Source: Rhizobiales bacterium IMCC20636 (GTDB lineage: Bacteria; Pseudomonadota; Alphaproteobacteria; Rhizobiales; GCA-2746425). From it: a stretch of DNA of 64,000 nucleotides. The stretch's first letter is position 1. Each line of letters opens with the position of its first letter. Shown in pieces: positions 1 to 64,000 of this stretch. The notes under the pieces were generated by a model. That model had not been told where the DNA came from, ran no database searches, and worked only from the letters and a program-made list of their open reading frames with translations. Position numbers and translations under genes: made by a program. The stretch is taken from positions 3,689,001 to 3,753,000 of the forward strand of contig CP018226.1 of the NCBI GenBank assembly GCA_016865015.1. The letters are read 5' to 3'.

Positions 1-555
1 GAACCTGTAATCGACATCGGGTTTCCGGGTTCTGCCAGTATAGGCAATCTCGGGTCCCATCGGCGCCGCGCGTGAAGCGATTGCCTGACCGATCCGTCCA
101 AGCCCGACAATACCGAGCCGTTTGCCTCGCATGGCCGACAATAACGGATATGGGCCTTTACGGCCCCAATCACCGCTGCGCACATAGCGGTCAGCCTGCA
201 CCAGATGACGGCGGGCTGCCAACAACAACATGATGGCCGTGTCGGCAACATCATCGGTCAGGACATCAGGCGTGTTGGTAACAACAATGCCGCGTTCGGT
301 GCATGCCGGAATGTCGATTGTGTCATATCCAACGCCAGATGAGGCCACGATCCGCAGCTTTGGTAATTGCCTTATCTGGTCTGCATTCAGGCCTTTTCCG
401 CCCGTTGTAACAACAGCAACAATCCTGTCTGACAACTCCGTCAGCAAGGCTTGCGGATCGGGGGCAAGATCATATCGATGCAAGGTGTAAGTGGCATCCA
501 GCACAGCCATTTGCATTGGCTGGTTTGGTGCAATAACCAATATCTCAGACTTCAT
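1..555 (-). CDS. D-isomer-specific 2-hydroxyacid dehydrogenase (3' end outside the window)
   Basis: The first 185 codons of an NAD(P)-dependent 2-hydroxyacid dehydrogenase of the glyoxylate/hydroxypyruvate reductase group, which reduces a 2-keto acid to a D-2-hydroxy acid or the reverse. Visible are the N-terminal substrate domain with ASSGVGYDTID (near residue 70) and the start of the Rossmann domain with GIVGLGRIG (near 148). The catalytic Arg, Glu and His lie beyond the window edge. The ATG overlaps the TGA of the upstream ABC ATPase (ATGA), so translation is probably coupled and the enzyme belongs to the transporter operon. Family call is firm; substrate is unknown. Confidence 0.85.
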   Translation of the reverse strand, partial: MKSEILVIAPNQPMQMAVLDATYTLHRYDLAPDPQALLTELSDRIVAVVTTGGKGLNADQIRQLPKLRIVASSGVGYDTIDIPACTERGIVVTNTPDVLTDDVADTAIMLLLAARRHLVQADRYVRSGDWGRKGPYPLLSAMRGKRLGIVGLGRIGQAIASRAAPMGPEIAYTGRTRKPDVDYRF

Positions 556-2183
556 GGTCTGGCAGCCTCCATTTCAAGTCGCGCTGCACGGCGCTTTGCC
601 TGCACAGCCGGGTCGGGGTCAAGACTCGCGGCCAGCAATGCGCGCGTATAGTCATCACGCGGCGTCTCGAAGATCTCTCGCACTGTGCCCTCTTCGACAA
701 TCCTGCCCTGCTGCATCACCACAACCCTGTCTGCAAAATCGCGGACCACAGGCAGGTCGTGAGCGATGAATATGTAGGAAAGCCCGAACTCGTTGCGCAA
801 GCCTTCCAGCAGATCAATCACCTGTGCCTGAATCGAAACATCAAGCGCAGACACAGCCTCGTCACAAACCACCAGTTTGGGTTCCAGCGCCAGCACTCTG
901 GCAATTGCAATGCGCTGTCGCTGTCCACCGGAGAACTGGTGTGGGTAACGCCGGGCATGATCTGCGGACAGGCCAACCAGTTCCAGAAGTTCGGCCACAC
1001 GGTCGCGCCATTTGACCTTGGGCAGAATCTCGGGATGGATCGCCCAGGCTTCGGAAATCAGCTCATAGACGGACATGCGCGGATTAAGTGACTGGGTTGG
1101 ATCCTGAAATACCATCTGGATTTCCCGGCGGATGCCGAACAGTTCCTTTGGCGACATCTGGAACAAATCGCGTCCGTTATAGAAAGCGGCCCCGCTTGTT
1201 GGCTCTTCCAATCGCAACAGGGTTTTAGCAAGGGTGGATTTGCCCGACCCACTTTCGCCGACAATTGCGACTATTTCACCGGGCATAACCGTCAGGCTCA
1301 CATCCTTGAGCGCTTCGATAGTGCCAAAATTCTTGGTGACATTCTCCAACCGCAACAATGGTTGGCCGCTGGCAGCAAGGGGTTCAGCCATCTCACCACT
1401 GCCGGGCGCTGCCGCAATCAAACGCTTGGTATAGGGATGCTGCGGATTGGCATAGACTTCGGCTGCGGGACCGGTTTCAACGATTTCTCCGGCATTCATG
1501 ACAACCACATTATCGGCCACTTCGGCCACCACGCCCAGATCATGGGTGATCAACAGCAATCCCATGCCAGTTTCGAGTTGCAGTTCTTTCAGCAAAGCCA
1601 AAATTTGAGCCTGAACCGTCACGTCCAATGCTGTGGTCGGTTCATCTGCAATCAGGATATCGGGTTTGAGCGCCAGTGCCATTGCAATCATCAGACGTTG
1701 ACGCTGGCCGCCGGAAAACTGATGTGGATAGGCCTTCATTCTGACTTCGGGGTCGGGGATACCGACCCGGCCCAGCAATTCGATTGCGCGCCGTTTTGCC
1801 TGATCTGAGGGCATGCCATGGGTGGTCATCATCTCGATGATCTGCCAACCAACGCTGTAAACCGGATTGAGATGCGCCAGAGGGTCCTGAAAGATCATGG
1901 CGATCCTGGCACCATTGATGGCGCGCCGCTCTTCACTGGGCATCTCCAGCAAGCTCTTGCCGCGATACAGCACTTCACCGCTGGTTATTTCACCGGGCGG
2001 CATATCAATCAGATTCATCACCGCTGACGCCGAGACCGATTTTCCCGAGCCGCTTTCGCCCAGAATGACCAGTGTTTCGCCCGGGTCGAGATGAAAGCTG
2101 ACACCCTGAACTGCTTTCACCTGACCATGCAGCGTATGGAACTCCACCGACAGGTTCCGGACTTCCAGCAGATGCGGGCTCAT
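552..2183 (-). CDS. ABC transporter, fused double ATP-binding protein (DppD-DppF type)
   Basis: Cytoplasmic ATPase of an oligopeptide/nickel-type importer with both nucleotide-binding domains in one 543-residue chain. Half one has Walker A GESGSGKS at 42-49, signature FSGGQRQR near 156, Walker B ILIADEP near 177 and switch His in LLITHD. Half two repeats these with GESGSGKS near 309, FSGGQRQR near 417 and LVVCDEA near 437. PxHPYT(K/R) tails, usual in Dpp/Opp ATPases, follow the first domain. The start overlaps the upstream permease stop by 4 bp and the stop overlaps the next ATG, so it sits mid-operon. Cargo could be peptides, but related systems carry glutathione, sugars or opines. Confidence 0.93.
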   Translation of the reverse strand: MSPHLLEVRNLSVEFHTLHGQVKAVQGVSFHLDPGETLVILGESGSGKSVSASAVMNLIDMPPGEITSGEVLYRGKSLLEMPSEERRAINGARIAMIFQDPLAHLNPVYSVGWQIIEMMTTHGMPSDQAKRRAIELLGRVGIPDPEVRMKAYPHQFSGGQRQRLMIAMALALKPDILIADEPTTALDVTVQAQILALLKELQLETGMGLLLITHDLGVVAEVADNVVVMNAGEIVETGPAAEVYANPQHPYTKRLIAAAPGSGEMAEPLAASGQPLLRLENVTKNFGTIEALKDVSLTVMPGEIVAIVGESGSGKSTLAKTLLRLEEPTSGAAFYNGRDLFQMSPKELFGIRREIQMVFQDPTQSLNPRMSVYELISEAWAIHPEILPKVKWRDRVAELLELVGLSADHARRYPHQFSGGQRQRIAIARVLALEPKLVVCDEAVSALDVSIQAQVIDLLEGLRNEFGLSYIFIAHDLPVVRDFADRVVVMQQGRIVEEGTVREIFETPRDDYTRALLAASLDPDPAVQAKRRAARLEMEAARP

Positions 2184-3106
2184 TGTTTTTTGCCTTTTAT
2201 TTCCAGCCGCCAGCGCTGTACGGGGTCAAGCGCAACACGCATCCAGTTTGACACAAGGTTGAGGCTCAGCGTGGTCAGAATGATGGCCAGACCTGGCCAG
2301 AAGGACAACCACCAGGCATTGGTCAGATACGGCCTGCCCTGCGACACCATAAGGCCCCAGGTGATTTCGGGCGGCTGGATGCCGATGCCCAGAAACGACA
2401 ATGCACTTTCCGCCAGCATGACAAAGGCAAAGTCCAATGTTGCAATGGTCAGCAGGGTTGGAAACACCATGGGCAGGATGTGGCGAAAGATGATGCGGAC
2501 ATCAGAGGCACCCATGACACGGGCCGCCTGAACAAACATTCGCTCACGTATCTCCAGCACTTCGGCGCGGGTCGTGCGCAGATAGATCGGAATTCTGGTA
2601 ATGGCCAGAACAATGATGATGTTGGTGACCGATGGCGACAGCATGTAGAGCACAATCACCGCCAGCAACAGCGAGGGGAAAGACATGATGACATCGGCCA
2701 GCCGCAGGATGATCTGACTTGCCCGGGTTTTTGTATAGCCCGCGATCAGGCCAAGGGTGCTGCCAATCACCATCGAAAAGAGGACAGCGCCGGTTGCCAC
2801 CATGATCGTGTTGGTCGATGCGACAATGATGCGTGCCAGCAAGGGCCGACCAAGCGCGTCGCCGCCCAGCACGAAAAGCCACCCCTTGGCCAGGTCAAAG
2901 GGGGGAGAATTACGCCCGCGGAGGTTCTGTTTCGTCGCTGCATCATCCAGAAGCGATGGGCCGAAGATTGCACAGAACATCACAATGATCAGAAAGACCA
3001 CCGCGACCAGCGCGATTTTGTCATGCCACAGCATACGAACCGTCTGTGCCAGGGCATTCGGGGATTTATGCATCGCATTATCGGGAATTTGTGCCGTATC
3101 GGTCAT
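2180..3106 (-). CDS. ABC transporter permease, DppC type
   Basis: Inner-membrane permease of 308 residues. It has the DppC-family N-terminal extension, a first membrane segment near residues 30-50, a long periplasmic stretch, and a C-terminal block of about five segments with the EAA coupling loop (RVMGASDVRIIFRHILPM). The ending (SLNLVSNWMRVALDP) is characteristic of this subfamily. It pairs with the DppB-type permease 9 bp upstream and with the fused ATPase downstream, which it overlaps by 4 bp. Role inferred from family and operon position. Confidence 0.92.
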   Translation of the reverse strand: MTDTAQIPDNAMHKSPNALAQTVRMLWHDKIALVAVVFLIIVMFCAIFGPSLLDDAATKQNLRGRNSPPFDLAKGWLFVLGGDALGRPLLARIIVASTNTIMVATGAVLFSMVIGSTLGLIAGYTKTRASQIILRLADVIMSFPSLLLAVIVLYMLSPSVTNIIIVLAITRIPIYLRTTRAEVLEIRERMFVQAARVMGASDVRIIFRHILPMVFPTLLTIATLDFAFVMLAESALSFLGIGIQPPEITWGLMVSQGRPYLTNAWWLSFWPGLAIILTTLSLNLVSNWMRVALDPVQRWRLEIKGKKQ

Positions 3107-3115
3107 GATGATCCC

Positions 3116-4030
3116 CTAATACCGAATCCGAGGATCCAGCACCGAATAGGCGATGTCGATCAAAAGGTTCATCAGAAAAATAGCCATGGCAGACACCATA
3201 ATTGCTGCCAGGACTACGGTGAAATCACGTTGCAGAATGGAATCGATCATGAGTTTTCCAACACCGGGAAAGCCAAAGATCGTCTCGACCACAACCGCGC
3301 CATTCAGCATCCCGGCTGACAGATCGCCAATCACGGTAATGACAGGCAGCAAGGCGTTACGCAGGGCGTGAACGAATATGATTGGGCGGACCCTGACGCC
3401 TTTGGCGCGCGCGGTCTTTACATAGGCCGAGGACAATGCAGTCATCATGGAACCGCGAACAACCTGCAGCACCAGACCGAAGGGGCGGATGAACAGCACC
3501 GCAACCGGCATGATCCAATGCCAGATCGTGCCGGTTCCAGAGGTTGGCAGCCAGCCCAGATTTACCGAGAATAGAACGATCGCAACGATGGCAATCCAGA
3601 AGTCCGGCGCACTGGCACCGATCAGAGACAGAAAGGTGGCTACACGGTCAAAAATGCCGCCCGCATAGAACGCGGCCAGGGAACCGATGATTATCGCGGA
3701 GGTGGTCACGAAGAAGATTGTTGTCAACGCCAGGATCAGTGTCCACTGGAAGGCTGCCAGAACCACTTCAAGTGCCGGACGCGCCTTGCGAATTGAATCT
3801 CCGAAGTCGAGGTTCAGAATGTCCCAGACGTAATGGGCGAATTGCACCAACAACGGATCGTTCAGACCATGCAATTCGCGAAACCGTTCCCGACTGTCCA
3901 GCGAGGCGTCAAGCGGGAGAAACAGTGCGGTCGGATCTCCGGTGAGGCGTGACAGAAAGAAGACCAGGACGACAAGTCCGATGAGCGAAAGACCGCTTGC
4001 AAAGGCTCGTTTCCCAATGAAATGCCGCAT
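3116..4030 (-). CDS. ABC transporter permease, DppB type
   Basis: Inner-membrane permease of 304 residues with six predicted segments. The first segment (about residues 12-30) ends in the family motif FFLSRLTGDPTALFLP, and the C-terminus SVLDPRIRY is typical of DppB. The EAA loop is around YVKTARAKGVRVRPIIFVHALRNAL. It is the first membrane gene after the binding protein; the two are separated by 294 bp holding a hairpin and a 227-bp inverted-repeat element, so whether it is still co-transcribed with the binding protein is open. Confidence 0.92.
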   Translation of the reverse strand: MRHFIGKRAFASGLSLIGLVVLVFFLSRLTGDPTALFLPLDASLDSRERFRELHGLNDPLLVQFAHYVWDILNLDFGDSIRKARPALEVVLAAFQWTLILALTTIFFVTTSAIIIGSLAAFYAGGIFDRVATFLSLIGASAPDFWIAIVAIVLFSVNLGWLPTSGTGTIWHWIMPVAVLFIRPFGLVLQVVRGSMMTALSSAYVKTARAKGVRVRPIIFVHALRNALLPVITVIGDLSAGMLNGAVVVETIFGFPGVGKLMIDSILQRDFTVVLAAIMVSAMAIFLMNLLIDIAYSVLDPRIRY

Positions 4031-4043
4031 TGCCGATCCCCCT

Positions 4044-4270
4044 AGAGCATTTCTCGTTTATACGGAAGCATTTGACCTGATTTGCGCGGTTGCTGGCAAG
4101 GCACAGGCCACGCGATGGTCTGTACGACCATAAGTGGGCTGTAACGATGTCCAGCGAGCGTGCAAATCTGGCCTTCGGTGCCCCGGACAGTATTGGGCGC
4201 TGCGCTGACTGCCTGGCTGGATGAATTGTTCCGGGGCATCAAATGTTTCCGTATAAACGAGAAAGGCTCT
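4044..4270. mobile_element. MITE-like element with 32-bp terminal inverted repeats
   Basis: A 227-bp non-coding element. Its left end (4044-4075) and right end (4239-4270) are 32-bp inverted repeats differing at only two positions; each holds the core TTTCTCGTTTATACGGAA. The interior codes for nothing recognisable. It lies between the binding-protein gene and the permease genes of one ABC operon. The same end sequence recurs alone at 15039-15062 and, diverged, at 13160-13190, so this is a dispersed family. No target-site duplication is obvious. Non-autonomous transposition is inferred from the structure; no matching transposase is in the window. Confidence 0.72.
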
Positions 4271-4286
4271 GGTCACGCATCAGGCA

Positions 4287-4311
4287 AAGGGGGCAGATAA
4301 ACTGCCCCCTT
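4287..4311 (-). terminator. Stem-loop after the ABC binding-protein gene
   Basis: Perfect 10-bp stem (AAGGGGGCAG / CTGCCCCCTT) with a 5-base loop, 14 bp past the binding-protein stop codon. The T-run after it is short, so it is more likely a partial terminator or mRNA-stabilising hairpin than a full stop. It would raise binding-protein mRNA over the distal permease and ATPase genes. Confidence 0.6.
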
Positions 4312-4324
4312 CATTTATTGAACG

Positions 4325-5830
4325 CTATTTGAAACCAATTTGCGACAGTTGAATTTCGCTGTTGGTTGCAATGGTCGGAGTGAAGTCAAGCCGTTCGGCG
4401 ACACGGCTGAAGCCAACCATGTGGAACAACTGAACATCCGCTGCGATTTCATCCTGCAGATAGGCGAACAGATCAGACCATATCTTGGTCCGCTCATCGC
4501 CTGTTGCTGCCGTAGCATCCGCAATCATCTGATCAACCTTGGAATCACGCAGTGCTGACTGCAGCCCTTCTGATGCATATTTGAAATACATCGAGAACAC
4601 TGGATCACCTTTGGCGTTGTCATGCATCGCCTCAATGATTTGTGGACCGCGATCTTCGGCAAATGGCTGAGAGTAGAAATCAAGCCATTCCGCCACTTCG
4701 TACATTTCCAACTTCATGTTGAAACCAGCGTCCTGGTACATGGCCAGCAATGCTTCCATCACTTCAGTGACATTTGCAAAGTTGGATGTCCGGCCGATCA
4801 ATGTGATCTCTGCATCGACAGGAACACCATCAGCCTTGGCTTCAGCCAGCAGTGCACGGGCTTTATCAAGATCGAAGGCAGGCACAGCAAGATCTGCATT
4901 CCACCCAATGGTGGATGGCGGAACAATGGCTGTGGCCAAAATTGCTTCAGCCGGAATGATCGTCCCGATGAAAGCTTCACGATCAATCGCAAGGTTGAGT
5001 GCCTGACGTACGCGGATGTCGTTTAGCGGGGCTATCATTGTATCAAGACGCAGATAGACGGTTTCCGAGTTCGGGTAGGCAAAGTCAGTCGCCGGGTTTG
5101 TTGCATCTAGTTCCGAGATTTTCGGAGCAAAATCTGCTTCACCCGTTGCAACCATTGCAGCACGCACGGCATCGTCAGAGCGGAATACATAAGTCGCCTT
5201 GGTGACAGCTGGAGTTTCACCCCAATAGTCGTCGCGGCGGGTCAGAATGACATTCTGTCCGACATTCCATTCGGACAGCTGATATGGGCCGGTTCCAATA
5301 GGTTCGCGGGTGTATTCCATCAGTGTTTCAGACGGCACGATTGTCAGACCGGACAATTGCAGCGGCATGATCGGTTGCGCCGGGTCAGACGTGATTTCGA
5401 TTGTGTGCTCATCAATGATTTCAGTCGTGATTGTGGAGCCACCAAAATACTTGGCACCGATCTCACAAACCAGTTCCTCGGCCACAACACGCTTCAGCGA
5501 ATGGGCTACATCCTCAGCACCAAAACTTGTACCGTCGGAGAATTTTACGCCCTGGCGCAGTTTGAATCTCCAGGTATCGCTATCAACCGGCTCCCAGCTC
5601 TCTGCCAGACGTGGCTTCAGACCGCCACCGCTGCCATCGAGTTCGGTCATTGTTTCAGAAATATTTTGCAGAACGACGCGGCCGATATTGGACTGCGATG
5701 CCATGCAAGGATCGATCAAATCCAACTCTTCACTCAGCACGATGGTCACGTCAGTGTCCTCTGCCAAGGCGGGTGCCATCATCGTTAATGCGAATGACGC
5801 TCCCAGCAAACCTAAAGACAGTTTACGCAT
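4325..5830 (-). CDS. ABC transporter solute-binding protein, family 5 (DppA/OppA type)
   Basis: Periplasmic binding protein of 501 residues for the downstream peptide-type importer. A signal peptide (MRKLSLGLLGASFALTMM, cleavage after APALA) is followed by a family 5 extracellular solute-binding domain, including the usual ESWEPVDSDTWRFKLRQGVKFSDG stretch near residues 70-95 and IGTGPYQLSEW near 180. Start chosen at 5830 because AAAGGAGG precedes it directly; a 36-residue upstream extension lacks a signal peptide. Followed by a hairpin at 4287-4311. Cargo cannot be read from sequence. Confidence 0.92.
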   Translation of the reverse strand: MRKLSLGLLGASFALTMMAPALAEDTDVTIVLSEELDLIDPCMASQSNIGRVVLQNISETMTELDGSGGGLKPRLAESWEPVDSDTWRFKLRQGVKFSDGTSFGAEDVAHSLKRVVAEELVCEIGAKYFGGSTITTEIIDEHTIEITSDPAQPIMPLQLSGLTIVPSETLMEYTREPIGTGPYQLSEWNVGQNVILTRRDDYWGETPAVTKATYVFRSDDAVRAAMVATGEADFAPKISELDATNPATDFAYPNSETVYLRLDTMIAPLNDIRVRQALNLAIDREAFIGTIIPAEAILATAIVPPSTIGWNADLAVPAFDLDKARALLAEAKADGVPVDAEITLIGRTSNFANVTEVMEALLAMYQDAGFNMKLEMYEVAEWLDFYSQPFAEDRGPQIIEAMHDNAKGDPVFSMYFKYASEGLQSALRDSKVDQMIADATAATGDERTKIWSDLFAYLQDEIAADVQLFHMVGFSRVAERLDFTPTIATNSEIQLSQIGFK

Positions 5831-5935
5831 GAATTCCTCCTTTGCGGTGCAGCCTTTATTGTGAGAAGGCGAGCTGCTGCAAACGCGCCAACAGATTTTA
5901 TTTGAGGGGCTCCCAAGTTTTTCCCTCAAATCGAC

Positions 5936-5956
5936 CATCTAATATATTAGTGTATC
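5936..5956. promoter_or_regulatory. Possible operator upstream of the ABC binding-protein gene
   Basis: A 21-bp site containing the perfect palindrome CTAATATATTAG (5939-5950). A site matching at 17 of 21 positions lies at 7012-7032 upstream of the EamA gene, both in leftward promoter regions. This suggests one regulator for both genes; the regulator is not identified. AT-rich matches of this size can arise by chance. Confidence 0.35.
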
Positions 5957-6026
5957 TGTCAATCTGCGTTGCGATCAATTTGTGCGATTTTCGCTTTTTA
6001 CACAATTGGTCAGTGGCATCCGGAGG

Positions 6027-6929
6027 TCAGTCAGGGCTGCGCAATTTGCGTCGTGTCGAATGCGCACCGCCAGCAACCAGCAGGGTTGAACCAAAAATCA
6101 GACCTGCGCCAATCCAGGTTTCCGTTCCGGCCAACTCGTCGAACAACAAAAATGCGAGAATCGCAACAATTGGCAGTCGTATAAAGTCGATTGGTGCCAG
6201 CAAAGATGCGTCAGCCATCCCAAGTGCCCGTGTCATGAGTGACATGGTCAAAGCCCCCAGAACACCTTGCGTTGCCAACAATCCGAACTGGGCAAGGGTG
6301 GGGGTGGTCCAGAAATACAGTGCAGGCAGTGCTGCCAACGGCACCATCACGACCAGATTCCAGGACACCAGCGTTTGCGTGCTATCGTGCTTTGCCATCA
6401 TTTTCAGCATCAACTGAATAGCTGCCGTCACTGCAGAACCGATCAAGGCATAGGTCAAGGCCCAGGTCATGCCACCCTGCCCCGGACCAATCACGATCAC
6501 GACACCGACAAACCCGGCCAGAACCGCAATCATTCGACCTGTCGAATATTTTTCGCCAAACAACACCCATCCGCCAATTGTCAGAAAAATCGGTGCCGTA
6601 AACATGATGGCGGTCACGTCCGCCAATGGCGCGGCGGCGAATGCGAAGAAGAAGCAAACCAACGCTCCAATTTTCATGACTGCCCGCAAAACATGCAGGA
6701 TGCGGTAGTGAGATATCATCTTTTGGCGCTGCGAAAGGATCCAGGGCAGGACAACCAACAAACCAAACAAACTGCGAAAAAACACGATGACAAAGGGGTG
6801 CACCTCATGTGCCAACAACCGAACAATGACAGCATCAAAAGCAGTCAAGGTCGTCCCGATGAGCATGAAAGCAGCCGCCAGAAGCGAGTTGTAACCGCCC
6901 GCTTTGGCATCGGGACTATTTACAGACAT
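6027..6929 (-). CDS. EamA-family (DMT superfamily) transporter
   Basis: Inner-membrane protein of 300 residues made of two EamA repeats, about ten hydrophobic segments in all, of the RhaT/RarD-like drug/metabolite transporter superfamily, whose members usually export amino acids or other metabolites. The conserved acidic/aromatic region near the start of repeat one (HPFVIVFFRSLFGLLVVLPW) is visible. Same strand as the ABC operon, about 200 bp upstream of its first gene, and sharing a promoter-region motif with it. Substrate and direction are not readable. Confidence 0.88.
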   Translation of the reverse strand: MSVNSPDAKAGGYNSLLAAAFMLIGTTLTAFDAVIVRLLAHEVHPFVIVFFRSLFGLLVVLPWILSQRQKMISHYRILHVLRAVMKIGALVCFFFAFAAAPLADVTAIMFTAPIFLTIGGWVLFGEKYSTGRMIAVLAGFVGVVIVIGPGQGGMTWALTYALIGSAVTAAIQLMLKMMAKHDSTQTLVSWNLVVMVPLAALPALYFWTTPTLAQFGLLATQGVLGALTMSLMTRALGMADASLLAPIDFIRLPIVAILAFLLFDELAGTETWIGAGLIFGSTLLVAGGAHSTRRKLRSPD

Positions 6930-7346
6930 CGACTATATCTCACTCTGTTTCCAGAAGCTGACTGGTGTGGTCGATCTGCGAATTGGCTTGGAAACGCACA
7001 CAAATCATACTCATCTAATATTTTAATACATCAATATGGTCAAAGGAGCGATATTAATTCGCCTGCGACAGCAACCTGTCCCGTACTCACAATGACAACG
7101 ATGCGGCAAATCCGGTTGACCCTAGCAAAACGTCTTGATTGACTCTGGCTACCCTCTTGCTCCAACATTTTGAGTATGGTCAGGCGCCACAGAACTGATT
7201 GGCAGAGAAACTTCATTTGTCAGAACATCTGTGGCGATTGATTCCCTGCTCAACAGTATCTACGTTGAGGAACGGGAACTGAATTCGAGTGTCCAATCCA
7301 ATGCAAACTGTGCTGGCTTAGACCAAACCAATCTGGAGAGTCTGAA
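6930..7346. other. Intergenic region between divergent EamA and TAXI genes
   Basis: About 417 bp with no supported gene. It must hold the leftward EamA promoter and the rightward TAXI-TRAP promoter. The only distinctive element seen is the 21-bp motif at 7012-7032. The last 20 bp hold the GGAG ribosome-binding site of the TAXI gene. Confidence 0.6.
7012..7032. promoter_or_regulatory. Possible operator upstream of the EamA gene
   Basis: Second copy (17 of 21 positions) of the AT-rich motif at 5936-5956, about 80 bp upstream of the EamA start. Less symmetric than the first copy. Interpretation as an operator is inference from position and repetition. Confidence 0.35.
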
Positions 7347-8360
7347 TTGTCATTTTTTAATCGTAGTCTGAAGGCCGCAGTCGTTTCTGCTGCCTTGATC
7401 GCAAGCGCAGGGGGCGTCGCCTCGGCGCAGGAAATTTCATTCTTTACCATCGGCACCGGTGGAACCGCCTATACCTATTATCCTGTTGGTGGTGTTATCG
7501 CCAATGCGATTTCCAAACCGCCCGGATCGCGTGAATGCGGCGAAGGTGGCTCTTGCGGTGTTGAAGGTTTGATTGCCTCCGCCGTATCCTCACGTGGTTC
7601 AGTGGACAATGTAAACGCCATACTTTCCGGCTTGCGGAATTCCGGGTTTGCCCAGTCTGACGTGGCCTATTGGGCTTATTCCGGCACCGGCACCATGGAA
7701 GGCAAGGAACCCGCTACCGACCTTCGCACCATCGCGGCGCTGTTTGAGGAACATATTCATCTGGTGGCATTGGCCGACAGTGGAATCAATTCTGTGGCCG
7801 ATCTGAAAGGCAAGCGGGTTTCGCTGGATGAGCCAGGTTCAGGGACTTATGTGGATGCAAAGTTGATCCTGGAAGCCAATGATGTTGCGTTGGAAGACGT
7901 CACTGCCGAAGCCCTCAAGGGTGGTGCTGCAGCGGAAGCTTTGCGCAACGGCAAGATCGACGCCTTTTTTGTTGTGGCAGGATATCCTACCGGCGCAGTG
8001 GTTGAGCTTGCCTCGGCCGCTGACATCAAACTGGTCCCGATTGATGGCGATGGCGCCGCCGCATTGACGGATAAATACGGTTTCTTCGCTTCCTCCGACA
8101 TCCCTGAAGGGACTTATGAAGGTGTGGATGCGACAACAACCGTGGCAGTTGGTGCGCAATGGTTTACCTCTGCCAAGGAAGATGACGAACTGATCTACAA
8201 CATCACGAAGGCACTCTGGAACGAACAGACCCGCAAGCTTCTGGATGTTGGACATGCCAAAGGAAAAACCATCACGGTTGACACCGCATTGAACGGTGTC
8301 GGCGTTCCGTTGCATGCTGGCGCTGAACGTTTCTACAAAGAAGCAGGCGTGTTGAAATAA
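7347..8360 (+). CDS. TAXI-family TRAP transporter solute-binding protein
   Basis: Periplasmic binding protein of 337 residues. A signal peptide (residues 1-27, ending GGVASAQ) leads into the TAXI hallmark FFTIGTGGTAYTYYPVGG near residues 31-48, then the second-lobe segment LKGKRVSLDEPGSGTY near 155. TAXI proteins deliver substrates such as glutamate or other carboxylates to a fused TRAP permease, which follows after a 78-bp gap containing a terminator-like hairpin. Start is TTG at 7347 with GGAG 8 bp upstream; no ATG or GTG nearby keeps the whole signal peptide. Confidence 0.93.
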   Translation: MSFFNRSLKAAVVSAALIASAGGVASAQEISFFTIGTGGTAYTYYPVGGVIANAISKPPGSRECGEGGSCGVEGLIASAVSSRGSVDNVNAILSGLRNSGFAQSDVAYWAYSGTGTMEGKEPATDLRTIAALFEEHIHLVALADSGINSVADLKGKRVSLDEPGSGTYVDAKLILEANDVALEDVTAEALKGGAAAEALRNGKIDAFFVVAGYPTGAVVELASAADIKLVPIDGDGAAALTDKYGFFASSDIPEGTYEGVDATTTVAVGAQWFTSAKEDDELIYNITKALWNEQTRKLLDVGHAKGKTITVDTALNGVGVPLHAGAERFYKEAGVLK

Positions 8361-8380
8361 TCAAACCACACGTATTACAA

Positions 8381-8416
8381 CCCCCGGGCGCTTCGTTGCG
8401 GCCGGGGGTTTTTTAT
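8381..8416 (+). terminator. Hairpin between TAXI binding protein and permease
   Basis: GC-rich stem CCCCCGG/CCGGGGG followed by six T residues, 20 bp after the binding-protein stop. It has the form of an intrinsic terminator but lies inside an operon, so it probably acts as an attenuator favouring binding-protein expression. Confidence 0.75.
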
Positions 8417-8438
8417 TCATCAGACTGGACCGGGACAC

Positions 8439-10505
8439 ATGGTGTCAGACATACATACAGAACTGACGCCGGAAGAACTGGCTGAAATTGAACGCAAATA
8501 TGACCCGGAAACCGCCTTTCGTCCGATGGGCAAACAGTTAGGTTTCGTGATCTCTGCAGTCCTTGTGGCGATGGCAGTGTATCATTTCTACGCTTCGGGA
8601 TTTGGCTTGATCCGCGAACTTCTGCACCGCGGCATCCACCTGTCATTCGTGCTGGGTCTTGTGTTCATATTTTTTGGCTGGCGCGGAGAAGACGGTCGGG
8701 AGCCACGCACCGACTGGCTGCGGCTTCAGGGCATTCCCTGGCTTGATATCGTGTTTTCGTTTCTGGCCGTTGGAGCTGCACTTTACCTGCCGCTCCTGCC
8801 GCCTGAAATTCTGGCCGAACGCGTCGGCAACCCTTCGCAAACCGATGTATTGATGGGCACAGCCCTGTTGGTGCTGACCCTGGAGGCTGCGCGCAGATCA
8901 ATCGGGCCAACCTTGCCAATCATCGCACTCTTATTCGTTGGTTTCGCGATCTTCGGGCCCATCATGCCCGGCGCGCTCAAGCATGGCGGCACGTCCTGGC
9001 TGGGCTTGATCAACCACCTCTATTTGACAAATCAGGGCATTTACGGCGTGGCTATCGGTGTGATGGCGCAATATGTGTTCCTGTTCATCCTGTTTGGCGT
9101 TCTGGCGACGCGTGTCGGTCTGGGACAATTGTTCATCGATCTGGCTATGGTCATTGCGGGGCGATATTCGGGAGGTCCTGCCAAAGTCGCGATTTTCTCA
9201 AGCGCTTTCATGGGGACAATTTCGGGGTCCTCGATTGCCAATACGGTCACAACCGGCGCGCTGACCATCCCGGCGATGAAACGTGTGGGCTACCCGGCTC
9301 ATTTCGCGGCGGCAACCGAAGCCACAGCCTCGACCGGTGGACAGATCACGCCTCCCATCCTGGGTGCGGCGGCGTTCATCATGGTGGAATATCTCGAAAT
9401 CCCGCTTCGCGATATTCTGGCCGCGGCCCTGTTCCCGGCATTGCTGCATTATTTTGGTATTTTCATCATGGTCCATCTTGAGGCCAAGAAGTTGGGGCTT
9501 CGCGGCCTGCGTGCGGATGAACTGCCAAACACCACCATGGTGCTGAAGCAACACTGGCTCAGTATCATTCCGCTGGTCATTCTGGTTTACCTGATCCTGT
9601 CGGGCCGGACCCCCGACTTTGCTGCAGTTTACGGGATCATTGCCTGTGTGGTCGTCGGCTTCCTCAATCCGGTCAACCGTTTGACCATTCCGGACCTTTG
9701 GAACAGCCTTGCGACCGGTGCCAGAAGCACACTGGCTGTCGGTGCAGCTGCGGCAACGGTGGGCGTTATCGTTGGGGTCGTAACCCTTACCGGCGTTGGC
9801 TTTCGGCTTGGCTATGTCGTGGTGCAAACCGCTACTGATATCGGCACCATTGTCGGCAATTTCTGGCCGCTCAGCTATTTTACGATTGAACAGTGGGCGC
9901 TGTTTTTCTCGCTCGTGCTGATCGCAATCGCCTGCATTGTGATGGGCGCAGGCATTCCGACAACAGCAACTTATATCATCCTTGTTGCAGTCGCCGCACC
10001 CGCGCTTGCCCAGTTGCAGGTCCAGCCATTGGTCGCGCATTTCTTCGTTTTCTACTATGGCGTTTTGGCGGATATCACACCACCGGTTGCGCTTGCTGCC
10101 TATGCAGCAGCCGGTATTGCCGGATCGAATCCGTTCAAGACAGGTAACACGGCCTTCAGGCTTGGAATCGCCAAGGCTTTGGTGCCGTTTGTATTCGTCT
10201 ATTCACCGGCCTTGCTGCTGGTTGCCGATGGGTTCACCTGGTGGGCATTCACTGTCACTCTGATCGGCGCAATGATGGGAATCGGAGCTATTGGCGTGGC
10301 ATTTTCCGGATATTTCCTGACACATCTGCCAAAGCTCCAACGCTGGTGGGTGGGTTTCGCCTCATTTCTGTTTATTGCACCGGGCCTGACCACCATGGGC
10401 ATCGGGATTCTGGCGATCCTGCCAATTTTCCTTCTTCAACTCAGGGCCAGAGCCAGGGCTGTGAATGATCCGGCCCAGGCAGGCGGACTACCAGATCAAA
10501 GCTGA
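8439..10505 (+). CDS. TRAP transporter permease, 4TM/12TM fusion
   Basis: Inner-membrane protein of 688 residues in which the small (DctQ-like) and large (DctM-like) TRAP subunits are fused, as is normal for TAXI systems. A soluble N-terminus (about 35 residues) is followed by hydrophobic segments throughout. DctM signatures are clear: FMGTISGSSIANTVTTGALTIPAMKRVG and ATEATASTGGQITPPI around residues 250-310, and GAGIPTTATYIILV near 505. It couples substrate uptake to a sodium or proton gradient using the TAXI protein upstream. No ATPase is expected or seen. Confidence 0.95.
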   Translation: MVSDIHTELTPEELAEIERKYDPETAFRPMGKQLGFVISAVLVAMAVYHFYASGFGLIRELLHRGIHLSFVLGLVFIFFGWRGEDGREPRTDWLRLQGIPWLDIVFSFLAVGAALYLPLLPPEILAERVGNPSQTDVLMGTALLVLTLEAARRSIGPTLPIIALLFVGFAIFGPIMPGALKHGGTSWLGLINHLYLTNQGIYGVAIGVMAQYVFLFILFGVLATRVGLGQLFIDLAMVIAGRYSGGPAKVAIFSSAFMGTISGSSIANTVTTGALTIPAMKRVGYPAHFAAATEATASTGGQITPPILGAAAFIMVEYLEIPLRDILAAALFPALLHYFGIFIMVHLEAKKLGLRGLRADELPNTTMVLKQHWLSIIPLVILVYLILSGRTPDFAAVYGIIACVVVGFLNPVNRLTIPDLWNSLATGARSTLAVGAAAATVGVIVGVVTLTGVGFRLGYVVVQTATDIGTIVGNFWPLSYFTIEQWALFFSLVLIAIACIVMGAGIPTTATYIILVAVAAPALAQLQVQPLVAHFFVFYYGVLADITPPVALAAYAAAGIAGSNPFKTGNTAFRLGIAKALVPFVFVYSPALLLVADGFTWWAFTVTLIGAMMGIGAIGVAFSGYFLTHLPKLQRWWVGFASFLFIAPGLTTMGIGILAILPIFLLQLRARARAVNDPAQAGGLPDQS

Positions 10506-10638
10506 CACCATCGGTATGTCCGACTGTTCTGATCATTGTGTCGATTTTGGCTGCGCTAGTTCGTTTGAACGCTGGACTCCGACACGCCATTTCGGCCACA
10601 ATAAATTTTGAAGAATTAATCCGAATTAGGAGAGCAAT

Positions 10639-11478
10639 GTGTCGTCAATTCAGCTGAAAGCTTTTGGGTTTGGTTCGGTGCTGACAGCGGTCATCGCGTT
10701 CAGTGCACCAGCCTTGGCAATGGATGTCTGCGCCACAGGCAAGACTTTGACAGACGGTAAGTTGACGATTGCGACCGGCAACCCTGCCTACTATCCGTGG
10801 GTGCATGATGATGCACCGGAAAGCGGCAACGGTTTTGAGGCGGCTGTTGCCTTCGCAGTGGCTGACAAAATGGGCTTTGCCAAAGATGATGTCATTTGGG
10901 TGCGCACATCTTTTGATGAGGCAATTCAGCCAGGTGCGAAAAATTTCGACTTCAACATGCAGCAATATTCCATCACCGAGGCGCGAGAGAAAGTCGTTGA
11001 TTTCTCTGACCCCTATTATTCCGCTGCAGCGGCAATTCTGGTTCGAAAGAAAACCGTCGAGGCTGGATTGAAACCAGAAATGGCGGCGCTCAAAGCGCTC
11101 AAATGGGGTGTTGCGCAGGCAACAACTGCATTGCCGGTTGTCACACAAACCATTCAGCCGGACAGCGATCCGCTGTTCTATGATGATACCGCGAATGCTG
11201 TTGCTGCCATGCAAGCAGACCAGATCGATGCCGCCGTGTTCGATTTGCCGACAGCGCTGTATCTGTCTGCCGTTGTTCTGGACGACGGCGTGGTGTTGGG
11301 GCAGTTTCCTGCAGACCAGTCGGAAAACCCCGACCAGTTCGGCATGCTGATGGCTGAAGGCAACCCGATCAGGGAATGTGTCAACGAAGCACTGGCAGAG
11401 CTGAAAGCGGATGGTTCATTGGCCGCAATCGAGGCGGAATGGTTGCAGGCTGCGACCAACGTTCCTCTCGTCAAATAG
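10639..11478 (+). CDS. Amino-acid ABC transporter solute-binding protein, family 3
   Basis: Periplasmic binding protein of 279 residues with a signal peptide ending near PALA (residue 29) and a family 3 solute-binding domain. The conserved elements GNGFEAAVAFAVADKMG, FDFNMQQYSITEAREKVVDFSDPYY and the C-terminal LAELKADGSLAAIEAEW are present. Start is GTG at 10639 with AGGAGAG just upstream. First gene of a three-gene polar amino-acid importer. The specific amino acid is unknown. Confidence 0.93.
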   Translation: MSSIQLKAFGFGSVLTAVIAFSAPALAMDVCATGKTLTDGKLTIATGNPAYYPWVHDDAPESGNGFEAAVAFAVADKMGFAKDDVIWVRTSFDEAIQPGAKNFDFNMQQYSITEAREKVVDFSDPYYSAAAAILVRKKTVEAGLKPEMAALKALKWGVAQATTALPVVTQTIQPDSDPLFYDDTANAVAAMQADQIDAAVFDLPTALYLSAVVLDDGVVLGQFPADQSENPDQFGMLMAEGNPIRECVNEALAELKADGSLAAIEAEWLQAATNVPLVK

Positions 11479-11489
11479 TCGCCATTCCC

Positions 11490-12299
11490 TTGAACAGACG
11501 TGAAGCATATGAGGCCCGCCAGAAGAAGCGGGCCTTAATTATTGCGACGATCAGCACAGTGCTTGTCGTTGCAATGATCATGATTCTTGTGCCCATGGCT
11601 CCCGGTTGGGAGCAGGTAAAGAAAAGTTTCTTTTCCAGCGAAATTTTCGTCCTCAGCTTTCCCAAGATGGCCAAGGCATTTTTGCTGAATATTGCAATCT
11701 TTGCGTGGTCGGCACCGCTGGTGGCCATCGTCGGCCTGCTACTCGCCCTTGCGCGGTCCGTGCGCTCGCCGGCCTTGTTTCCCTTGCGCATATTTGGTGC
11801 AGCCTATGTGGATATATTTCGTGGCCTTCCGGTGGTTCTTGTCATTTACCTGATTGGATTTGGCATTCCCGGTCTTGGCCTCCCCCGCCCCTATAACAGC
11901 CCTTACATCTGGGGTACGGTGGCGCTGGTGCTGACATACTCGGCCTATGTTGCGGAGATCCTGCGTTCCGGCATCGAGAGCGTGCATGCAAGCCAACGGG
12001 CAGCGGGTCTGTCACTTGGCATGAGCGAACGCGCCGTGATGTGGGACATTGTATTGCCGCAGGCGATCCGCCGCGTGGTGCCAGCCAATATGAACATGCT
12101 GATCGCGATGCAGAAAGACGTGGCGCTTCTGAGCTTTATTGGTCCGGTGGAAATCCTGCGTCAGGCGGGTATTTTCAAGAGTCTGTATGCAAATTTCACG
12201 CCCTATGTGGTTGCCGCTGCCATCTTTCTGGTGGTGACAATCCCTGCAACCCGCTATGCGGATTATTTGATGAACAGGCAGCGTGATGCCCGAAGCTGA
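11490..12299 (+). CDS. Amino-acid ABC transporter permease (HisM/GlnP type)
   Basis: Inner-membrane permease, 269 residues from the start chosen here. Five or so hydrophobic segments, the conserved [16 protein letters not shown] near the middle and the coupling loop [36 protein letters not shown] identify a polar amino-acid permease. The frame is open upstream into the binding-protein gene; no ATG there is likely, and TTG at 11490, 12 bp after that gene's stop, is the best available start although its ribosome-binding site is weak. Only one permease is present, so it probably acts as a homodimer. Confidence 0.88.
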
Positions 12300-13029
12300 A
12301 CCGAAATTGCGTCTGCAGAATGTGGTCAAGAAATTTGGCGACCATACTGTTTTGCGCGGCATTGATCTTGTTGTGGGTGAAGGCGAGATGGTGTGTCTTA
12401 TTGGCGCGTCAGGGTCCGGCAAGTCTACGCTGCTGCGCTGTCTCAACGGTCTGGAACCGGTCGATGATGGCGAGATCTTTCTGGATAAGCTCGACATTGC
12501 AGAACCTGGTCTTGATCTTGGTCCGGTGCGCCAACGCATCGGTATCGTATTTCAGAGTTTCAATCTTTTTCCGCACATGAACGCTCTTGAAAATGTACTG
12601 CTGGCCCCACGCCGGGTGCTCGGCAAAACCAGAGATCAAATGATGGGTGACGCTGAAGCGCTGTTTACGCGCTTTGGTCTGGCTGCACATATACACAAAT
12701 ATCCGGACCAGCTTTCTGGCGGCCAACAGCAACGCGTGGCGATCATCCGTGCATTGGCCATGAAGCCGGAAGTCATGCTATTCGATGAAGTCACCTCTGC
12801 GCTCGATCCCGAATTGGTGGGCGAAGTCCTGGATGTCTTGCGCGCCCTGCAAGCCGAAGGCATGACGATGATTCTGGCGACTCATGAAATGCGTTTCGCC
12901 CGCGATGTTGCAGACCGAATTTGCTTTATGGATGGTGGCGTCATTCTGGAGGAAGGCCCGCCCGACATTATTTTCTCCGCACCTCAGGAAGAGCGCACCA
13001 AAGCGTTCTTGAAGAGTATATTGGTTTAA
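12283..13029 (+). CDS. Amino-acid ABC transporter ATP-binding protein (GlnQ/HisP type)
   Basis: ATPase of 248 residues with Walker A GASGSGKS at 41-48, Q-loop [10 protein letters not shown] near 90, signature LSGGQQQR near 145, Walker [13 protein letters not shown] near 165 and switch His ATHEM. It powers the amino-acid importer made by the two preceding genes and overlaps the permease by 17 bp. The start may be GTG 12283 or the next codon, ATG 12286. Confidence 0.95.
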
Positions 13030-13159
13030 GGCGTGTGGCGTCTTTTCCGACGCGCTAAACCAAGTGCTTTCCCTGCCTGAAACAATGCTGCGGATCAGCT
13101 TCCCAAATAGTTTTCAGACAGGTGGAAGTGTCTTCGACAAAGCCTGCCTTTTTTGGGCA

Positions 13160-13190
13160 TCAAACGATTCCGTATAAGTAATAAGAGCTC
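13160..13190 (-). repeat. Diverged copy of the MITE-like terminal repeat
   Basis: Resembles the right terminal repeat at 4239-4270 (both share TCAAA, then TTCCGTATAA, then a degraded tail). The match is partial and no partner end is seen nearby, so it would be an old, solitary remnant. Confidence 0.45.
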
Positions 13191-13369
13191 CAGGATCAGA
13201 GCAGCCGAACGTCCATTGCCATCCTGCATGGCGCACAATCTGCTGCCTGGCAGTGATTGTTCCAGCCCGCTGTCGGGCAACTATTGAGCCTGACCATTAT
13301 GCAGCCAGTAGGTTGGAGCAGCATGTGGGAGCTGAAACGGAGGCTGGCAAATCCGGTTATACAGTCCCG

Positions 13370-13384
13370 TTAACCTTAACAAAG
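13370..13384 (+). promoter_or_regulatory. Shared motif upstream of the Wzz-like gene
   Basis: TTAACCTTAACAAAG, about 140 bp upstream of the TTG start. The same 15-mer is at 23191-23205 upstream of the glycosylphosphotransferase, and a one-mismatch copy (minus strand, 20886-20872) lies upstream of the flippase. All three point in the direction of transcription. The TTAACC half-site resembles CtrA boxes of alphaproteobacteria, an inference only. Confidence 0.4.
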
Positions 13385-13523
13385 GGTTTAAGTGGTGGCG
13401 GGGGCGTTTTGACCATAAGTACAGTCAACAACGAAACCTGTGCCAGGCCACCAAATCGGATTTTGATTCACGACAAGACAATTACGGTGGCGCCCAGACC
13501 GAAGAAGCTTCAGGAGAATTCCT

Positions 13524-14996
13524 TTGCTAAACGTCGCCAAAAACTCAGCACCGAGTTACGAAATGGAGCGGGAGCAAGATCCCGTTCTTGCAGATAGCTT
13601 GTTGGGATTGAGCTACATCGGGTCTTCCCTGTATCAACGACGTTACCTTGCGAGCATCGTATTCCTTGCGGTCATCGCCGTTGGATTTGCGTTTGTTTCG
13701 CTGGTCCCTGCGAAATACACAGCGACCGCGATTATTCTGATCGATCCACGTCAGCAAACGGTCGTTCAGGCCGAAGACGTCCTGCCTGGAATTGGCGCGG
13801 ACCCTGCAGCTGTGGAAAGTCAGGTCGAATTGCTCAGATCTGCGGCTGTCAGTCCTCCGCTTCTTCAAAAGTTCAGTGTCTATACGGACCCTGAATTCAA
13901 CAAATCATCCATCTCGACCCGCTTGTTTGCATTGCTGAATTCAGATGCCGAAGCCAATGTGCCCAATCCGTCTCTTGAGGCAATCGGAAGGCGGAACAAG
14001 GCGATCAATGCGTTCGAGCGAAACCTGCATGTGCGGCGCAGAGGGCTGACCTATGTTCTCGATGTCAGTTTTACATCCGAAGACCCGGAAAAAGCCGCGA
14101 AAATCGCAAACTCTGTTGCCAATGCTTATCTCAGCGGAGAGTCCGACAGGCGGCAGGACGCGGCAAAGCAGGCGTCTGTATGGTTGACGGATCGTCTCAA
14201 AAACCTTCGCGAACAAGTTCGAATCTCAGAGCAAGCTGTTGCCGACTACAAGAAAAAATTCGATATTGTCGATCTGGGTACCACCGACTCCGGCGAAACC
14301 CTCGGCAAATCGCAAATTGACCTTGCAAACGAGCAACTCAGCGCGGCGCGGGCTGAAACAGCCCGTCAGAAATCCCGATATGATCAAGCGATCGCGGCCT
14401 CTGCAAATCTGACTGATACTGCAAGACTGCAGGAAGTTCTGAATTCACAAGTCGTCAGTAATCTGAGGGGCGCTTATTCAGACCTGAAGCGTGCGGAAGT
14501 CCGCGATGCGGGAATATTTGGCGCAAAGCATCCTTCCCTTCTCAATATCAAACGGGAATTGCAAACCGTCGAAGTCCAGATCGATGAGGAAGTCCAACGA
14601 ATCGTGGCAAGCCTACGGAGTAATTATGAGGCCGCTCTGGATGCACAGCAATCTCTGGAACGCGACCTGCAAAATCAGAAGACACTGTCTGCTGAAGTTA
14701 ATCAGGTCACGGTCAAATTGCGCGAACTCGAGCGTACGGCCACGGCGGATCGAAATGTGCATGATCAATTCCTCAACAGGCTCAAAGAAACCACGGAACA
14801 GATCACTCTGCGCAAACCGGATGCGGAGATCATATCCCTGGCGCGCATTCCAACGCGGTCAAGCGGTGCCAGCAAATCCTTGGTGTTTGCTGCAGCGATC
14901 GTGCTCGGCTTGCTGCTGGCAATAGCCCTCGCTCTGGTCACCAGCAGATTCCCGCAATCAGGTTCGAGGAACCCACCTGAACCACAAGCCAGCTGA
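13524..14996 (+). CDS. Polysaccharide chain-length/export protein, Wzz/GumC family, without kinase domain
   Basis: Inner-membrane protein of 490 residues thought to set polymer length and help export. N-terminal membrane segment (about residues 38-60) followed by the Wzz motif PAKYTATAIILIDPRQQTV, a long periplasmic part with heptad-rich coiled coil (about 210-420, e.g. DRLKNLREQVRISEQAV), and a second membrane segment near 450-475. It ends soon after, with no Walker A or tyrosine cluster, so it is not a fused BY-kinase, and no separate kinase is seen in the locus. Start is TTG with AGGAGAA 5 bp upstream. First gene of the polysaccharide locus. Confidence 0.9.
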   Translation: MLNVAKNSAPSYEMEREQDPVLADSLLGLSYIGSSLYQRRYLASIVFLAVIAVGFAFVSLVPAKYTATAIILIDPRQQTVVQAEDVLPGIGADPAAVESQVELLRSAAVSPPLLQKFSVYTDPEFNKSSISTRLFALLNSDAEANVPNPSLEAIGRRNKAINAFERNLHVRRRGLTYVLDVSFTSEDPEKAAKIANSVANAYLSGESDRRQDAAKQASVWLTDRLKNLREQVRISEQAVADYKKKFDIVDLGTTDSGETLGKSQIDLANEQLSAARAETARQKSRYDQAIAASANLTDTARLQEVLNSQVVSNLRGAYSDLKRAEVRDAGIFGAKHPSLLNIKRELQTVEVQIDEEVQRIVASLRSNYEAALDAQQSLERDLQNQKTLSAEVNQVTVKLRELERTATADRNVHDQFLNRLKETTEQITLRKPDAEIISLARIPTRSSGASKSLVFAAAIVLGLLLAIALALVTSRFPQSGSRNPPEPQAS

Positions 14997-15038
14997 TTTC
15001 GTCTCCCACGATTGATTGCTGTAAACAAATTGCTAGGG

Positions 15039-15062
15039 CCTTTCTCGTTTATACGGAAGCAT
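15039..15062 (+). repeat. Solitary copy of the MITE-like terminal repeat, overlapping a ribosome-binding site
   Basis: Bases 15041-15062 are identical to 4050-4071, the left end of the 227-bp element. The repeat ends 3 bp before the ATG of the WecG-like gene, and its GGAAG (15055-15059) sits at normal ribosome-binding-site distance. No second end is nearby. Confidence 0.7.
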
Positions 15063-15065
15063 GAA

Positions 15066-15830
15066 ATGAACAACGCCGAATTTCCAAGCGTGACTGTTGG
15101 TGGTCTCCCGATCACGGTTACCACCCGCGCCGATGCAGGTGCCTTTCTCATTGGCGAGGCAATCGACCGGAGAGGGTTGGAGGTACCGCCCTATTTCGCG
15201 ACCTCGGCAAACGCCAATGTACTGTCTCAATGCGCCAAAAACGCACTGGTCAGAGACACCTATCTCAGCTCAGATGCCATTCATGCTGATGGCATGTCCG
15301 TGGTGTTTGCGTCACGACTGATGGGCTCCACAACGCTGCCGGAAAGGGTTGCGACCACCGATCTGTTCCATGATGTTGCCAAGGCTGCAGAGCAGCGCGG
15401 CGCTTCGTTTTACATGCTGGGTGCGAAGCAGGCTGCGCTGCACAAGGCACTTGCAAATGTCTCAAACACATATCCCGGGCTCAACATGGTTGGCGCGCGC
15501 AACGGATACTTCACTGAAGAGGATGAAGATGCGCTGGTCGCCGAAATCAACGCTGCCAGACCGGATGTCCTGTGGGTCGGCATTGGCGTTCCACATGCGC
15601 AGTTTTTCTGTGTGCGCAACCGAGCGCGTTTAACCGGTGTCGGGGTCATCAAAACCTGTGGAGGGCTGTTCGACTTTCTGGCGGGTGATGTGGCGCGTGC
15701 GCCCAACTGGATGCAAGCTGCCGGTCTTGAATGGCTGTTTCGTATGATGCAGAATCCGCGCCGCTTGATTGGCCGGAACATCACGACGAACCTTCATGCG
15801 ATTTATCTGTTCATGATGAGAACGCAGTAG
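15066..15830 (+). CDS. WecG/TagA/CpsF-family glycosyltransferase
   Basis: Cytoplasmic-face glycosyltransferase (GT26) of 254 residues; relatives add ManNAc or ManNAcA to undecaprenyl-linked precursors, usually the second sugar. Family signatures: NANVLSQCAKN and HADGMSVVFASRLMG near residues 52-83, PDVLWVGIGVPHAQFF near 165, and the C-terminal GGLFDFLAGDVARAPNWMQAAGLEWLFRMMQNPRRL. ATG 15066 is chosen; the preceding ATG at 15061 hits a stop at once, and a TTG at 15012 would add 18 residues. The Shine-Dalgarno comes from the repeat just upstream. Sugar specificity is not readable. Confidence 0.88.
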   Translation: MNNAEFPSVTVGGLPITVTTRADAGAFLIGEAIDRRGLEVPPYFATSANANVLSQCAKNALVRDTYLSSDAIHADGMSVVFASRLMGSTTLPERVATTDLFHDVAKAAEQRGASFYMLGAKQAALHKALANVSNTYPGLNMVGARNGYFTEEDEDALVAEINAARPDVLWVGIGVPHAQFFCVRNRARLTGVGVIKTCGGLFDFLAGDVARAPNWMQAAGLEWLFRMMQNPRRLIGRNITTNLHAIYLFMMRTQ

Positions 15831-15931
15831 TCTTGTGATGGTGGGGGATATGACAGAGCAAGATGATTTTCTGACAAATTCCCACCTTGGCGCATGCGCG
15901 GCGATTGAACACGCACAGTCCAGGCAAACCC

Positions 15932-17443
15932 ATGTCTGATGCTGTGCTGACAGGAACGATCAACGACCACCCTCCAAGAATTGTGCTGGGCACGATATCT
16001 CTGGCAGGCATAGCGCTGGTATCTGCGATCATCGCCCATTTGCTGTCTCCCATTTTTGGCGTTGGCATATCGCTTCTGTTTGGATTGCTGATCGGCACGT
16101 CCTTTTCTGCCTTTGCGCCATCTGCGGTTCTGATTTTCTTTCTGTTTCAAAACCTGCTGATTTCAATTGTCTCTCCATCCATCGACGGCGAATCCGCTCT
16201 CACGATGATGAGATCAACCAATTTCGTTCTGACATTTTCGATCTGGGCGGCCATGGTTTTCTCCTACTGTATCGGCATGCACCGCTACTCGGCCATCAGC
16301 CGGAAATTCAATGCAATCGCGCTGGTCATGGTGATTGTCATCTTGTATTTTGCAGTGGGATATGTGCGCTACAAGGATGCCTCTGTCTTCTATTTCAGAA
16401 ATATTTTCACTCCCCTGATGTTTTTACATATCGCATTGATTTCCTTTCATAAATTCTCATTCCGCTTCAAAGACATCATCTCTGCATTGCTGGTTATTAT
16501 CCTGGCTTTTGGATATGTTGAGTTTGCTCTGGGTCAATCATTTTCGGAAATGATCAATCAGGATGTCTATTCCAAGATTTCTTCACTCAGATCTTCTGTC
16601 TATCCGTTGGGACCTTGGGTGGAAGACATGCAGCAATCCGGGCACGTGACGCGCGATATTTACGAGAGCAACAAGGTCTTTCTTTTCAACTTTACGCTCT
16701 TCTCCGAATTTGGGAAAACCATTCTGAGGCCTGGTGGGCCGAACCTTCATTCCATCAGTTTCGCATATGTACTGGCTGTGTTTTCGCTGACCTTGTTTGC
16801 CATGGGCCGGAAACTTTATGTGATCGCTTCATTTCCCATACTGCTTCTCATTGGATCAAAAGGGGCAATGATTTTTCTGCTGCTGTCGCTTGCAGGACTG
16901 ATTGCAGTTGGCTTTTCTCGCAGTTGGAAAATCCTGTATTGCTTCATTGGACTGCTTGCAACCTACGCGACCGTTGCCCTGCTCACTGCAATCGCGGTCA
17001 AGAACTATCATGCGCTTGGTTTGATCGCCGGACTGAAGGGCTTCCCTTTGAACCCTATTGGACATGGTCTCGGGTCAAGCGGAATTCTGGCGATTGAATT
17101 TACCGACATCAATTGGAATGCAGCCCAGCACGCAGGCAGTACGGATGTGGTGGTCGAAAGCGCGATTGCCGTTCTATTGAACCAGATGGGTGCTGCCACT
17201 TTCGCAATCGTCGGTCTGAATGTCTGGTTGGCACTACGGGCCTGGAAACAGTTTCAGGTGACAGGCGATAAAACCCTGGCTGCTGCAACTTTCATGCTGT
17301 TGTCAATTACGGTCAACGGGATTTTCCATGAAGAAGCGATGTTTGCACCGTTGGCCCAAGGGACAGTCATGATCATGGTCGGATTTGCCTTGGGGCGCTA
17401 TGATTCGAGAGTCCATTCGAAATTCCCATTATCGGCTGGGTAG
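15932..17443 (+). CDS. Polysaccharide polymerase-like membrane protein (Wzy/O-antigen ligase-like)
   Basis: A 503-residue membrane protein with about eleven or twelve hydrophobic segments and a larger extracytoplasmic loop (about residues 200-270, between the QSFSEMINQDVYSK region and FGKTILRPGGPNLHSISF). That arrangement, with low similarity otherwise, is typical of polysaccharide polymerases in Wzx/Wzy loci. The later loop with NPIGHGLGSSGILAIEF also resembles Wzy proteins (GHGLGS). Start at MSDAVLTG; an upstream TTG would add 15 unlikely residues. Position between the WecG-like and flippase genes supports the call; ligase activity is the alternative. Confidence 0.72.
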   Translation: MSDAVLTGTINDHPPRIVLGTISLAGIALVSAIIAHLLSPIFGVGISLLFGLLIGTSFSAFAPSAVLIFFLFQNLLISIVSPSIDGESALTMMRSTNFVLTFSIWAAMVFSYCIGMHRYSAISRKFNAIALVMVIVILYFAVGYVRYKDASVFYFRNIFTPLMFLHIALISFHKFSFRFKDIISALLVIILAFGYVEFALGQSFSEMINQDVYSKISSLRSSVYPLGPWVEDMQQSGHVTRDIYESNKVFLFNFTLFSEFGKTILRPGGPNLHSISFAYVLAVFSLTLFAMGRKLYVIASFPILLLIGSKGAMIFLLLSLAGLIAVGFSRSWKILYCFIGLLATYATVALLTAIAVKNYHALGLIAGLKGFPLNPIGHGLGSSGILAIEFTDINWNAAQHAGSTDVVVESAIAVLLNQMGAATFAIVGLNVWLALRAWKQFQVTGDKTLAAATFMLLSITVNGIFHEEAMFAPLAQGTVMIMVGFALGRYDSRVHSKFPLSAG

Positions 17444-17453
17444 TTGAATTGAC

Positions 17454-18093
17454 CTACCCCCGCATTTTACAGGAACACCAAGCTGGTGTTGGTTCGAAAG
17501 AACTGTGCTGCAAGCATGGTTTCAGCGATGCTGATCTTCTACAAATGACGCGCCAAGTATGAACTGCATACGCCTTGTTGGGCTCATCCGGCCAGATCTC
17601 ATCGACGGTCTTGCCCGCCTTGATGGCGGCCTTTTCGTCCTTGGTGATGCGCTGCTTGGGAGCGGCTACAATGGTGGTATTGTCAAGCTGACCGCCCATC
17701 GCCAGATATCCGATCTTTGCAAGGTGCTTGTCGAACCGAGCAAACAGATTATCCACGGTGCTGGCCTGCGTGAGGTGCTCGCGAAATAGCCAGATCGTCT
17801 TGGCAGCCGGCACTTTGTCACCGAGTCTCACCCCCAGAAACCGCATGAAGGATAACCGGTCGTTGATCATGAATTGGATCTGGTCATCGCCCAGATTATA
17901 CAGCGTCTGCAGAACAAGAACCTTGAACATCATCACGCTGTCAAGCGGCGGTCTGCCACCCTTCGCACCGTCCGAACGCTTCAACGCATTGGCCAATGGC
18001 TTGCGAAAAACATCCCAAGGTACGATCCCGCTCAAGACTTTCCAGCGGGTCTCTCGACCGGCTCAGCAGCTCATAGCGATCAGGGATAGTGAC
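17454..18093 (-). pseudogene. IS5-family transposase remnant
   Basis: Decayed transposase. The central frame carries family segments GGRPPLDSVMMFKVLVLQ, INDRLSFMRFLGVRLGDKVP and GQLDNTTIVAAPKQR. Upstream, RYELLSRSRDPLESL continues the protein in another frame, so there is a frameshift near 18040, and a stop occurs before any start. Downstream of the KDEKAAIKAGKT segment the catalytic C-terminal half is missing; a short tail in a third frame remains near 17467-17530. No terminal inverted repeats were recognised. It separates the rightward polysaccharide genes from the leftward ATP-grasp/flippase pair and may mark a rearrangement point. Confidence 0.82.
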
Positions 18094-18186
18094 TCACAAA
18101 ATGAAAGACCAGGCGAGATTCTTAGAAGTGTCCACATTATATCGGTGTCCACGAAACCGGCAGAAGCTCAGCCGGGCAAGTCGATC

Positions 18187-19104
18187 CTACGAAACAAATG
18201 GAACGATGTTTTTGGTTTCGAGCTTGCGATCAAAAAACTGTCCCAAATAGGCATCGAATTTATTCGAGTTGAAATGTTGATTTCCACCACCTGGAAAATT
18301 GGTGAGTTCGCCGAATAAAATACGGTCGCCAAGATCATATAGATCGACGCGGATAAAATTTAGGCCTTCGGACAATTTTTGCGAGAGCTCCATCATTGCG
18401 TCCATATTTTCAGGACGTTCGATATACGGACCAGGATCGATTGTTTTTTCTTTTACTGGAAGCATATTCCAGTGCTGGTCAAAAAATGTAACTTTGTGGT
18501 TTTTCGGCTTTTCCGTATGAACTTCAATGAGCCTGACCACACCGTAGAAAACATAGAATTTATAATCACACGGAATGCTGCCTGACTCTGGATCAATCAG
18601 CAACTCTTCAAACATTATGTTGTGCGGCATATCAGCATAAACATATTCGCGCGCCGCATTTTCAAAATCTATGGCCAACCATTTTCGGCACGTAGCCTGC
18701 AGTTCTTCTGGATCAACCGATGACTTATCCGCAACTATGCGAACAGCACCACTGGCATGACTGGGTTTTACTACAAAGCTGTCTGGTAACTCGTCGAACG
18801 GAAACGGCCCAGTGCCATCCCAAACTGCATAGCACTCAGTTAGGTGTTTCTTTCCAACCAACTTTTCCACATGGTTTCGCACGCCTACTTTGTCACTGAT
18901 CATTGTGCGAAGTACTGCATTTTCTTTAGACAACATCAGGCTCAGGACATTTTCGTTGAAATGGCGAGGATCGGTATAAGAAGGCCAACGGCCCATAGTC
19001 ACTCGGTGACGCAGGCCGAGATATATTCGATCAGACAAAATGGAAGATAATATATTTACATATTTGCGACTGTGATTTTTGATCATTTTAAGATCATCTT
19101 TCAT
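18187..19104 (-). CDS. TupA-like ATP-grasp protein (copy 1)
   Basis: A 305-residue protein of the TupA-like ATP-grasp family found in polysaccharide loci. Visible: GRWPSYTDPRHFNENVL near residue 40, VVKPSHASGAVRIVADKS near 112 (ATP-binding lysine region), IMFEELLIDPESGSIPCDYKFYVFYG near 165-190 (acid cluster), and FIRVDLYDLGDRILFGELTNFPGGGNQHF near the end. ATP-grasp ligases join a carboxylate to an amine, so amino-acid decoration of the glycan is plausible but unproven. It follows the flippase by 88 bp on the same strand. More than half of its residues are shared with the copy at 22045-22941. Confidence 0.82.
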   Translation of the reverse strand: MKDDLKMIKNHSRKYVNILSSILSDRIYLGLRHRVTMGRWPSYTDPRHFNENVLSLMLSKENAVLRTMISDKVGVRNHVEKLVGKKHLTECYAVWDGTGPFPFDELPDSFVVKPSHASGAVRIVADKSSVDPEELQATCRKWLAIDFENAAREYVYADMPHNIMFEELLIDPESGSIPCDYKFYVFYGVVRLIEVHTEKPKNHKVTFFDQHWNMLPVKEKTIDPGPYIERPENMDAMMELSQKLSEGLNFIRVDLYDLGDRILFGELTNFPGGGNQHFNSNKFDAYLGQFFDRKLETKNIVPFVS

Positions 19105-19192
19105 GTGTTTCAGGACCCGAGTGTCAAACCGGCAGCGTCAGAAAATTGAAAATGGTAAGTATTGTTGTCCAGAGATTTAACCATAATTGACC

Positions 19193-20533
19193 TCAATTAA
19201 CCTTTGCCCGGATGCGCAGACGTAATGCGAAGATAGATGGGTCTATGCCAATTGTTTTTCGGCATGCAGCGTTGAGAAGCAAAGTCAGCACAATTGAAAC
19301 GATCGCAAAAGCGATTGCTGCGCCCAGAGTTCCATAGATAGGCGTCAAGATTATCAGCAATAGACAGCGCAAGCTTAACCCAACCGATAGCAAAATCAGG
19401 TAACGTGTTTCATGCCCGGTGTGCAGTAATATATTCGGCGCAGGCCCTGCCAGTGTGGTTATGCTTGCACCTACAGCGAGGACAATCAACGTCCAATATT
19501 CCGACACATATTGCTGGCCGAATATTGCCAAAAGGCCTTTTGCACCGATTAGCAAAACCAGCAACCCAACTGCCACAAGGATTAATGCTATCATGGACAA
19601 GTCATTCATACTGCTGCGCAGTTTTTCCTTTTCGCCCGAAAAGTGAAGCGGCGCGATGCGGCGCGATGCGTAATTTGCAAAAGCTGCCGTCAAACGTTTG
19701 AAAATATTCGCCAGACGCATTGCGACGAAATAACCACCGGCCAATGCGGGGTCGATGAAAAAACCGATTACGAGTATATCAATGTGCAAGCTCAGATTGG
19801 CAATAATATCGCTAAGCCACATTCGGAATGAGCGATTCCGCCAATCAGAAATATCCATTTGCGCTTTTGTTCGACTGATTTCATTTGGTGCAGCACGCAG
19901 TATGGCGGCAAAGTTGAGCAAAATTGCTAAACCGAGTCCCGCAGACATAGCAAAAAAAATGGACGATTCCGATAGATCGAAACCAATCAATATTGCAAGG
20001 ATTAGAGCCGCAATTGTAAACAGGCGCCACGTGATTTCCATGTTGCCGTCACCTGCAATGAAACCTGAGATCACTCGGGTTGCAGGTGATATGAAATAAA
20101 TTAAAGTGAAAAAAAATGCGAAAAGAAAATAACTTAAGGCAGTCAGATTCGATGCACCATAATACAATTGTATTCCTGCGCCAACAAACCCCGCAAGAAA
20201 AGAACCACTCAAAGATACTATCAATCCGAAAAGAAACGCACCGCGTGCCAAGCCATACTCACCTTCTTGAACGCAGTGATTCCATGTTTTAAAAATCAGA
20301 TCTCCTTGGCCAAACACTCCAACGGCTGCACATAGAGACAAGAGAGTAAAAACGAAGGCAAATTGTGAGAATTGATCCGGTGTCAGTATTCTCGCGATTA
20401 GAACAAACATTACAAAATTGATGCCTGTTCCCAGCATCATTATCGCCAAAGGTACGACCACATTGTCGAGTTTGGAATTTCCAAATTTGGACAAAAGCGA
20501 TTCAGAAAAGTTTTTCAAACGCTCGAAAAACAT
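19193..20533 (-). CDS. Oligosaccharide flippase, Wzx/MATE-like
   Basis: Integral membrane protein of 446 residues with about twelve to fourteen hydrophobic segments, of the polysaccharide transporter (PST/Wzx) family that flips undecaprenyl-linked repeat units. The N-terminal VLIARILTPDQFSQFAFVFTLLSL and the mid-protein GYFVAMRLANIFKRLTAAFANYASRRIAPLHF are typical. Start at MFFERLKNF (20533) has a GAGAG site upstream; the frame stays open 33 codons further but that part is not membrane-like. Transcribed leftward, followed by ATP-grasp copy 1. A C-terminal fragment resembling ACRKTIGIDPS recurs at 21.8 kb. Confidence 0.85.
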   Translation of the reverse strand: MFFERLKNFSESLLSKFGNSKLDNVVVPLAIMMLGTGINFVMFVLIARILTPDQFSQFAFVFTLLSLCAAVGVFGQGDLIFKTWNHCVQEGEYGLARGAFLFGLIVSLSGSFLAGFVGAGIQLYYGASNLTALSYFLFAFFFTLIYFISPATRVISGFIAGDGNMEITWRLFTIAALILAILIGFDLSESSIFFAMSAGLGLAILLNFAAILRAAPNEISRTKAQMDISDWRNRSFRMWLSDIIANLSLHIDILVIGFFIDPALAGGYFVAMRLANIFKRLTAAFANYASRRIAPLHFSGEKEKLRSSMNDLSMIALILVAVGLLVLLIGAKGLLAIFGQQYVSEYWTLIVLAVGASITTLAGPAPNILLHTGHETRYLILLSVGLSLRCLLLIILTPIYGTLGAAIAFAIVSIVLTLLLNAACRKTIGIDPSIFALRLRIRAKVN

Positions 20534-20871
20534 AGAATTCAGCTCTCTCCACTGTCTTTGGCGCGGCATTTTTTTACAAAATGTCTGAACTTGCCGCTGC
20601 AGTTCGGAGCACTCCAATCTGGTTTCCCCCAACCGGCAGGGTCAAACCCTATACAGGCTAAAACGTGCTGTGTTTCAATTGTTCTTCGCTGGCCTGCCTC
20701 TACCAGAACAATGATTTTTGCAGCATTTTTTGGAGGGCATGACCATCATAAAAGTGCGTCCATGGCGACCGCTCCGAGGAAAACACAAATTCAATCAATA
20801 ACTTTACCAAAATCCATCAATTTTCCCTGCCACACACATAATTTGATCCCAATTTTCTGACAATCTAAATG

Positions 20872-20886
20872 CTTTATTAAGGTTAA
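20872..20886 (-). promoter_or_regulatory. Shared polysaccharide-locus motif upstream of the flippase
   Basis: On the minus strand reads TTAACCTTAATAAAG, one mismatch from the copies at 13370 and 23191. It lies about 340 bp upstream of the flippase start and points toward it. Confidence 0.35.
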
Positions 20887-21789
20887 TTTTGATCTGCCTA
20901 CAGGTTTTTCTGCTAAATTTTTAATTAGATTTGTTTCGATAATTTGCGTACCGAATGCCCAATCATATGAATATACAATCAAAATGTGCGCTTCATAACT
21001 ATTCCACTATCAATTTTTTGCGCCTGCAATAGCCATGCTTTAATCACGGCCAGCAACTTGATCTTGTGTCAGAGCGGGTGTTCGCATCCGTACAGGGTTA
21101 GTCCGGCCTTCGCGTAGCTGCATTTCGCCGTCTAAAGGCACAGCTATCCTTCGGTTTGTCGACGTTCATGGAGGATCATATGATCCAAATTACATGCCAG
21201 ATTCGCCAGTGTCGGCTTTGCTTCGGCACACACAAGGCCTGTGGTGCGAAATGATCATCAAAAGGCATGGTCTCTTGCTTCCAGGTCAGTGTATTCAACC
21301 TACGAAACAAAATTAATTTAAATTGTAATTATTTTGAATGCTTCTTGATAACTCTACACACTCAACTTAACCCTAATAATATATTTACAACAATGACATT
21401 GCCTCACTTTGAAAAAATTTCTACGTATCTGTAGTTATCGCCGAGATAATACCATTAATATGCTATGTTGAAATTCGACGCAGTTTAGCAGTCATTCCTG
21501 CTGTCTTGGTTGGTTTTCGCTGCGTATAGAACCCATACAAGGGTAGGTGAATGTTTGTTCAGGAAGCGTTTTCAGCGCGACACGTTTGCGATGGATTTTG
21601 AACCAATCAGGCAAGATTACACTGAGTCCCTTCCGCCAATTCATTCGCGGAATACAGGTTTGCGTGGCTTAATCTCATTCAGTGAATATCGTCAGTTGCC
21701 TCGTGACAACATGATAACGCCGGGAAGATTTCACATGCTCTCACGGCGCTTGAAGTCATACCCGTCGCGTTTCCTTTCTGTCGCAGACA

Positions 21790-21930
21790 TATTGTGGGTT
21801 CTATCGGCTGGAGTCGTTCTGGCTACTGGGCTCAGCATGAGCGCTATCATGTTCATGATGGCCTGTAGGCGCATTATTGGTATCGACCCGTCAACATGTC
21901 TCCTTTTCGACAGCCATATTCAAAACCCGA
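21790..21930 (+). pseudogene. Remnant of a second flippase (C-terminal end only)
   Basis: Translation around 21792-21899 gives a hydrophobic stretch then ACRRIIGIDPS, matching the flippase C-terminus (LLLNAACRKTIGIDPS) at the same spacing from its last membrane segment. The intact ATP-grasp copy 2 starts about 120 bp further on, reproducing on the plus strand the flippase-then-ATP-grasp order seen inverted at 18.2-20.5 kb. Upstream flippase sequence is not recognisable. Short similarity, hence moderate confidence. Confidence 0.5.
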
Positions 21931-22044
21931 TGGCGAGTCATAGAACTATGGGCGCAGTCATCTCCTGCATTCAACCGGCAAGCATTCTGAAAACATTTTT
22001 TGGACAAGACCGTCAGTGCCAAAGCAATCAGGAATGGCGCTGCC

Positions 22045-22941
22045 ATGTTTGATTATCGCCGTTCCGCACTGTTCACGAAGCTGGCCGCCCTTCTGCCAGA
22101 TCGCCTATATTTTGCACTGCGCCACAAAATGACGACAGGTCGCTGGCCCTGTTTTTCCAATCCCACCTCTTTCAATGAGCACATTCTCAGCCGCATCCTG
22201 TCAAGGAAGGACGGCAGGCTCAGAAGCCTTATCTGCGATAAAATTGCTGTCCGTGATTATGTAGATGAGCTTATTGGCCCAAGCCATCTGTCAAGAATCC
22301 AGGCGATATGGGACGGAACGGGACCAATTCCGTTTGAAGACCTTCCAGATCGGTTTGTCGCCAAGCCAAGTCACGCCAGTGGTGAAGTGTTGATTGTCTG
22401 GGACAAGTCAGAGATCGACAAGGATGAGCTACAGGCCACCTGTCGTGACTGGCTGACAATCGATTATACCCGGGCTGCTCGTGAATATATCTACAAGAAC
22501 GTGCCGCGGAAGATCATGTTTGAAGAATTGTTGATCGACCCTCAGACAGGCAAAATTCCCTATGATTACAAAATTTACGTCTTCAACGGCGTGCCACGGG
22601 TTATCAATTTACATATCAACCGGTTTGATGATTATGGTGTAGTCTATTTCGACAGGGACTGGAACCATTTGCCAGGGCGGGTGGTCGACCACAATGATGC
22701 CTCATCAATGCCGCCTCCCAAGAACCTCAAACTGATGCTGGAGCTATCCTCAAAACTCTCAAAAGGTCTGGATTTCATCCGTGTTGATTTATACGATCTG
22801 GGGGACCGTGTTGTCTTTGGCGAATTGACAAACTTTCCAGAGGGTGGAAACCAGCACCAAACCGAAAAGTTTGATGCCTATCTCGGACACTTCCTGAACA
22901 CCAGTGTCGATGCAGAGACAGATATTCCCTTTGTGCCATAG
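22045..22941 (+). CDS. TupA-like ATP-grasp protein (copy 2)
   Basis: Paralogue of the protein at 18187-19104, 298 residues from the ATG chosen. Shared landmarks: GRWPCFSNPTSFNEHIL, KPSHASGEVLIVWDKSEID, AAREYIYKNVPRKIMFEELLIDP, YDYKIYVFNG and FIRVDLYDLGDRVVFGELTNF, ending AYLGHFL and PFVP. All apparent ATP-binding and acidic positions kept by copy 1 are also kept here, so both may be active, perhaps on different sugars or amino donors. A TTG at 22000 would add 15 residues; ATG 22045 aligns better with copy 1. Flippase remnant lies upstream. Confidence 0.82.
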   Translation: MFDYRRSALFTKLAALLPDRLYFALRHKMTTGRWPCFSNPTSFNEHILSRILSRKDGRLRSLICDKIAVRDYVDELIGPSHLSRIQAIWDGTGPIPFEDLPDRFVAKPSHASGEVLIVWDKSEIDKDELQATCRDWLTIDYTRAAREYIYKNVPRKIMFEELLIDPQTGKIPYDYKIYVFNGVPRVINLHINRFDDYGVVYFDRDWNHLPGRVVDHNDASSMPPPKNLKLMLELSSKLSKGLDFIRVDLYDLGDRVVFGELTNFPEGGNQHQTEKFDAYLGHFLNTSVDAETDIPFVP

Positions 22942-23137
22942 AAAATTCCGGCACCCGGAGTATGCCCTCTTGAGGCGCAATCATTTGATGGCCCAAAACA
23001 GATCAGCCGGAAAGGTAGTCAGAGCGATACGACTGCGTATTGACCCAATTGGTGAAGGCCACTGATCGACTGTTCAGAGCCACCGGATACCGGACCTCCA
23101 CGACAATCAGCGCATTCATAGTTGTATATATTTAAAA

Positions 23138-23153
23138 TTTTAAATATTTTATA
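23138..23153 (+). repeat. AT-rich 16-bp direct repeat, copy 1
   Basis: TTTTAAATATTTTATA; identical copy at 23224-23239, 86 bp downstream. The inner AAATATTT is palindromic. Possible binding site pair flanking the promoter. Confidence 0.4.
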
Positions 23154-23190
23154 GTTAATATAAAATTAAAATTAGTTTAATTTTTATCTA

Positions 23191-23211
23191 TTAACCTTAA
23201 CAAAGTTTTAA
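23191..23211 (+). promoter_or_regulatory. Shared motif with a CtrA-like TTAA-N7-TTAA arrangement
   Basis: TTAACCTTAACAAAG at 23191-23205; TTAA at 23197 and TTAA at 23208 are separated by exactly 7 bases, the spacing of the CtrA full site (TTAA-N7-TTAA) known from Caulobacter and relatives. It lies about 65 bp before the TTG start at 23274. Binding by CtrA is a hypothesis, and the region is AT-rich. Confidence 0.4.
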
Positions 23212-23223
23212 TCTCCCTTAAAG

Positions 23224-23239
23224 TTTTAAATATTTTATA
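23224..23239 (+). repeat. AT-rich 16-bp direct repeat, copy 2
   Basis: Second identical copy of TTTTAAATATTTTATA, ending 35 bp before the TTG start of the glycosylphosphotransferase. Confidence 0.4.
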
Positions 23240-23273
23240 CACGTAGCAGCAACAAACTTTGCTGAGGTGTATC

Positions 23274-24791
23274 TTGTCTCTGAACTTTTCAAATGAACGA
23301 AAATGGCGCTTTTTTGCGATCGACTTTGCACTGGTGCTGTTCAGTGCATTCGGCGCGTATTTCATTCGTCAGAATTTCAACATTTCAGAAATGTGGCTGG
23401 TGGATTTCATTCCCTATGCCCTGGCAACGGCAACCGGTTCCGCGTTGGGGTTTCTGGTGTTTGGAACACACCGCAGTGTCTGGCGATTTGTCTCCTTTTC
23501 CGAGATCCTGCAAGTGGTGAAAGCGGTCACGCTGGGCCTGTCGATTGCGCTCATCCTGGTGTTTACAATCAACCGACTGGATCACGTTGCGCGGTCCGTG
23601 CCGCTTATTCACTGGGGCCTGGCGATCGCCCTGCTGGTCGGTGCAAGGCTGATCATCCGGTATCAACGAAATGGCGAGGCTTCGAATGATGACCAGACCC
23701 ATATGGAGCAACCCGAATATGTGCTGGTTGTCGGTCTCAACAGAATTACGGAACTCTATCTGCGTTGTGTATCTGACCTTGCCAGAAAACGCATATCGGT
23801 AGCAGGCATTCTGGTTGAGGATCCTGCCGTGCACGGCAGAGTGATAAAATCATGCGAGGTCCTTGGATCACCTGTCAACATTCTGGAAATTCTTGGCAAG
23901 TGCAACATCCATGGAATTGCCGTCAAAAAAATTGTCATCACGACGCAGCTTTCGAATCTATCGCCTACTGCCAGAGAAGCTCTCGTGAAGCTCGAAAGAA
24001 GCGGTATTGTTGAATTGGACTTTTTCGAAACGCGTCTGGGATTTTCTCCATTTTTGCCAACCGAGCAACGCGTCGGCTCAGCATCTGAAGCTGCCAACGA
24101 GCAAACCAATTCAGGCCTTGCCGGTGTAAACGACAACGAAATCGGGCTGCGCAACCGGACAGTGTATCGGACTGCAAAGCGACTGCTGGACATGACTGGT
24201 GCGCTGGCAGCGCTTATCGTGCTGACACCTGCCTTCCTGATCGCTGCCGGAATTGCGGCTTTTGATGTGGGCTGGCCAGTCATGTTCTGGCAAGTCCGGC
24301 CTGGACTGCATGGACGGCCCTTTCGTATTTCAAAATTCAGAACAATGGGGCCGGGTCACAAATCAAATGGCGTCCGTATTCCCGATGACCAGCGCGTATC
24401 AAGATTTGGGACGCTTTTGCGCCGCCTGCGTTTCGACGAAATTCCTCAATTGGTCAACATTCTGGTGGGCGACATGTCGTTTGTGGGGCCAAGGCCCCTG
24501 TTGCCTGTTGACCAGCCAACCAATCGCGCCCTGCGTCTCAGCGTGCGCCCAGGCCTGACCGGATGGGCCCAGATCAATGGCGGCAAGGATCTATCCATCG
24601 CGCAGAAGACCGAGCTGGATTTATGGTATGTCAGAAATGCGTCCTTCGCTCTGGATATCAAAATCCTGCTGCTGACCGCCTATTTCCTGGTGTCCGGCAA
24701 CATTGCAAATGAAGAGAGTGATGCAAGTACAGAACCGCAGATATCCCCCGACGATGAGGTTTTCGAAAAACCAAAAGTCCTGACCAAGTAG
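23274..24791 (+). CDS. Polyprenyl glycosylphosphotransferase (WcaJ/ExoY-type, initiating transferase)
   Basis: Starts polysaccharide synthesis by moving a sugar-phosphate from a nucleotide sugar to undecaprenyl phosphate at the inner membrane. 505 residues: four N-terminal membrane segments, a Rossmann-like middle (YVLVVGLNRITELYLRC), a fifth hydrophobic hairpin near 310-330, and the catalytic C-terminal domain with KRLLDMTGA, FRISKFRTM, RLRFDEIPQLVNILVGDMSFVGPRP and LTGWAQINGGKD, the family's DE and GPRP motifs. TTG 23274 is chosen for its GAGGTG site; an earlier TTG at 23259 lacks one. The full-length architecture suggests a hexose-1-phosphate donor. Confidence 0.92.
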   Translation: MSLNFSNERKWRFFAIDFALVLFSAFGAYFIRQNFNISEMWLVDFIPYALATATGSALGFLVFGTHRSVWRFVSFSEILQVVKAVTLGLSIALILVFTINRLDHVARSVPLIHWGLAIALLVGARLIIRYQRNGEASNDDQTHMEQPEYVLVVGLNRITELYLRCVSDLARKRISVAGILVEDPAVHGRVIKSCEVLGSPVNILEILGKCNIHGIAVKKIVITTQLSNLSPTAREALVKLERSGIVELDFFETRLGFSPFLPTEQRVGSASEAANEQTNSGLAGVNDNEIGLRNRTVYRTAKRLLDMTGALAALIVLTPAFLIAAGIAAFDVGWPVMFWQVRPGLHGRPFRISKFRTMGPGHKSNGVRIPDDQRVSRFGTLLRRLRFDEIPQLVNILVGDMSFVGPRPLLPVDQPTNRALRLSVRPGLTGWAQINGGKDLSIAQKTELDLWYVRNASFALDIKILLLTAYFLVSGNIANEESDASTEPQISPDDEVFEKPKVLTK

Positions 24792-24855
24792 GTTTGCTCC
24801 GCCTTGTTGAAAGGCAAACTGTGGGCTCTCAGACCACCTCCTCTTTATGCCAGGT

Positions 24856-26031
24856 CTAATGACTCATGACAGCCTTGAAGGCGGGCAAGCTGGCCTCAAT
24901 CATCTTTGCGGTGGCGGTCAGGCTGATTCTGAAGTCACCCGGTAGATCAAACAATGTGCCCGGCATCACGTAAACACCATCTTTGGCCAGCCGTTTGGCG
25001 AAAGCCACCGAGTCCCCTCCCGGTGCCTTTCCCCAAAGATAGAACGTTCCGGCAGGCTTGATGATGTCATATCCCCACTGGGTCAGCGCGCCGTGAATCC
25101 GGTCGCGTTTGGCCTCAAGAGCGCCGATGTCGATCGAAAGCGCTTCAAGATCGCGGATCGCGTATTGGAATGGGGCATCGGGAAACGCCCAGCCCTCTGA
25201 CACCTGCGTCGATTCTGTAAAAGACTGAAGTGCGGCCCGGTCCTCATCAGGCATCTCCGGAGAAATCGCCAGATAGCCGATCCGCAGACCTGGAGCGAGC
25301 AGGATTTTGCCATAGCTGTAGTCAATCAGCGTCCACGGATAAACAGCTGCCGGGCTGGTGAACCCCGCGCCATCGAACCTGATCCGGCGATAGGGTTCGT
25401 CTGAAAGAATGAAGATTGGATGGCCCACCTCTTCTGATTTCGCTGTCAGCATGACGGCGAGTTCGGTCAACCGCTCGCGCGTGTAAATCACACCGGTTGG
25501 ATTGTGCGGCGTATTGACGACGACGATCTTGGTCCGAGGCGTAATCGCGGCCTCAATGGCCCCGATATCCAAATCAAAAGTGCCATCTTCCAGGCGAACC
25601 GGAACCGTGCGGGCGCCACGGGCGGCGAGCATCGTGGCATAGCAGAACCAGCCCGGCAGCGGCGTGATGCATTCGTCTCCGGGATCGAGCAGCATCGAAA
25701 AGGCCAGTGCAATGGCACCGAAGGCGCCGTTGGTCAGAGCGATATCTTCAGGTGCAAAACTGATCCCAAGCTCTCGTCTCAGTGCGTCGGCCACTTCGGT
25801 TCGAGGTTCTTGCTCATTGGTCTTATAGGCGAACCAGTCGACCGCGTGTGGCTCTGTCCGGGTCTGAAGGGACGCTACCAGACCGGGGATCGGCATTTCG
25901 TGCGGATTGCCGAAGGTCAGGTCGGCGCGCACGTCTTCATCCGGAATATCAGCACGATAATTGGCAAAGAATTCAAAAACGCGGCGGAGCTCTTCAGAAG
26001 CGGATTGTGACCGCTGAGACAACAGGGACAT
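24856..26031 (-). CDS. Pyridoxal-phosphate aminotransferase, class I/II
   Basis: Fold-type I aminotransferase of 391 residues. Visible: substrate/PLP region TNGAFGAIALAFSMLLDPGDECI near 100, NTPHNPTGVIY near 180 (the Asn of the N-P-T-G motif), LSDEPYRRIRF near 215 (PLP-binding Asp, Tyr), and YSYGKILLAPGLRIGYL near 250 with the Schiff-base lysine. Start set at 26031 because AGGAG lies 7 bp upstream; the 30-residue extension upstream is not supported. It stands alone between the polysaccharide locus and the restriction island. Substrate unknown. Confidence 0.9.
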   Translation of the reverse strand: MSLLSQRSQSASEELRRVFEFFANYRADIPDEDVRADLTFGNPHEMPIPGLVASLQTRTEPHAVDWFAYKTNEQEPRTEVADALRRELGISFAPEDIALTNGAFGAIALAFSMLLDPGDECITPLPGWFCYATMLAARGARTVPVRLEDGTFDLDIGAIEAAITPRTKIVVVNTPHNPTGVIYTRERLTELAVMLTAKSEEVGHPIFILSDEPYRRIRFDGAGFTSPAAVYPWTLIDYSYGKILLAPGLRIGYLAISPEMPDEDRAALQSFTESTQVSEGWAFPDAPFQYAIRDLEALSIDIGALEAKRDRIHGALTQWGYDIIKPAGTFYLWGKAPGGDSVAFAKRLAKDGVYVMPGTLFDLPGDFRISLTATAKMIEASLPAFKAVMSH

Positions 26032-26824
26032 GGGAAACTCCTTTTGAAAACCGTAGTTGAAATGACCAGTTTCGTACAGAATTTTCCATAAAGACCCATG
26101 AGGGTGCCTGCTTCTGGACATGATCGACAGTTTTGGCTTGGCGAAGATACGACCCGTTTCTTCGTCCCTCAGGCTTGACGCGAGCTACTGCCGAACACTG
26201 GGAAACAGACTGGCTTCGGGCCGGAGAGGTTTCATGGGATCAGGTCACGTGTTATTCTGCAATCAAGGTCCTCGTCAGTCGTACTGGCGCTGGCGTAACC
26301 AATTTTGGCATGTGTCATCGCAGGGTTTAAGCCCAAATTTGAAGTGTCACAAATAGTCGATGTCAGTCCGGATGTTACGGTGCCAGGCCAGATTAGGTTT
26401 TCAGTCCCGGCATTTGATTGATTGGGTCGAGAGTGAACCTGTCCGGCTTCCGTTCATACCGCGCGAATTATAGGTCTGAAGACTATCAAAAGCGGACATT
26501 CGACTTTGAAAGATTAAGCCGTGCCGAGTTCGCCGGCGGCTGATTTGTTTAAATTACGCGGCAATTTCTGATCTTTCCAGAGACGCGTAGAAGTTTGCCT
26601 TTACTTCAGTGGGGTGCATATTTCCAGATGAGTTCCAGAAAGGCGACGATTGTTGAACCAGTCCACCCATTCGAGGGTGGCGTATGCAACAACGCGAGGG
26701 TACAGCATGATTTTGAGCGCAACTTGGCTAGCTTGAGGAGTACATTGGAATTTCGTATGCTCAGACTTCGAGCCGGATTTCGAGTCCTGCGTGCATGGAG
26801 TATCAATCTTCAAAGGAGGATTTA
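26032..26824. other. Gene-poor region before the restriction island
   Basis: About 790 bp. Only the IS3-type transposase remnant at 26554-26693 is recognisable. Short open frames at 26120-26356 have no ribosome-binding site or family resemblance. The final 15 bp carry the strong AAAGGAGG site of the endonuclease gene. Confidence 0.6.
26554..26693 (-). pseudogene. IS3-family transposase remnant (C-terminal end)
   Basis: The minus strand encodes YATLEWVDWFNNRRL, the near-universal C-terminal block of IS3-family (IS911/IS51-like) OrfB transposases, then after a frameshift SSGNMHPTEVKANFYASL and a stop, matching the usual ending (GNIPPAEAE.xxYA). Nothing upstream of about 26693 is recognisable, so only the last 45 or so residues survive. 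It lies 130 bp before the endonuclease gene, at the left edge of the restriction island. Confidence 0.8.
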
Positions 26825-28051
26825 ATGGAGCTAATGAATCAACCCTTTTCTGGACAGCTTGGGAACCGTCTGATCGAATTGCTTGATTCAGCAGATTTTC
26901 ATACTTTGAATATCGCAGTCGCCTTCGCAAAGAACAGCGGCGTCCTCAGAATCAAGGATTCACTTGAGAGATTTAGAGAGCGCGGCGGAAAAGTAAATGT
27001 TCATGTCGGCGTAGATCTTGGCGGGACGTCGTATGAGGCTCTTACAGCTTTGCTACTTCATACCGACACCTTGAATGTAGTACATTCTGAAAACGGCCAG
27101 ACGTTCCACTCAAAAATCTACCAGTTTTCAGGAAGGGACAAGGAGCTGATAGTTGTTGGCTCACACAATCTGACCGGCGGCGGTCTGTGGACCAACTTCG
27201 AAAGCTCAGTTCACATGTCGGTAAATAGATCGAGTGCCAGTGAGATGCCAATACTAAGGAGGCTGGACGACTACATTGGGGAGCTGTCTTCACTCAAAGA
27301 CTCATTCATGTCGATAGGTGCTCAAGACGACATCGATAAGCTGCTTCAAAACGGCTATATATTTAAAGAAGTCGCTGAGCGAGTGCGCTTGGCGACATCT
27401 GGTACACAGGAAGGAACTCGGGAACGTCTATTCGGCAAAGGAGCTCCAGCAACGCGACCTCGCATCACCGCGCCGGAGATAGAGAAGACGGTGGCGGTTT
27501 CTGTGGCACCCGTGGGACCGACCTCTTTTCCCCCAAGTGACGAGGGACAGACTATTTGGTTTGAAACCAAGAGAATGACTGGCGGATCACGAAATATCCT
27601 TGATCTATCAAAGAGGTCCCTGGTTGAGCTCGGAGACCCCACTGACACCCCATTTGATTTAGGCGAGCCACCGTTCATGCGTGGTGGAGTCGAGTTTTTC
27701 GATCTAAATCCTGCAGCAACCAACCAGTCCAAAAATATCACCCTCAACTTCGAAGGGATTGACTATATAAGTAATACAATACTTTTCCCAAGTGGGGATA
27801 AAGCAAATGGCACGTGGCGTCTCCAAATTAAGGGAACTAGTTCTTCTGGAAGGGGGATCACAGAAGCCCTTAGAACCAAAGGTGAGGAACACTATTTGGT
27901 CAAAAAGATAGTCACCTTCACTAAGATACAGAGTGATTACTACTTCATGTCTGTGTTCCCGGAATCTGAACTTGAGAGTTTCAAGGCAGCTTCACGTATC
28001 TTGGCTCGAAATGGGGCTACTAAAAATGCTAAGCTCCTCGGTCTTCTCTAG
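26825..28051 (+). CDS. PLD-type restriction endonuclease (NgoFVII/BfiI-like)
   Basis: A 408-residue predicted type II restriction endonuclease. The N-terminal half is a phospholipase-D-type nuclease with one HKD motif: His95-Ser-Lys97, then VGSHNLTGGGLW with Ser113 and Asn115 and a Glu at 126. A single motif means two subunits must pair to form the active site, as in BfiI; such nucleases need no metal ion. The C-terminal part (about 295-408) resembles the B3-like DNA-recognition domain of this family (ISNTILFPSGDKANGTWRLQIKG). Start ATG 26825 has AAAGGAGG. It converges on two methyltransferase genes, overlapping the second by 4 bp. Confidence 0.83.
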   Translation: MELMNQPFSGQLGNRLIELLDSADFHTLNIAVAFAKNSGVLRIKDSLERFRERGGKVNVHVGVDLGGTSYEALTALLLHTDTLNVVHSENGQTFHSKIYQFSGRDKELIVVGSHNLTGGGLWTNFESSVHMSVNRSSASEMPILRRLDDYIGELSSLKDSFMSIGAQDDIDKLLQNGYIFKEVAERVRLATSGTQEGTRERLFGKGAPATRPRITAPEIEKTVAVSVAPVGPTSFPPSDEGQTIWFETKRMTGGSRNILDLSKRSLVELGDPTDTPFDLGEPPFMRGGVEFFDLNPAATNQSKNITLNFEGIDYISNTILFPSGDKANGTWRLQIKGTSSSGRGITEALRTKGEEHYLVKKIVTFTKIQSDYYFMSVFPESELESFKAASRILARNGATKNAKLLGLL

Positions 28052-28872
28052 AAGCGACTCAGCCACTCTTGGTGTTTTCCTTTCCGAATTCCGCTAATTC
28101 CGCCTTTTGCCCCGCCGAATGTGAGCATTAGAGCATCGTCATTCAGTGGGCTTCCTTCCGAAACGAACAACGGAACCTGATTTGCATGGCGGAAGTGGTT
28201 TATAAACGATGTAACATCGAAGCCAAATGCATACCCCGTCGTGCTTTGATATGGCGGGTCTACATACACGACAGCATCGCTAGGAAAGGGTTCTTCAAGC
28301 AATGTCATGATATCCATTTTGAGACAAGTCACGCCTTTCATTCCATTTACCAAGGCATCAATTCGGCGACGCAGCTCGGTCGGAGAGGGTTGCATGGGAT
28401 TGGCGGGGCTGCGGCGTATACTAGTCTCGGTTGGCTCCCAATAGTTCCGAAAACAGGCATTCGCCCAGCGTTCTCCGTTGCGCCAAATTTGTTTCCCTCC
28501 AAAGGAGCAGGCCTGAAGCACAGGATAAAGTTCTGCTTCATGCTCGCCCATTGGAGGCGTTGAGAGCGCTGACATGTGAGCTTTAAAATCGCGTTTATCA
28601 CTCGGCAAAACGGAAAGAAACTGATCGAAAACATCCATGTCGAACGTGCCAGAGCCAATGGCGGACCAGAAGGCCCCCCAAGAGCTGATGTCGAGCATCC
28701 AAATACGGTTTGGGTCGACGCCTCTGTTAACCAGTTCGACTGACACTGCGCCAGATCCGCAGCATAGGTCGTAAAATCGCGAGTTCGGCCCTGGAGCGGC
28801 ATCGAGAAGAAGGTCGACGATCTGGGCCGCTACGCGCTGTTTGCCACCCTGATATGCGCAGGGCACTCGCAT
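28048..28872 (-). CDS. DNA adenine N6-methyltransferase, D12/Dam class
   Basis: A 274-residue DNA methyltransferase. Motif X-like YQGGKQ at 7-12, the S-adenosylmethionine-binding FYDLCCGSGAVSVEL (motif I) near 33-47, and catalytic DPPY at 205-208 identify the D12 class of m6A enzymes. It should modify one strand or half of the site recognised by the neighbouring endonuclease. The frame could begin at TTG 28884, overlapping the upstream methyltransferase stop; ATG 28872 is preferred because YQGGK then sits at the usual distance from the start. The 3' end overlaps the convergent endonuclease gene by 4 bp. Confidence 0.86.
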   Translation of the reverse strand: MRVPCAYQGGKQRVAAQIVDLLLDAAPGPNSRFYDLCCGSGAVSVELVNRGVDPNRIWMLDISSWGAFWSAIGSGTFDMDVFDQFLSVLPSDKRDFKAHMSALSTPPMGEHEAELYPVLQACSFGGKQIWRNGERWANACFRNYWEPTETSIRRSPANPMQPSPTELRRRIDALVNGMKGVTCLKMDIMTLLEEPFPSDAVVYVDPPYQSTTGYAFGFDVTSFINHFRHANQVPLFVSEGSPLNDDALMLTFGGAKGGISGIRKGKHQEWLSRF

Positions 28873-28880
28873 TTGGCAGC

Positions 28881-30128
28881 TCAAGAGGATTTTCTGCGGA
28901 TTAGGATTCGTGCATAAACGCGCCGGCCGTTGATGATGCCGACACCGCCCCTGTCCTCTGTGTGCGCACGATATCTTACCTTTTTAAGGATCTTGGAAGA
29001 TACATTGGTGCGTGCGTTGCCGTTGGCAAGCATAACGATTTCGAACTGATCCGGACTGTATTTGTCGAGGAATGTGATCGGCACGCCCATGATACCGTCG
29101 TAGTCGACAGGAATATTTTGGGTGCGCCCAACGTTGATAGCATCGTAGTTTTCGTAACGTGGGTATTCGTCCGGAGTGTAGAGGCGGGTCAATGTTATGG
29201 GCTCGTGTCGCATGCTGGTTTCCAAGTTAGTGAACCAGCGTACGCCCTTTACCCGGATGAAGCGTCGTCCACTCTCGTCCACACCGCAGCTGGCGGCATT
29301 TAGCGGGTAGCTATCGGGTACATGAAATTTGCGATCCCCGGAGCGGATAGATTCTCCATACCAGACCTTATTGTCACGAAAGAGGGGGAAAACTTCCTTT
29401 GTTGTTGCAGCGTTCATGTTACCAACAATAATAAAATCCTTTTCGTGGCGCCCCAGCAGGGTAATGTACTCACGAAACAGGCTGAAAGGCGGATTTGTGG
29501 CCACTATATCGGCTTCCTCAAGCAAAGCTATGCACTCGTCTGACCGAAAATCTCCATCACCAACGAGATGGTCAAGAGAGTTGCCTGGCATAGCAAACAA
29601 GGACTCTAAATCCAGCGAACCGTCTGGCCTCTCCAGAGGCTCGTCAGGCACTTCGGTTACCACCGCCTTGTAGGCGCCTGTGACCCCCTCTAGTGGATAT
29701 TCTTGTCCCGCGATTGAGGAGTCGTCGTAGCAGGTGGATATCAGCCTCGTAAGCCCGAGCTTGTCGAAATGAAGCGCAAAAAACCGGAAGAAAGCCGACT
29801 CGAAAGGATCATCGCAGTTACACAGTATGGTCTTTCCCTTCAGTTGCTCTCGATGCCTCACCATTTCCTTAGCCACATCGTCGTACTGCGTATAGAATTC
29901 ATCTTTCTTGACGATGAACGCGCGATTGAGTGTCGCGTTTCCGGGTTTCGAGTTTAATTTTGGACGTTCGGTCATAATATCAAACGGTATGGTGCCCTCG
30001 CGAGCGACTGCTTTAAGGAAGGTATTAATTGCGGCGGACATGCTGATGCCAATCTCGTCGAAGACCTCGCTTGCACGCCTCTTAACGTCTAGATCAATGC
30101 GTATTGTCGTAGTGGGTTTGGTCGACAT
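28881..30128 (-). CDS. RelB/DinJ antitoxin-domain fusion to an EcoRI-type adenine methyltransferase
   Basis: A 415-residue fusion. Residues 1-52 (TIRIDLDVKRRASEVFDEIG, then SMSAAINTFLKAVAREGTIPFD) match a complete RelB/DinJ ribbon-helix-helix antitoxin N-terminus, including the closing PFD/E. Residues 65-415 are an EcoRI-type m6A methyltransferase: TLNRAFIVKKDEFYTQ near 66-81, ILCNCDDPFESAF near 101, catalytic NPPF at 212-215. Stand-alone EcoRI methyltransferases start near the KDEFYTQ block, so the first 60 residues are extra. No toxin gene lies nearby. Start ATG 30128 has a GAGAG site; GTG 30137 would add three residues. Two operator-like repeats lie upstream, suggesting autorepression. Methyltransferase call firm, antitoxin domain strong, regulatory role inferred. 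Confidence 0.87.
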   Translation of the reverse strand: MSTKPTTTIRIDLDVKRRASEVFDEIGISMSAAINTFLKAVAREGTIPFDIMTERPKLNSKPGNATLNRAFIVKKDEFYTQYDDVAKEMVRHREQLKGKTILCNCDDPFESAFFRFFALHFDKLGLTRLISTCYDDSSIAGQEYPLEGVTGAYKAVVTEVPDEPLERPDGSLDLESLFAMPGNSLDHLVGDGDFRSDECIALLEEADIVATNPPFSLFREYITLLGRHEKDFIIVGNMNAATTKEVFPLFRDNKVWYGESIRSGDRKFHVPDSYPLNAASCGVDESGRRFIRVKGVRWFTNLETSMRHEPITLTRLYTPDEYPRYENYDAINVGRTQNIPVDYDGIMGVPITFLDKYSPDQFEIVMLANGNARTNVSSKILKKVRYRAHTEDRGGVGIINGRRVYARILIRRKSS

Positions 30129-30150
30129 ATCTCTCACTCTTCATGTGAAA

Positions 30151-30166
30151 TACAATGTAGCACGAT
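30151..30166. promoter_or_regulatory. Operator-like repeat 1 of the methyltransferase promoter
   Basis: TACAATGTAGCACGAT, matching the copy at 30178-30193 at 14 of 16 positions, with starts 27 bp apart. The core ATACAATGTAG is an imperfect palindrome. It lies 23 bp upstream of the ATG, well placed to block transcription or translation. Confidence 0.6.
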
Positions 30167-30177
30167 TTAGTATGAAC

Positions 30178-30193
30178 TACAACGTAGCACAAT
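30178..30193. promoter_or_regulatory. Operator-like repeat 2 of the methyltransferase promoter
   Basis: TACAACGTAGCACAAT. With the base before it, CTACAACGTAG is a perfect inverted repeat (CTAC-N3-GTAG). Ribbon-helix-helix repressors such as DinJ commonly bind paired short palindromes like these. The TTGT... on the minus strand overlaps a plausible -35 region. Confidence 0.6.
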
Positions 30194-30544
30194 ACTAAGA
30201 TGGCGGCTTCACCATTTATTCACCCGAGGCTATTGATCTGCACTGAACTGTAACGGGTTGGGGGCCGAAAACGTTGCTAACTACTACCGTGCTTTCCAGA
30301 TTGGCTACGCCCGTTTCTTGCGCATTGCCTCCATTGGAGACTACCGCGGCTAACGACTGCTTCCTGCCCAATAGAGACCTTGGAATGCGTCCAGATCAAG
30401 CGATGAGGAGCGAACATCACACCTGCCGAAGGTATTCCCGCATCTTCCCGTTTTGGTGTTTACTGTGTGCTTACCATTTATCAAACGACAAAAGTCGAAG
30501 GCATCATGGTCGCGCGCAACATACTGATTTTATGTGGGGATACA

Positions 30545-30619
30545 TGGTGCCGCAGGGGAGGATTGAACTCCCGACCTCGTCATTACCAATGACGCGCTCT
30601 ACCACTGAGCTACTGCGGC
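30545..30619 (-). tRNA. tRNA-Thr (anticodon GGT)
   Basis: A 75-nt tRNA gene with a complete cloverleaf: acceptor GCCGCAG/CTGCGGC, D-arm with AGCTCAGTGGTAGAGC, anticodon arm CGTCA-TTGGTAA-TGACG giving anticodon GGT, T-arm GGGAGTTCAATCCTCCC, discriminator A and encoded CCA. The 3' end faces the restriction island, the usual orientation for islands that integrated at a tRNA 3' end. Confidence 0.97.
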
Positions 30620-30753
30620 TTTATTCATGTTTCGGTATCTATGGACGCGCTCATCTGACATATCCTAGGCAATGCTGCAAGATGGTTTGGATTGAAAAGC
30701 GCAATTTGTGACGCTATCTGCACAAAACTGCCGCAAGAATCAACAGGATGGGC

Positions 30754-30936
30754 ATGGCCAGAGACACAACAAAGCATGACAAGAAGCAGGAACGCCTCTC
30801 AGCCATGCTGCGGGAAAACCTGCAAAAACGGAAAGCGCAGATGCGGGCCCGCAGAAATGCGAGCGAGCAAATTCGCGACGACATTCCTGAAGATATTTCG
30901 GAGCAGCGCACTGAAAAGCTGCAAAAAGACGATTGA
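30754..30936 (+). CDS. Small conserved hypothetical protein upstream of murA
   Basis: A 60-residue, highly charged, probably helical protein (RLSAMLRENLQKRKAQMRARR). Proteins of this size and composition commonly precede murA in Hyphomicrobiales; function unknown. An AGG site precedes ATG 30754; ATG 30748 is the alternative. It lies about 95 bp before murA on the same strand. No membrane segment or known domain. Confidence 0.6.
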   Translation: MARDTTKHDKKQERLSAMLRENLQKRKAQMRARRNASEQIRDDIPEDISEQRTEKLQKDD

Positions 30937-31031
30937 TCCACCGCTTTCGCGTTGCTTTGTGCCGCAGCAGGCCTTGATGCAGCCTCAAATCCCTTTAAAA
31001 AGAGCGCCAACACAACACATGAAAGTATCAC

Positions 31032-32321
31032 ATGGATAAGATCCGCATTCGTGGTGGCAACAAGCTGAATGGCACCATCCAGATTTCCGGCGCAAAAAAT
31101 GCAGCCTTGCCACTCATGATCGCCAGCCTGCTGACTGATGAGACCCTGCGACTGCTGAATGTGCCCCGGCTTGCCGACGTTGCCCTGCTGCAGCGCATTC
31201 TGGGCAATCACGGTGTTGACTGCACAATCAGGGGCAAACGCCCTGGACAGGCCAGCATGGCCGGTCAAACGCTCGATCTGCGCGCCCAGGAGATTGTCGA
31301 TACGACATCACCTTATGAGCTGGTGTCGAAAATGCGCGCCAGTTTCTGGGTCATCGGCCCATTGCTGGCCCGGATGCACGAGGCGCGGGTGTCGCTGCCG
31401 GGCGGTTGCGCCATCGGCACGCGCCCTGTTGACTTTTTTCTAGACGGTTTGCGCGCTCTGGGTGCTGAAATTGAACTGGATGGCGGCTATGTGGTTGCCA
31501 AAGCCCCCAATGGTCTGATTGGCGGAACTGTTACATTTCCAAAAGTCTCTGTTGGTGCGACCCATGTTGTGATGATGGCGGCAACGCTGGCCAAGGGCAC
31601 CACACATATTGAAAACGCAGCGCGTGAGCCTGAAGTCACGGATTTGGCCAATTGTCTGATCGCGATGGGCGCCAAAATCTCCGGTGCCGGCACTGAAACA
31701 ATTACCATTGAAGGCGTTGAGAAACTGCACGGCGCGACACACACCGTATTGCCGGACCGGATTGAAACCGGCACCTACGCCATGGCTGTGGCCATGACGG
31801 GTGGTGATGTGATGTTGCAGGGCGCACGGGCGGAGCTGCTGGAAGCGGCGCTGGATGCCATCAAGGCATCGGGAACGCATGTGGAGCCAAGCGAAACCGG
31901 CATTCGCGTATACCGCAATGGTGGCCCGATCAAAGCCGTCAACGTGACGACAGCCCCCTTCCCCGGATTTCCGACAGACCTTCAGGCCCAATTCATGGCG
32001 CTGATGACGCGTGCTGAAGGCCATTCCGACATTGTGGAAACGATTTTCGAGAATCGCTTCATGCATGTTCAGGAATTGGCGCGTCTGGGCGCTAAAATCA
32101 ATCTTGATGGTCAAAAGGCCATGGTCGAGGGTGTGCCGGAGCTAACCGGTGCCCAAGTGATGGCAACAGATTTGCGGGCCTCGGTTTCGCTTGTCATTGG
32201 TGGTCTGGTGGCGGATGGTGAAACCTTCGTCAACCGGGTCTATCATCTGGACCGTGGATTCGAACGTCTTGAAGAAAAATTGCGCAATTGCGGCGCAGAA
32301 ATTGAACGCATTTCAGTCTAA
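31032..32321 (+). CDS. murA: UDP-N-acetylglucosamine 1-carboxyvinyltransferase
   Basis: First committed step of peptidoglycan synthesis: transfers enolpyruvate from phosphoenolpyruvate to UDP-GlcNAc in the cytoplasm. 429 residues, the normal length. N-terminal [27 protein letters not shown] with the conserved Lys22-Asn23 pair, catalytic Cys in [13 protein letters not shown] near residue 117 (so fosfomycin-sensitive type), and [12 protein letters not shown] with the conserved Asp near 305. First large gene of the block running through hisD. Confidence 0.98.
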
Positions 32322-32338
32322 CAATTAAAGGTGACACA

Positions 32339-32800
32339 ATGTCCGCATTGAAAATGATGGCTATGGACGAAGAGGACCTGACGGTTCTTTCCGCTCATTG
32401 TCAGGACGCTGTGTTCAAGGCCGCAGATGTGACCTGGCTTGCGGCCGAAAAACGGTTTCTGATTTCGATCAATCGCTTTGTCTGGGAAAAAGCCCAAAAG
32501 GGCGGCGGCCTGATGGGTCTGCTGGGTCGCAAATCCTTTGAGCGGCACAAGGCCGTTCTGCATTTCGAGCAGGTGACCCAGGTCAAGACGAAGGGTCTGA
32601 ACCCGTCTGACGCCGATACGGTGTTCTCACTGCTGTCGATCGAATTTTTTCCCGAGGAAGACGGCGTGTCAGGTCAGCTTGAACTGATGCTGGCCGATGA
32701 TCATTCCATTCGGCTGAACGTCGACTGCATTGAAGTCCGCCTTGCCGATTTCGACGCTGCGTGGGAAACCACCAACAAGCCGAAACATCCGCTTAGCTGA
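32339..32800 (+). CDS. DUF2948 family protein
   Basis: A 153-residue soluble protein of the DUF2948 family, almost always between murA and hisD in Hyphomicrobiales. Recognised by LKMMAMDEEDLTVLSAHCQDAVFKAADVTWLAAEKRFLISINRFVWE at its start and the closing LNVDCIEVRLADFDAAWETTNKPKHP. No function established. It begins 17 bp after murA, suggesting co-transcription. Confidence 0.88.
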   Translation: MSALKMMAMDEEDLTVLSAHCQDAVFKAADVTWLAAEKRFLISINRFVWEKAQKGGGLMGLLGRKSFERHKAVLHFEQVTQVKTKGLNPSDADTVFSLLSIEFFPEEDGVSGQLELMLADDHSIRLNVDCIEVRLADFDAAWETTNKPKHPLS

Positions 32801-32847
32801 TACATGGCTGGACTGACGTCTGAGCCCCTGCCCTAAGGAATATTGCA

Positions 32848-34140
32848 TTGGTGTATCGCCTGTCCCAATCCGATCCGAATTTTTCCTCCGCGTTCCAGTC
32901 CCTGCTGGCGACAAAGCGGGAGACTTCCGAAGATGTGGATTCCACCGTTCGCACCATCGTTCAGGATGTGCGCAAGCGCGGTGATGCTGCGGTTCTGGAA
33001 CTGACTGAAAAATTTGACCGCATTGCCCTGACGGCTGATGCGCTGCGGATTCCTGAATCGGACATCATGCAGGCGGTGAAGACCGTCGCACCCAAAACAA
33101 TGGCGGCCCTGACCCTGGCCCACGACCGCATCACCTCACACCACGAAAAGCAGCTGCCAGCTGATCAGCACTACACGGATGCGCTGGGTGTCGAGCTTGG
33201 GTATCGCTGGTCTGCGGTGTCGGCGGTCGGTCTTTATGTGCCCGGCGGCACCGCGAATTATCCAAGTTCCGTCCTGATGAATGCTGTGCCTGCGCGTGTC
33301 GCAGGGGTGAAACGCATTGCCATGGTGGTGCCAACGCCCGATGGCGTGCTCAACCCGCTTGTGCTGGTGGCCGCGCATCTGGCCGGTGTCAGCGAGATCT
33401 ATCGTATTGGCGGCGCGCAAGCCGTGGCAGCGCTGGCTTATGGAACAGAGACAATTGCACCGGTTGCCAAAATTGTCGGCCCGGGCAATGCCTATGTGGC
33501 AGCCGCCAAGCGTCAGGTTTTCGGCACCGTTGGCATCGATATGATCGCCGGACCATCCGAGGTTCTGGTTGTGGCCGATGACACGGCCAATCCGGACTGG
33601 GTTGCCGCCGACCTGTTGGCTCAGGCAGAGCATGATGCCTCGGCCCAATCCATCCTCATCACCGACAGCGCCGCGCTGGCCGAAGCGGTGGAACGGTCGG
33701 TCGAAAGCCAGTTGAAAACATTGCCGCGTGCAAAGATCGCGGGTGCCAGCTGGCAGGATTTTGGTGCGGTGATTCAGGTTGCCGATGTCATGCAGGCGGC
33801 AGATCTGATTGATGCGATTGCGCCCGAGCACCTTGAGTTGTGCGTCGCAGATCCAGATGCGTTGCTGGACAAGATCACCCATGCAGGTGCTGTGTTCATG
33901 GGGCACCATACCCCGGAAGCCATTGGCGATTATGTTGGTGGGTCCAATCATGTTCTGCCGACGGCGCGCTCTGCCCGGTTTTCATCGGGATTGTCCGTGC
34001 TGGACTATATGAAACGTACGTCTATCTTGCGCTGCACGCCAGAAAACCTCAGAGTTCTGGGACCAGCTGCCATCGAACTGGCAGATGTTGAAGGCCTTGA
34101 CGGGCATGGACGCTCTGTGGCCATACGACTTAATCTGTAG
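32848..34140 (+). CDS. hisD: Histidinol dehydrogenase
   Basis: Zinc enzyme for the last two steps of histidine synthesis (L-histidinol to L-histidine, two NAD+ reduced). 430 residues. Signatures: [71 protein letters not shown] (zinc-binding Gln/His region), IAPEHLEL and the C-terminal [10 protein letters not shown]-type [15 protein letters not shown]. The likely start is TTG 32848 with AAGGAA 8 bp upstream; GTG 32851 is next. Its place here, away from other his genes, is the usual one in this order. Confidence 0.98.
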
Positions 34141-34157
34141 CACGAGAGGCACAGGGC

Positions 34158-34673
34158 ATGTCTGACGATGGCACGGATAAATGCACGACTGAGCGGCTTT
34201 GTGCTGTTGTGCTGGATGAAAGCACCATTGGCAGAGCCTCCAGCGAGATCGAGCACGAACGCGCCATCGCGATTTACGATCTGGTTGAGGAAAATTCATT
34301 TCAGCCACTGGCAATGTCCACACCGGAAGAGACCCGTTTTCACGGCCCCTATCAGCTGAATCTGTCGCTTCAGGAATCCCGGCTTGTGTTCGAAATCCTG
34401 TTTGAAGATGGTGGACCGGTGGCCACACATATCCTGTCGCTGACGCCATTTCGCAAGATCGTCAGAGATTACTATATGGTCTGTGACAGCTATTATACGG
34501 CCATCAAGACAGCCACACCAAGCCAGATCGAGGCCATCGATATGGGGCGGCGCGGCCTGCACAATGAAGGATCACAGCTTCTGCTGGACCGACTGTCTGG
34601 AAAAATCGACATGGACTTCAACACCGCCAGGCGCCTGTTTACGCTGGTCTGTGTTCTGTACTGGAAAGGCTAG
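34158..34673 (+). CDS. UPF0262 family protein
   Basis: A 171-residue protein of unknown function, UPF0262, which follows hisD in Hyphomicrobiales. Landmarks: [47 protein letters not shown] and [38 protein letters not shown]. It starts 17 bp after hisD and ends 6 bp before the phosphatase gene. Confidence 0.88.
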
Positions 34674-34679
34674 AGTGCG

Positions 34680-35171
34680 TTGATTGACAGCGCGCCGCCC
34701 GGCGATCCATTTCCAAATCACAAGTCTGCCGACATTCGCCCCAGCGCCGTGCTGTTTGCCTGCCGGATGAATGTCATCCGCTCGCCCATGGCGGCAGCGA
34801 TTACCAGACATCTGTTTCCGAATCAGATTTATACCCGCTCTGCCGGAGTGCGCCCCGGCGCGCTTGATCCGTTTGTCCAGATTGTCATGGAAGAAGCCGG
34901 CATCGACATCAGCAAACATGTTCCGCGCTCATTCGAAGAGCTTGAAGACACCAATTTCGATCTGGTTGTCACGCTGGCACCTGAGGCGCACCATAAAGCA
35001 CTGGAACTGACGCGTACCAATGCGATGGAGGTTGAATACTGGCCAACGCTCGACCCGTCACTGGCGACAGGATCTCGCTCTCAGATCCTCGACGCCTATC
35101 GCGGCCTGCGGGACGAGTTGACGATGCGAATCAAAAAACGTTTTGACTGGCAGCCGCGCGGCAGTGATTGA
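34680..35171 (+). CDS. Low-molecular-weight phosphatase family protein
   Basis: A 163-residue protein of the low-molecular-weight tyrosine phosphatase/arsenate reductase fold. The P-loop CRMNVIRS keeps Cys-X5-Arg-Ser and there is a later DP (EYWPTLDPSLATG) in the general-acid position. Substrate unknown; it is the standard neighbour of UPF0262. Start is TTG 34680, 6 bp past the UPF0262 stop. In relatives infA and maf follow; here the next gene runs the opposite way and abuts tail to tail with no gap. Confidence 0.85.
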   Translation: MIDSAPPGDPFPNHKSADIRPSAVLFACRMNVIRSPMAAAITRHLFPNQIYTRSAGVRPGALDPFVQIVMEEAGIDISKHVPRSFEELEDTNFDLVVTLAPEAHHKALELTRTNAMEVEYWPTLDPSLATGSRSQILDAYRGLRDELTMRIKKRFDWQPRGSD

Positions 35172-36155
35172 TCAGGGTGTAACCGGCGTGGCCTGCGGCA
35201 CAGCCATTTTTCTGTCTTGCATGAGCGCGCGCAACCGGTCCGGATAATCGGTAATAAGCCCATCGACTCCCGCATCCAGCAGCGCGGCCATGGCATCGGT
35301 TTCATTGACCGTCCAGGGAATAACTTTCAGCCCGAGTGCCTGCGCCTGCTCGATGCGCTCTTTTGTCACGTCGCCTGAAAATGGTGACCAGACAGCGCCC
35401 CCTGAGGCCTTCACCATAGCTGGAACATTGCCGTCATATTGTGCCAGATTGAACCCGGCAGACCAGGGCGAAGGCTTGCCATCAAACGGCTTCACATTAT
35501 CAAGCCAGTCCTGTTGTGCGGTCAGATAAACCGTCTCGATATCGGGTGCTCTGGCCTGAACCAATTGCAGTGTGCGCCAGTCGAATGACTGGATCGTGAC
35601 CCTGCTCTGGAACTGTTGTGCATCGATCACTGCCAGCAGTGTCTCCACGAACATTTCCGGGCTGACCGTGTTCTCCGGGCGCTCGGGATTGATCTTGGTC
35701 TCGATGTTCAACCGGACCGAATCGTTGCCTGACCGCTTCACCAGATCGAACACCTGATCCAGTGTCGGAATCATGGTTCCATCCACCACTTTTTGCTCTG
35801 AAAAGCGGGAGGCTGCGCGGGAATCGGGCTTTATGCGCCCCACATCATATGTCTGCAGAGCCGCCAGTGGCAGATCCTTGATCAACTGGTCAGGCGCGAC
35901 CCATGCGCCGTCTGCACTGCGAGCCGAATTCGGGTTCAGAGCGGAATCATGTGACACCACCACCTGCCCGTCAGCGGTAATGCCAACATCCAGTTCCAGA
36001 GTGGAAACGCCAATGGACAATGCTGCGGCAAAAGCGGGAAGTGTATTTTCCGGCATCAATCCGCGCGCGCCCCGATGGCCCTGAAGATCAAAGGCAAAGG
36101 CGGTGGAAAAGAGGCATGAAACAGTCACGCAGAGTGTGGCAAAACGGAGAAGCAT
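35172..36155 (-). CDS. Glycerophosphodiester phosphodiesterase, secreted
   Basis: Periplasmic enzyme releasing sn-glycerol-3-phosphate and an alcohol from glycerophosphodiesters. 327 residues: signal peptide MLLRFATLCVTVSCLFSTAFA, then GHRGARGLMPENTLPAF (catalytic His, Glu-Asn), ELDVGITADGQVVVSHD (metal-binding Glu and Asp, second His), and ending VDGLITDYPDRLRAL. The product is the substrate of the divergently transcribed Ugp importer next door, so the two form a functional unit. Confidence 0.94.
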   Translation of the reverse strand: MLLRFATLCVTVSCLFSTAFAFDLQGHRGARGLMPENTLPAFAAALSIGVSTLELDVGITADGQVVVSHDSALNPNSARSADGAWVAPDQLIKDLPLAALQTYDVGRIKPDSRAASRFSEQKVVDGTMIPTLDQVFDLVKRSGNDSVRLNIETKINPERPENTVSPEMFVETLLAVIDAQQFQSRVTIQSFDWRTLQLVQARAPDIETVYLTAQQDWLDNVKPFDGKPSPWSAGFNLAQYDGNVPAMVKASGGAVWSPFSGDVTKERIEQAQALGLKVIPWTVNETDAMAALLDAGVDGLITDYPDRLRALMQDRKMAVPQATPVTP

Positions 36156-36350
36156 ATCAGGTCAATCCTTTGAAACCGGAGTGCTTCCGACATAGGGTAC
36201 AAACCGCGATCTGGCAAAAAAAATGCAAAATTGGTTGGGGAGCTTTTCATTAGCCGCCTCAATTGCATTTGCAAATTGGACGGGAACAGGAATAGACTTC
36301 TCACAGCAGACAAAACAAATAACAAGTCTGTACGATGGGTATCGTTCCAG

Positions 36351-36367
36351 TGTCATGGGAGTGTCAC
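36351..36367 (+). promoter_or_regulatory. Pho box upstream of ugpB
   Basis: TGTCATGGGAGTGTCAC: two TGTCA(T/C) repeats exactly 11 bp apart, the layout of the PhoB box (CTGTCAT-N4-CTGTCAC). It lies 55 bp before the ugpB start and points toward it; ugp genes are classical Pho-regulon members, so activation under phosphate limitation is likely. Confidence 0.68.
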
Positions 36368-36421
36368 GGAACAATGATCTGAAGTGCATGTGTATTTCAT
36401 CACCCAAAAAGGGAGAATATT

Positions 36422-37729
36422 ATGAACTTAAAATCTGTTATGATCGCCGGCGTTTTCGGTGCATCTACCTTGATGTCCTCAGCGTCATGGGGCGCTACCG
36501 ACATTCAGTGGTGGCACGCTATGGGCGGACGTCTTGGCGAAGTCGTCAACGAAATTGCTGAAAATTATAATGCCAGTCAGGACCAGTACAACCTCATTCC
36601 CACTTATAAAGGTGGCTATGAAGATACGATGACTGCTGGTATCGCGGCTTTCAGAGCCAAGCAACAGCCTAACATCATCCAGATTTTCGATGCTGGTGCC
36701 GCCACAATCATCAACGCCAAGGGCGCAACCATTCCGGTTGAAGAACTGATGAAAAAATACGGTCAGGGCTTCAACATTGAAGATTATATTTCCGGCGTTC
36801 GCTACTTCTATGCGGATTCAGACGGTCAGATGATCGGGATGCCTTTCAATGCGTCCACACCATTGCTGTACTACAACAAGGATGCATTTGCGGAAGCCGG
36901 CATCGAGAATCCTCCCGCATCCTGGGAAGAATTCGAAGAGATGGCGCCTAAACTGAAAGAAGCCGGCTACATTGCGATGGCGCAGAGCCACAGCCCATGG
37001 ATCATGGCTGAAAACTTCCACAGCCGTCATAACATCCAGATGGCGACACAGAACAATGGTTACGATTCAACCGATGTGAAACTGCTCTACAATAATGACC
37101 AGATGAAAATGCACTGGTCAAAAATGAAAGAGTGGCTGGATAACGAGTATTATGGCTTCTATGGCCGTGCCTGGGGCGACAATCAGGATGCGTTTGTGCA
37201 GAAGAAAGTGGCCATGTGGCTTGGTTCTTCCGGCTCGTTCGGTGGTCTGACCAAATCGGCTGACTTCGAATTCGGTGCATCTTTCCTGCCTTACTGGAAA
37301 AGCATTATTGATGAGCCAACCGGCACCTTCATCGGTGGCGCGGCTTTGTTTGCAATGGCTGGCAAGAGTGACGAAGAATACAAAGGTGTTGCAGATTTCT
37401 TTGCCTATCTGACCAATCCTGAAAGCCAGTTCTTCTGGCACAAGGAAACCGGCTATGTGCCGATTACGACTGCGGCCTACGATATGGCCAAGGAAGAAGG
37501 CTACTACGAGTCAACTCCTGATGCTGAAATCGGCATTCTGCAGTTGAGCCAGCCAAGTGGTGATTGGACCAAGGGCTATCGTCTTGGTTATTATGTTCAG
37601 ATCCGCGAAGTGATGTACAAAAACTTCGAGAACATCTTCTCCGGCAGCGCGACTGTTGATGAGGCTTTCGCGGCTATGGAAGAAGAGTCCAACGATCTGC
37701 TTGAGCGTTTCAACGCTACCTATAATTAA
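36422..37729 (+). CDS. ugpB: sn-Glycerol-3-phosphate ABC transporter binding protein
   Basis: Periplasmic binding protein of 435 residues: signal peptide MNLKSVMIAGVFGASTLMSS, cleaved near SWGA, then a family 1 solute-binding domain closely resembling UgpB (DIQWWHAMGGRLGEVVNEIAENYN, YKGGYEDTMTAGIAAFRA, MPFNASTPLLYYNKDAF). Binds glycerol-3-phosphate or glycerophosphodiesters. Ribosome-binding site GGGAG precedes the ATG. Next to a secreted glycerophosphodiesterase and downstream of a Pho box. A terminator-like hairpin follows. Confidence 0.92.
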   Translation: MNLKSVMIAGVFGASTLMSSASWGATDIQWWHAMGGRLGEVVNEIAENYNASQDQYNLIPTYKGGYEDTMTAGIAAFRAKQQPNIIQIFDAGAATIINAKGATIPVEELMKKYGQGFNIEDYISGVRYFYADSDGQMIGMPFNASTPLLYYNKDAFAEAGIENPPASWEEFEEMAPKLKEAGYIAMAQSHSPWIMAENFHSRHNIQMATQNNGYDSTDVKLLYNNDQMKMHWSKMKEWLDNEYYGFYGRAWGDNQDAFVQKKVAMWLGSSGSFGGLTKSADFEFGASFLPYWKSIIDEPTGTFIGGAALFAMAGKSDEEYKGVADFFAYLTNPESQFFWHKETGYVPITTAAYDMAKEEGYYESTPDAEIGILQLSQPSGDWTKGYRLGYYVQIREVMYKNFENIFSGSATVDEAFAAMEEESNDLLERFNATYN

Positions 37730-37750
37730 GCTATCGGGTTATAAATCCGG

Positions 37751-37797
37751 TTTGGTGGCGGGTTCTGCCTGCCACCAAATTGCTTATTCTTTTTTTC
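37751..37797 (+). terminator. Terminator-like hairpin between ugpB and ugpA
   Basis: Nine-base-pair stem TTTGGTGGC/GCCACCAAA, extended by GG/CC inside, followed by a T-rich tract with eight consecutive T within 20 bp. Inside the operon, so probably partial termination that keeps ugpB mRNA in excess. Confidence 0.7.
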
Positions 37798-37831
37798 ACT
37801 GCTTGTATTTTTCCCTGGGGGGGAGCCGTCA

Positions 37832-38710
37832 ATGAAGCGCGTTCAGTTTGAACACAGTTCCATTCCATATCTGTTCATTGCCCCGCAGATTATCATTATT
37901 GCCGTGTTCTTCCTTTGGCCGGCGGCACAGGCCATTTATCAATCCTTTCTTCTGGAAGATGCGTTCGGACTGTCCTCACAGTTTGTCTGGTTCAAGAATT
38001 ATTCCGATACGATCCTGAGCGGGTCCTGGTTGCAGGCCGCCTGGTTCACGATGATATTTTCCGTCCTGGTGACGTTTCTGTCGCTCGCAATTGCGCTTTT
38101 GTTAGCTGTCAAAGCCAATGAAGTGCTGCGCGGCGCACGCACCTACAAGACTACGCTGATGTGGGCCTATGCCATCGCGCCGCCTGTGGCCGGGCTGATG
38201 GGCAATCTGATGTTCCACCCGATCATCGGCGATCTGTATAAGTTCTTCAACGCGATCGGCTGGGATTTTGATCACAAGCTTGATGCGTTTGATGCCAGTT
38301 TTGTGGTTATTCTGATTTCCGTCTGGAAACAGGTCAGCGTCAATTTCATCTTCTTCCTGTCCGGGCTGCAGGGCATTCCGACATCGGTCATGGAAGCGGC
38401 CACGATAGATTGTCGCAGCCCGACACGACGCTTCTGGACCATCACATTCCCGTTGCTTGCACCGACGACATTCTTCCTGATGGTCATCAACATCACCTAT
38501 GCATTCTTTGAAACGTTCGGCATCATCGATACGACCACCCAGGGCGCGCCGGGCGGTGCCACCAATACGCTGGTGTTCAAGGTGTTCCAGGATGGTTTCC
38601 GTGGGGCAGACCTTGGCGGGTCTTCCGCTCAATCGGTTGTTCTGATGATCATTGTTCTGGCGCTGACGGTCGTCCAGTTCCGGTTCATTGAACGCAAAGT
38701 GCATTATTAG
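37832..38710 (+). CDS. ugpA: sn-Glycerol-3-phosphate ABC transporter permease UgpA
   Basis: Inner-membrane permease of 292 residues with six segments, UgpA-like: SIPYLFIAPQIIIIAVFFLWPAAQAIYQSFLLEDAFG at the start, the coupling loop IPTSVMEAATIDCRSPTRRFWTITFPLLAPT, and TTQGAPGGATNTLVFKVFQDGF near the end. Works with UgpE and UgpC. GGGGGAG ribosome-binding site precedes the ATG. Follows the hairpin after ugpB. Confidence 0.93.
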   Translation: MKRVQFEHSSIPYLFIAPQIIIIAVFFLWPAAQAIYQSFLLEDAFGLSSQFVWFKNYSDTILSGSWLQAAWFTMIFSVLVTFLSLAIALLLAVKANEVLRGARTYKTTLMWAYAIAPPVAGLMGNLMFHPIIGDLYKFFNAIGWDFDHKLDAFDASFVVILISVWKQVSVNFIFFLSGLQGIPTSVMEAATIDCRSPTRRFWTITFPLLAPTTFFLMVINITYAFFETFGIIDTTTQGAPGGATNTLVFKVFQDGFRGADLGGSSAQSVVLMIIVLALTVVQFRFIERKVHY

Positions 38711-38722
38711 GGGGACGCGGCT

Positions 38723-39577
38723 ATGAATTCGATCAATTGGCGTCTGATTTCCACCCACGCAATCCTGATTGTCGGTGTGGTGTTCATGAGTCTGCCCGTC
38801 TGGGTCGCCTTTGCGACATCGACACATGCGCCGGAAACAATTCTGCGCGATGGTCTGAAATTCTGGCCCGGCGGGCACTTCTTCGAAACCTACAAGGAAG
38901 TGCTGTTTGTTGAAGGCGGAGTGATGAAGTCGGTTCTCGGGACGACCATGCTGAAAAACAGCATGATCCTGGGCATCGGTTTCGCCGTTGGTAAAGTCAT
39001 CATTTCCATGCTGGCAGCCTATGCGATTGTCTATTTCCGCTTTCGTCTGGCCGCGCCGCTGTTCTGGGTGATTTTCATGACCCTGCTGCTGCCACTGGAA
39101 GTGCGTATTATCCCCTCCTATGAGGTGGTCTCCAGTCTGGGCCTTCTGGACACGCATACCGGCCTCATCGTGCCTCTGATTGCCTCGGCGACCGGCACAT
39201 TCTTTTTCCGTCAGTTTTTCAAATCCGTGCCGGAGGAATTGCTCGAGGCCGCGCGGCTTGATGGTGCAACACCATGGCGGTTCTTCATCGACATTCTGGT
39301 GCCGCTGTCAAAAACCATGATTGCCGCCATTCTCATCATCATGTTTGTGGTGGGATGGAACCAGTATCTGTGGCCATTGATCATGACCACGAAGGAAGAG
39401 AATTACACGCTGGTTATCGGCATCAAGCAGATTTACCAGATCCTGTCTGAAGGCGGTGAATTGCCGCAATATCAAAAAGCATTTGCACTGACGATTCTGG
39501 CAACTCTGCCACCGGTGCTGGTTGTGCTTGTGTTTCAAAACTGGTTCGTTAAGGGCCTTGTAGAGAGTGAAAAATAA
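38723..39577 (+). CDS. ugpE: sn-Glycerol-3-phosphate ABC transporter permease UgpE
   Basis: Second permease, 284 residues, six segments. Coupling loop [31 protein letters not shown] and the UgpE-typical [13 protein letters not shown] are present. Starts 12 bp after ugpA; its TAA overlaps the ugpC ATG. A paralogue lies downstream of ugpC. Confidence 0.93.
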
Positions 39578-40653
39578 TGGCTGGCGTTGAACTTTCCGGG
39601 ATCAAAAAAGTCTACCCCAACGGAGCGGAAGCAGTTCGCGGCGTAGATATGAAAATCGATGATGGCGAGTTTATCGTCTTTGTCGGACCGTCAGGCTGTG
39701 GCAAATCCACCCTGCTGCGCATGGTGGCAGGTCTGGAATCCATCACCAGCGGCGACATCAGCATTGATGGGCGTATTATCAATGATGTGTCACCATCCGA
39801 ACGGGATGTGGCGATGGTGTTCCAGAATTACGCGCTCTACCCGCATATGACAGTGCGCGGAAACATGTCTTACGGCCTGAAAAACCGCGGCCTGCCAAAG
39901 CAGGAGATCAACAAGAAAGTCACTGACGCTGCCGAGATGCTGCGCATCGCAGACTTTCTCGACCGCCAGCCCAATCAATTGTCAGGCGGTCAGCGCCAGC
40001 GGGTTGCCATGGGGCGTGCGATTGTGCGCGAACCAAAGGTCTTTCTGTTTGATGAACCATTGTCGAATCTGGACGCCAAGCTGCGGGTGCAGATGCGCAT
40101 CGAGATCAAACGCCTGCAGCGCCGAATGGGCGTCACCAGCATCTATGTGACCCATGATCAGACGGAAGCCATGACCCTGGCGGATCGTCTGGCCGTTATC
40201 AATGATGGACGGATCGAGCAGATGGGGGCTCCGATTGAACTCTACAATAACCCGGCTACTTTGTTCGTGGCATCATTCATCGGATCACCTCAGATCAATT
40301 TGATCCCGGCACGTTTCCAAGGCGGCAAGCTTGTGAGCGGCTCCATTGAACTGGAGGGCTTTGAGAACCTGCCGGAAAACAAGGATCTTGTTCTGGGTGT
40401 CCGGCCCGATGCGCTGATACAAAACAGTGACTCACGTCTGGAAATGCGGGTTGATCTGGTGGAGCAGCACGGCGCTGACAATCTGGTCTATGGTGTGCTG
40501 AAAGGGGCTGCGGCAACCGAAGGCGAAGAAACCGAAATTTGCGTGAAGGTGGATCAGCAAGTATTGCCGGACATCGATAGCAATCTTGGACTTGGCTTTG
40601 ACACGTCCCGCACGATGGTCTTTGAAAAGGACACCGGCGCTCGGATTATTTAA
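39577..40653 (+). CDS. ugpC: sn-Glycerol-3-phosphate ABC transporter ATP-binding protein
   Basis: ATPase of 358 residues: Walker [10 protein letters not shown] near 36, Q-loop [10 protein letters not shown], signature LSGGQRQR near 135, Walker [17 protein letters not shown] near 155, switch His [15 protein letters not shown], then a C-terminal MalK-like OB-fold regulatory domain. Energises UgpA/UgpE. Coupled to ugpE by a TAATG overlap. Confidence 0.94.
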
Positions 40654-40718
40654 CGTCGCAATCATCCGTATTAGACAGGGTTGGTTCACATCTGCCTTCC
40701 AAAGCTGACAGCAAAATT

Positions 40719-41537
40719 TTGACCCTCAGAGACTTCACCAACCATTTGATCCTGTGTCTGGGTGTGATTTTCCTTGTTGCGCCCATTGGACTGATTTTTT
40801 TCTCGTCAACCCACAGCACGGCAACGCTTCAGGCCGACAGTCTGCAATTCACCTGGGGTGGGCAGTTTGAGCGCAATTATTCCAACATTCTGAGTATGGA
40901 AGCTGGGTTTTCCGATGAGGTAACGCCGCTGGCCATGCTGAAAAACTCGATGATCGTCGGCCTTGGCGTTGCGATCTTGACGACGGTTTTTTCGATGCTG
41001 ACAGCCTGTGCCATCGTGTTCTTCCGGTTTCCGGTGTCAGGAATCGTGTTCTGGGTGGTTCTGTCGACCTTGTTGTTTCCCTTGGAAGCGCGGTTCATCA
41101 ACACGTTTGAGGTGACGGCGGATCTTGGCCTGATCAACAGCCATATCGGGCTTATTCTGCCTGTATTGGCGGCGGCTCTTGGCACATTCTTCTACCGTCA
41201 GTATTTTCTGACCCTGCCGGAAGAGCTTCTGGAAGCGGCCCAACTGGATGGTGCAGGGCCAATGAAATTTCTGCGCGATATCCTGATTCCCCTGTCTTGG
41301 CCGCGCACTGGCGCGATCTTCGTCATTGCGTTCATGATTGGCTGGAACCAGTATCTGTGGCCGATCATGATCAGCACCGATGATAGCCTTTACACGCTGG
41401 TGCGTGGCATAAGGCTGATTGGCCAGGAATCAGGCCCCGGCATGGCGCTGGTGATCCTGACCATCACACCACCGTTTTTTCTGCTACTGATTTTCCAGCG
41501 CTGGTTCTTCAATTCACTGGCGCTGACAGAGAAATAG
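40719..41537 (+). CDS. Second UgpE-like ABC permease
   Basis: A 272-residue permease very like UgpE ([61 protein letters not shown]) but not identical to it. It follows ugpC by 65 bp, with no partner UgpA-like gene. TTG 40719 is the best start visible, without a strong ribosome-binding site. It may replace UgpE to change specificity or dimerise with UgpA in an alternative complex. Confidence 0.85.
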   Translation: MTLRDFTNHLILCLGVIFLVAPIGLIFFSSTHSTATLQADSLQFTWGGQFERNYSNILSMEAGFSDEVTPLAMLKNSMIVGLGVAILTTVFSMLTACAIVFFRFPVSGIVFWVVLSTLLFPLEARFINTFEVTADLGLINSHIGLILPVLAAALGTFFYRQYFLTLPEELLEAAQLDGAGPMKFLRDILIPLSWPRTGAIFVIAFMIGWNQYLWPIMISTDDSLYTLVRGIRLIGQESGPGMALVILTITPPFFLLLIFQRWFFNSLALTEK

Positions 41538-41564
41538 GGCCAACGCGCACAGCGATGCCAGAAC

Positions 41565-42527
41565 TCATCGGCTCTGTTTGGTAATGCTGGAAAAGGCCAC
41601 AGCGGTGACGATGATGGCGCCGACCAGAATTTCCCTGATGTAACTGTCGACGCTCATCTGAGTCAGGCCATTGTCAAGAATTCCCAAAATCAGAACACCC
41701 ACGATGGAGTACAGAACCCGTGGCTCGCCCTCCTCGCTCATGGTCATGCCGAGAAACACAGCGGCAATCGCGTCGAGCATCAGGCCACTGCCCTGTGTGG
41801 GATTGGCCGAGGCAACGCGGCTGGCATACATCAATCCGGCAATGGCTGCGCCAAGCCCTGTCATTGCAAAGGCGCATAGCCGCAAGGTCCTGACCTTCAG
41901 CCCGGCCAGACGTGCAGCTTCCTGATTGCCGCCAATGGCATAGAGGCGCCGACCAAAGATCGTCTGCTCCAGAATGAACCAGACCACCACCAGCACCAAC
42001 AGCGCGACAAGGCTGAGATAGGGCAGTTTCAGACCAACAAGCCCGATCTGATCGAGTTGCAGGCCGCTGCGGGCAAAGCCGGAAAACGTGGCCGGGATGT
42101 CCCGGCCAAAAATGGTTTTGCCGCCGCTGGTGAAAAATGCCAGGCCGCTGAACATGGTCAGGGTGCCAAGGGTCGCTACAAAGGGCAGGATGCCGAAGAA
42201 GGACACCAGTATACCGTTGAAGACACCGCCCAACACGCCCACCAGAAGGGCAACTGCAATGCCAACGGAAACCGGATAGCCCATTGAAAACAAAAGAGCT
42301 GCCACAATGCCGGCAAGACTGGCCATCGATCCGACAGACAGATCAAAATCTCCCATCACCATGACAAGGGTCATGGAGCAGGCAACCACCGCCAACATGC
42401 TGATCTGCTGGGTGATGTTGATGAGGTTTTTTGCCGTCAGGAAGGTATCGGGCAATTGCACCGAGAAAAATACCAATATGGTGACGAACCCGATCAGGGT
42501 GCCATACAGTTTGAGAGTTCGGATCAT
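41565..42527 (-). CDS. Sugar ABC transporter permease (RbsC type)
   Basis: Inner-membrane permease of 320 residues with eight to ten segments, family of RbsC/XylH/AraH: VVACSMTLVMVMGDFDLSVGSMASLAGI near the start, ATLGTLTMFSGLAFFTSGGKTIFG mid-protein, and IGGNQEAARLAGLKVRTLRLCAFAMTGLGAAIAGLM as the coupling region. Last gene of a leftward operon (kinase, binding protein, ATPase, permease), 10 bp after the ATPase. Cargo is probably a pentose, hexose or polyol. Confidence 0.93.
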   Translation of the reverse strand: MIRTLKLYGTLIGFVTILVFFSVQLPDTFLTAKNLINITQQISMLAVVACSMTLVMVMGDFDLSVGSMASLAGIVAALLFSMGYPVSVGIAVALLVGVLGGVFNGILVSFFGILPFVATLGTLTMFSGLAFFTSGGKTIFGRDIPATFSGFARSGLQLDQIGLVGLKLPYLSLVALLVLVVVWFILEQTIFGRRLYAIGGNQEAARLAGLKVRTLRLCAFAMTGLGAAIAGLMYASRVASANPTQGSGLMLDAIAAVFLGMTMSEEGEPRVLYSIVGVLILGILDNGLTQMSVDSYIREILVGAIIVTAVAFSSITKQSR

Positions 42528-42537
42528 AAAGGGATTC

Positions 42538-44049
42538 TCATGCCGCTTCGAGGTGATAGAATTGCGCCAGAAGCGTTGCGGGTGTCAGGGTATCGGCGGG
42601 CACAGGTGCGCTCTGCACGCCGTCACGCATGATGATGATACGGTCGCACATTCCCAACAATTCGGGCAGGTCTGATGAGGTCAAAAGAATGCTGCAACCC
42701 TCACTGCTGACCTGACGCATCAGGGAATAAATATCAAATTTTGCGCCCACATCCACACCCCGGGTCGGTTCATCAAGCAGCAATAGCTTAGGCGCGGCTG
42801 CAAGGGCACGGGCAAACACAACTTTCTGCTGATTTCCACCAGACAGTTCATACACACTTTGCCTGGGAGAAGCTGCCTTCAACCGAACGGAACTGCTGAG
42901 CCGCGCCGCTGTGGTTTCCTCCGCTTTTGAATGTGCAATTCCACAGCAACGGGACAAAGATGAAAGATGGGGCAGGACCATATTATCCTGGGCACTGCGG
43001 CGCAGCATCAGACCTTCGCTGCGCCGTTCCCGAGGCACATAGGCAATGTTCCTCTGCCAAGCCTCGAAGGGAGAGGATGGCGCTGGCTGTCCGGCGACAG
43101 TGACACTGCCGCGCACCACTGCTGATAGGCCCATGAACATTTGCAGCAACTCGCTTTGGCCCGCATTGGTGAGGCCACACACACCGATTATCTCGCCTTC
43201 GTGCAATTCAAAATCGACATCCCTGATGTGCTCTGTTGCAGCACCGGAGGCTGCACAGACAATTCGTTCGCCAATGGGGGTTTCCCGCTTTGGATGGGCT
43301 TCTTCCAGATCACGGCCTGTCATGGCAAAGATAATCTGTTGCCTGTCGGTGTCCACAATCGGCGATGACAGAACGGTTTTGCCATCGCGCAGCACAGTTA
43401 CATCATCACAAATCCGCATCACTTCGTTCATGCGGTGGGACACATAGAGAATTGCGACACCCTCCGCTTTCAGCTGTTCGATGACCCGAAACAGCTTTTC
43501 CGCTTCATCCTCCGACAAGGCAGCTGTCGGCTCGTCCAGCACATAAAGCCGCGCGTCTTCTCCATCCACCGAGACAAGCGACCCTGCGATCTTCACGAGC
43601 ATGCGGTCACCGGTGGACAGGCGGGCTGCCTGAAGCGTCACATCAATATGATCCACCCCCAGCCGCAACAGAGCGGCTCGGGCCTGTTGTTCCAACCGTT
43701 TCCAGTCTATGGTGAAACCGAAATGTCTGGGATATGCCCAGCCGAGAAAGATGTTCTCGGCGACTGACAAATGCGGAACGATATTGAGTTCCTGATGGAT
43801 AAACCGAAAACCCGCTTTGCGCGCATCTTCCGTATTGCTCAAAGCCAGAGCGTGGCCATCCAGCGACACATCCATCGCATCCGCCCGGTGCACGCCAGCC
43901 AAAAGTTTGATCAGAGTGCTTTTCCCGGCACCGTTTTCGCCCATCAGGGCATGGACCCGGCCTGCAGCCAAATCAAGATTCGCACCAGACAGAGCCATGG
44001 CTCCTGAAAATGATTTCGAAGCGTTTCGGATTGAAAGCATCTGCATCAT
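42538..44049 (-). CDS. Sugar ABC transporter ATP-binding protein (RbsA type)
   Basis: A 503-residue double ATPase. Domain one has Walker A GENGAGKST near 37, signature-like LSTGDRMLVKIAG near 145 and Walker B LYVLDEPTAAL near 170. Domain two has the altered GLTNAGQSELLQ in place of Walker A, normal for this family, signature LSGGNQQKVVFARALA near 405 and LLLLDEPTRGVDVGAK. It energises the permease downstream. Start ATG is followed by a second ATG; either may be used. Confidence 0.94.
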   Translation of the reverse strand: MMQMLSIRNASKSFSGAMALSGANLDLAAGRVHALMGENGAGKSTLIKLLAGVHRADAMDVSLDGHALALSNTEDARKAGFRFIHQELNIVPHLSVAENIFLGWAYPRHFGFTIDWKRLEQQARAALLRLGVDHIDVTLQAARLSTGDRMLVKIAGSLVSVDGEDARLYVLDEPTAALSEDEAEKLFRVIEQLKAEGVAILYVSHRMNEVMRICDDVTVLRDGKTVLSSPIVDTDRQQIIFAMTGRDLEEAHPKRETPIGERIVCAASGAATEHIRDVDFELHEGEIIGVCGLTNAGQSELLQMFMGLSAVVRGSVTVAGQPAPSSPFEAWQRNIAYVPRERRSEGLMLRRSAQDNMVLPHLSSLSRCCGIAHSKAEETTAARLSSSVRLKAASPRQSVYELSGGNQQKVVFARALAAAPKLLLLDEPTRGVDVGAKFDIYSLMRQVSSEGCSILLTSSDLPELLGMCDRIIIMRDGVQSAPVPADTLTPATLLAQFYHLEAA

Positions 44050-44092
44050 CCAGTTACGAAGCCATGGACCAATTTGTCTTTATGACAGCGAT

Positions 44093-45010
44093 TTACTCGC
44101 CAACATTGGCCTTGGTGATCAGTACGGTCGGCACGTAGATCACATCTTCCCTGATCTCTTCGCCCTTGATTGCACGAGATACAACACCGGCTGTGGCCTT
44201 GCCGATACCGACAAAATCCTGCGCGACCGAAGCTTCAAAATTGCCACCTGCGGCAATCGCATCACGCGCCTGCGGGTTGGCATCAATCCCGACAATGACA
44301 ATGCCCTCGCCTTCACGGCCAGCCGCTTCGATAGCCTGCAATGCGCCAAGGCCCGGTTGGTCCCAAGCGGCCCATACGGCAGAAATGCTGCCAGGTTCCG
44401 GGTTTGCGGCCAGAATGGCTTCCATTTTGGCACGGCTGTCTGCGATGCCACCATCCTGCACATCTGGCGTGATGCGGTCGATGACTTCAATGTCAGGAAA
44501 ATTACCAAACACGGCATCAGCAATTACACCACGGATTTGAACGGGCGGGAACGGGTCAAACACAAACATGACCACCCTGCCCTTGCCGGAAATCCGGTTG
44601 GCAACATAGACGGAGGTTTCCGCCGCCATGGCATAGCCATTGGAGGTCACATTGGCTTGCAGAAGCGGGCTCACGCCACTGTCCATTCCGATCACCGGTA
44701 TACCGGCTTCCCTGGCCACTTCCAGCCCGGCAGCAATCTGCTCAGGGTCCACATTGATGACGATTGCATCCACATTTTGCGTGACGGCATCCTCAATGCG
44801 GCTGATGACAGCCGCAACATCGCCAGCCGTATCGACAATATTGGCGTTCCAGCCCATGCCATCTGCTTCGGCCTTGAAACCCTCGACAAACATCTGGGTG
44901 CCCGGCTGTGCCAGATAGGGGGTCACCACGGTCACATTCTGCGCCAAGGCGGGCGCGAAGCTCATTGCCGTGGCAACGATCGCACCGGCTAACGATTTCA
45001 AATTCAACAT
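44093..45010 (-). CDS. Sugar ABC transporter binding protein (RbsB type, Peripla_BP_4)
   Basis: Periplasmic binding protein of 305 residues: signal peptide MLNLKSLAGAIVATAMSF ending PALAQ, then a family 2 sugar-binding domain (DAIVINVDPEQIAAGLEVAREAGIPVIGMDSGV, SAVWAAWDQPGLGALQAIEAAG). GGAG before 45010 fixes the start; a 10-residue upstream extension would hide the signal peptide. Between the kinase and the ATPase of the sugar operon. No hairpin follows it, unlike other binding-protein genes here. Confidence 0.93.
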   Translation of the reverse strand: MLNLKSLAGAIVATAMSFAPALAQNVTVVTPYLAQPGTQMFVEGFKAEADGMGWNANIVDTAGDVAAVISRIEDAVTQNVDAIVINVDPEQIAAGLEVAREAGIPVIGMDSGVSPLLQANVTSNGYAMAAETSVYVANRISGKGRVVMFVFDPFPPVQIRGVIADAVFGNFPDIEVIDRITPDVQDGGIADSRAKMEAILAANPEPGSISAVWAAWDQPGLGALQAIEAAGREGEGIVIVGIDANPQARDAIAAGGNFEASVAQDFVGIGKATAGVVSRAIKGEEIREDVIYVPTVLITKANVGE

Positions 45011-45113
45011 ATTATCTCCAAACTTACTCGTGATGACCATTTGGGGTCAGCCCATCAATCATCCATTCTACAGATATGCCCATGAAGCCAGAAATCTTTC
45101 AAATTGTGTAGGG

Positions 45114-46592
45114 CTAATCTTCCGCAAACGCCGAATTGGCCACATCAAGAAATCTTCTGTTCAAATCCTCATTGGCGGCAATGGCATCGACATAGATATC
45201 GAACAGAGTGTCATAGCGTTTGTGCAACGCCATATCCGGCTGATAAATCTTGTCGAAACCCACGATCTGGTCAAAAGCTGATGACACAGAACCGTGCAAT
45301 CCAATGGCGGCGGATGCGATGCCTGCAGCTCCCAGAATTCCGGTATCCCGTACCGCAACCCGCCGCAATTCACGACCGAGAATATCGGCTCTGATCTGAT
45401 TCCAGATGTCAGACTGAAAACCGCCGCCACCGCAATTGATCGCACGGCTCGACACACCTGCCGACTGTTCCACCGCTTCCAGTGCCATACGCGCCGAAAA
45501 GGCGACGCCTTCGTAGATTGAGCGCGCCATGTCGGCTCTGCTGGTTCTCTGGTCGAGCCCCAGGAACACACCTCTGGTATGCGCTTTCCAGATCGGAGCA
45601 CGCTCCCCCTGCAAATGCGGAATGAAAATCGGCGCAGGTCTGGAAAAATCTGATGCTGCAGCGTTCGCGGCCATTTCGGTCGGGCTTTGCCCTGTCAGCT
45701 CACCATACCATAATTTGGCAGCACCACCGGATTGGGTGGGCCCGACATGGATGCGAATATGCTCGCAGTCAGGGAAGACAATCACCCCTTCAGTCGGATG
45801 CAGTTTCGGTGAGGATATGCCCAGAATTTCACTGGTGCCACTCAGATAGGCTGTGGTTCCGGCTGTTGTCACCCCGCAGCCGACCAGGCCGGCCCAGGCG
45901 TCCATGGTGCCATTTGCAACCGGTATGCCGGCAGCAGGTCCCGACTGAACCTTGCCGACCACGGCCAGCACATCGCGCACCGGCACCACCCGTTCAGCCG
46001 CACCGGGCACAAGCTCCAGAACCTGCGGGATCACATGCAAGTTCTGATCGACCAACCCGATATTGGACAAGCCATCGGTTGCCAGTTCTCCGGTGAGTTT
46101 GAGGATGCAGTAATCTTTCGGCAGCATGACCCAGGCCGTTTGTTCCCAAATATCGGGCCTGTGCCGCACCATCCAGAGCATGCGCGAGAGAACATGACTG
46201 GCATCAATCGGCATGGGCGCACCCCACCAGGCAATGCGCTGTTCCAGAGATACGGCTGCATCGAGCTCTTTTGCTTCCGCATCAGCCCTGCCATCCTGCC
46301 ACAGGATAGCAGGCGCCAACGGGTTTCCAGCCCTGTCAACAAAGAGATGAGTGTTGACCTGCGAGCACACGCCAATGGCAGCGACATCGCTCACTTCGGA
46401 TGAGAATTTGGTGAAGGCGGTTTCAATCGGGCGCAGCCATTGCTCGGCATCCTGCTCCACAATACCGGCATTGCCGCGCTGTGTCGGATAAGCGTGCCCA
46501 AAGTGATCACGCACCTTGCCAGCCTGATCCAGCAAGCCGACTTTCACGGCCGTCGTGCCAACATCTATGCCAATGATTAATTCGCCTGCCAC
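45114..46592 (-). CDS. FGGY-family carbohydrate kinase (xylulokinase-like)
   Basis: Cytoplasmic sugar kinase of 492 residues that should phosphorylate the sugar brought in by the operon's ABC transporter. N-terminal ATPase-fold motif IGIDVGTTAVKVGLLD, QDGRADAEAKEL region, catalytic NGTMDAWAGLVGCGV (Asp base) near 230, and C-terminal GGGGFQSDIWNQIRADILGRELRRV. Most like XylB, but FGGY substrate ranges are broad. First gene of the operon. Confidence 0.9.
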   Translation of the reverse strand: MAGELIIGIDVGTTAVKVGLLDQAGKVRDHFGHAYPTQRGNAGIVEQDAEQWLRPIETAFTKFSSEVSDVAAIGVCSQVNTHLFVDRAGNPLAPAILWQDGRADAEAKELDAAVSLEQRIAWWGAPMPIDASHVLSRMLWMVRHRPDIWEQTAWVMLPKDYCILKLTGELATDGLSNIGLVDQNLHVIPQVLELVPGAAERVVPVRDVLAVVGKVQSGPAAGIPVANGTMDAWAGLVGCGVTTAGTTAYLSGTSEILGISSPKLHPTEGVIVFPDCEHIRIHVGPTQSGGAAKLWYGELTGQSPTEMAANAAASDFSRPAPIFIPHLQGERAPIWKAHTRGVFLGLDQRTSRADMARSIYEGVAFSARMALEAVEQSAGVSSRAINCGGGGFQSDIWNQIRADILGRELRRVAVRDTGILGAAGIASAAIGLHGSVSSAFDQIVGFDKIYQPDMALHKRYDTLFDIYVDAIAANEDLNRRFLDVANSAFAED

Positions 46593-46671
46593 GCGCCTGC
46601 CTTCAGATCATGATTGCCCAGCGGCAACACTACATCAGCCAGACAGATTCAGACCAGAGCTTGAAGAGGGC

Positions 46672-49600
46672 TTAGTAATCTTTTTCGAAAAAGATGCCGA
46701 GGCCGGTATTGCCTTGGGAGGACACAGACCCCTTGGCGGTCAGATCATCGGTGATATCCAGATTGATGGTCGCTTCCGATTCCTGACCGGCCTCGACCCC
46801 AAGATAGACATTTTCGTTGATGTATTTGCCAACGCGCAAAGCTGTGTTGCCGTCGCCATCGCTGACGATATCAATATCATCCAGACCAATGCCATCGCGC
46901 AGGCTGCCAATCAGACCCGGGCTGTTGCCACCGGTCAATTCCAGTGCAATCGACGCCAGACGGGCGACCTGCAAAGGCGACAATTCACCAACGCCACGCC
47001 CGAATATGATCTGCGACAAGACTTCATCCTGAGGCAATGACGGGGATGATGTGAAGGTGACATCAATATCGTCGAGACGGCCTTCAATACGAATGAATGC
47101 GGCGACGTCTTCGGTCTCGACGCGGGCGAGGAAGTTGATCCGCGGATTGAGATCACCCTGCATCAGGATCGTGCCCTCCTCCAGATCGATGCGGCGTCCA
47201 ACAATCGCCAAGCGGCCCCGTATGAGATTGAATTGTCCGACAGGGACAATATCAAATGTCGGTCCGGTCAGGCGAATGCGGCCACCCAGTTCCGCGTCCA
47301 GTCCCCGGCCACGTACGAAAATCCTGTTTGGTGCATTGACCGTGACATCGAGGGTCAGAACGAATGGGCGCGCTGACGGCTTTGGAGTTGGTGTTGCGCG
47401 CTCAATTCTGGCCAGCGTCTCGCGAACGATCCCTGGCGGCATGACATGACGTACATCCAGCAGTTCGGCACTGGACGCAAAACTCTCCGGAACCGTAATC
47501 TCGGTCTCGCCCAAATTGATCTCGCCCGAAAGAAACGGGTTGCTGACCAGATTGCCGGTCAGCGACAGGGATCCGTTCAGGACTGTGGAGAATGTCTGTG
47601 CATCGGTATAGCGCGCTTCGTTGAGACGGATCGTCAAATTGCTGGTCGATTGATCGAATATGCCCACAACACCGGAAGCGGTGACTGTGCCGCCGCTGGC
47701 CAGAGCTGCGCTGAAACTGTCGATATTGGCCTGACTGCCATCAAGCGACGCTGAGAGATTGATGTTGTTGAGGCGTGCATTGGCCAAGGGATCGGAGAAG
47801 GTGCCATTGGCAACAGACAAGCGACCACCAATTTGCGGATTCTGGAAAGTGCCCCTCACCTGCATATCCAGCGTGGCGGCGCCGGTCGCTGTGGCACCAC
47901 GATCCCGCAGGATCGGATCGACCAGCGACAGCGGCGCATTTCCAGAAACGTCGATTGCCAGACTGGAGGCCGCCAGAGACACCTGCCCGCCAGCTGTCAG
48001 ATTCAACCCTTGCGCATTGGTCGCGGCAGCCTGGATCAGCGTCAGGATACGATCCTGAAACACACCTGTTGCGGAGAGTTGCAAGGGGGAAATCGCGGCA
48101 TCTTCCAAGGGCTGTGCCGACAGTCCGGAGCCATCCAGCGTAAAGCTGGCATTGGGATTGTCCGAGCTTCCCGTAATCAGCACCTGCCCGTTAATGCGTC
48201 CCTGCAGATTGAGATCGGGGACAATTGCATTGGCGATGTTCAACGGAAGCGCATTGATAGCAACGCGAATATCCATTTGACGCCCGGAACTGCCATCTAT
48301 CTGGATGCTGCCATCGCCGACCTGCAATGTGGCGTTGGAGATATCTACAGACCCGTCGCGCAATTGCACTTGCGCGGGCTCTGTCAATCGCGCGTTGGCA
48401 ATATCCGACAAGAGGTCAAATTTGTTCACGGTGATGCGCGATGATACATCACTGCGGGCCATTTGCCCGGCGGTGGAAAACGACGTGTTGTTATCCGCCA
48501 AAGCCGCATCCAGATTGAAGCTGGTGACATCACCGGAGGTGGTCACCGTGCCATCTATGCTGGTGACATCAAAATCGCTCACGACCACCGACCGTGCTGT
48601 GACCGTTCCATTGACGCCCGGGAGGCGGAACAGTTCCGAGATCGTCGCCTTCACATCAGCGCTGCCGATGCGGATATCGTTGAACAGTACATTGCGCGCC
48701 GTCAGGTCGATGTCAGCTGACTGGGTTTGCCCCGCTCGGGTTCCTGTTGACTGGGCGCTGGCGGTCTCCGGTTGCAGGCGGATCGTGCCATTCACCTCGC
48801 CGGATGCCTGGACCAGACCCAACGCTGCGACAGGGCCGATGTCACGGCTTTGAATGGTGAGATCGGCATCAATCAGGCCGCTGGCGTTCATCGCCAGATC
48901 GCCTTCTATATCTGTTGCGCCGATGTTGAGGCGCAGCCCGGTCAAGCTGCGCGTGTTTTCGCTGGTGGCAACACGACCGGCCAATGTCAGCCGCTGACGG
49001 TCGATGAATCCATCACCGGACAGATTGCCTGTCAACGTCTCGCCATCGGTGTTGCCATCAAACACAAATGCAATATCACGCACCGGCTTGCCGGAAAGCG
49101 ACCCCTCTTTCAGACCAAGTTTCGCCATTAGATCAAACGGGGTTTGCTGGCCGTTCAGGCTAAGGTCCAGCGTCAGCGGTCCAGTGCCATTGGGACTGAT
49201 GCTGGCAATGTTCCGGATCAAGGCCTGTCCGGTGAGATCGGCTATTTCGCTGGCGAAGCGCCCATTCAGGTTCAATTCGGCCTGATCGTTGGAGACTTCA
49301 AAATTGCGGAAGCTCAATCCTTCAGTATTGCGCGCCACTCCGCCGAACAGGCTTGTGGTGCCGCGCAACAGATTGTCGACTTGCTCGATATCGACCTGCA
49401 TCGAGCGACCCGCACCTTCCAGCGTCAGATCAAAACTGCCGCCAATCAGCCCGATTGTTCCCTGAGCCATAAGTGCGGTTGCGCCGCCGAGCCTGCGCCC
49501 GGCGAGGAACGAGAACGCGTTGAGATCTGCGGTTTCCAGTTCGATATTTCCATCAAATGTGCCACCTGACAGAACACCGTTTGCTGCAACTTTGAGAGTT

Positions 49601-50994
49601 TCACCTGTTACAGAGAAATCATCGATCTTCATGCCGATTGCAGGCGTCCATACGCCTGAACCTCTGGTGCTGATTTGTGTGCCGATGGCTTGTGCCAGAG
49701 CTGGCTTTGTGGCGGCAATGCCAGTCATTGCGCCTTCAAACTGATGGGAGACCGAACGTTGGGTCGGGTCATTTGCGTTTTTCACCACGCCAAAGGCCTG
49801 CAGCGCCACCTCATCCAGATTCATGTCTGCGCTGCGCAGATCGCTCAGGCGCAGATCTGACCGCCAGTTCTCGCTGTTGCTCACATCATAGGAGATGGTG
49901 AGTGAGGCGCCGGCAATTGTCTGGCTGGTTGTACCAAAGGGAAGTTCCAGGCGCGCATCCTGTGTCGGTGCCAGGGACAAATCTACATTGAGGCGGCTGA
50001 GAAAACCGTCATCCAATGTGGCTGCATTGGCAGATAGCTGGACGCTGCCGCTGTCAATTTCCAGGCGGTTCAGCGCAACATTTCCTTCTGGGGCAAACAA
50101 GGCATCAAACAACAAATTGCTGCGGTCGCCAAAAAACGGACGCGTGGTGGGAGGCAAGATGTCAGATAGAGGGCCCTGTAGGGTTGCAACCGCCTGCAAG
50201 CCAGAAGCTGTATCGTCAAAAGTGAGTTCACCACGCAGGATGGGTTGATCGGCCACATTGAAGTCAAGCGACACGACCAGATCATCCAGCGGCGCGTCTC
50301 CTGCAATCTTCAGCGAAACAGGTGGTCGGTTTTCCAGGCGCAACAAGGTTGCGATGACGCCATCTTCCGGCTCCTGCAGGTCAATATCCAGAGCGAGTGT
50401 CCGGTCGCCAGCGCGATAATCGGCAGCAATCAGAAAACTGCCGCCGGAACCATCAAGCCGCTGGATATCCAGATCAAGGTTGAGCGACCCGCTTTCCAGA
50501 GTGATTGAACCGTTGAGGCTGGCTTCGGTTTCCAGACCAAACACGGTTGGTCCGAATGCGATGACAGGAACATTCAGCTTCTGAAGCTCAATGGCGACCG
50601 GCAGATCGGGAATTGCAAAACTGCTGGCTTCCGGAGATGGCAGGCTTTCATCGGCCAGCGCTTTTCTCTTGAAGTCGATGCGCTCCGCTTCCAGGCTTTC
50701 AATCTCGAGGCTGCCACGAAACAACGCGGTCCGGTTCCACACCAGGCTTGGATTGATGATTTCCAGCCAGATGCCTGCCTGATCGGCAATGGTAATACTG
50801 TCAAAGCTGACATTCGATGACAAAGAACCCTGCAACCCATTGAGGCGTATCTGCCGATTGTCAGTGGACAGCTGGCCTTCAACAAATTCGATGAGCGCAG
50901 ATTTTTCCTGTTCTTCCTGCGCCAGACTGGGCGACACAAGCCCTACCATCAGGATCAGAGCTGCGAATAGGGAAAGCAATTGTCTCACGATCAA
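46672..50994 (-). CDS. tamB: Translocation and assembly module TamB
   Basis: A 1440-residue protein, anchored at the inner membrane by the N-terminal hydrophobic segment (about residues 5-25) and spanning the periplasm to the outer membrane as a long beta-rich groove. The repetitive beta pattern fills most of the chain, and the C-terminal DUF490/TamB domain is clear (GRGLDAELGGRIRLTGPTFD, GRLAIVGRRIDLEEGTILMQGDLNPRINFLARVET, LSQIIFGRGVGELSPLQVARLAS), ending FEKDY. Works with TamA in outer-membrane protein assembly and perhaps phospholipid transport. Start TTG 50994 overlaps the TamA stop; GTG 50988 is possible. Confidence 0.95.
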   Translation of the reverse strand: MIVRQLLSLFAALILMVGLVSPSLAQEEQEKSALIEFVEGQLSTDNRQIRLNGLQGSLSSNVSFDSITIADQAGIWLEIINPSLVWNRTALFRGSLEIESLEAERIDFKRKALADESLPSPEASSFAIPDLPVAIELQKLNVPVIAFGPTVFGLETEASLNGSITLESGSLNLDLDIQRLDGSGGSFLIAADYRAGDRTLALDIDLQEPEDGVIATLLRLENRPPVSLKIAGDAPLDDLVVSLDFNVADQPILRGELTFDDTASGLQAVATLQGPLSDILPPTTRPFFGDRSNLLFDALFAPEGNVALNRLEIDSGSVQLSANAATLDDGFLSRLNVDLSLAPTQDARLELPFGTTSQTIAGASLTISYDVSNSENWRSDLRLSDLRSADMNLDEVALQAFGVVKNANDPTQRSVSHQFEGAMTGIAATKPALAQAIGTQISTRGSGVWTPAIGMKIDDFSVTGETLKVAANGVLSGGTFDGNIELETADLNAFSFLAGRRLGGATALMAQGTIGLIGGSFDLTLEGAGRSMQVDIEQVDNLLRGTTSLFGGVARNTEGLSFRNFEVSNDQAELNLNGRFASEIADLTGQALIRNIASISPNGTGPLTLDLSLNGQQTPFDLMAKLGLKEGSLSGKPVRDIAFVFDGNTDGETLTGNLSGDGFIDRQRLTLAGRVATSENTRSLTGLRLNIGATDIEGDLAMNASGLIDADLTIQSRDIGPVAALGLVQASGEVNGTIRLQPETASAQSTGTRAGQTQSADIDLTARNVLFNDIRIGSADVKATISELFRLPGVNGTVTARSVVVSDFDVTSIDGTVTTSGDVTSFNLDAALADNNTSFSTAGQMARSDVSSRITVNKFDLLSDIANARLTEPAQVQLRDGSVDISNATLQVGDGSIQIDGSSGRQMDIRVAINALPLNIANAIVPDLNLQGRINGQVLITGSSDNPNASFTLDGSGLSAQPLEDAAISPLQLSATGVFQDRILTLIQAAATNAQGLNLTAGGQVSLAASSLAIDVSGNAPLSLVDPILRDRGATATGAATLDMQVRGTFQNPQIGGRLSVANGTFSDPLANARLNNINLSASLDGSQANIDSFSAALASGGTVTASGVVGIFDQSTSNLTIRLNEARYTDAQTFSTVLNGSLSLTGNLVSNPFLSGEINLGETEITVPESFASSAELLDVRHVMPPGIVRETLARIERATPTPKPSARPFVLTLDVTVNAPNRIFVRGRGLDAELGGRIRLTGPTFDIVPVGQFNLIRGRLAIVGRRIDLEEGTILMQGDLNPRINFLARVETEDVAAFIRIEGRLDDIDVTFTSSPSLPQDEVLSQIIFGRGVGELSPLQVARLASIALELTGGNSPGLIGSLRDGIGLDDIDIVSDGDGNTALRVGKYINENVYLGVEAGQESEATINLDITDDLTAKGSVSSQGNTGLGIFFEKDY

Positions 50995-52922
50995 AACGCC
51001 TGTCCAATGCCAACATAAATTCCAAAAGCCGGATCATCATCATTTGGATCAAGTGGCACCGCCACATCCAACCGGAGTGCGCCAAGGCCAGTGTAATAGC
51101 GCAACCCTGCGCCGACGCCGATCTTGATATCTTCGGAAAAGTCTATGGCACTATCAGCACCAACCGTGCCGACATCAATAAAGGCTACGGCCCCAAAGCT
51201 GTTGGTCAGGCGCTGGCGCAGTTCCAGCGAGCCCTCAAGCAGAGAACGACCACCGGAGATCGACCCGTCTGGTTCGGTCACACCAATATTCTTGTACCCG
51301 TAACCACGTACAGAACCGCCGCCGCCGGTAAAGAACAGCAGATCGGGTGGCGCTTCGGTTACAGAAATACCTGCCAGCGAACCAAGCTTGAGACGTCCGG
51401 CCAGAACTGTGTTCTTGCTACCAAGCGCCAGATAGGTACGGCCTTCCAGTTCCAGATGCAGACCTGCGCCTTCAAATTCCCATTCGTAAAATGGGCGGGC
51501 TTTCAGATCCGCATAAAACCCTTCAGTTGGTTCCAGCTTGTTGTCGCGGTTGTCAAAGGTGGCCTGGCTGAGAATGCCGGTTGTGAATAATTGGCGGGTT
51601 CCGAACGTATCGGTATATTCGCCAAACTCGGCAAACAGGCCGCCGGTAAACGTCAGCTCATCTGAATAATAATGGGTCAGCGTCGCGTGACTGGAGACAG
51701 ATGTTTCCGTGTAGGTCTCGTTGACTTCCCGCTTGGCCGTGACACCAAGCTTCAGATCCGTATCAGGATTGAAGACACCCGGTTTGGTGAACTCGGCACC
51801 CAGCAGATAATCGATTTCGTCATAATTGACCGTGTTACCGAACCCTGCGATCTGACCATCTATGCGCAGGCGTTCGGCCCTGCCGAACAGATTGCGATGC
51901 AGCCAATAGGCCTCGATTCCCGCCCCGTCGATGGTTGACAGCGTTGCGCCCACGCCAATGCGGCGCGGCTTTTTCTCGCCGGTTCTGATGTTGATGGGCA
52001 GGCTGCCATTCGGCAGAACGGTCTCGCCCTCTTCAACTCTCTGCATGGAAAACACGCCGAGCCGTTCAAGCCGCTTGCGTGCCTTTTCCAGATCATCAGG
52101 ATCAAATTCCTTGCCTTTGATCAGGCCAGCCATATAGCGCACAAACTCCGGGTCCATGCGTTCTGTGCCCTCGACTGTGATATCGCCATAGACCGCACGC
52201 GGCCCCTCAGCCATCCACAAATAGACGCGCAAATAATCTTCCTGATGCAGCGCCGTCACTGTCTTCTTGGACACGCGCGCCTTGGGGTAGCCTTGCTGAC
52301 GCCAGGCCTCACGCGACAACTCGCCAGCCAGACGCACCACCTTCGCACGTGCCGGTTCGCCGTTCGCAAAGCCACGCTCTTTCGGCAGATCAACAACATC
52401 TTTCGGATCAACAGGCGCAGGAGCCGGGTTCATGACGATGCTGTCATGAAAACTGAACGCATTGCCGGGTGTCACCACAACGTCAACAGTCGATACGGCC
52501 GGAATCTGGGTGCCTGCGGGAATATCAGCCGCCTCACGACCGTTGAGTTTGATCGATATGCCGCCACCATAATGCGCCTCATTATAGAGCGCGGCCTGAA
52601 TGCGGCGATAATCACCTTTGGCGCGGGCGATCAGCCCTGCGGAGCCACCGACCGGCGTGCCACTTCCGCGGAGGAGTTCCGACGCGCCTTCAATGGCGTT
52701 GGCAATGTCCTTGTCTTCCGTGGGCAGAATGGTGAGTTCGGCTTCGTAATCCTTCGGATCAATGAGATCATCGTCTGCAGCCCCGTCAGCCTTGCAGGCG
52801 CCAAACAGACATTTTCCAAACAGTTCCAGCGCGTAAGCGGGCGCATGCACTGCTGGCACAATGACCAGCAGAGCTATCGCAAAAGCAGGCAGTATCCTAA
52901 TCATGGACCGCGACAGCCGCAT
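50991..52922 (-). CDS. tamA: Translocation and assembly module TamA (Omp85 family)
   Basis: Outer-membrane protein of 643 residues. Signal peptide (residues 1-32, ending APAYA), three POTRA domains (about 60-310; e.g. VYLWMAEGPRAVYGDITVEGTERM), then a 16-strand Omp85 barrel containing VRGYGYKNIG and the ending AFGIYVGIGQAF with C-terminal Phe. Partner of TamB, the next gene, overlapped by 4 bp. GGAG precedes the ATG. Confidence 0.95.
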   Translation of the reverse strand: MRLSRSMIRILPAFAIALLVIVPAVHAPAYALELFGKCLFGACKADGAADDDLIDPKDYEAELTILPTEDKDIANAIEGASELLRGSGTPVGGSAGLIARAKGDYRRIQAALYNEAHYGGGISIKLNGREAADIPAGTQIPAVSTVDVVVTPGNAFSFHDSIVMNPAPAPVDPKDVVDLPKERGFANGEPARAKVVRLAGELSREAWRQQGYPKARVSKKTVTALHQEDYLRVYLWMAEGPRAVYGDITVEGTERMDPEFVRYMAGLIKGKEFDPDDLEKARKRLERLGVFSMQRVEEGETVLPNGSLPINIRTGEKKPRRIGVGATLSTIDGAGIEAYWLHRNLFGRAERLRIDGQIAGFGNTVNYDEIDYLLGAEFTKPGVFNPDTDLKLGVTAKREVNETYTETSVSSHATLTHYYSDELTFTGGLFAEFGEYTDTFGTRQLFTTGILSQATFDNRDNKLEPTEGFYADLKARPFYEWEFEGAGLHLELEGRTYLALGSKNTVLAGRLKLGSLAGISVTEAPPDLLFFTGGGGSVRGYGYKNIGVTEPDGSISGGRSLLEGSLELRQRLTNSFGAVAFIDVGTVGADSAIDFSEDIKIGVGAGLRYYTGLGALRLDVAVPLDPNDDDPAFGIYVGIGQAF

Positions 52923-53118
52923 TCAAAAAGACTCCATACAAACAGTTTTCCAAGACGCACAGTGCGCCTCAGTGAGGTCATGAAAATAGCTCGGTTTCCA
53001 CAATACCGCAGTTCAATGGAAAAACCATACACCACATGCGCTTAACTTGAACACGCTAATGTAATTAGGTTTAAATGTGTTGGGGACAAGGCAGAAATGC
53101 CTTGTCTGCGTCAACGCT

Positions 53119-54402
53119 CTAATTTCCCATCAGTGCGGGCAACGTCAGGGAAATTGCCGGAACATAGGTGACCAGCAGCAGTGCGGCCAGAATGGCCAGA
53201 TAAAACGGCCAGATTGTTTTCAACGCGTCCTCAATCGGCACCTTGCCTACGGCACAGCCGACAAACAGGCAGGCACCGACGGGCGGAGTGCAGAGCCCAA
53301 GGCCAAGGTTCATCATCAACATGATGCCGAACTGAACCGGGTCCATGCCAAGGTTTGTCGCAATCGGCATGAAAATGGGCGTGCAAATCAGGATCAGGGC
53401 GGCCATGTCCATGATCATGCCCAACAGCAGCAGCATGATGTTGATCATCAGCAGAATGATCAGCGGATTATCAGAGATCGACAGCAGGAAACTGGATAGC
53501 AAACCGGGCACTTCATAGAGTGCCAGCAAGTAGCCGAAGGCACCAGCGCACGCGATAAGGATCATCACCATCGACGTTGTGCGCACGGATGTGGTGACGG
53601 CGATCTTGAATTGCTTCCAGGACAGAGACCGATAGACGAAGGCCGTCAGGAGCAGAGCGTAGATTGCACCGAATGCGCCTGATTCCGTCACCGTGAACAC
53701 GCCTGACAAGACGCCGCCGACGATGATCACGGCTGTCACGAACCCCGGCAGAGCCGAAGCGGCCGTGACAGCGACGGTGCGCCATCCGGGAAACGGTTCT
53801 GAGGGGTAGTTCTTCTTGATCGCAATGACATAGGCGGCGATTGCAAGACAGACACACATCAGAACACCGGGCACAACGCCCGCCAGAAACAGTTTTGAAA
53901 TCGAGATGCCGCCACCAGCGGCCACCGCAAAAATGATCATGTTGTGGCTTGGCGGGATGACGACGCCGGCGATGGATGAAGTCACAGTTACATTGACCGC
54001 ATAATCGCCATCATAGCCCTTTTCCTTCATGATCGGGATCAGCAGGGAGCCAAGCGCGGAAATGTCGGCGACCGCCGAGCCCGAGATGCCGCCAAACAGC
54101 ATGCTGGAAAAAATGTTGACCGAAGCCAATCCGCCGCGCACATGACCAACGAGGGCCGATGCAAAGTGAACGAGCCGCTTGGCGATGCCGCCATGAAGCA
54201 TCAACTCACCTGCAAAAATGAAGAAAGGGATGGCAAGAAGTGAGAAGATGGTGGTGCCAGAAACGATCCGTTGAAACGGGATGAGCAGCGGAAAGCCTTC
54301 ATAAAAGAAAGCTGCCAAGGCTGCCACACCCATGGCAAAGGCAACAGGGACGCCAATGACGACGCAGATGGCAAAAAGCCCCAGGAGAATAAACAAGCCC
54401 AT
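53119..54402 (-). CDS. TRAP transporter large permease (DctM)
   Basis: Inner-membrane protein of 427 residues, about twelve segments, DctM family: LLAIPFFIFAGELMLHGGIAKRLVHFASALVGHVRGGLASVNI near 55, FGGISGSAVADISALGSLLIPIMKEKGYD near 110, IPPSHNMIIFAVAAGGGISISKLF, and LGLCTPPVGACLFVGCAVGKV near 360. Uses a sodium gradient to import a C4-dicarboxylate or similar acid. Its ATG overlaps the DctQ stop. Confidence 0.96.
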   Translation of the reverse strand: MGLFILLGLFAICVVIGVPVAFAMGVAALAAFFYEGFPLLIPFQRIVSGTTIFSLLAIPFFIFAGELMLHGGIAKRLVHFASALVGHVRGGLASVNIFSSMLFGGISGSAVADISALGSLLIPIMKEKGYDGDYAVNVTVTSSIAGVVIPPSHNMIIFAVAAGGGISISKLFLAGVVPGVLMCVCLAIAAYVIAIKKNYPSEPFPGWRTVAVTAASALPGFVTAVIIVGGVLSGVFTVTESGAFGAIYALLLTAFVYRSLSWKQFKIAVTTSVRTTSMVMILIACAGAFGYLLALYEVPGLLSSFLLSISDNPLIILLMINIMLLLLGMIMDMAALILICTPIFMPIATNLGMDPVQFGIMLMMNLGLGLCTPPVGACLFVGCAVGKVPIEDALKTIWPFYLAILAALLLVTYVPAISLTLPALMGN

Positions 54403-54935
54403 CAGTTTGTGCCCTGCTCAAGTGCCACGGGTTCGGCAAAATAATAACGGTAAGTGCGCGACAATGCATGAGCTGACGCAAAAACGAAAACGAGCCCACC
54501 ACAAATTGCAGCCGCCAGTGTGCGGATGCCTTCAGGGATATTGAGCATGGCAAGATTGGTGCTCCAGCCGAATTCGACCAGTTCGATACAGGCGAACAGC
54601 ATGATGAATCCGAAGAACGCCAAAATCAGGTCTGCGACAATCCGCAAGGGTTTGCGCAGCCAATCAGGGAACGCCTCCCGAATGAAGCTCACGCCCAGAT
54701 GTGTCTCTTCGTGCACCCCGGCAGCTGCACCGAGAAACGTGATATAGACCACCAACAGAAGCGCCAGTTGCTCAACCCAGGTTGGCGTGACATTCAGCAC
54801 GTAGCGACCAAAAACAAGCCAACCGAAAATGACCAGCAATGTAACGATTGCGATGCTGCAAATAAAAATACACAGCTTGCTGATCAATGGCAGGAGGCGA
54901 TCAATCATTTTCAAAAAACCGATTATGCTTTGCAC
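54402..54935 (-). CDS. TRAP transporter small permease (DctQ)
   Basis: A 177-residue membrane protein with four segments and the DctQ motif VFGRYVLNVTPTWVEQLALLLVVYITFLGAAAGVHEETHLGV. GTG 54935 is preferred because AGGTGG lies just upstream; an in-frame start at 54956 or the ATG at 54908 are alternatives. Middle gene of the operon, separated from the binding protein by a strong hairpin. Confidence 0.9.
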   Translation of the reverse strand: MQSIIGFLKMIDRLLPLISKLCIFICSIAIVTLLVIFGWLVFGRYVLNVTPTWVEQLALLLVVYITFLGAAAGVHEETHLGVSFIREAFPDWLRKPLRIVADLILAFFGFIMLFACIELVEFGWSTNLAMLNIPEGIRTLAAAICGGLVFVFASAHALSRTYRYYFAEPVALEQGTN

Positions 54936-54963
54936 GGGCCACCTGTCATTTCGCAAAGAAAAT

Positions 54964-55001
54964 CCCGCGCCTTTTCGCCCAGACAGACATAAAGGCGCGG
55001 G
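54964..55001 (-). terminator. Hairpin between TRAP binding protein and small permease
   Basis: Eleven-base-pair stem CCCGCGCCTTT/AAAGGCGCGGG with a 16-base loop, followed on the minus strand by ATTTTCTTT. Lies 19 bp past the binding-protein stop; probably an attenuator or 3' stabiliser. Confidence 0.7.
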
Positions 55002-55019
55002 TTCGTCAGGAGTGTGACC

Positions 55020-56024
55020 TTAATCCGCGTTGCGGATCAAGTTAACAAGATCGGTCAGGTCAGGATTATCAGCGAGGAATTTTTCATAAACCGGAGCCAT
55101 GGCTTCCTGGAAAGGTGCCTTGTCAGCGATTTTGTTGACAGTTGTGCCACCGGCCTGAACTTTTTCCATGCTCTTCATTTCACGGGCCTGCCACAGTTCA
55201 CGCTGCAGATCAGCACTTGCCTTACCGGCTGCACGAACGATTTCCTGATCTTCAGCAGACCATGTGTCCCAGGTTCTTTTGCTGATGCACAGGCATTCTG
55301 GAATGATCAGATGCTCGGACAGGGAATAAAACTTGGCCACTTCGAAGTGGTTGGTTGATTCATAAGATGGCGGATTGTTTTCCGCACCGTCGACAACACC
55401 AGTCTTCAGGGACTGGAAAACTTCACCAAATGCCATTGGTGTTGCATTGCCGCCCATGGCTTCAATCATGCCAACAAACAAATCATTGTTCATGACACGG
55501 ACTTTAAGACCTGTCACATCATCCGGTGTGTTGATGGCCCGCTTGGAAGTGTAGAATGAACGTGCACCAGCATCATACCAGCCAACAGCGATCAGACCCT
55601 TCTTTTCCATGCCTTCGGCAATTTTGGCGCCAGCTTCACCATCCATCAGACGATACATCTGCGGAATGCTCTTGAAGATGAATGGCAAGGAAACAACATT
55701 GGTTTCTGGAATCACCTGACCCATCGGCCCAAGGCTGAATTCCCCAAAGTCGATCGCGCCCAGGCGGACCTGTTCAATCGCATCTGGCTGTGAGCCCAGA
55801 ACACCATTGTGGAAAACCTTGCCGGTTATGCGGCCTTCAGTCTTTTCTGCAACTTCCTTGAGAAATGACTCCATGCCGATGGAAACAGGATAATCCTCAA
55901 CATGGATGTTCCAGCCACGGATTTCCTTGGCATCTGCCGTTGGAGTGCCGATGGCACCCGCAGCAAATGTAAGAGCCAGAGCGCTACACAGCGCCAGTCT
56001 TTTGAAATTCGACGTAATACTCAT
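55020..56024 (-). CDS. TRAP transporter solute-binding protein (DctP)
   Basis: Periplasmic binding protein of 334 residues. Signal peptide to about residue 32 (LTFAAGAIGTPTADA), then a DctP domain with GKVFHNGVLGSQPDAIEQVRLGAIDFGEF, LPFIFKSIPQMYRLMDGEAG, and the substrate-carboxylate-binding Arg region LKVRVMNNDLFVGMIEAMGGNATPMAFGEVFQSLKTGVVDGAENNPPSY. Start 56024 has GGGAGGAA upstream. First gene of its operon; regulator lies 155 bp further upstream on the same strand. Confidence 0.94.
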   Translation of the reverse strand: MSITSNFKRLALCSALALTFAAGAIGTPTADAKEIRGWNIHVEDYPVSIGMESFLKEVAEKTEGRITGKVFHNGVLGSQPDAIEQVRLGAIDFGEFSLGPMGQVIPETNVVSLPFIFKSIPQMYRLMDGEAGAKIAEGMEKKGLIAVGWYDAGARSFYTSKRAINTPDDVTGLKVRVMNNDLFVGMIEAMGGNATPMAFGEVFQSLKTGVVDGAENNPPSYESTNHFEVAKFYSLSEHLIIPECLCISKRTWDTWSAEDQEIVRAAGKASADLQRELWQAREMKSMEKVQAGGTTVNKIADKAPFQEAMAPVYEKFLADNPDLTDLVNLIRNAD

Positions 56025-56123
56025 GAGTTCCTCCCAGAACAATCAATTAAGTCAACAGGCAATTAGAGCAGAGAGAATGCTTGATAGTTGCTCCCACCTA
56101 GGCATTCATTATCATACGAATTA

Positions 56124-56133
56124 ATACTAGTAT
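56124..56133. promoter_or_regulatory. Possible GntR operator upstream of the TRAP operon
   Basis: Perfect palindrome ATACTAGTAT, 100 bp upstream of the binding-protein start. A related site (ATACTAGAGTAT) precedes the adjacent GntR gene, so both may be bound by that regulator. Confidence 0.45.
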
Positions 56134-56198
56134 ACCAGTTTTTTCTCACACGGGTATTTATGACTTTTCAGCTCAATGGCGTTGCAAACGCCCTACCC

Positions 56199-56930
56199 TC
56201 AATCGACAAAAAAATCCTGATTTGAAGCGGTTGCTTCAGCAACCGTTGAATCCAGTCGGGACAGGTGCTTGCGCATCAGAGCCACCAGGCCATCGGAGTC
56301 GCCTGTTTTCAACAAGCCATACATCTTGACGTGATCCTGATAGACATCTTTGAACTCGGTGCGACGCGACAGAGCGAAGGCACACAGGCGATCAACCTGA
56401 AGCTTGCTTTCCGAGATCGTTCGATAAGCATGCTCGCTGTCTGCTACCAGACACAGCAATCTGTGAAACTCGGCGTCCAGTTCCTTGAAGGACTGAAAAT
56501 CATTGTCTTCAACGGCTTCACCCTGGAGTGCCAGATTTTCTTCAAAAGCGGCATGATGCGAGGCATCGAACTTTTCGCAGGCCACACGTGCTACCTCCAC
56601 TTCGATTGCTTTGCGGACAAAACGGGAATCGGCAATATCCTTGAGAGATATCTTCTTGACGACAGTGGCACGCTGGGGCCGGACGAGAAGCAAGCCCATA
56701 TTGCTGAGCCGAATGAAGGCTTCCCGGACCGGTTGGCGCGACACATCAAATTGTCGGGCAATTTCCACTTCCGATACCTTCGTTCCCGGTTTCAGGCGCA
56801 GGGTTGTTATGTCGGCATAAATTTGATCGAAAATGTCATCTGTGTTGGTGCGCCGAGTTTGCTCAAACTGGTTGCGCTGACCGGAATCGCCGGATTTCTT
56901 GGTTTTTTTTGGATTAGCTGAACTGTTCAT
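56199..56930 (-). CDS. GntR-family transcriptional regulator, FCD (FadR) subfamily
   Basis: A 243-residue regulator: winged helix-turn-helix at about 30-100 (LKPGTKVSEVEIARQFDVSRQPVREAFIRLSNMGLLLVRPQRATVV) and a helical FCD ligand domain after it, keeping the Asp and His residues usual for metal-assisted binding of organic acids (ELDAEFHRLLCLVADSEH). It lies upstream of the TRAP operon and near palindromes at 56124 and 56960, so it probably controls that operon and itself. Confidence 0.92.
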   Translation of the reverse strand: MNSSANPKKTKKSGDSGQRNQFEQTRRTNTDDIFDQIYADITTLRLKPGTKVSEVEIARQFDVSRQPVREAFIRLSNMGLLLVRPQRATVVKKISLKDIADSRFVRKAIEVEVARVACEKFDASHHAAFEENLALQGEAVEDNDFQSFKELDAEFHRLLCLVADSEHAYRTISESKLQVDRLCAFALSRRTEFKDVYQDHVKMYGLLKTGDSDGLVALMRKHLSRLDSTVAEATASNQDFFVD

Positions 56931-56959
56931 GTCGCACTCTTGTGATTGCCCTGACTACC

Positions 56960-56971
56960 ATACTAGAGTAT
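56960..56971. promoter_or_regulatory. Possible GntR operator in front of the regulator gene
   Basis: ATACTAGAGTAT, an inverted repeat 30 bp upstream of the GntR start and similar to ATACTAGTAT at 56124-56133. Consistent with autoregulation; could also reach the rightward cupin/amidase genes. Confidence 0.42.
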
Positions 56972-57147
56972 ATTTCGTGATTGTGAAACCATTTGATGGT
57001 GCCGTTCACCTCAATACAGGCCGTGGGTCATACAGTGCCGAAGGCGCCGGTCGAAAATACAGGTGACGCGGTGCGCCGTGCGATCCCGCAGCAGACAGGA
57101 TTTGAGATTGTCAAACAGGTTCCAGATTGGCGGCGCGGTTACAACAG

Positions 57148-57182
57148 CGTATTCACACAACGTATTCACACAACGTATTCAC
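57148..57182 (+). repeat. 13-bp tandem repeat upstream of the cupin gene
   Basis: Unit CGTATTCACACAA repeated 2.7 times without mismatch, 33 bp before the cupin start. Could be a slippage-prone spacer or a set of regulator sites. Confidence 0.75.
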
Positions 57183-57214
57183 TCAGAGTTCCACCCTATT
57201 TTTTGAGGCCAAAG

Positions 57215-57541
57215 ATGACACAATCAGCCAAACACGCCGACTTTCCGGTTTTCAAGCCAGATGAGGGCGTGACCCGCCAGGTGTTGTCAGATTCCGCGGA
57301 AATGATGACCGTCATCTTTCGCTTTGAAAAAGATGCCCAGGGAGCGCTACACAATCATCCACATGTGCAATCGACCTATGTGAATTCCGGCAAATTCCTG
57401 TTCCATATAGATGGAGAGGACTTTGAACTGAATCAGGGCGATTCTCTGATCATTCCCGGCAATGCGGTCCATGGCTGCCAGTGCCTGGAAGCGGGAGAAC
57501 TGATCGACACGTTTTCCCCGCGGCGCGACGATTTTCTCTAG
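57215..57541 (+). CDS. Small cupin-domain protein
   Basis: A 108-residue single-domain cupin. Metal-ligand motif 1 appears as ALHNHPHVQSTYVNSGKFLF (His-X-His and Glu replaced by Ser/Thr-Tyr) and motif 2 as GDSLIIPGNAVHGCQC with the His. Such proteins are found in sugar, auxin and amino-acid catabolic operons; function here unknown. ATG 57215 has GAGG upstream; the longer open frame from 56993 reads through tandem repeats and is unlikely. Precedes the amidase on the same strand. Confidence 0.82.
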   Translation: MTQSAKHADFPVFKPDEGVTRQVLSDSAEMMTVIFRFEKDAQGALHNHPHVQSTYVNSGKFLFHIDGEDFELNQGDSLIIPGNAVHGCQCLEAGELIDTFSPRRDDFL

Positions 57542-57655
57542 GCTGTAGCGCTGGTGAAGCAGCCTGCGATGCCTGTGCAGTGTTGATCCAGATGATCCTG
57601 TTTGCGGCACCACTATTGCCTGTCGTATGACGGGACCGGAACACGGAGAGCGAAT

Positions 57656-59032
57656 ATGACAACAGACAGATTGACAGGACAGTCGGCGACGCAACTTGCA
57701 GACATGTTGCAGGCAGGCGAGACAACGGCAGTGGCGCTAGCAACCCACTATCTGGACAAGATCCAGCAACACTGGGACCAATCTGTCTTCATCACAGTGA
57801 CCAGAGACCGCGCGCTGGCAGATGCTCAGGCCAGTGACGCGCGGCGCTCAAAGGGAAACCTGCTCAGTCCGTGGGATGGCATTCCGATTGCGTGGAAGGA
57901 TTTGTTTGATACCAAAGGGAACACGACCACCGCCGGGTCAATCGTCTATGCCAAAGCTAAACCCGCAACACGGGATGCCACCGTCGTTGCAGCCTGCCGG
58001 GACCTGGGATTGGTCTGTCTGGGTAAAACCAACCTCACCGAATTTGCCTATTCAGGCCTGGGCCTCAATCCGCATTACGGAACGCCGGTCAATCCCTGTT
58101 CGGACGCGGTGCCGCGCGCTCCCGGTGGCTCATCCGCGGGCTCGGCCGTTGCTGTGGCGGCCGGACTTGCCCCTGTTGCCATTGGCACTGATACAGCTGG
58201 TTCGGTGCGGGTGCCAGCCAGTTTTTGTGGACTGACAGGCTTCAAATCCAGCCAGAACCGATATTCAAAAACAGGTGTATTTCCCCTGTCATCCAGTCTG
58301 GATTCGCTGGGCCCCCTGGCCCTTTGTGTTGATGATCTGATCGTGATGGATGCCTTGATGCGAGGGCGCAGTGCCGCTCCGATTGTTGATGTTGATTTGG
58401 CTGGTTTGAAAATCCTGATCCCGGAGACAATCGTTTTCGATGACATTGACGCGGATGTTGCCACTTGTTTTGACGAGGCTGTGAACCGCCTCAGGACAGC
58501 TGGCATCCACGTTTCCCGCGCGCCCTTTCCCATATTTCAGCAGATCATGGATCTTTTCGCGGCGCATGGAACGCCTACAGTGGCTGAAGCGGCCACATTC
58601 CATGGAAGTTTGCTGGCAAGCGAACAGGCGGAGCAGATGGACCAGCGTGTTCGCACGCGTATGATGACTGCCAGTGGCTTTTCGGCCCAGGATTACATCA
58701 CCTTGCAATGGGAGCGGGAGCGACTTCAGGAAGAGGTTGCCATCGCCCTTGACGATAGGTGTCTGTTGTTTCCAACGGTTGCGATGACGGCCCCGGCGCT
58801 CGCGCCGCTGGAAGCTGATGATGATCTATTTGCCACAACAAATTTGAAAGTGCTTCGAAACACCATGCTTGGAAATTTTCTTGGCATGCCTGGCGTGAGC
58901 CTGCCAATTGGCGTTGATACCAATGGCCTGCCAATCGGAGCGCTGATCTCCGCACCTTACGGCGCGGACGACAGAATTCTGGCCGTCGCGAAAGCCATCG
59001 AGCCGGTTATGCAGATTGCTGCAAAGGACTGA
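57656..59032 (+). CDS. Amidase signature-family hydrolase
   Basis: Cytoplasmic amide hydrolase of 458 residues with the Ser-cisSer-Lys triad: Lys in IAWKDLFDTKGNTTTAGS near 80, cis-Ser in PGGSSAGSAVAVAAGL near 162, nucleophile Ser in GTDTAGSVRVPASFCGLTGFK near 182. Related to GatA-like amidases and to hydrolases of indoleacetamide or other amides. GGAGAG precedes ATG 57656. Its last 26 bp overlap the convergent cysteine-desulfurase-like gene. Confidence 0.9.
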   Translation: MTTDRLTGQSATQLADMLQAGETTAVALATHYLDKIQQHWDQSVFITVTRDRALADAQASDARRSKGNLLSPWDGIPIAWKDLFDTKGNTTTAGSIVYAKAKPATRDATVVAACRDLGLVCLGKTNLTEFAYSGLGLNPHYGTPVNPCSDAVPRAPGGSSAGSAVAVAAGLAPVAIGTDTAGSVRVPASFCGLTGFKSSQNRYSKTGVFPLSSSLDSLGPLALCVDDLIVMDALMRGRSAAPIVDVDLAGLKILIPETIVFDDIDADVATCFDEAVNRLRTAGIHVSRAPFPIFQQIMDLFAAHGTPTVAEAATFHGSLLASEQAEQMDQRVRTRMMTASGFSAQDYITLQWERERLQEEVAIALDDRCLLFPTVAMTAPALAPLEADDDLFATTNLKVLRNTMLGNFLGMPGVSLPIGVDTNGLPIGALISAPYGADDRILAVAKAIEPVMQIAAKD

Positions 59033-60470
59033 AGCGGGCCGTTCCATCGTCGCACTGATAAGCGTCGATCATCGGGTAAGGGTTGCGCGCCAGTGAATCA
59101 ACCGCGTCAATGATGCGATCTGCCTTCTCATTCGTGAGCAGAACGCTGAGATTGAGCCGGGTCCAACCGGGTTTCTCAAACTCGGCACCAGACAGAATAG
59201 CGGCTCTTATGGCATCTGAATGTTGCTGATCAATTCCCAACAGACGATGCGCATATGGTCCGGCGCAGGCGCAGCCACCCCGTGCCTGAACACCGGAGTA
59301 ATCCGACAAGAGCCGGGTGAACAATTGCTGGTGGACGAAGCCGCCACGATTTGAATCTCGAATCTGCATTGAAAAAATAGGCAAGCAATGGCGTGCGTCC
59401 AGATTGCCAAGAATTTGGATATTGGGGTTTTCCTGCCAGACCTTGAGTGCCCTGTTGCGCAATTCCGAGTGGCGTTGATCCATGAGGGTCTGGCCAATAG
59501 CCTCCTTCACAAGAAAGCAAAGGGCTGCACGAATATCGCCGACCACATTGGGCGTACCAGCCTCTTCGCGCACAGCAATATTGTCGGAGTAATCATGTGC
59601 CCATGGAGAGACGAATTTCACCGTACCCCCACCAGACATGACGGGTTGCTGACGCCGGACCACAGCATTGCGGACAATCATGACGCCTGATGCGCCGGGT
59701 CCGCCGATAAATTTGTGCGGCGAGACAACGATCGCGTCTTTTTCGCAGTCAGTGCCTGCCCGCATGTCCAGGGGCAGATAGGGGCCGCCGCCAGCACAAT
59801 CCCAAACAGACAAAGCATCATATTTTTTCAGCATTTTTGTAACAGCATCGGCATCGCTCACAATACCTGTGACGTTGGAGGCCAATGAAAAAGCGCCGAT
59901 GATCAATCTGTCCCGACCGGCATCTATCAGAGCCTGCTCGAGAGAAGACAGGCATGGGCCGCCGGCATCATCTTCATCGATTTCAATGATTTGCGCACCA
60001 CTTTCGCGCCAGGGAAGAATGTTTGAATGATGTTCATATGGCCCAAGCAATATCAGCGGGTTTTCACCTTTTTGCACTGCTTCGGTGACACCTAAGAGCC
60101 CGACGATTCGGTTGATACCTGCGGTGGCTCCAGAGCCGGCAAAGACGGTGGAAAATCCGTCTGTGGCACCACACAGTCGGGCAATTTCTGCACGTGCTGC
60201 AGCGCGCAACCGGGTCATATAGGCCCCGCAAAAGGATGCCTCTGTGTGTGAGTTGGCATAATAGGGCAGCAATTTCGTCATGACGAATTCTTCGATCAAA
60301 TGCAGTGCACGCCCTGACGCGACATAATCGGCATAGATGATTTCCTTCGACCCGAATGGCCCATCCAGTGTCATCCCTTCGCCAATCAGGCTGTTGCGCA
60401 GTGCCTGAATGGGATTCCCCGCGTCAAGAGTGGCTTTGAAGGCTTGAAGAGGTTTGAAATCTGATTGCAT
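59007..60470 (-). CDS. Aminotransferase class V / cysteine desulfurase-like PLP enzyme
   Basis: A 487-residue PLP enzyme of the class V group. GSGATAGINRIVGLLG near 110, GPYEHHSNILPWRESG near 140, VWDCAGGGPYLPLDM near 223, and SPHKFIGGPGASGVMIV near 250 with the PLP lysine. A Cys-rich GGCACAGPYAHRLLG near 400 resembles the catalytic-Cys loop of CsdA/SufS-type desulfurases. Longer than the usual 400-residue desulfurase. Start 60470 has GGAG upstream. Divergent from the Lrp gene, which may control it; the true reaction could be desulfuration or another lyase step. Confidence 0.83.
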   Translation of the reverse strand: MQSDFKPLQAFKATLDAGNPIQALRNSLIGEGMTLDGPFGSKEIIYADYVASGRALHLIEEFVMTKLLPYYANSHTEASFCGAYMTRLRAAARAEIARLCGATDGFSTVFAGSGATAGINRIVGLLGVTEAVQKGENPLILLGPYEHHSNILPWRESGAQIIEIDEDDAGGPCLSSLEQALIDAGRDRLIIGAFSLASNVTGIVSDADAVTKMLKKYDALSVWDCAGGGPYLPLDMRAGTDCEKDAIVVSPHKFIGGPGASGVMIVRNAVVRRQQPVMSGGGTVKFVSPWAHDYSDNIAVREEAGTPNVVGDIRAALCFLVKEAIGQTLMDQRHSELRNRALKVWQENPNIQILGNLDARHCLPIFSMQIRDSNRGGFVHQQLFTRLLSDYSGVQARGGCACAGPYAHRLLGIDQQHSDAIRAAILSGAEFEKPGWTRLNLSVLLTNEKADRIIDAVDSLARNPYPMIDAYQCDDGTARFSPLQQSA

Positions 60471-60572
60471 GATGGGCTCCGTAAACAGGTTCTGACAGTT
60501 TAGTCGCAATCTCTGCTGATATTTCACCTATTTCCTCTTGCTATTCTTCGATTTGTGGTCAAATGATCGGAT

Positions 60573-61034
60573 ATGTCATCAAATATAGATAATATTGATC
60601 GTTCGATTTTGAGAGTTCTGCAGCATGATGCCTCGCTCTCACAGCGGGATCTGGCAGAGAAGGTCGGGTTGTCCCAAAACGCATGCTGGCGGCGTCTGAA
60701 AGGTCTGCGCGAAAGTGGCTTGTTGAAGGGCGAGACAGTCCGGCTTGATTCTGAAAAACTTGGCCTGGGGCTGACAGTCTTTGTTCTGGTGCGCACACGC
60801 CACCATTCCGCCGAGTGGCTGAAGCTGTTTCGTGAGGTGGTTCTGGCGGTGCCGAATGTCGTCGGTTTTTACCGGATTGCCGGTGATTATGACTATATAA
60901 TCAAAGTCGTGGCAGAAGACATGAACGCCTTTGACCGCATTTACCAACGCATGATCGGACAGATCGAACTGGATGCCGTGACATCCTATCTTGCCATGGA
61001 ATCCATTGCAGACGGACGTGATCTGCCGGTCTGA
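60573..61034 (+). CDS. Lrp/AsnC-family transcriptional regulator
   Basis: A 153-residue regulator: helix-turn-helix at 1-60 (LQHDASLSQRDLAEKVGLSQNACWRRLKGLRESGLL) and an effector/oligomerisation domain (VVGFYRIAGDYDYIIKVVAEDMNAFDRIY) that binds amino acids. Its start is about 100 bp from the start of the divergent class V enzyme, a typical Lrp-target layout. Confidence 0.93.
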   Translation: MSSNIDNIDRSILRVLQHDASLSQRDLAEKVGLSQNACWRRLKGLRESGLLKGETVRLDSEKLGLGLTVFVLVRTRHHSAEWLKLFREVVLAVPNVVGFYRIAGDYDYIIKVVAEDMNAFDRIYQRMIGQIELDAVTSYLAMESIADGRDLPV

Positions 61035-61081
61035 TGCGTTCATCCCAGCGGCACTGCTGCTTTCGGTAGCCCCTGTTTGAT

Positions 61082-61108
61082 GTTATGCATAACGGGCCAT
61101 ACATAACC
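61082..61108. promoter_or_regulatory. Palindrome and repeat before the LysR gene
   Basis: Perfect palindrome GTTATGCATAAC (61082-61093), then ATACATAAC 7 bp later, a partial second copy. It lies 30 bp upstream of the LysR start, so an autoregulatory site is likely. Confidence 0.45.
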
Positions 61109-61122
61109 TGAAAGCAAGTAAA

Positions 61123-62028
61123 ATGAGAGAACGTCAACTGGAAGTCTTTCGTGCGGTTATGAATTATGGCGGTATCAACCGCGCCTCTGAAATGCTGAAT
61201 ATCTCACAACCGGCGGTCAGCCGCATGATATCCGGGCTGGAGGCCGATACCGGGTTGACCCTGTTCGAGCGCAGCGGACGCACGGTCAAGCCAACGCCGG
61301 AAGCGCGTCAATTCAAACGCGAAGTGGACACCTATTTCATCGGTCTTGACCGCATTGCCGGCGCGGCCGAGGAAATACGGGAGTTGAGACGTGGCCATGT
61401 GAGGATCACCGTGATGCCCGCATTGTCTCTGTCACTTGCCCCCTCAATCATGCGTCAGGCCGTTGAACGGCACCCCACGGTCAAGACAACTCTGGACGTT
61501 CACACCTCACCGCGTATCGGAGAGTTGATCGGGTCGGGACAATTTGATCTTGGTCTTGGACATTTGTCCATCGACAGGCCGGAAATCGAGGTGCTCGGCA
61601 GATGGCACGTGGATTGCGTTTGTGTCATGGCATCCAGCCATCCACTGGCGCAACGCAAGGTGTTGCGCCCGGAAGATATGGATGGGGAAGCGCTTGTGTC
61701 CCTCTCTTATCAGACCGACACTGCACAATGGCTCGGGCAGGTGTTTCAGGCGGCGCATGTGCGCCCCAAAATTCTGGTCGAGGCTCAACCGTCCTATGTG
61801 GCCTGCCTGATGGCGGCCGAAGGGCTTGGCATCGCGATCATCGATGTGCTGACCGCTGAATTCTTTCGCTCCGATGCCATTTCCGTAGTGCCATTCGGCC
61901 CCAGCATTCCATTTGAGTTCAAGCTCATTCGGCCATCAGGAACAACAACTTCAACACTGGCCTCGCATTTTGCGGATATCGCTCTTGGCATCATGAACAA
62001 TCATCCTCTGATAAAATCAGATACATAA
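61123..62028 (+). CDS. LysR-family transcriptional regulator
   Basis: A 301-residue regulator: N-terminal helix-turn-helix (QLEVFRAVMNYGGINRASEMLNISQPAVSRMISGLEADTGLTLFERSGR) and a C-terminal periplasmic-binding-type effector domain. The HTH resembles the OccR/NocR opine and amino-acid group. Same direction as the TRAP operon 160 bp downstream, which it may control. Confidence 0.93.
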   Translation: MRERQLEVFRAVMNYGGINRASEMLNISQPAVSRMISGLEADTGLTLFERSGRTVKPTPEARQFKREVDTYFIGLDRIAGAAEEIRELRRGHVRITVMPALSLSLAPSIMRQAVERHPTVKTTLDVHTSPRIGELIGSGQFDLGLGHLSIDRPEIEVLGRWHVDCVCVMASSHPLAQRKVLRPEDMDGEALVSLSYQTDTAQWLGQVFQAAHVRPKILVEAQPSYVACLMAAEGLGIAIIDVLTAEFFRSDAISVVPFGPSIPFEFKLIRPSGTTTSTLASHFADIALGIMNNHPLIKSDT

Positions 62029-62190
62029 CAATTCAGCATCTAAAGACATGATTTTAACATTTGACGGAATGTATTTTTTTCGGAACCTTGCTTGTAGAAT
62101 TCCGGGCACGGCTCTGGACATAATAAGGATATCAAATACAAATCCTGTACGCCCACCAACATAAATGCCCCTCAGAAAAAGGAAAACATC

Positions 62191-63180
62191 ATGCGCGGAT
62201 TGAAATTATTAAGTTCAGTCATTCTGGCGTCGGCTCTGGCTTCTACCAGTGCATTGGCCGCAGATATCAACATGCGACTGCATACATTGGTGAAATCACC
62301 ACACCCATACAACGACATGGCTGAGTTCATGGCCGAGGAAGTTGCGAAACGGTCTGATGGTGCAATTGCTATCAAGATTTTCGATGCAGGCCAGTTGGGC
62401 AATGATGATGCCGTTATTGGCGAAATGGGGCTTGGCACGATTGATCTCATGATCAGCTCAAACAACAATGCCGCAAAAAAAATCCCAGAGTTTCAGATTT
62501 TTTCTGTGCCTTATCTGTTTTCCGGATTTGATGATCTGATGGCCAAGGTCGGCCCTGGTTCTAAATCCGTTGAGTATTATCAGGGCGTCTATGCAGATCG
62601 AAGCCTCAATATGCACCTGTTGGCTCTGGGTGGCTCCGGCACACGAAACCTGTCCAATTCAAAAGGACCGGTCAATGAGTTGGCAGATATTTCCGGCTTC
62701 AAAATGCGCACGCCGCCATCGCCGATGATTTCAAAAACCTGGGAACAGCTCGGCACCCTGCCAGTTTCAGTTGCTTGGGGCGAGTTGTATGCAGCCATTC
62801 AGACAGGCGTTGCGGATGCGCTGGAAAGTTCCATTCCAGGATATGCCGGTGCAAAGCTGTATGAAGTTGCACCCTATCTTGCCCTGACAGCCCATTCCAT
62901 TCAGGTCAATCACGTTTCCATCAGCGATCGGGCGTGGGGCAAGCTTTCAGAAGAGCAACAGACCATGATCATGGAAGTTGCGCAGGAAGCGTCTGCTTTG
63001 GGTATTGAAAAAGCCAAGGAATATGAAGGCGCACTCGTGGAAGAGTTGCAGGCAAAGCACAATGTTACCGTGACCCGCCCGGACATCACCGAGTTCCAGG
63101 ACGCTCTGGCAGAGTTGAAGATCGAGCTGGTCTCCGAAATGGGCCTTGAAGCCCCATTGGCTGCGTTGAACGCTCAGTAA
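62191..63180 (+). CDS. TRAP transporter solute-binding protein (DctP)
   Basis: Periplasmic binding protein of 329 residues: signal peptide to about residue 23 (ASALASTSALAA), then a DctP domain with KIFDAGQLGNDDAVIGEMGLGTIDLMISSNN, VPYLFSGFDDLMAKV, and FKMRTPPSPMISKTWEQLGTLPVSVAWGELYAAIQTGVADALESSIPGY including the conserved Arg. AAAGGAAAA precedes the ATG. First gene of an operon cut by the window end. Confidence 0.94.
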   Translation: MRGLKLLSSVILASALASTSALAADINMRLHTLVKSPHPYNDMAEFMAEEVAKRSDGAIAIKIFDAGQLGNDDAVIGEMGLGTIDLMISSNNNAAKKIPEFQIFSVPYLFSGFDDLMAKVGPGSKSVEYYQGVYADRSLNMHLLALGGSGTRNLSNSKGPVNELADISGFKMRTPPSPMISKTWEQLGTLPVSVAWGELYAAIQTGVADALESSIPGYAGAKLYEVAPYLALTAHSIQVNHVSISDRAWGKLSEEQQTMIMEVAQEASALGIEKAKEYEGALVEELQAKHNVTVTRPDITEFQDALAELKIELVSEMGLEAPLAALNAQ

Positions 63181-63188
63181 GTCGTCTT

Positions 63189-63215
63189 GCCAATCGGGCA
63201 CCAGGCCCGGTTGGC
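63189..63215 (+). terminator. Hairpin between TRAP binding protein and small permease
   Basis: Eleven-base-pair stem GCCAATCGGGC/GCCCGGTTGGC with one wobble pair and a 5-base loop, 8 bp after the stop codon. No T-run follows, so a stabilising or attenuating hairpin rather than a classic terminator. Confidence 0.6.
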
Positions 63216-63263
63216 ACCCACCCTCATTATTTCCGAACTCATTGAAGCAGCTGCGATTTGATC

Positions 63264-63722
63264 ATGCTCAAGACCTTTGGCGACGCTCTGGACAGAATAT
63301 TTCAAATGGTGCTGGCTTGCATGTTTGCGGCACTGATCATCGTTGTCTTCATGCAGGTGGCTGCCAGAAATATTCTGATGGTTCCAATGACCTGGACACT
63401 GGATCTGGCGCAGCTTCTGTTTTCATGGTGCATATTTCTCGGCGCAGCTTTCGCCTATCGGCGCGGCGGGCACTATCTGGTGAATTTGTGGCCCGACGAC
63501 AGTCCACTCAACATCATTCCGAAAGTCGCGACCTATCTTGCGGCGGGTGTCGTTGTCTATGTTCTCGTCTGGCATGGTGCAATCATGAGCCAGATCGGGT
63601 TGAACCGGGAAGCCCTGTCACTGAACATTTCTGAATTCTGGTTCTATCTTCCAATCCCGATTTGCGGCGCGCTCATCGGCTTGTTTACGATTGAGTCTCT
63701 CCTGATCGGAAAATTGAAATGA
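63264..63722 (+). CDS. TRAP transporter small permease (DctQ)
   Basis: A 152-residue membrane protein with four segments and the DctQ motif VAARNILMVPMTWTLDLAQLLFSWCIFLGAAFAYRRGGHYLVNL. ATG 63264 chosen; the upstream TTG is unlikely. Its TGA overlaps the ATG of the large permease. Confidence 0.92.
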   Translation: MLKTFGDALDRIFQMVLACMFAALIIVVFMQVAARNILMVPMTWTLDLAQLLFSWCIFLGAAFAYRRGGHYLVNLWPDDSPLNIIPKVATYLAAGVVVYVLVWHGAIMSQIGLNREALSLNISEFWFYLPIPICGALIGLFTIESLLIGKLK

Positions 63723-64000
63723 ATCCGCTTGTCCTCCTGCTTGGCGGGTTCTTCGTCCTCATTGCGCTGCGGGTCAATATCGGCTTCTCGCTGATCCTGT
63801 CTTCGGTTGTTGTCATCCTCTGGGAAGATTTGCCGCTAACGTCGGTGATCAATCAGATGTATTCCAATATTGACAGTTTCACGCTGTTGGCTGTTCCGTT
63901 TTTCATGTTTTTGGGACGCATCCTGAATGCCGGTTCCATTACCGACCGTCTGCTGGTGGTTGCCGATGCCTCCGTTGGCCATGTACGTGGCGGTCTGGGA
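63719..64000 (+). CDS. TRAP transporter large permease (DctM), 5' part
   Basis: The first 94 codons of a DctM protein. Begins MNPLVLLLGGFFVLIALRVN and includes the family landmark LLAVPFFMFLGRILNAGSITDRLLVVADASVGHVRGGLG. Starts inside the DctQ stop (ATGA) and runs off the window. Confidence 0.92.
   Translation, partial: MNPLVLLLGGFFVLIALRVNIGFSLILSSVVVILWEDLPLTSVINQMYSNIDSFTLLAVPFFMFLGRILNAGSITDRLLVVADASVGHVRGGLG

Follow-up and report, generated by a model that had tools for sequence, protein, structure and literature searches.

A conserved palindrome upstream of ribbon-helix-helix methyltransferase fusion genes, a putative operator for autoregulation of a restriction-modification cassette

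Introduction

On entering a new cell, restriction systems need their methyltransferase before their nuclease, and later the methyltransferase has to be limited lest foreign DNA be protected. In the 64,000-nucleotide stretch of DNA analysed here, in the following called the window, the gene of an adenine methyltransferase (M1) starts with a ribbon-helix-helix (RHH) domain and is preceded by a pair of palindromic repeats, which raises the question of whether M1 represses its own promoter through these repeats. A built-in solution has been described for cytosine methyltransferases, which carry an HTH domain (PMC3978073, PMC12707154, PMC3874152). Judged from sequence comparison, this role appears to be taken here by a toxin-antitoxin DNA-binding domain on an adenine methyltransferase. 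No RHH-methyltransferase fusion with an operator was recognised among the matches listed in the open-licence full-text literature, and the novelty of the arrangement is provisional.

The cassette and its surroundings

The features of the cassette are listed in Table 1. From the overlap between the two methyltransferase genes, we infer that M1 and M2 form one operon. M2 scores far below the cut-off of the dam model. The profile matches for R (PLDc_2 with 24.9 bits and RE_NgoFVII with 18.6 bits) are both below their cut-offs, other weak matches are to type II and type IV nucleases, and the counterpart on plasmid pA3H10 is annotated as phospholipase D family. The stops of R and M2 overlap by 4 bases, and there is no room for a further gene among M1, M2, and R in the window or on pA3H10, where the opposite strand carries a gene for a hypothetical protein upstream of M1.

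Table 1. Features of the restriction-modification cassette and its putative control region in the window
Feature	Position	Strand	Description
M1	28881..30128	-	RelB-type RHH domain (about residues 1-57 from the ATG) and EcoRI-type adenine methyltransferase (about residues 67-413)
M2	28048..28884	-	D12-class adenine methyltransferase; PF02086 37.2 bits against a cut-off of 22; start overlaps the M1 end by 4 bases
R	26825..28051	+	Putative PLD-type restriction endonuclease; convergent with M1-M2
Start-proximal operator copy (putative), CGTGCTACATTGTATTTCA	30146..30164	-	36 to 18 bp upstream of the ATG; 14/18 matches to the family palindrome
Start-distal operator copy (putative), TGTGCTACGTTGTAGTTCA	30173..30191	-	27 bp upstream of the proximal copy; 15/18 matches
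Putative extended -10, TGC-TACATT	30154..30159	-	Inside the proximal copy; 4/6 to TATAAT
Putative weak -35, TTGTAG	30177..30182	-	Inside the distal copy, 17 bp upstream of the -10; 3/6 to TTGACA

A tblastn search recovered M1, M2, and R with conserved order and orientation at 16 of the 17 fusion loci, counting the window; the remaining locus (L071) is truncated within M1 by the contig end. At L066 and L084 (contig shared with L002), the contig end truncates R. At L085 (contig shared with L004), the R protein is only 27% identical and M1 and M2 are about 84 to 86% identical, which suggests that the nuclease was swapped under a fixed methyltransferase pair. Split tblastn matches point to apparent frame breaks in M1 and R of a Phaeobacter contig (L064, at about 6633 and 8142-8172) and in M2 and R of a Bathymodiolus symbiont contig (L067, at about 7460 and 8984-9032). 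Both methyltransferase genes of pA3H10 have been cloned and assayed, with no target found in the assays described, and plasmids with these methyltransferases were still cut by EcoRI (PMC10457243).

A tRNA-Thr gene (GGT, 30545-30619, minus strand) lies just upstream of the cassette. The fusion gene is absent from the four other genomes searched of the same genus, which makes a recent acquisition of the cassette probable. An island bounded by the tRNA gene and a duplicate of its end was considered and rejected, as the window contains the tRNA-Thr stretch only once.

The N-terminal domain of M1

Of the two candidate starts of M1, the ATG at 30128 is more likely than the GTG at 30137: the alignment of the fusion proteins begins at that ATG, except for L070, which reads TTA there. 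That the protein begins with an RHH domain had been claimed in the first-pass annotation, and this is upheld by the profile matches, the closest solved sequences, the predicted fold, and the retained DNA-contact residues. The domain matches TIGR02384 (56.3 bits against a cut-off of 45.65) and PF04221 (41.4 against 22.4), and M1 stays below the cut-offs of the narrower antitoxin models NF050811 and NF008412. The closest solved sequences are DinJ proteins. The predicted structure of residues 1 to 63 (mean pLDDT 78.8) has helices at residues 13-26 and 30-44, with the strand unassigned in the monomer. The top Foldseek matches for this model are RelB and DinJ, followed by Arc, with Mnt and Omega lower; the RelB and DinJ matches have a probability of 0.99 to 1.00 but weak E-values of 0.03 to 0.12. 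The AlphaFold model of full-length M1 (13 fusions) has a mean pLDDT of 48.8 and is unusable.

The RelB residues R7, I8, K13, and S28 align with R10, I11, K16, and S31 of M1, where R10, K16, and S31 are kept in all 17 fusions and I11 in 16, L070 having a phenylalanine. Replacements of these four residues in Escherichia coli RelB are described to derepress relBE 43- to >100-fold, with gel shifts lost or weakened (PMC2812701). By sequence and predicted structure, the N-terminal domain of M1 is a RelB/DinJ-type RHH domain. The methyltransferase part matches PF13651 with 429.6 bits over profile positions 2 to 345 of 345, and its TNPPF motif is invariant in 15 of 15 alignment rows.

M1 was also considered as an antitoxin (RelB) of a type II toxin-antitoxin system, and this was rejected: the toxin-binding C-terminal part of RelB is missing, with the profile match stopping at position 53 of 82, and no toxin gene lies beside M1, whose neighbours are M2 and R. 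The sole PF05016 match in the own genome is about 1.7 Mb from the cassette. A RelB-family search of this genome found M1 alone, a result without weight, since the control matched 0 of 14 genomes including E. coli.

In one plasmid record (NZ_MN657080.1, L050, positions 1997-3244), the whole fusion methyltransferase is named RelB/DinJ family antitoxin only. The name fits about the first 60 residues and hides such cassettes.

The repeat pair upstream of M1

The two copies, read on the minus strand, lie just upstream of M1 with a start-to-start spacing of 27 bp, and they are identical at 14 of 16 positions in the 16-bp register and at 18 of 21 in a longer register. The annotated pair of 16-bp copies with 14 identical positions, 27 bp apart and directly upstream of the RHH fusion gene, is thereby confirmed by alignment, and when the 200 bp upstream were shuffled 300 times with dinucleotides preserved, a repeat as good within 60 nt never arose. 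The CTAC-N3-GTAG-like core proposed for both copies holds in part: CTAC-N3-GTAG is exact in the start-distal copy (CTAC-GTT-GTAG), whereas the proximal copy reads CTAC-ATT-GTAT, and the conserved unit that emerges from the comparison of homologues is instead a 19-bp palindrome, TGTGCTACA-N-TGTAGCACA. The spacing of 27 bp corresponds to about 2.6 helical turns, so that the two copies face different sides of the DNA.

The core GTGCTACNTTGTA occurs exactly twice in the 4.79-Mb genome, both occurrences being this pair. Allowing one mismatch adds five further places, and a reversed control pattern is found at 17 places with at most one mismatch, so that only the exact pair stands out in the genome.

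Conservation across fusion loci

We compared 17 distinct fusion loci, namely the window, three viral contigs, plasmid pA3H10, and 12 genome contigs. Their titles include Brenneria, Serratia, Pseudomonas, Escherichia, Phaeobacter, Alloalcanivorax, Citrobacter, Erwinia, and a mussel symbiont, together with several MAGs, host names being given as titled in the records. Alignment A6 and the comparison of fourfold-degenerate sites cover 15 of the 17 fusions (without L064, with its frame breaks, and L071, at its contig end), alignment A7 covers 13, and alignment A9 covers 15 (without L050 and L070).

The absence of the repeats in front of close homologues would have spoken against an operator, and each of the 17 fusion promoters, the window included, carries at least one copy, the best one matching TGTGCTACA-N-TGTAGCACA at 13 to 18 of 18 positions. 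With the same scoring, the upstream regions of 42 non-fused EcoRI-type methyltransferases and of 11 RelB-like genes reach 9 to 12, and the 13 R-gene upstream regions reach 8 to 11 and hold no operator site. The consensus is derived from the same fusion promoters that it scores, so this comparison is not blind. The non-fused set comprises 42 of 45 viral loci (partial matches at L040, L046, and L047 being left out), at least two of which (L005 and L031) have fewer than 200 upstream bases, and the RelB-like loci come from the same genome scan, their match covering the RelB-like part only. Shuffled fusion promoters reach at least 13 in 38 of 3400 cases, with 14 as the largest score, so the five of 17 promoters with scores of 13 to 14 are unconvincing singly, but the set as a whole is convincing. 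Within the sets compared, high-scoring sites are confined to fusion promoters.

Mean pairwise identity between loci (ungapped, with the proximal copy as anchor) reaches 0.82 in the proximal 19-mer, compared with 0.39 in the distal place, 0.33 between the copies, 0.44 in the leader, and 0.25 to 0.29 in three blocks upstream of the pair. Fourfold-degenerate codon sites of the fusion genes have a mean identity of 0.48 (range 0.33 to 0.75; 105 pairs, 15 genes), and beyond -75 the sole alignable pair of promoters is L003 and L062. The operator-like element is conserved well beyond neutral expectation in varied bacteria.

These comparisons bear on two other explanations. The element might be the methylation target of the cassette's methyltransferases, with promoter methylation rather than RHH binding tuning expression. 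Such control exists in other systems, for example AhdI (review among PMC3978073, PMC12707154, PMC3874152), and plasmids with the pA3H10 methyltransferases were still cut by EcoRI (PMC10457243). However, the conservation spans 13 to 19 bp in two symmetric arms, which is longer than usual type II targets, and the element is absent before the 42 non-fused relatives of M1, following the RHH domain and not the methyltransferase domain; we therefore rate this explanation as very unlikely. A host or phage transcription factor other than M1 might also bind the site. Against this, the site accompanies the cassette across varied bacteria, a plasmid, and viral contigs with unrelated flanks, and the exact core is found nowhere else in the genome of the window, which makes one common host factor unlikely and the explanation extremely improbable.

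Pattern searches provided an independent check. Among 2.9 million viral contigs, the single-site pattern matched four, three of which are known fusion loci, and the paired pattern matched two, both fusion loci. The fourth contig with a single-site match (L129) matches no cassette gene; TTGACA precedes the same TACATT there by 17 bp, and the match resembles a promoter that fits the pattern by chance. The viral scan with the N-terminal alignment gave 45 loci, with residues 1 to 99 matched in the three known fusion contigs only. Among the best 60 of 78 matching plasmid records, pA3H10 alone was matched from the start of the RHH domain, and two matches begin inside it (H19 from residue 29 and H20 from residue 41). 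In the 13 phage records, no match extends to the RHH domain, and a near-identity search of E. coli complete genomes with the L063 fusion gene gave no match.

Two similar sequences were seen at other loci. Upstream of dinJ in E. coli K-12 (L131, 1533-1552, minus strand) lies TGAGCTACAAT, which closely resembles the left arm of the fusion palindrome. A clostridial RelB-like locus (L082) has an imperfect palindrome, TGTCATACATTGTGGTATGAT, which has a similar centre (ACA-N-TGT) and matches the fusion operator at 12 of 18 positions; it lies about 25 to 45 bp ahead of the RelB-like match at 1034.

Palindrome anatomy and pairing

Over 25 intact copies, the symmetric positions read YG-NNN-TACA-N-TGTA-NNN-CR, a count that leans towards the consensus because nine degenerate copies were left out (the proximal copy of L069 and the distal copies of L061, L062, L063, L068, L070, L071, L003, and L050). 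The right arm TGTA has one column conserved in all 17 fusion promoters and three columns in 16, and a later C is conserved in 16. In the pA3H10 copy, the palindrome is perfect about the central base.

A proximal copy with at least 13 of 18 matches is present in 16 of the 17 fusion promoters, the exception being L069. The distal place, 26 to 28 bp upstream, reaches at least 12 in 10 and at least 13 in nine promoters when the best of seven registers is taken, and both copies reach at least 13 in eight. The pairing of palindromes annotated for the window is present there, and it is not obligatory in the family. In the aligned promoters, a single 19-bp palindrome close to the start codon is the usual arrangement, with the pair as an optional elaboration.

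The Citrobacter locus (L070, 5960-6190) combines the TTA at the start-codon position with unusual substitutions in the RHH domain and weak operator copies (13 and 9 of 18), its proximal copy being the weakest after that of L069. RHH domain and operator may be decaying together here.

Promoter elements

Candidate promoter elements are found inside both copies. In 16 of the 17 fusion promoters, TGC-TACAWT precedes the ATG by 19 to 33 bp, and the -35 in or near the distal copy is poor, with a mean of 3.1 of 6 matches for the best of three spacers. A stricter sigma-70 consensus scan of 30100-30545 found no promoter at its thresholds.

According to a third explanation, the conserved sequence is a core promoter only, with the extended -10 TGCTACAWT and a -35 in the upstream copy, and the RHH domain acts elsewhere. 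The part in the left arm could persist as an extended -10 alone, in line with its position in 16 of the 17 promoters, and the non-fusion viral match L129 resembles an ordinary promoter. The right arm (16 to 17 of 17) and the later C, however, are beyond any -10, the good distal copies retain the left arm though they are not at the -10, and the pA3H10 copy is perfectly palindromic. At L069, moreover, the proximal place reads TATATT and the palindrome is lost, but an intact palindrome lies 27 bp upstream, so promoter and palindrome are separable. A core promoter only is hence an unlikely account of the conserved sequence, to which we attach little weight compared with an operator bound by M1.

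Proposed autoregulation by M1

We regard it as highly probable that the repeats serve as an operator through which a type II-like restriction-modification cassette regulates itself, in that M1 would repress its own M1-M2 operon. The comparison of homologues supports the autorepression proposed in the first-pass annotation. The RelB-type RHH domain of M1 would bind the 19-bp palindrome. The 19-mer can be divided into two TGT-NNN-ACA blocks at a distance of 10 bp, a bipartite layout as in relO, which makes two RHH dimers side by side per 19-mer probable. With the proximal copy overlapping the putative extended -10 and the distal copy the putative -35, bound M1 would exclude RNA polymerase, and M1-M2 transcription would fall as M1 accumulates. 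No operator copy was found in the 200 bp upstream of R, so the supply of R would not be directly repressed.

If this is true, domain capture would join the two great families of addiction modules. The defined 19-bp site makes the proposal simple to test and could aid the finding and naming of such cassettes.

A further step, which we consider speculative and rather doubtful, would be that M1 is a one-protein sensor of the methylation of its own genome. Unmodified targets would hold M1 off the operator, leaving the operon fully active when it enters a new host, and once the genome is methylated, free M1 would occupy the RHH operator and the operon would be shut down. Methylation-dependent repression has been reported for M.EcoRII (review among PMC3978073, PMC12707154, PMC3874152). 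If M1 did act as such a sensor, a toxin-antitoxin DNA-binding domain would have been captured to time the entry of a restriction system, in convergence with M.EcoRII.

Comparison with known systems

In C-protein restriction-modification systems, a dedicated DNA-binding domain gives feedback on the promoters of the system. The C gene is separate, whereas here no such gene lies between the three genes and the candidate regulator is part of M1.

RptR is a small repressor of type I restriction-modification islands, with the 6-bp palindrome TAGCTA repeated in the promoter, and is described as conserved across bacteria (PMC12255303). Short palindromes that recur in the promoter are a feature which this restriction-modification island shares with the M1 cassette. 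RptR differs in being a separate protein of a type I system, and the words "ribbon" and "RHH" are absent from the main text of that article (PMC12255303).

With RelB/RelE and DinJ/YafQ, M1 shares the RHH family and the DNA-contact residues, and autoregulation of its own promoter, as in these systems, would be a further likeness. The core hexad of RelB is [A/T]TGT[A/C]A, and the half-sites of relO abut without spacing (PMC2812701). The hexad resembles the ATGTA/TTGTA half-site of the fusion operator, whose 19-bp sites, in contrast to the abutting half-sites of relO, can stand 26 to 28 bp apart. Unlike RelB and DinJ, M1 is without the toxin-binding C-terminal part and has M2 and R as neighbours.

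In arrangement, M1 resembles the M.SsoII/M.EcoRII group, M.SsoII/M.Ecl18kI, M.EcoRII, M1.LlaJI, M.MspI, and M.ScrFIA being described as self-regulating methyltransferases (PMC3978073, PMC12707154, PMC3874152). As in this group, a DNA-binding domain is placed N-terminally on the modification enzyme, and a palindrome distinct from the methylation site lies near the enzyme's own promoter, which for M1 is a putative one. Negative feedback on the methyltransferase gene is the logic of that group, and the same logic would apply to M1. The parts differ, with an HTH domain on cytosine-5 methyltransferases there and a RelB-type RHH domain on an EcoRI-type adenine methyltransferase here, where the cassette also has a second methyltransferase, a convergent PLD-like R, and a 19-bp site in one to two copies.
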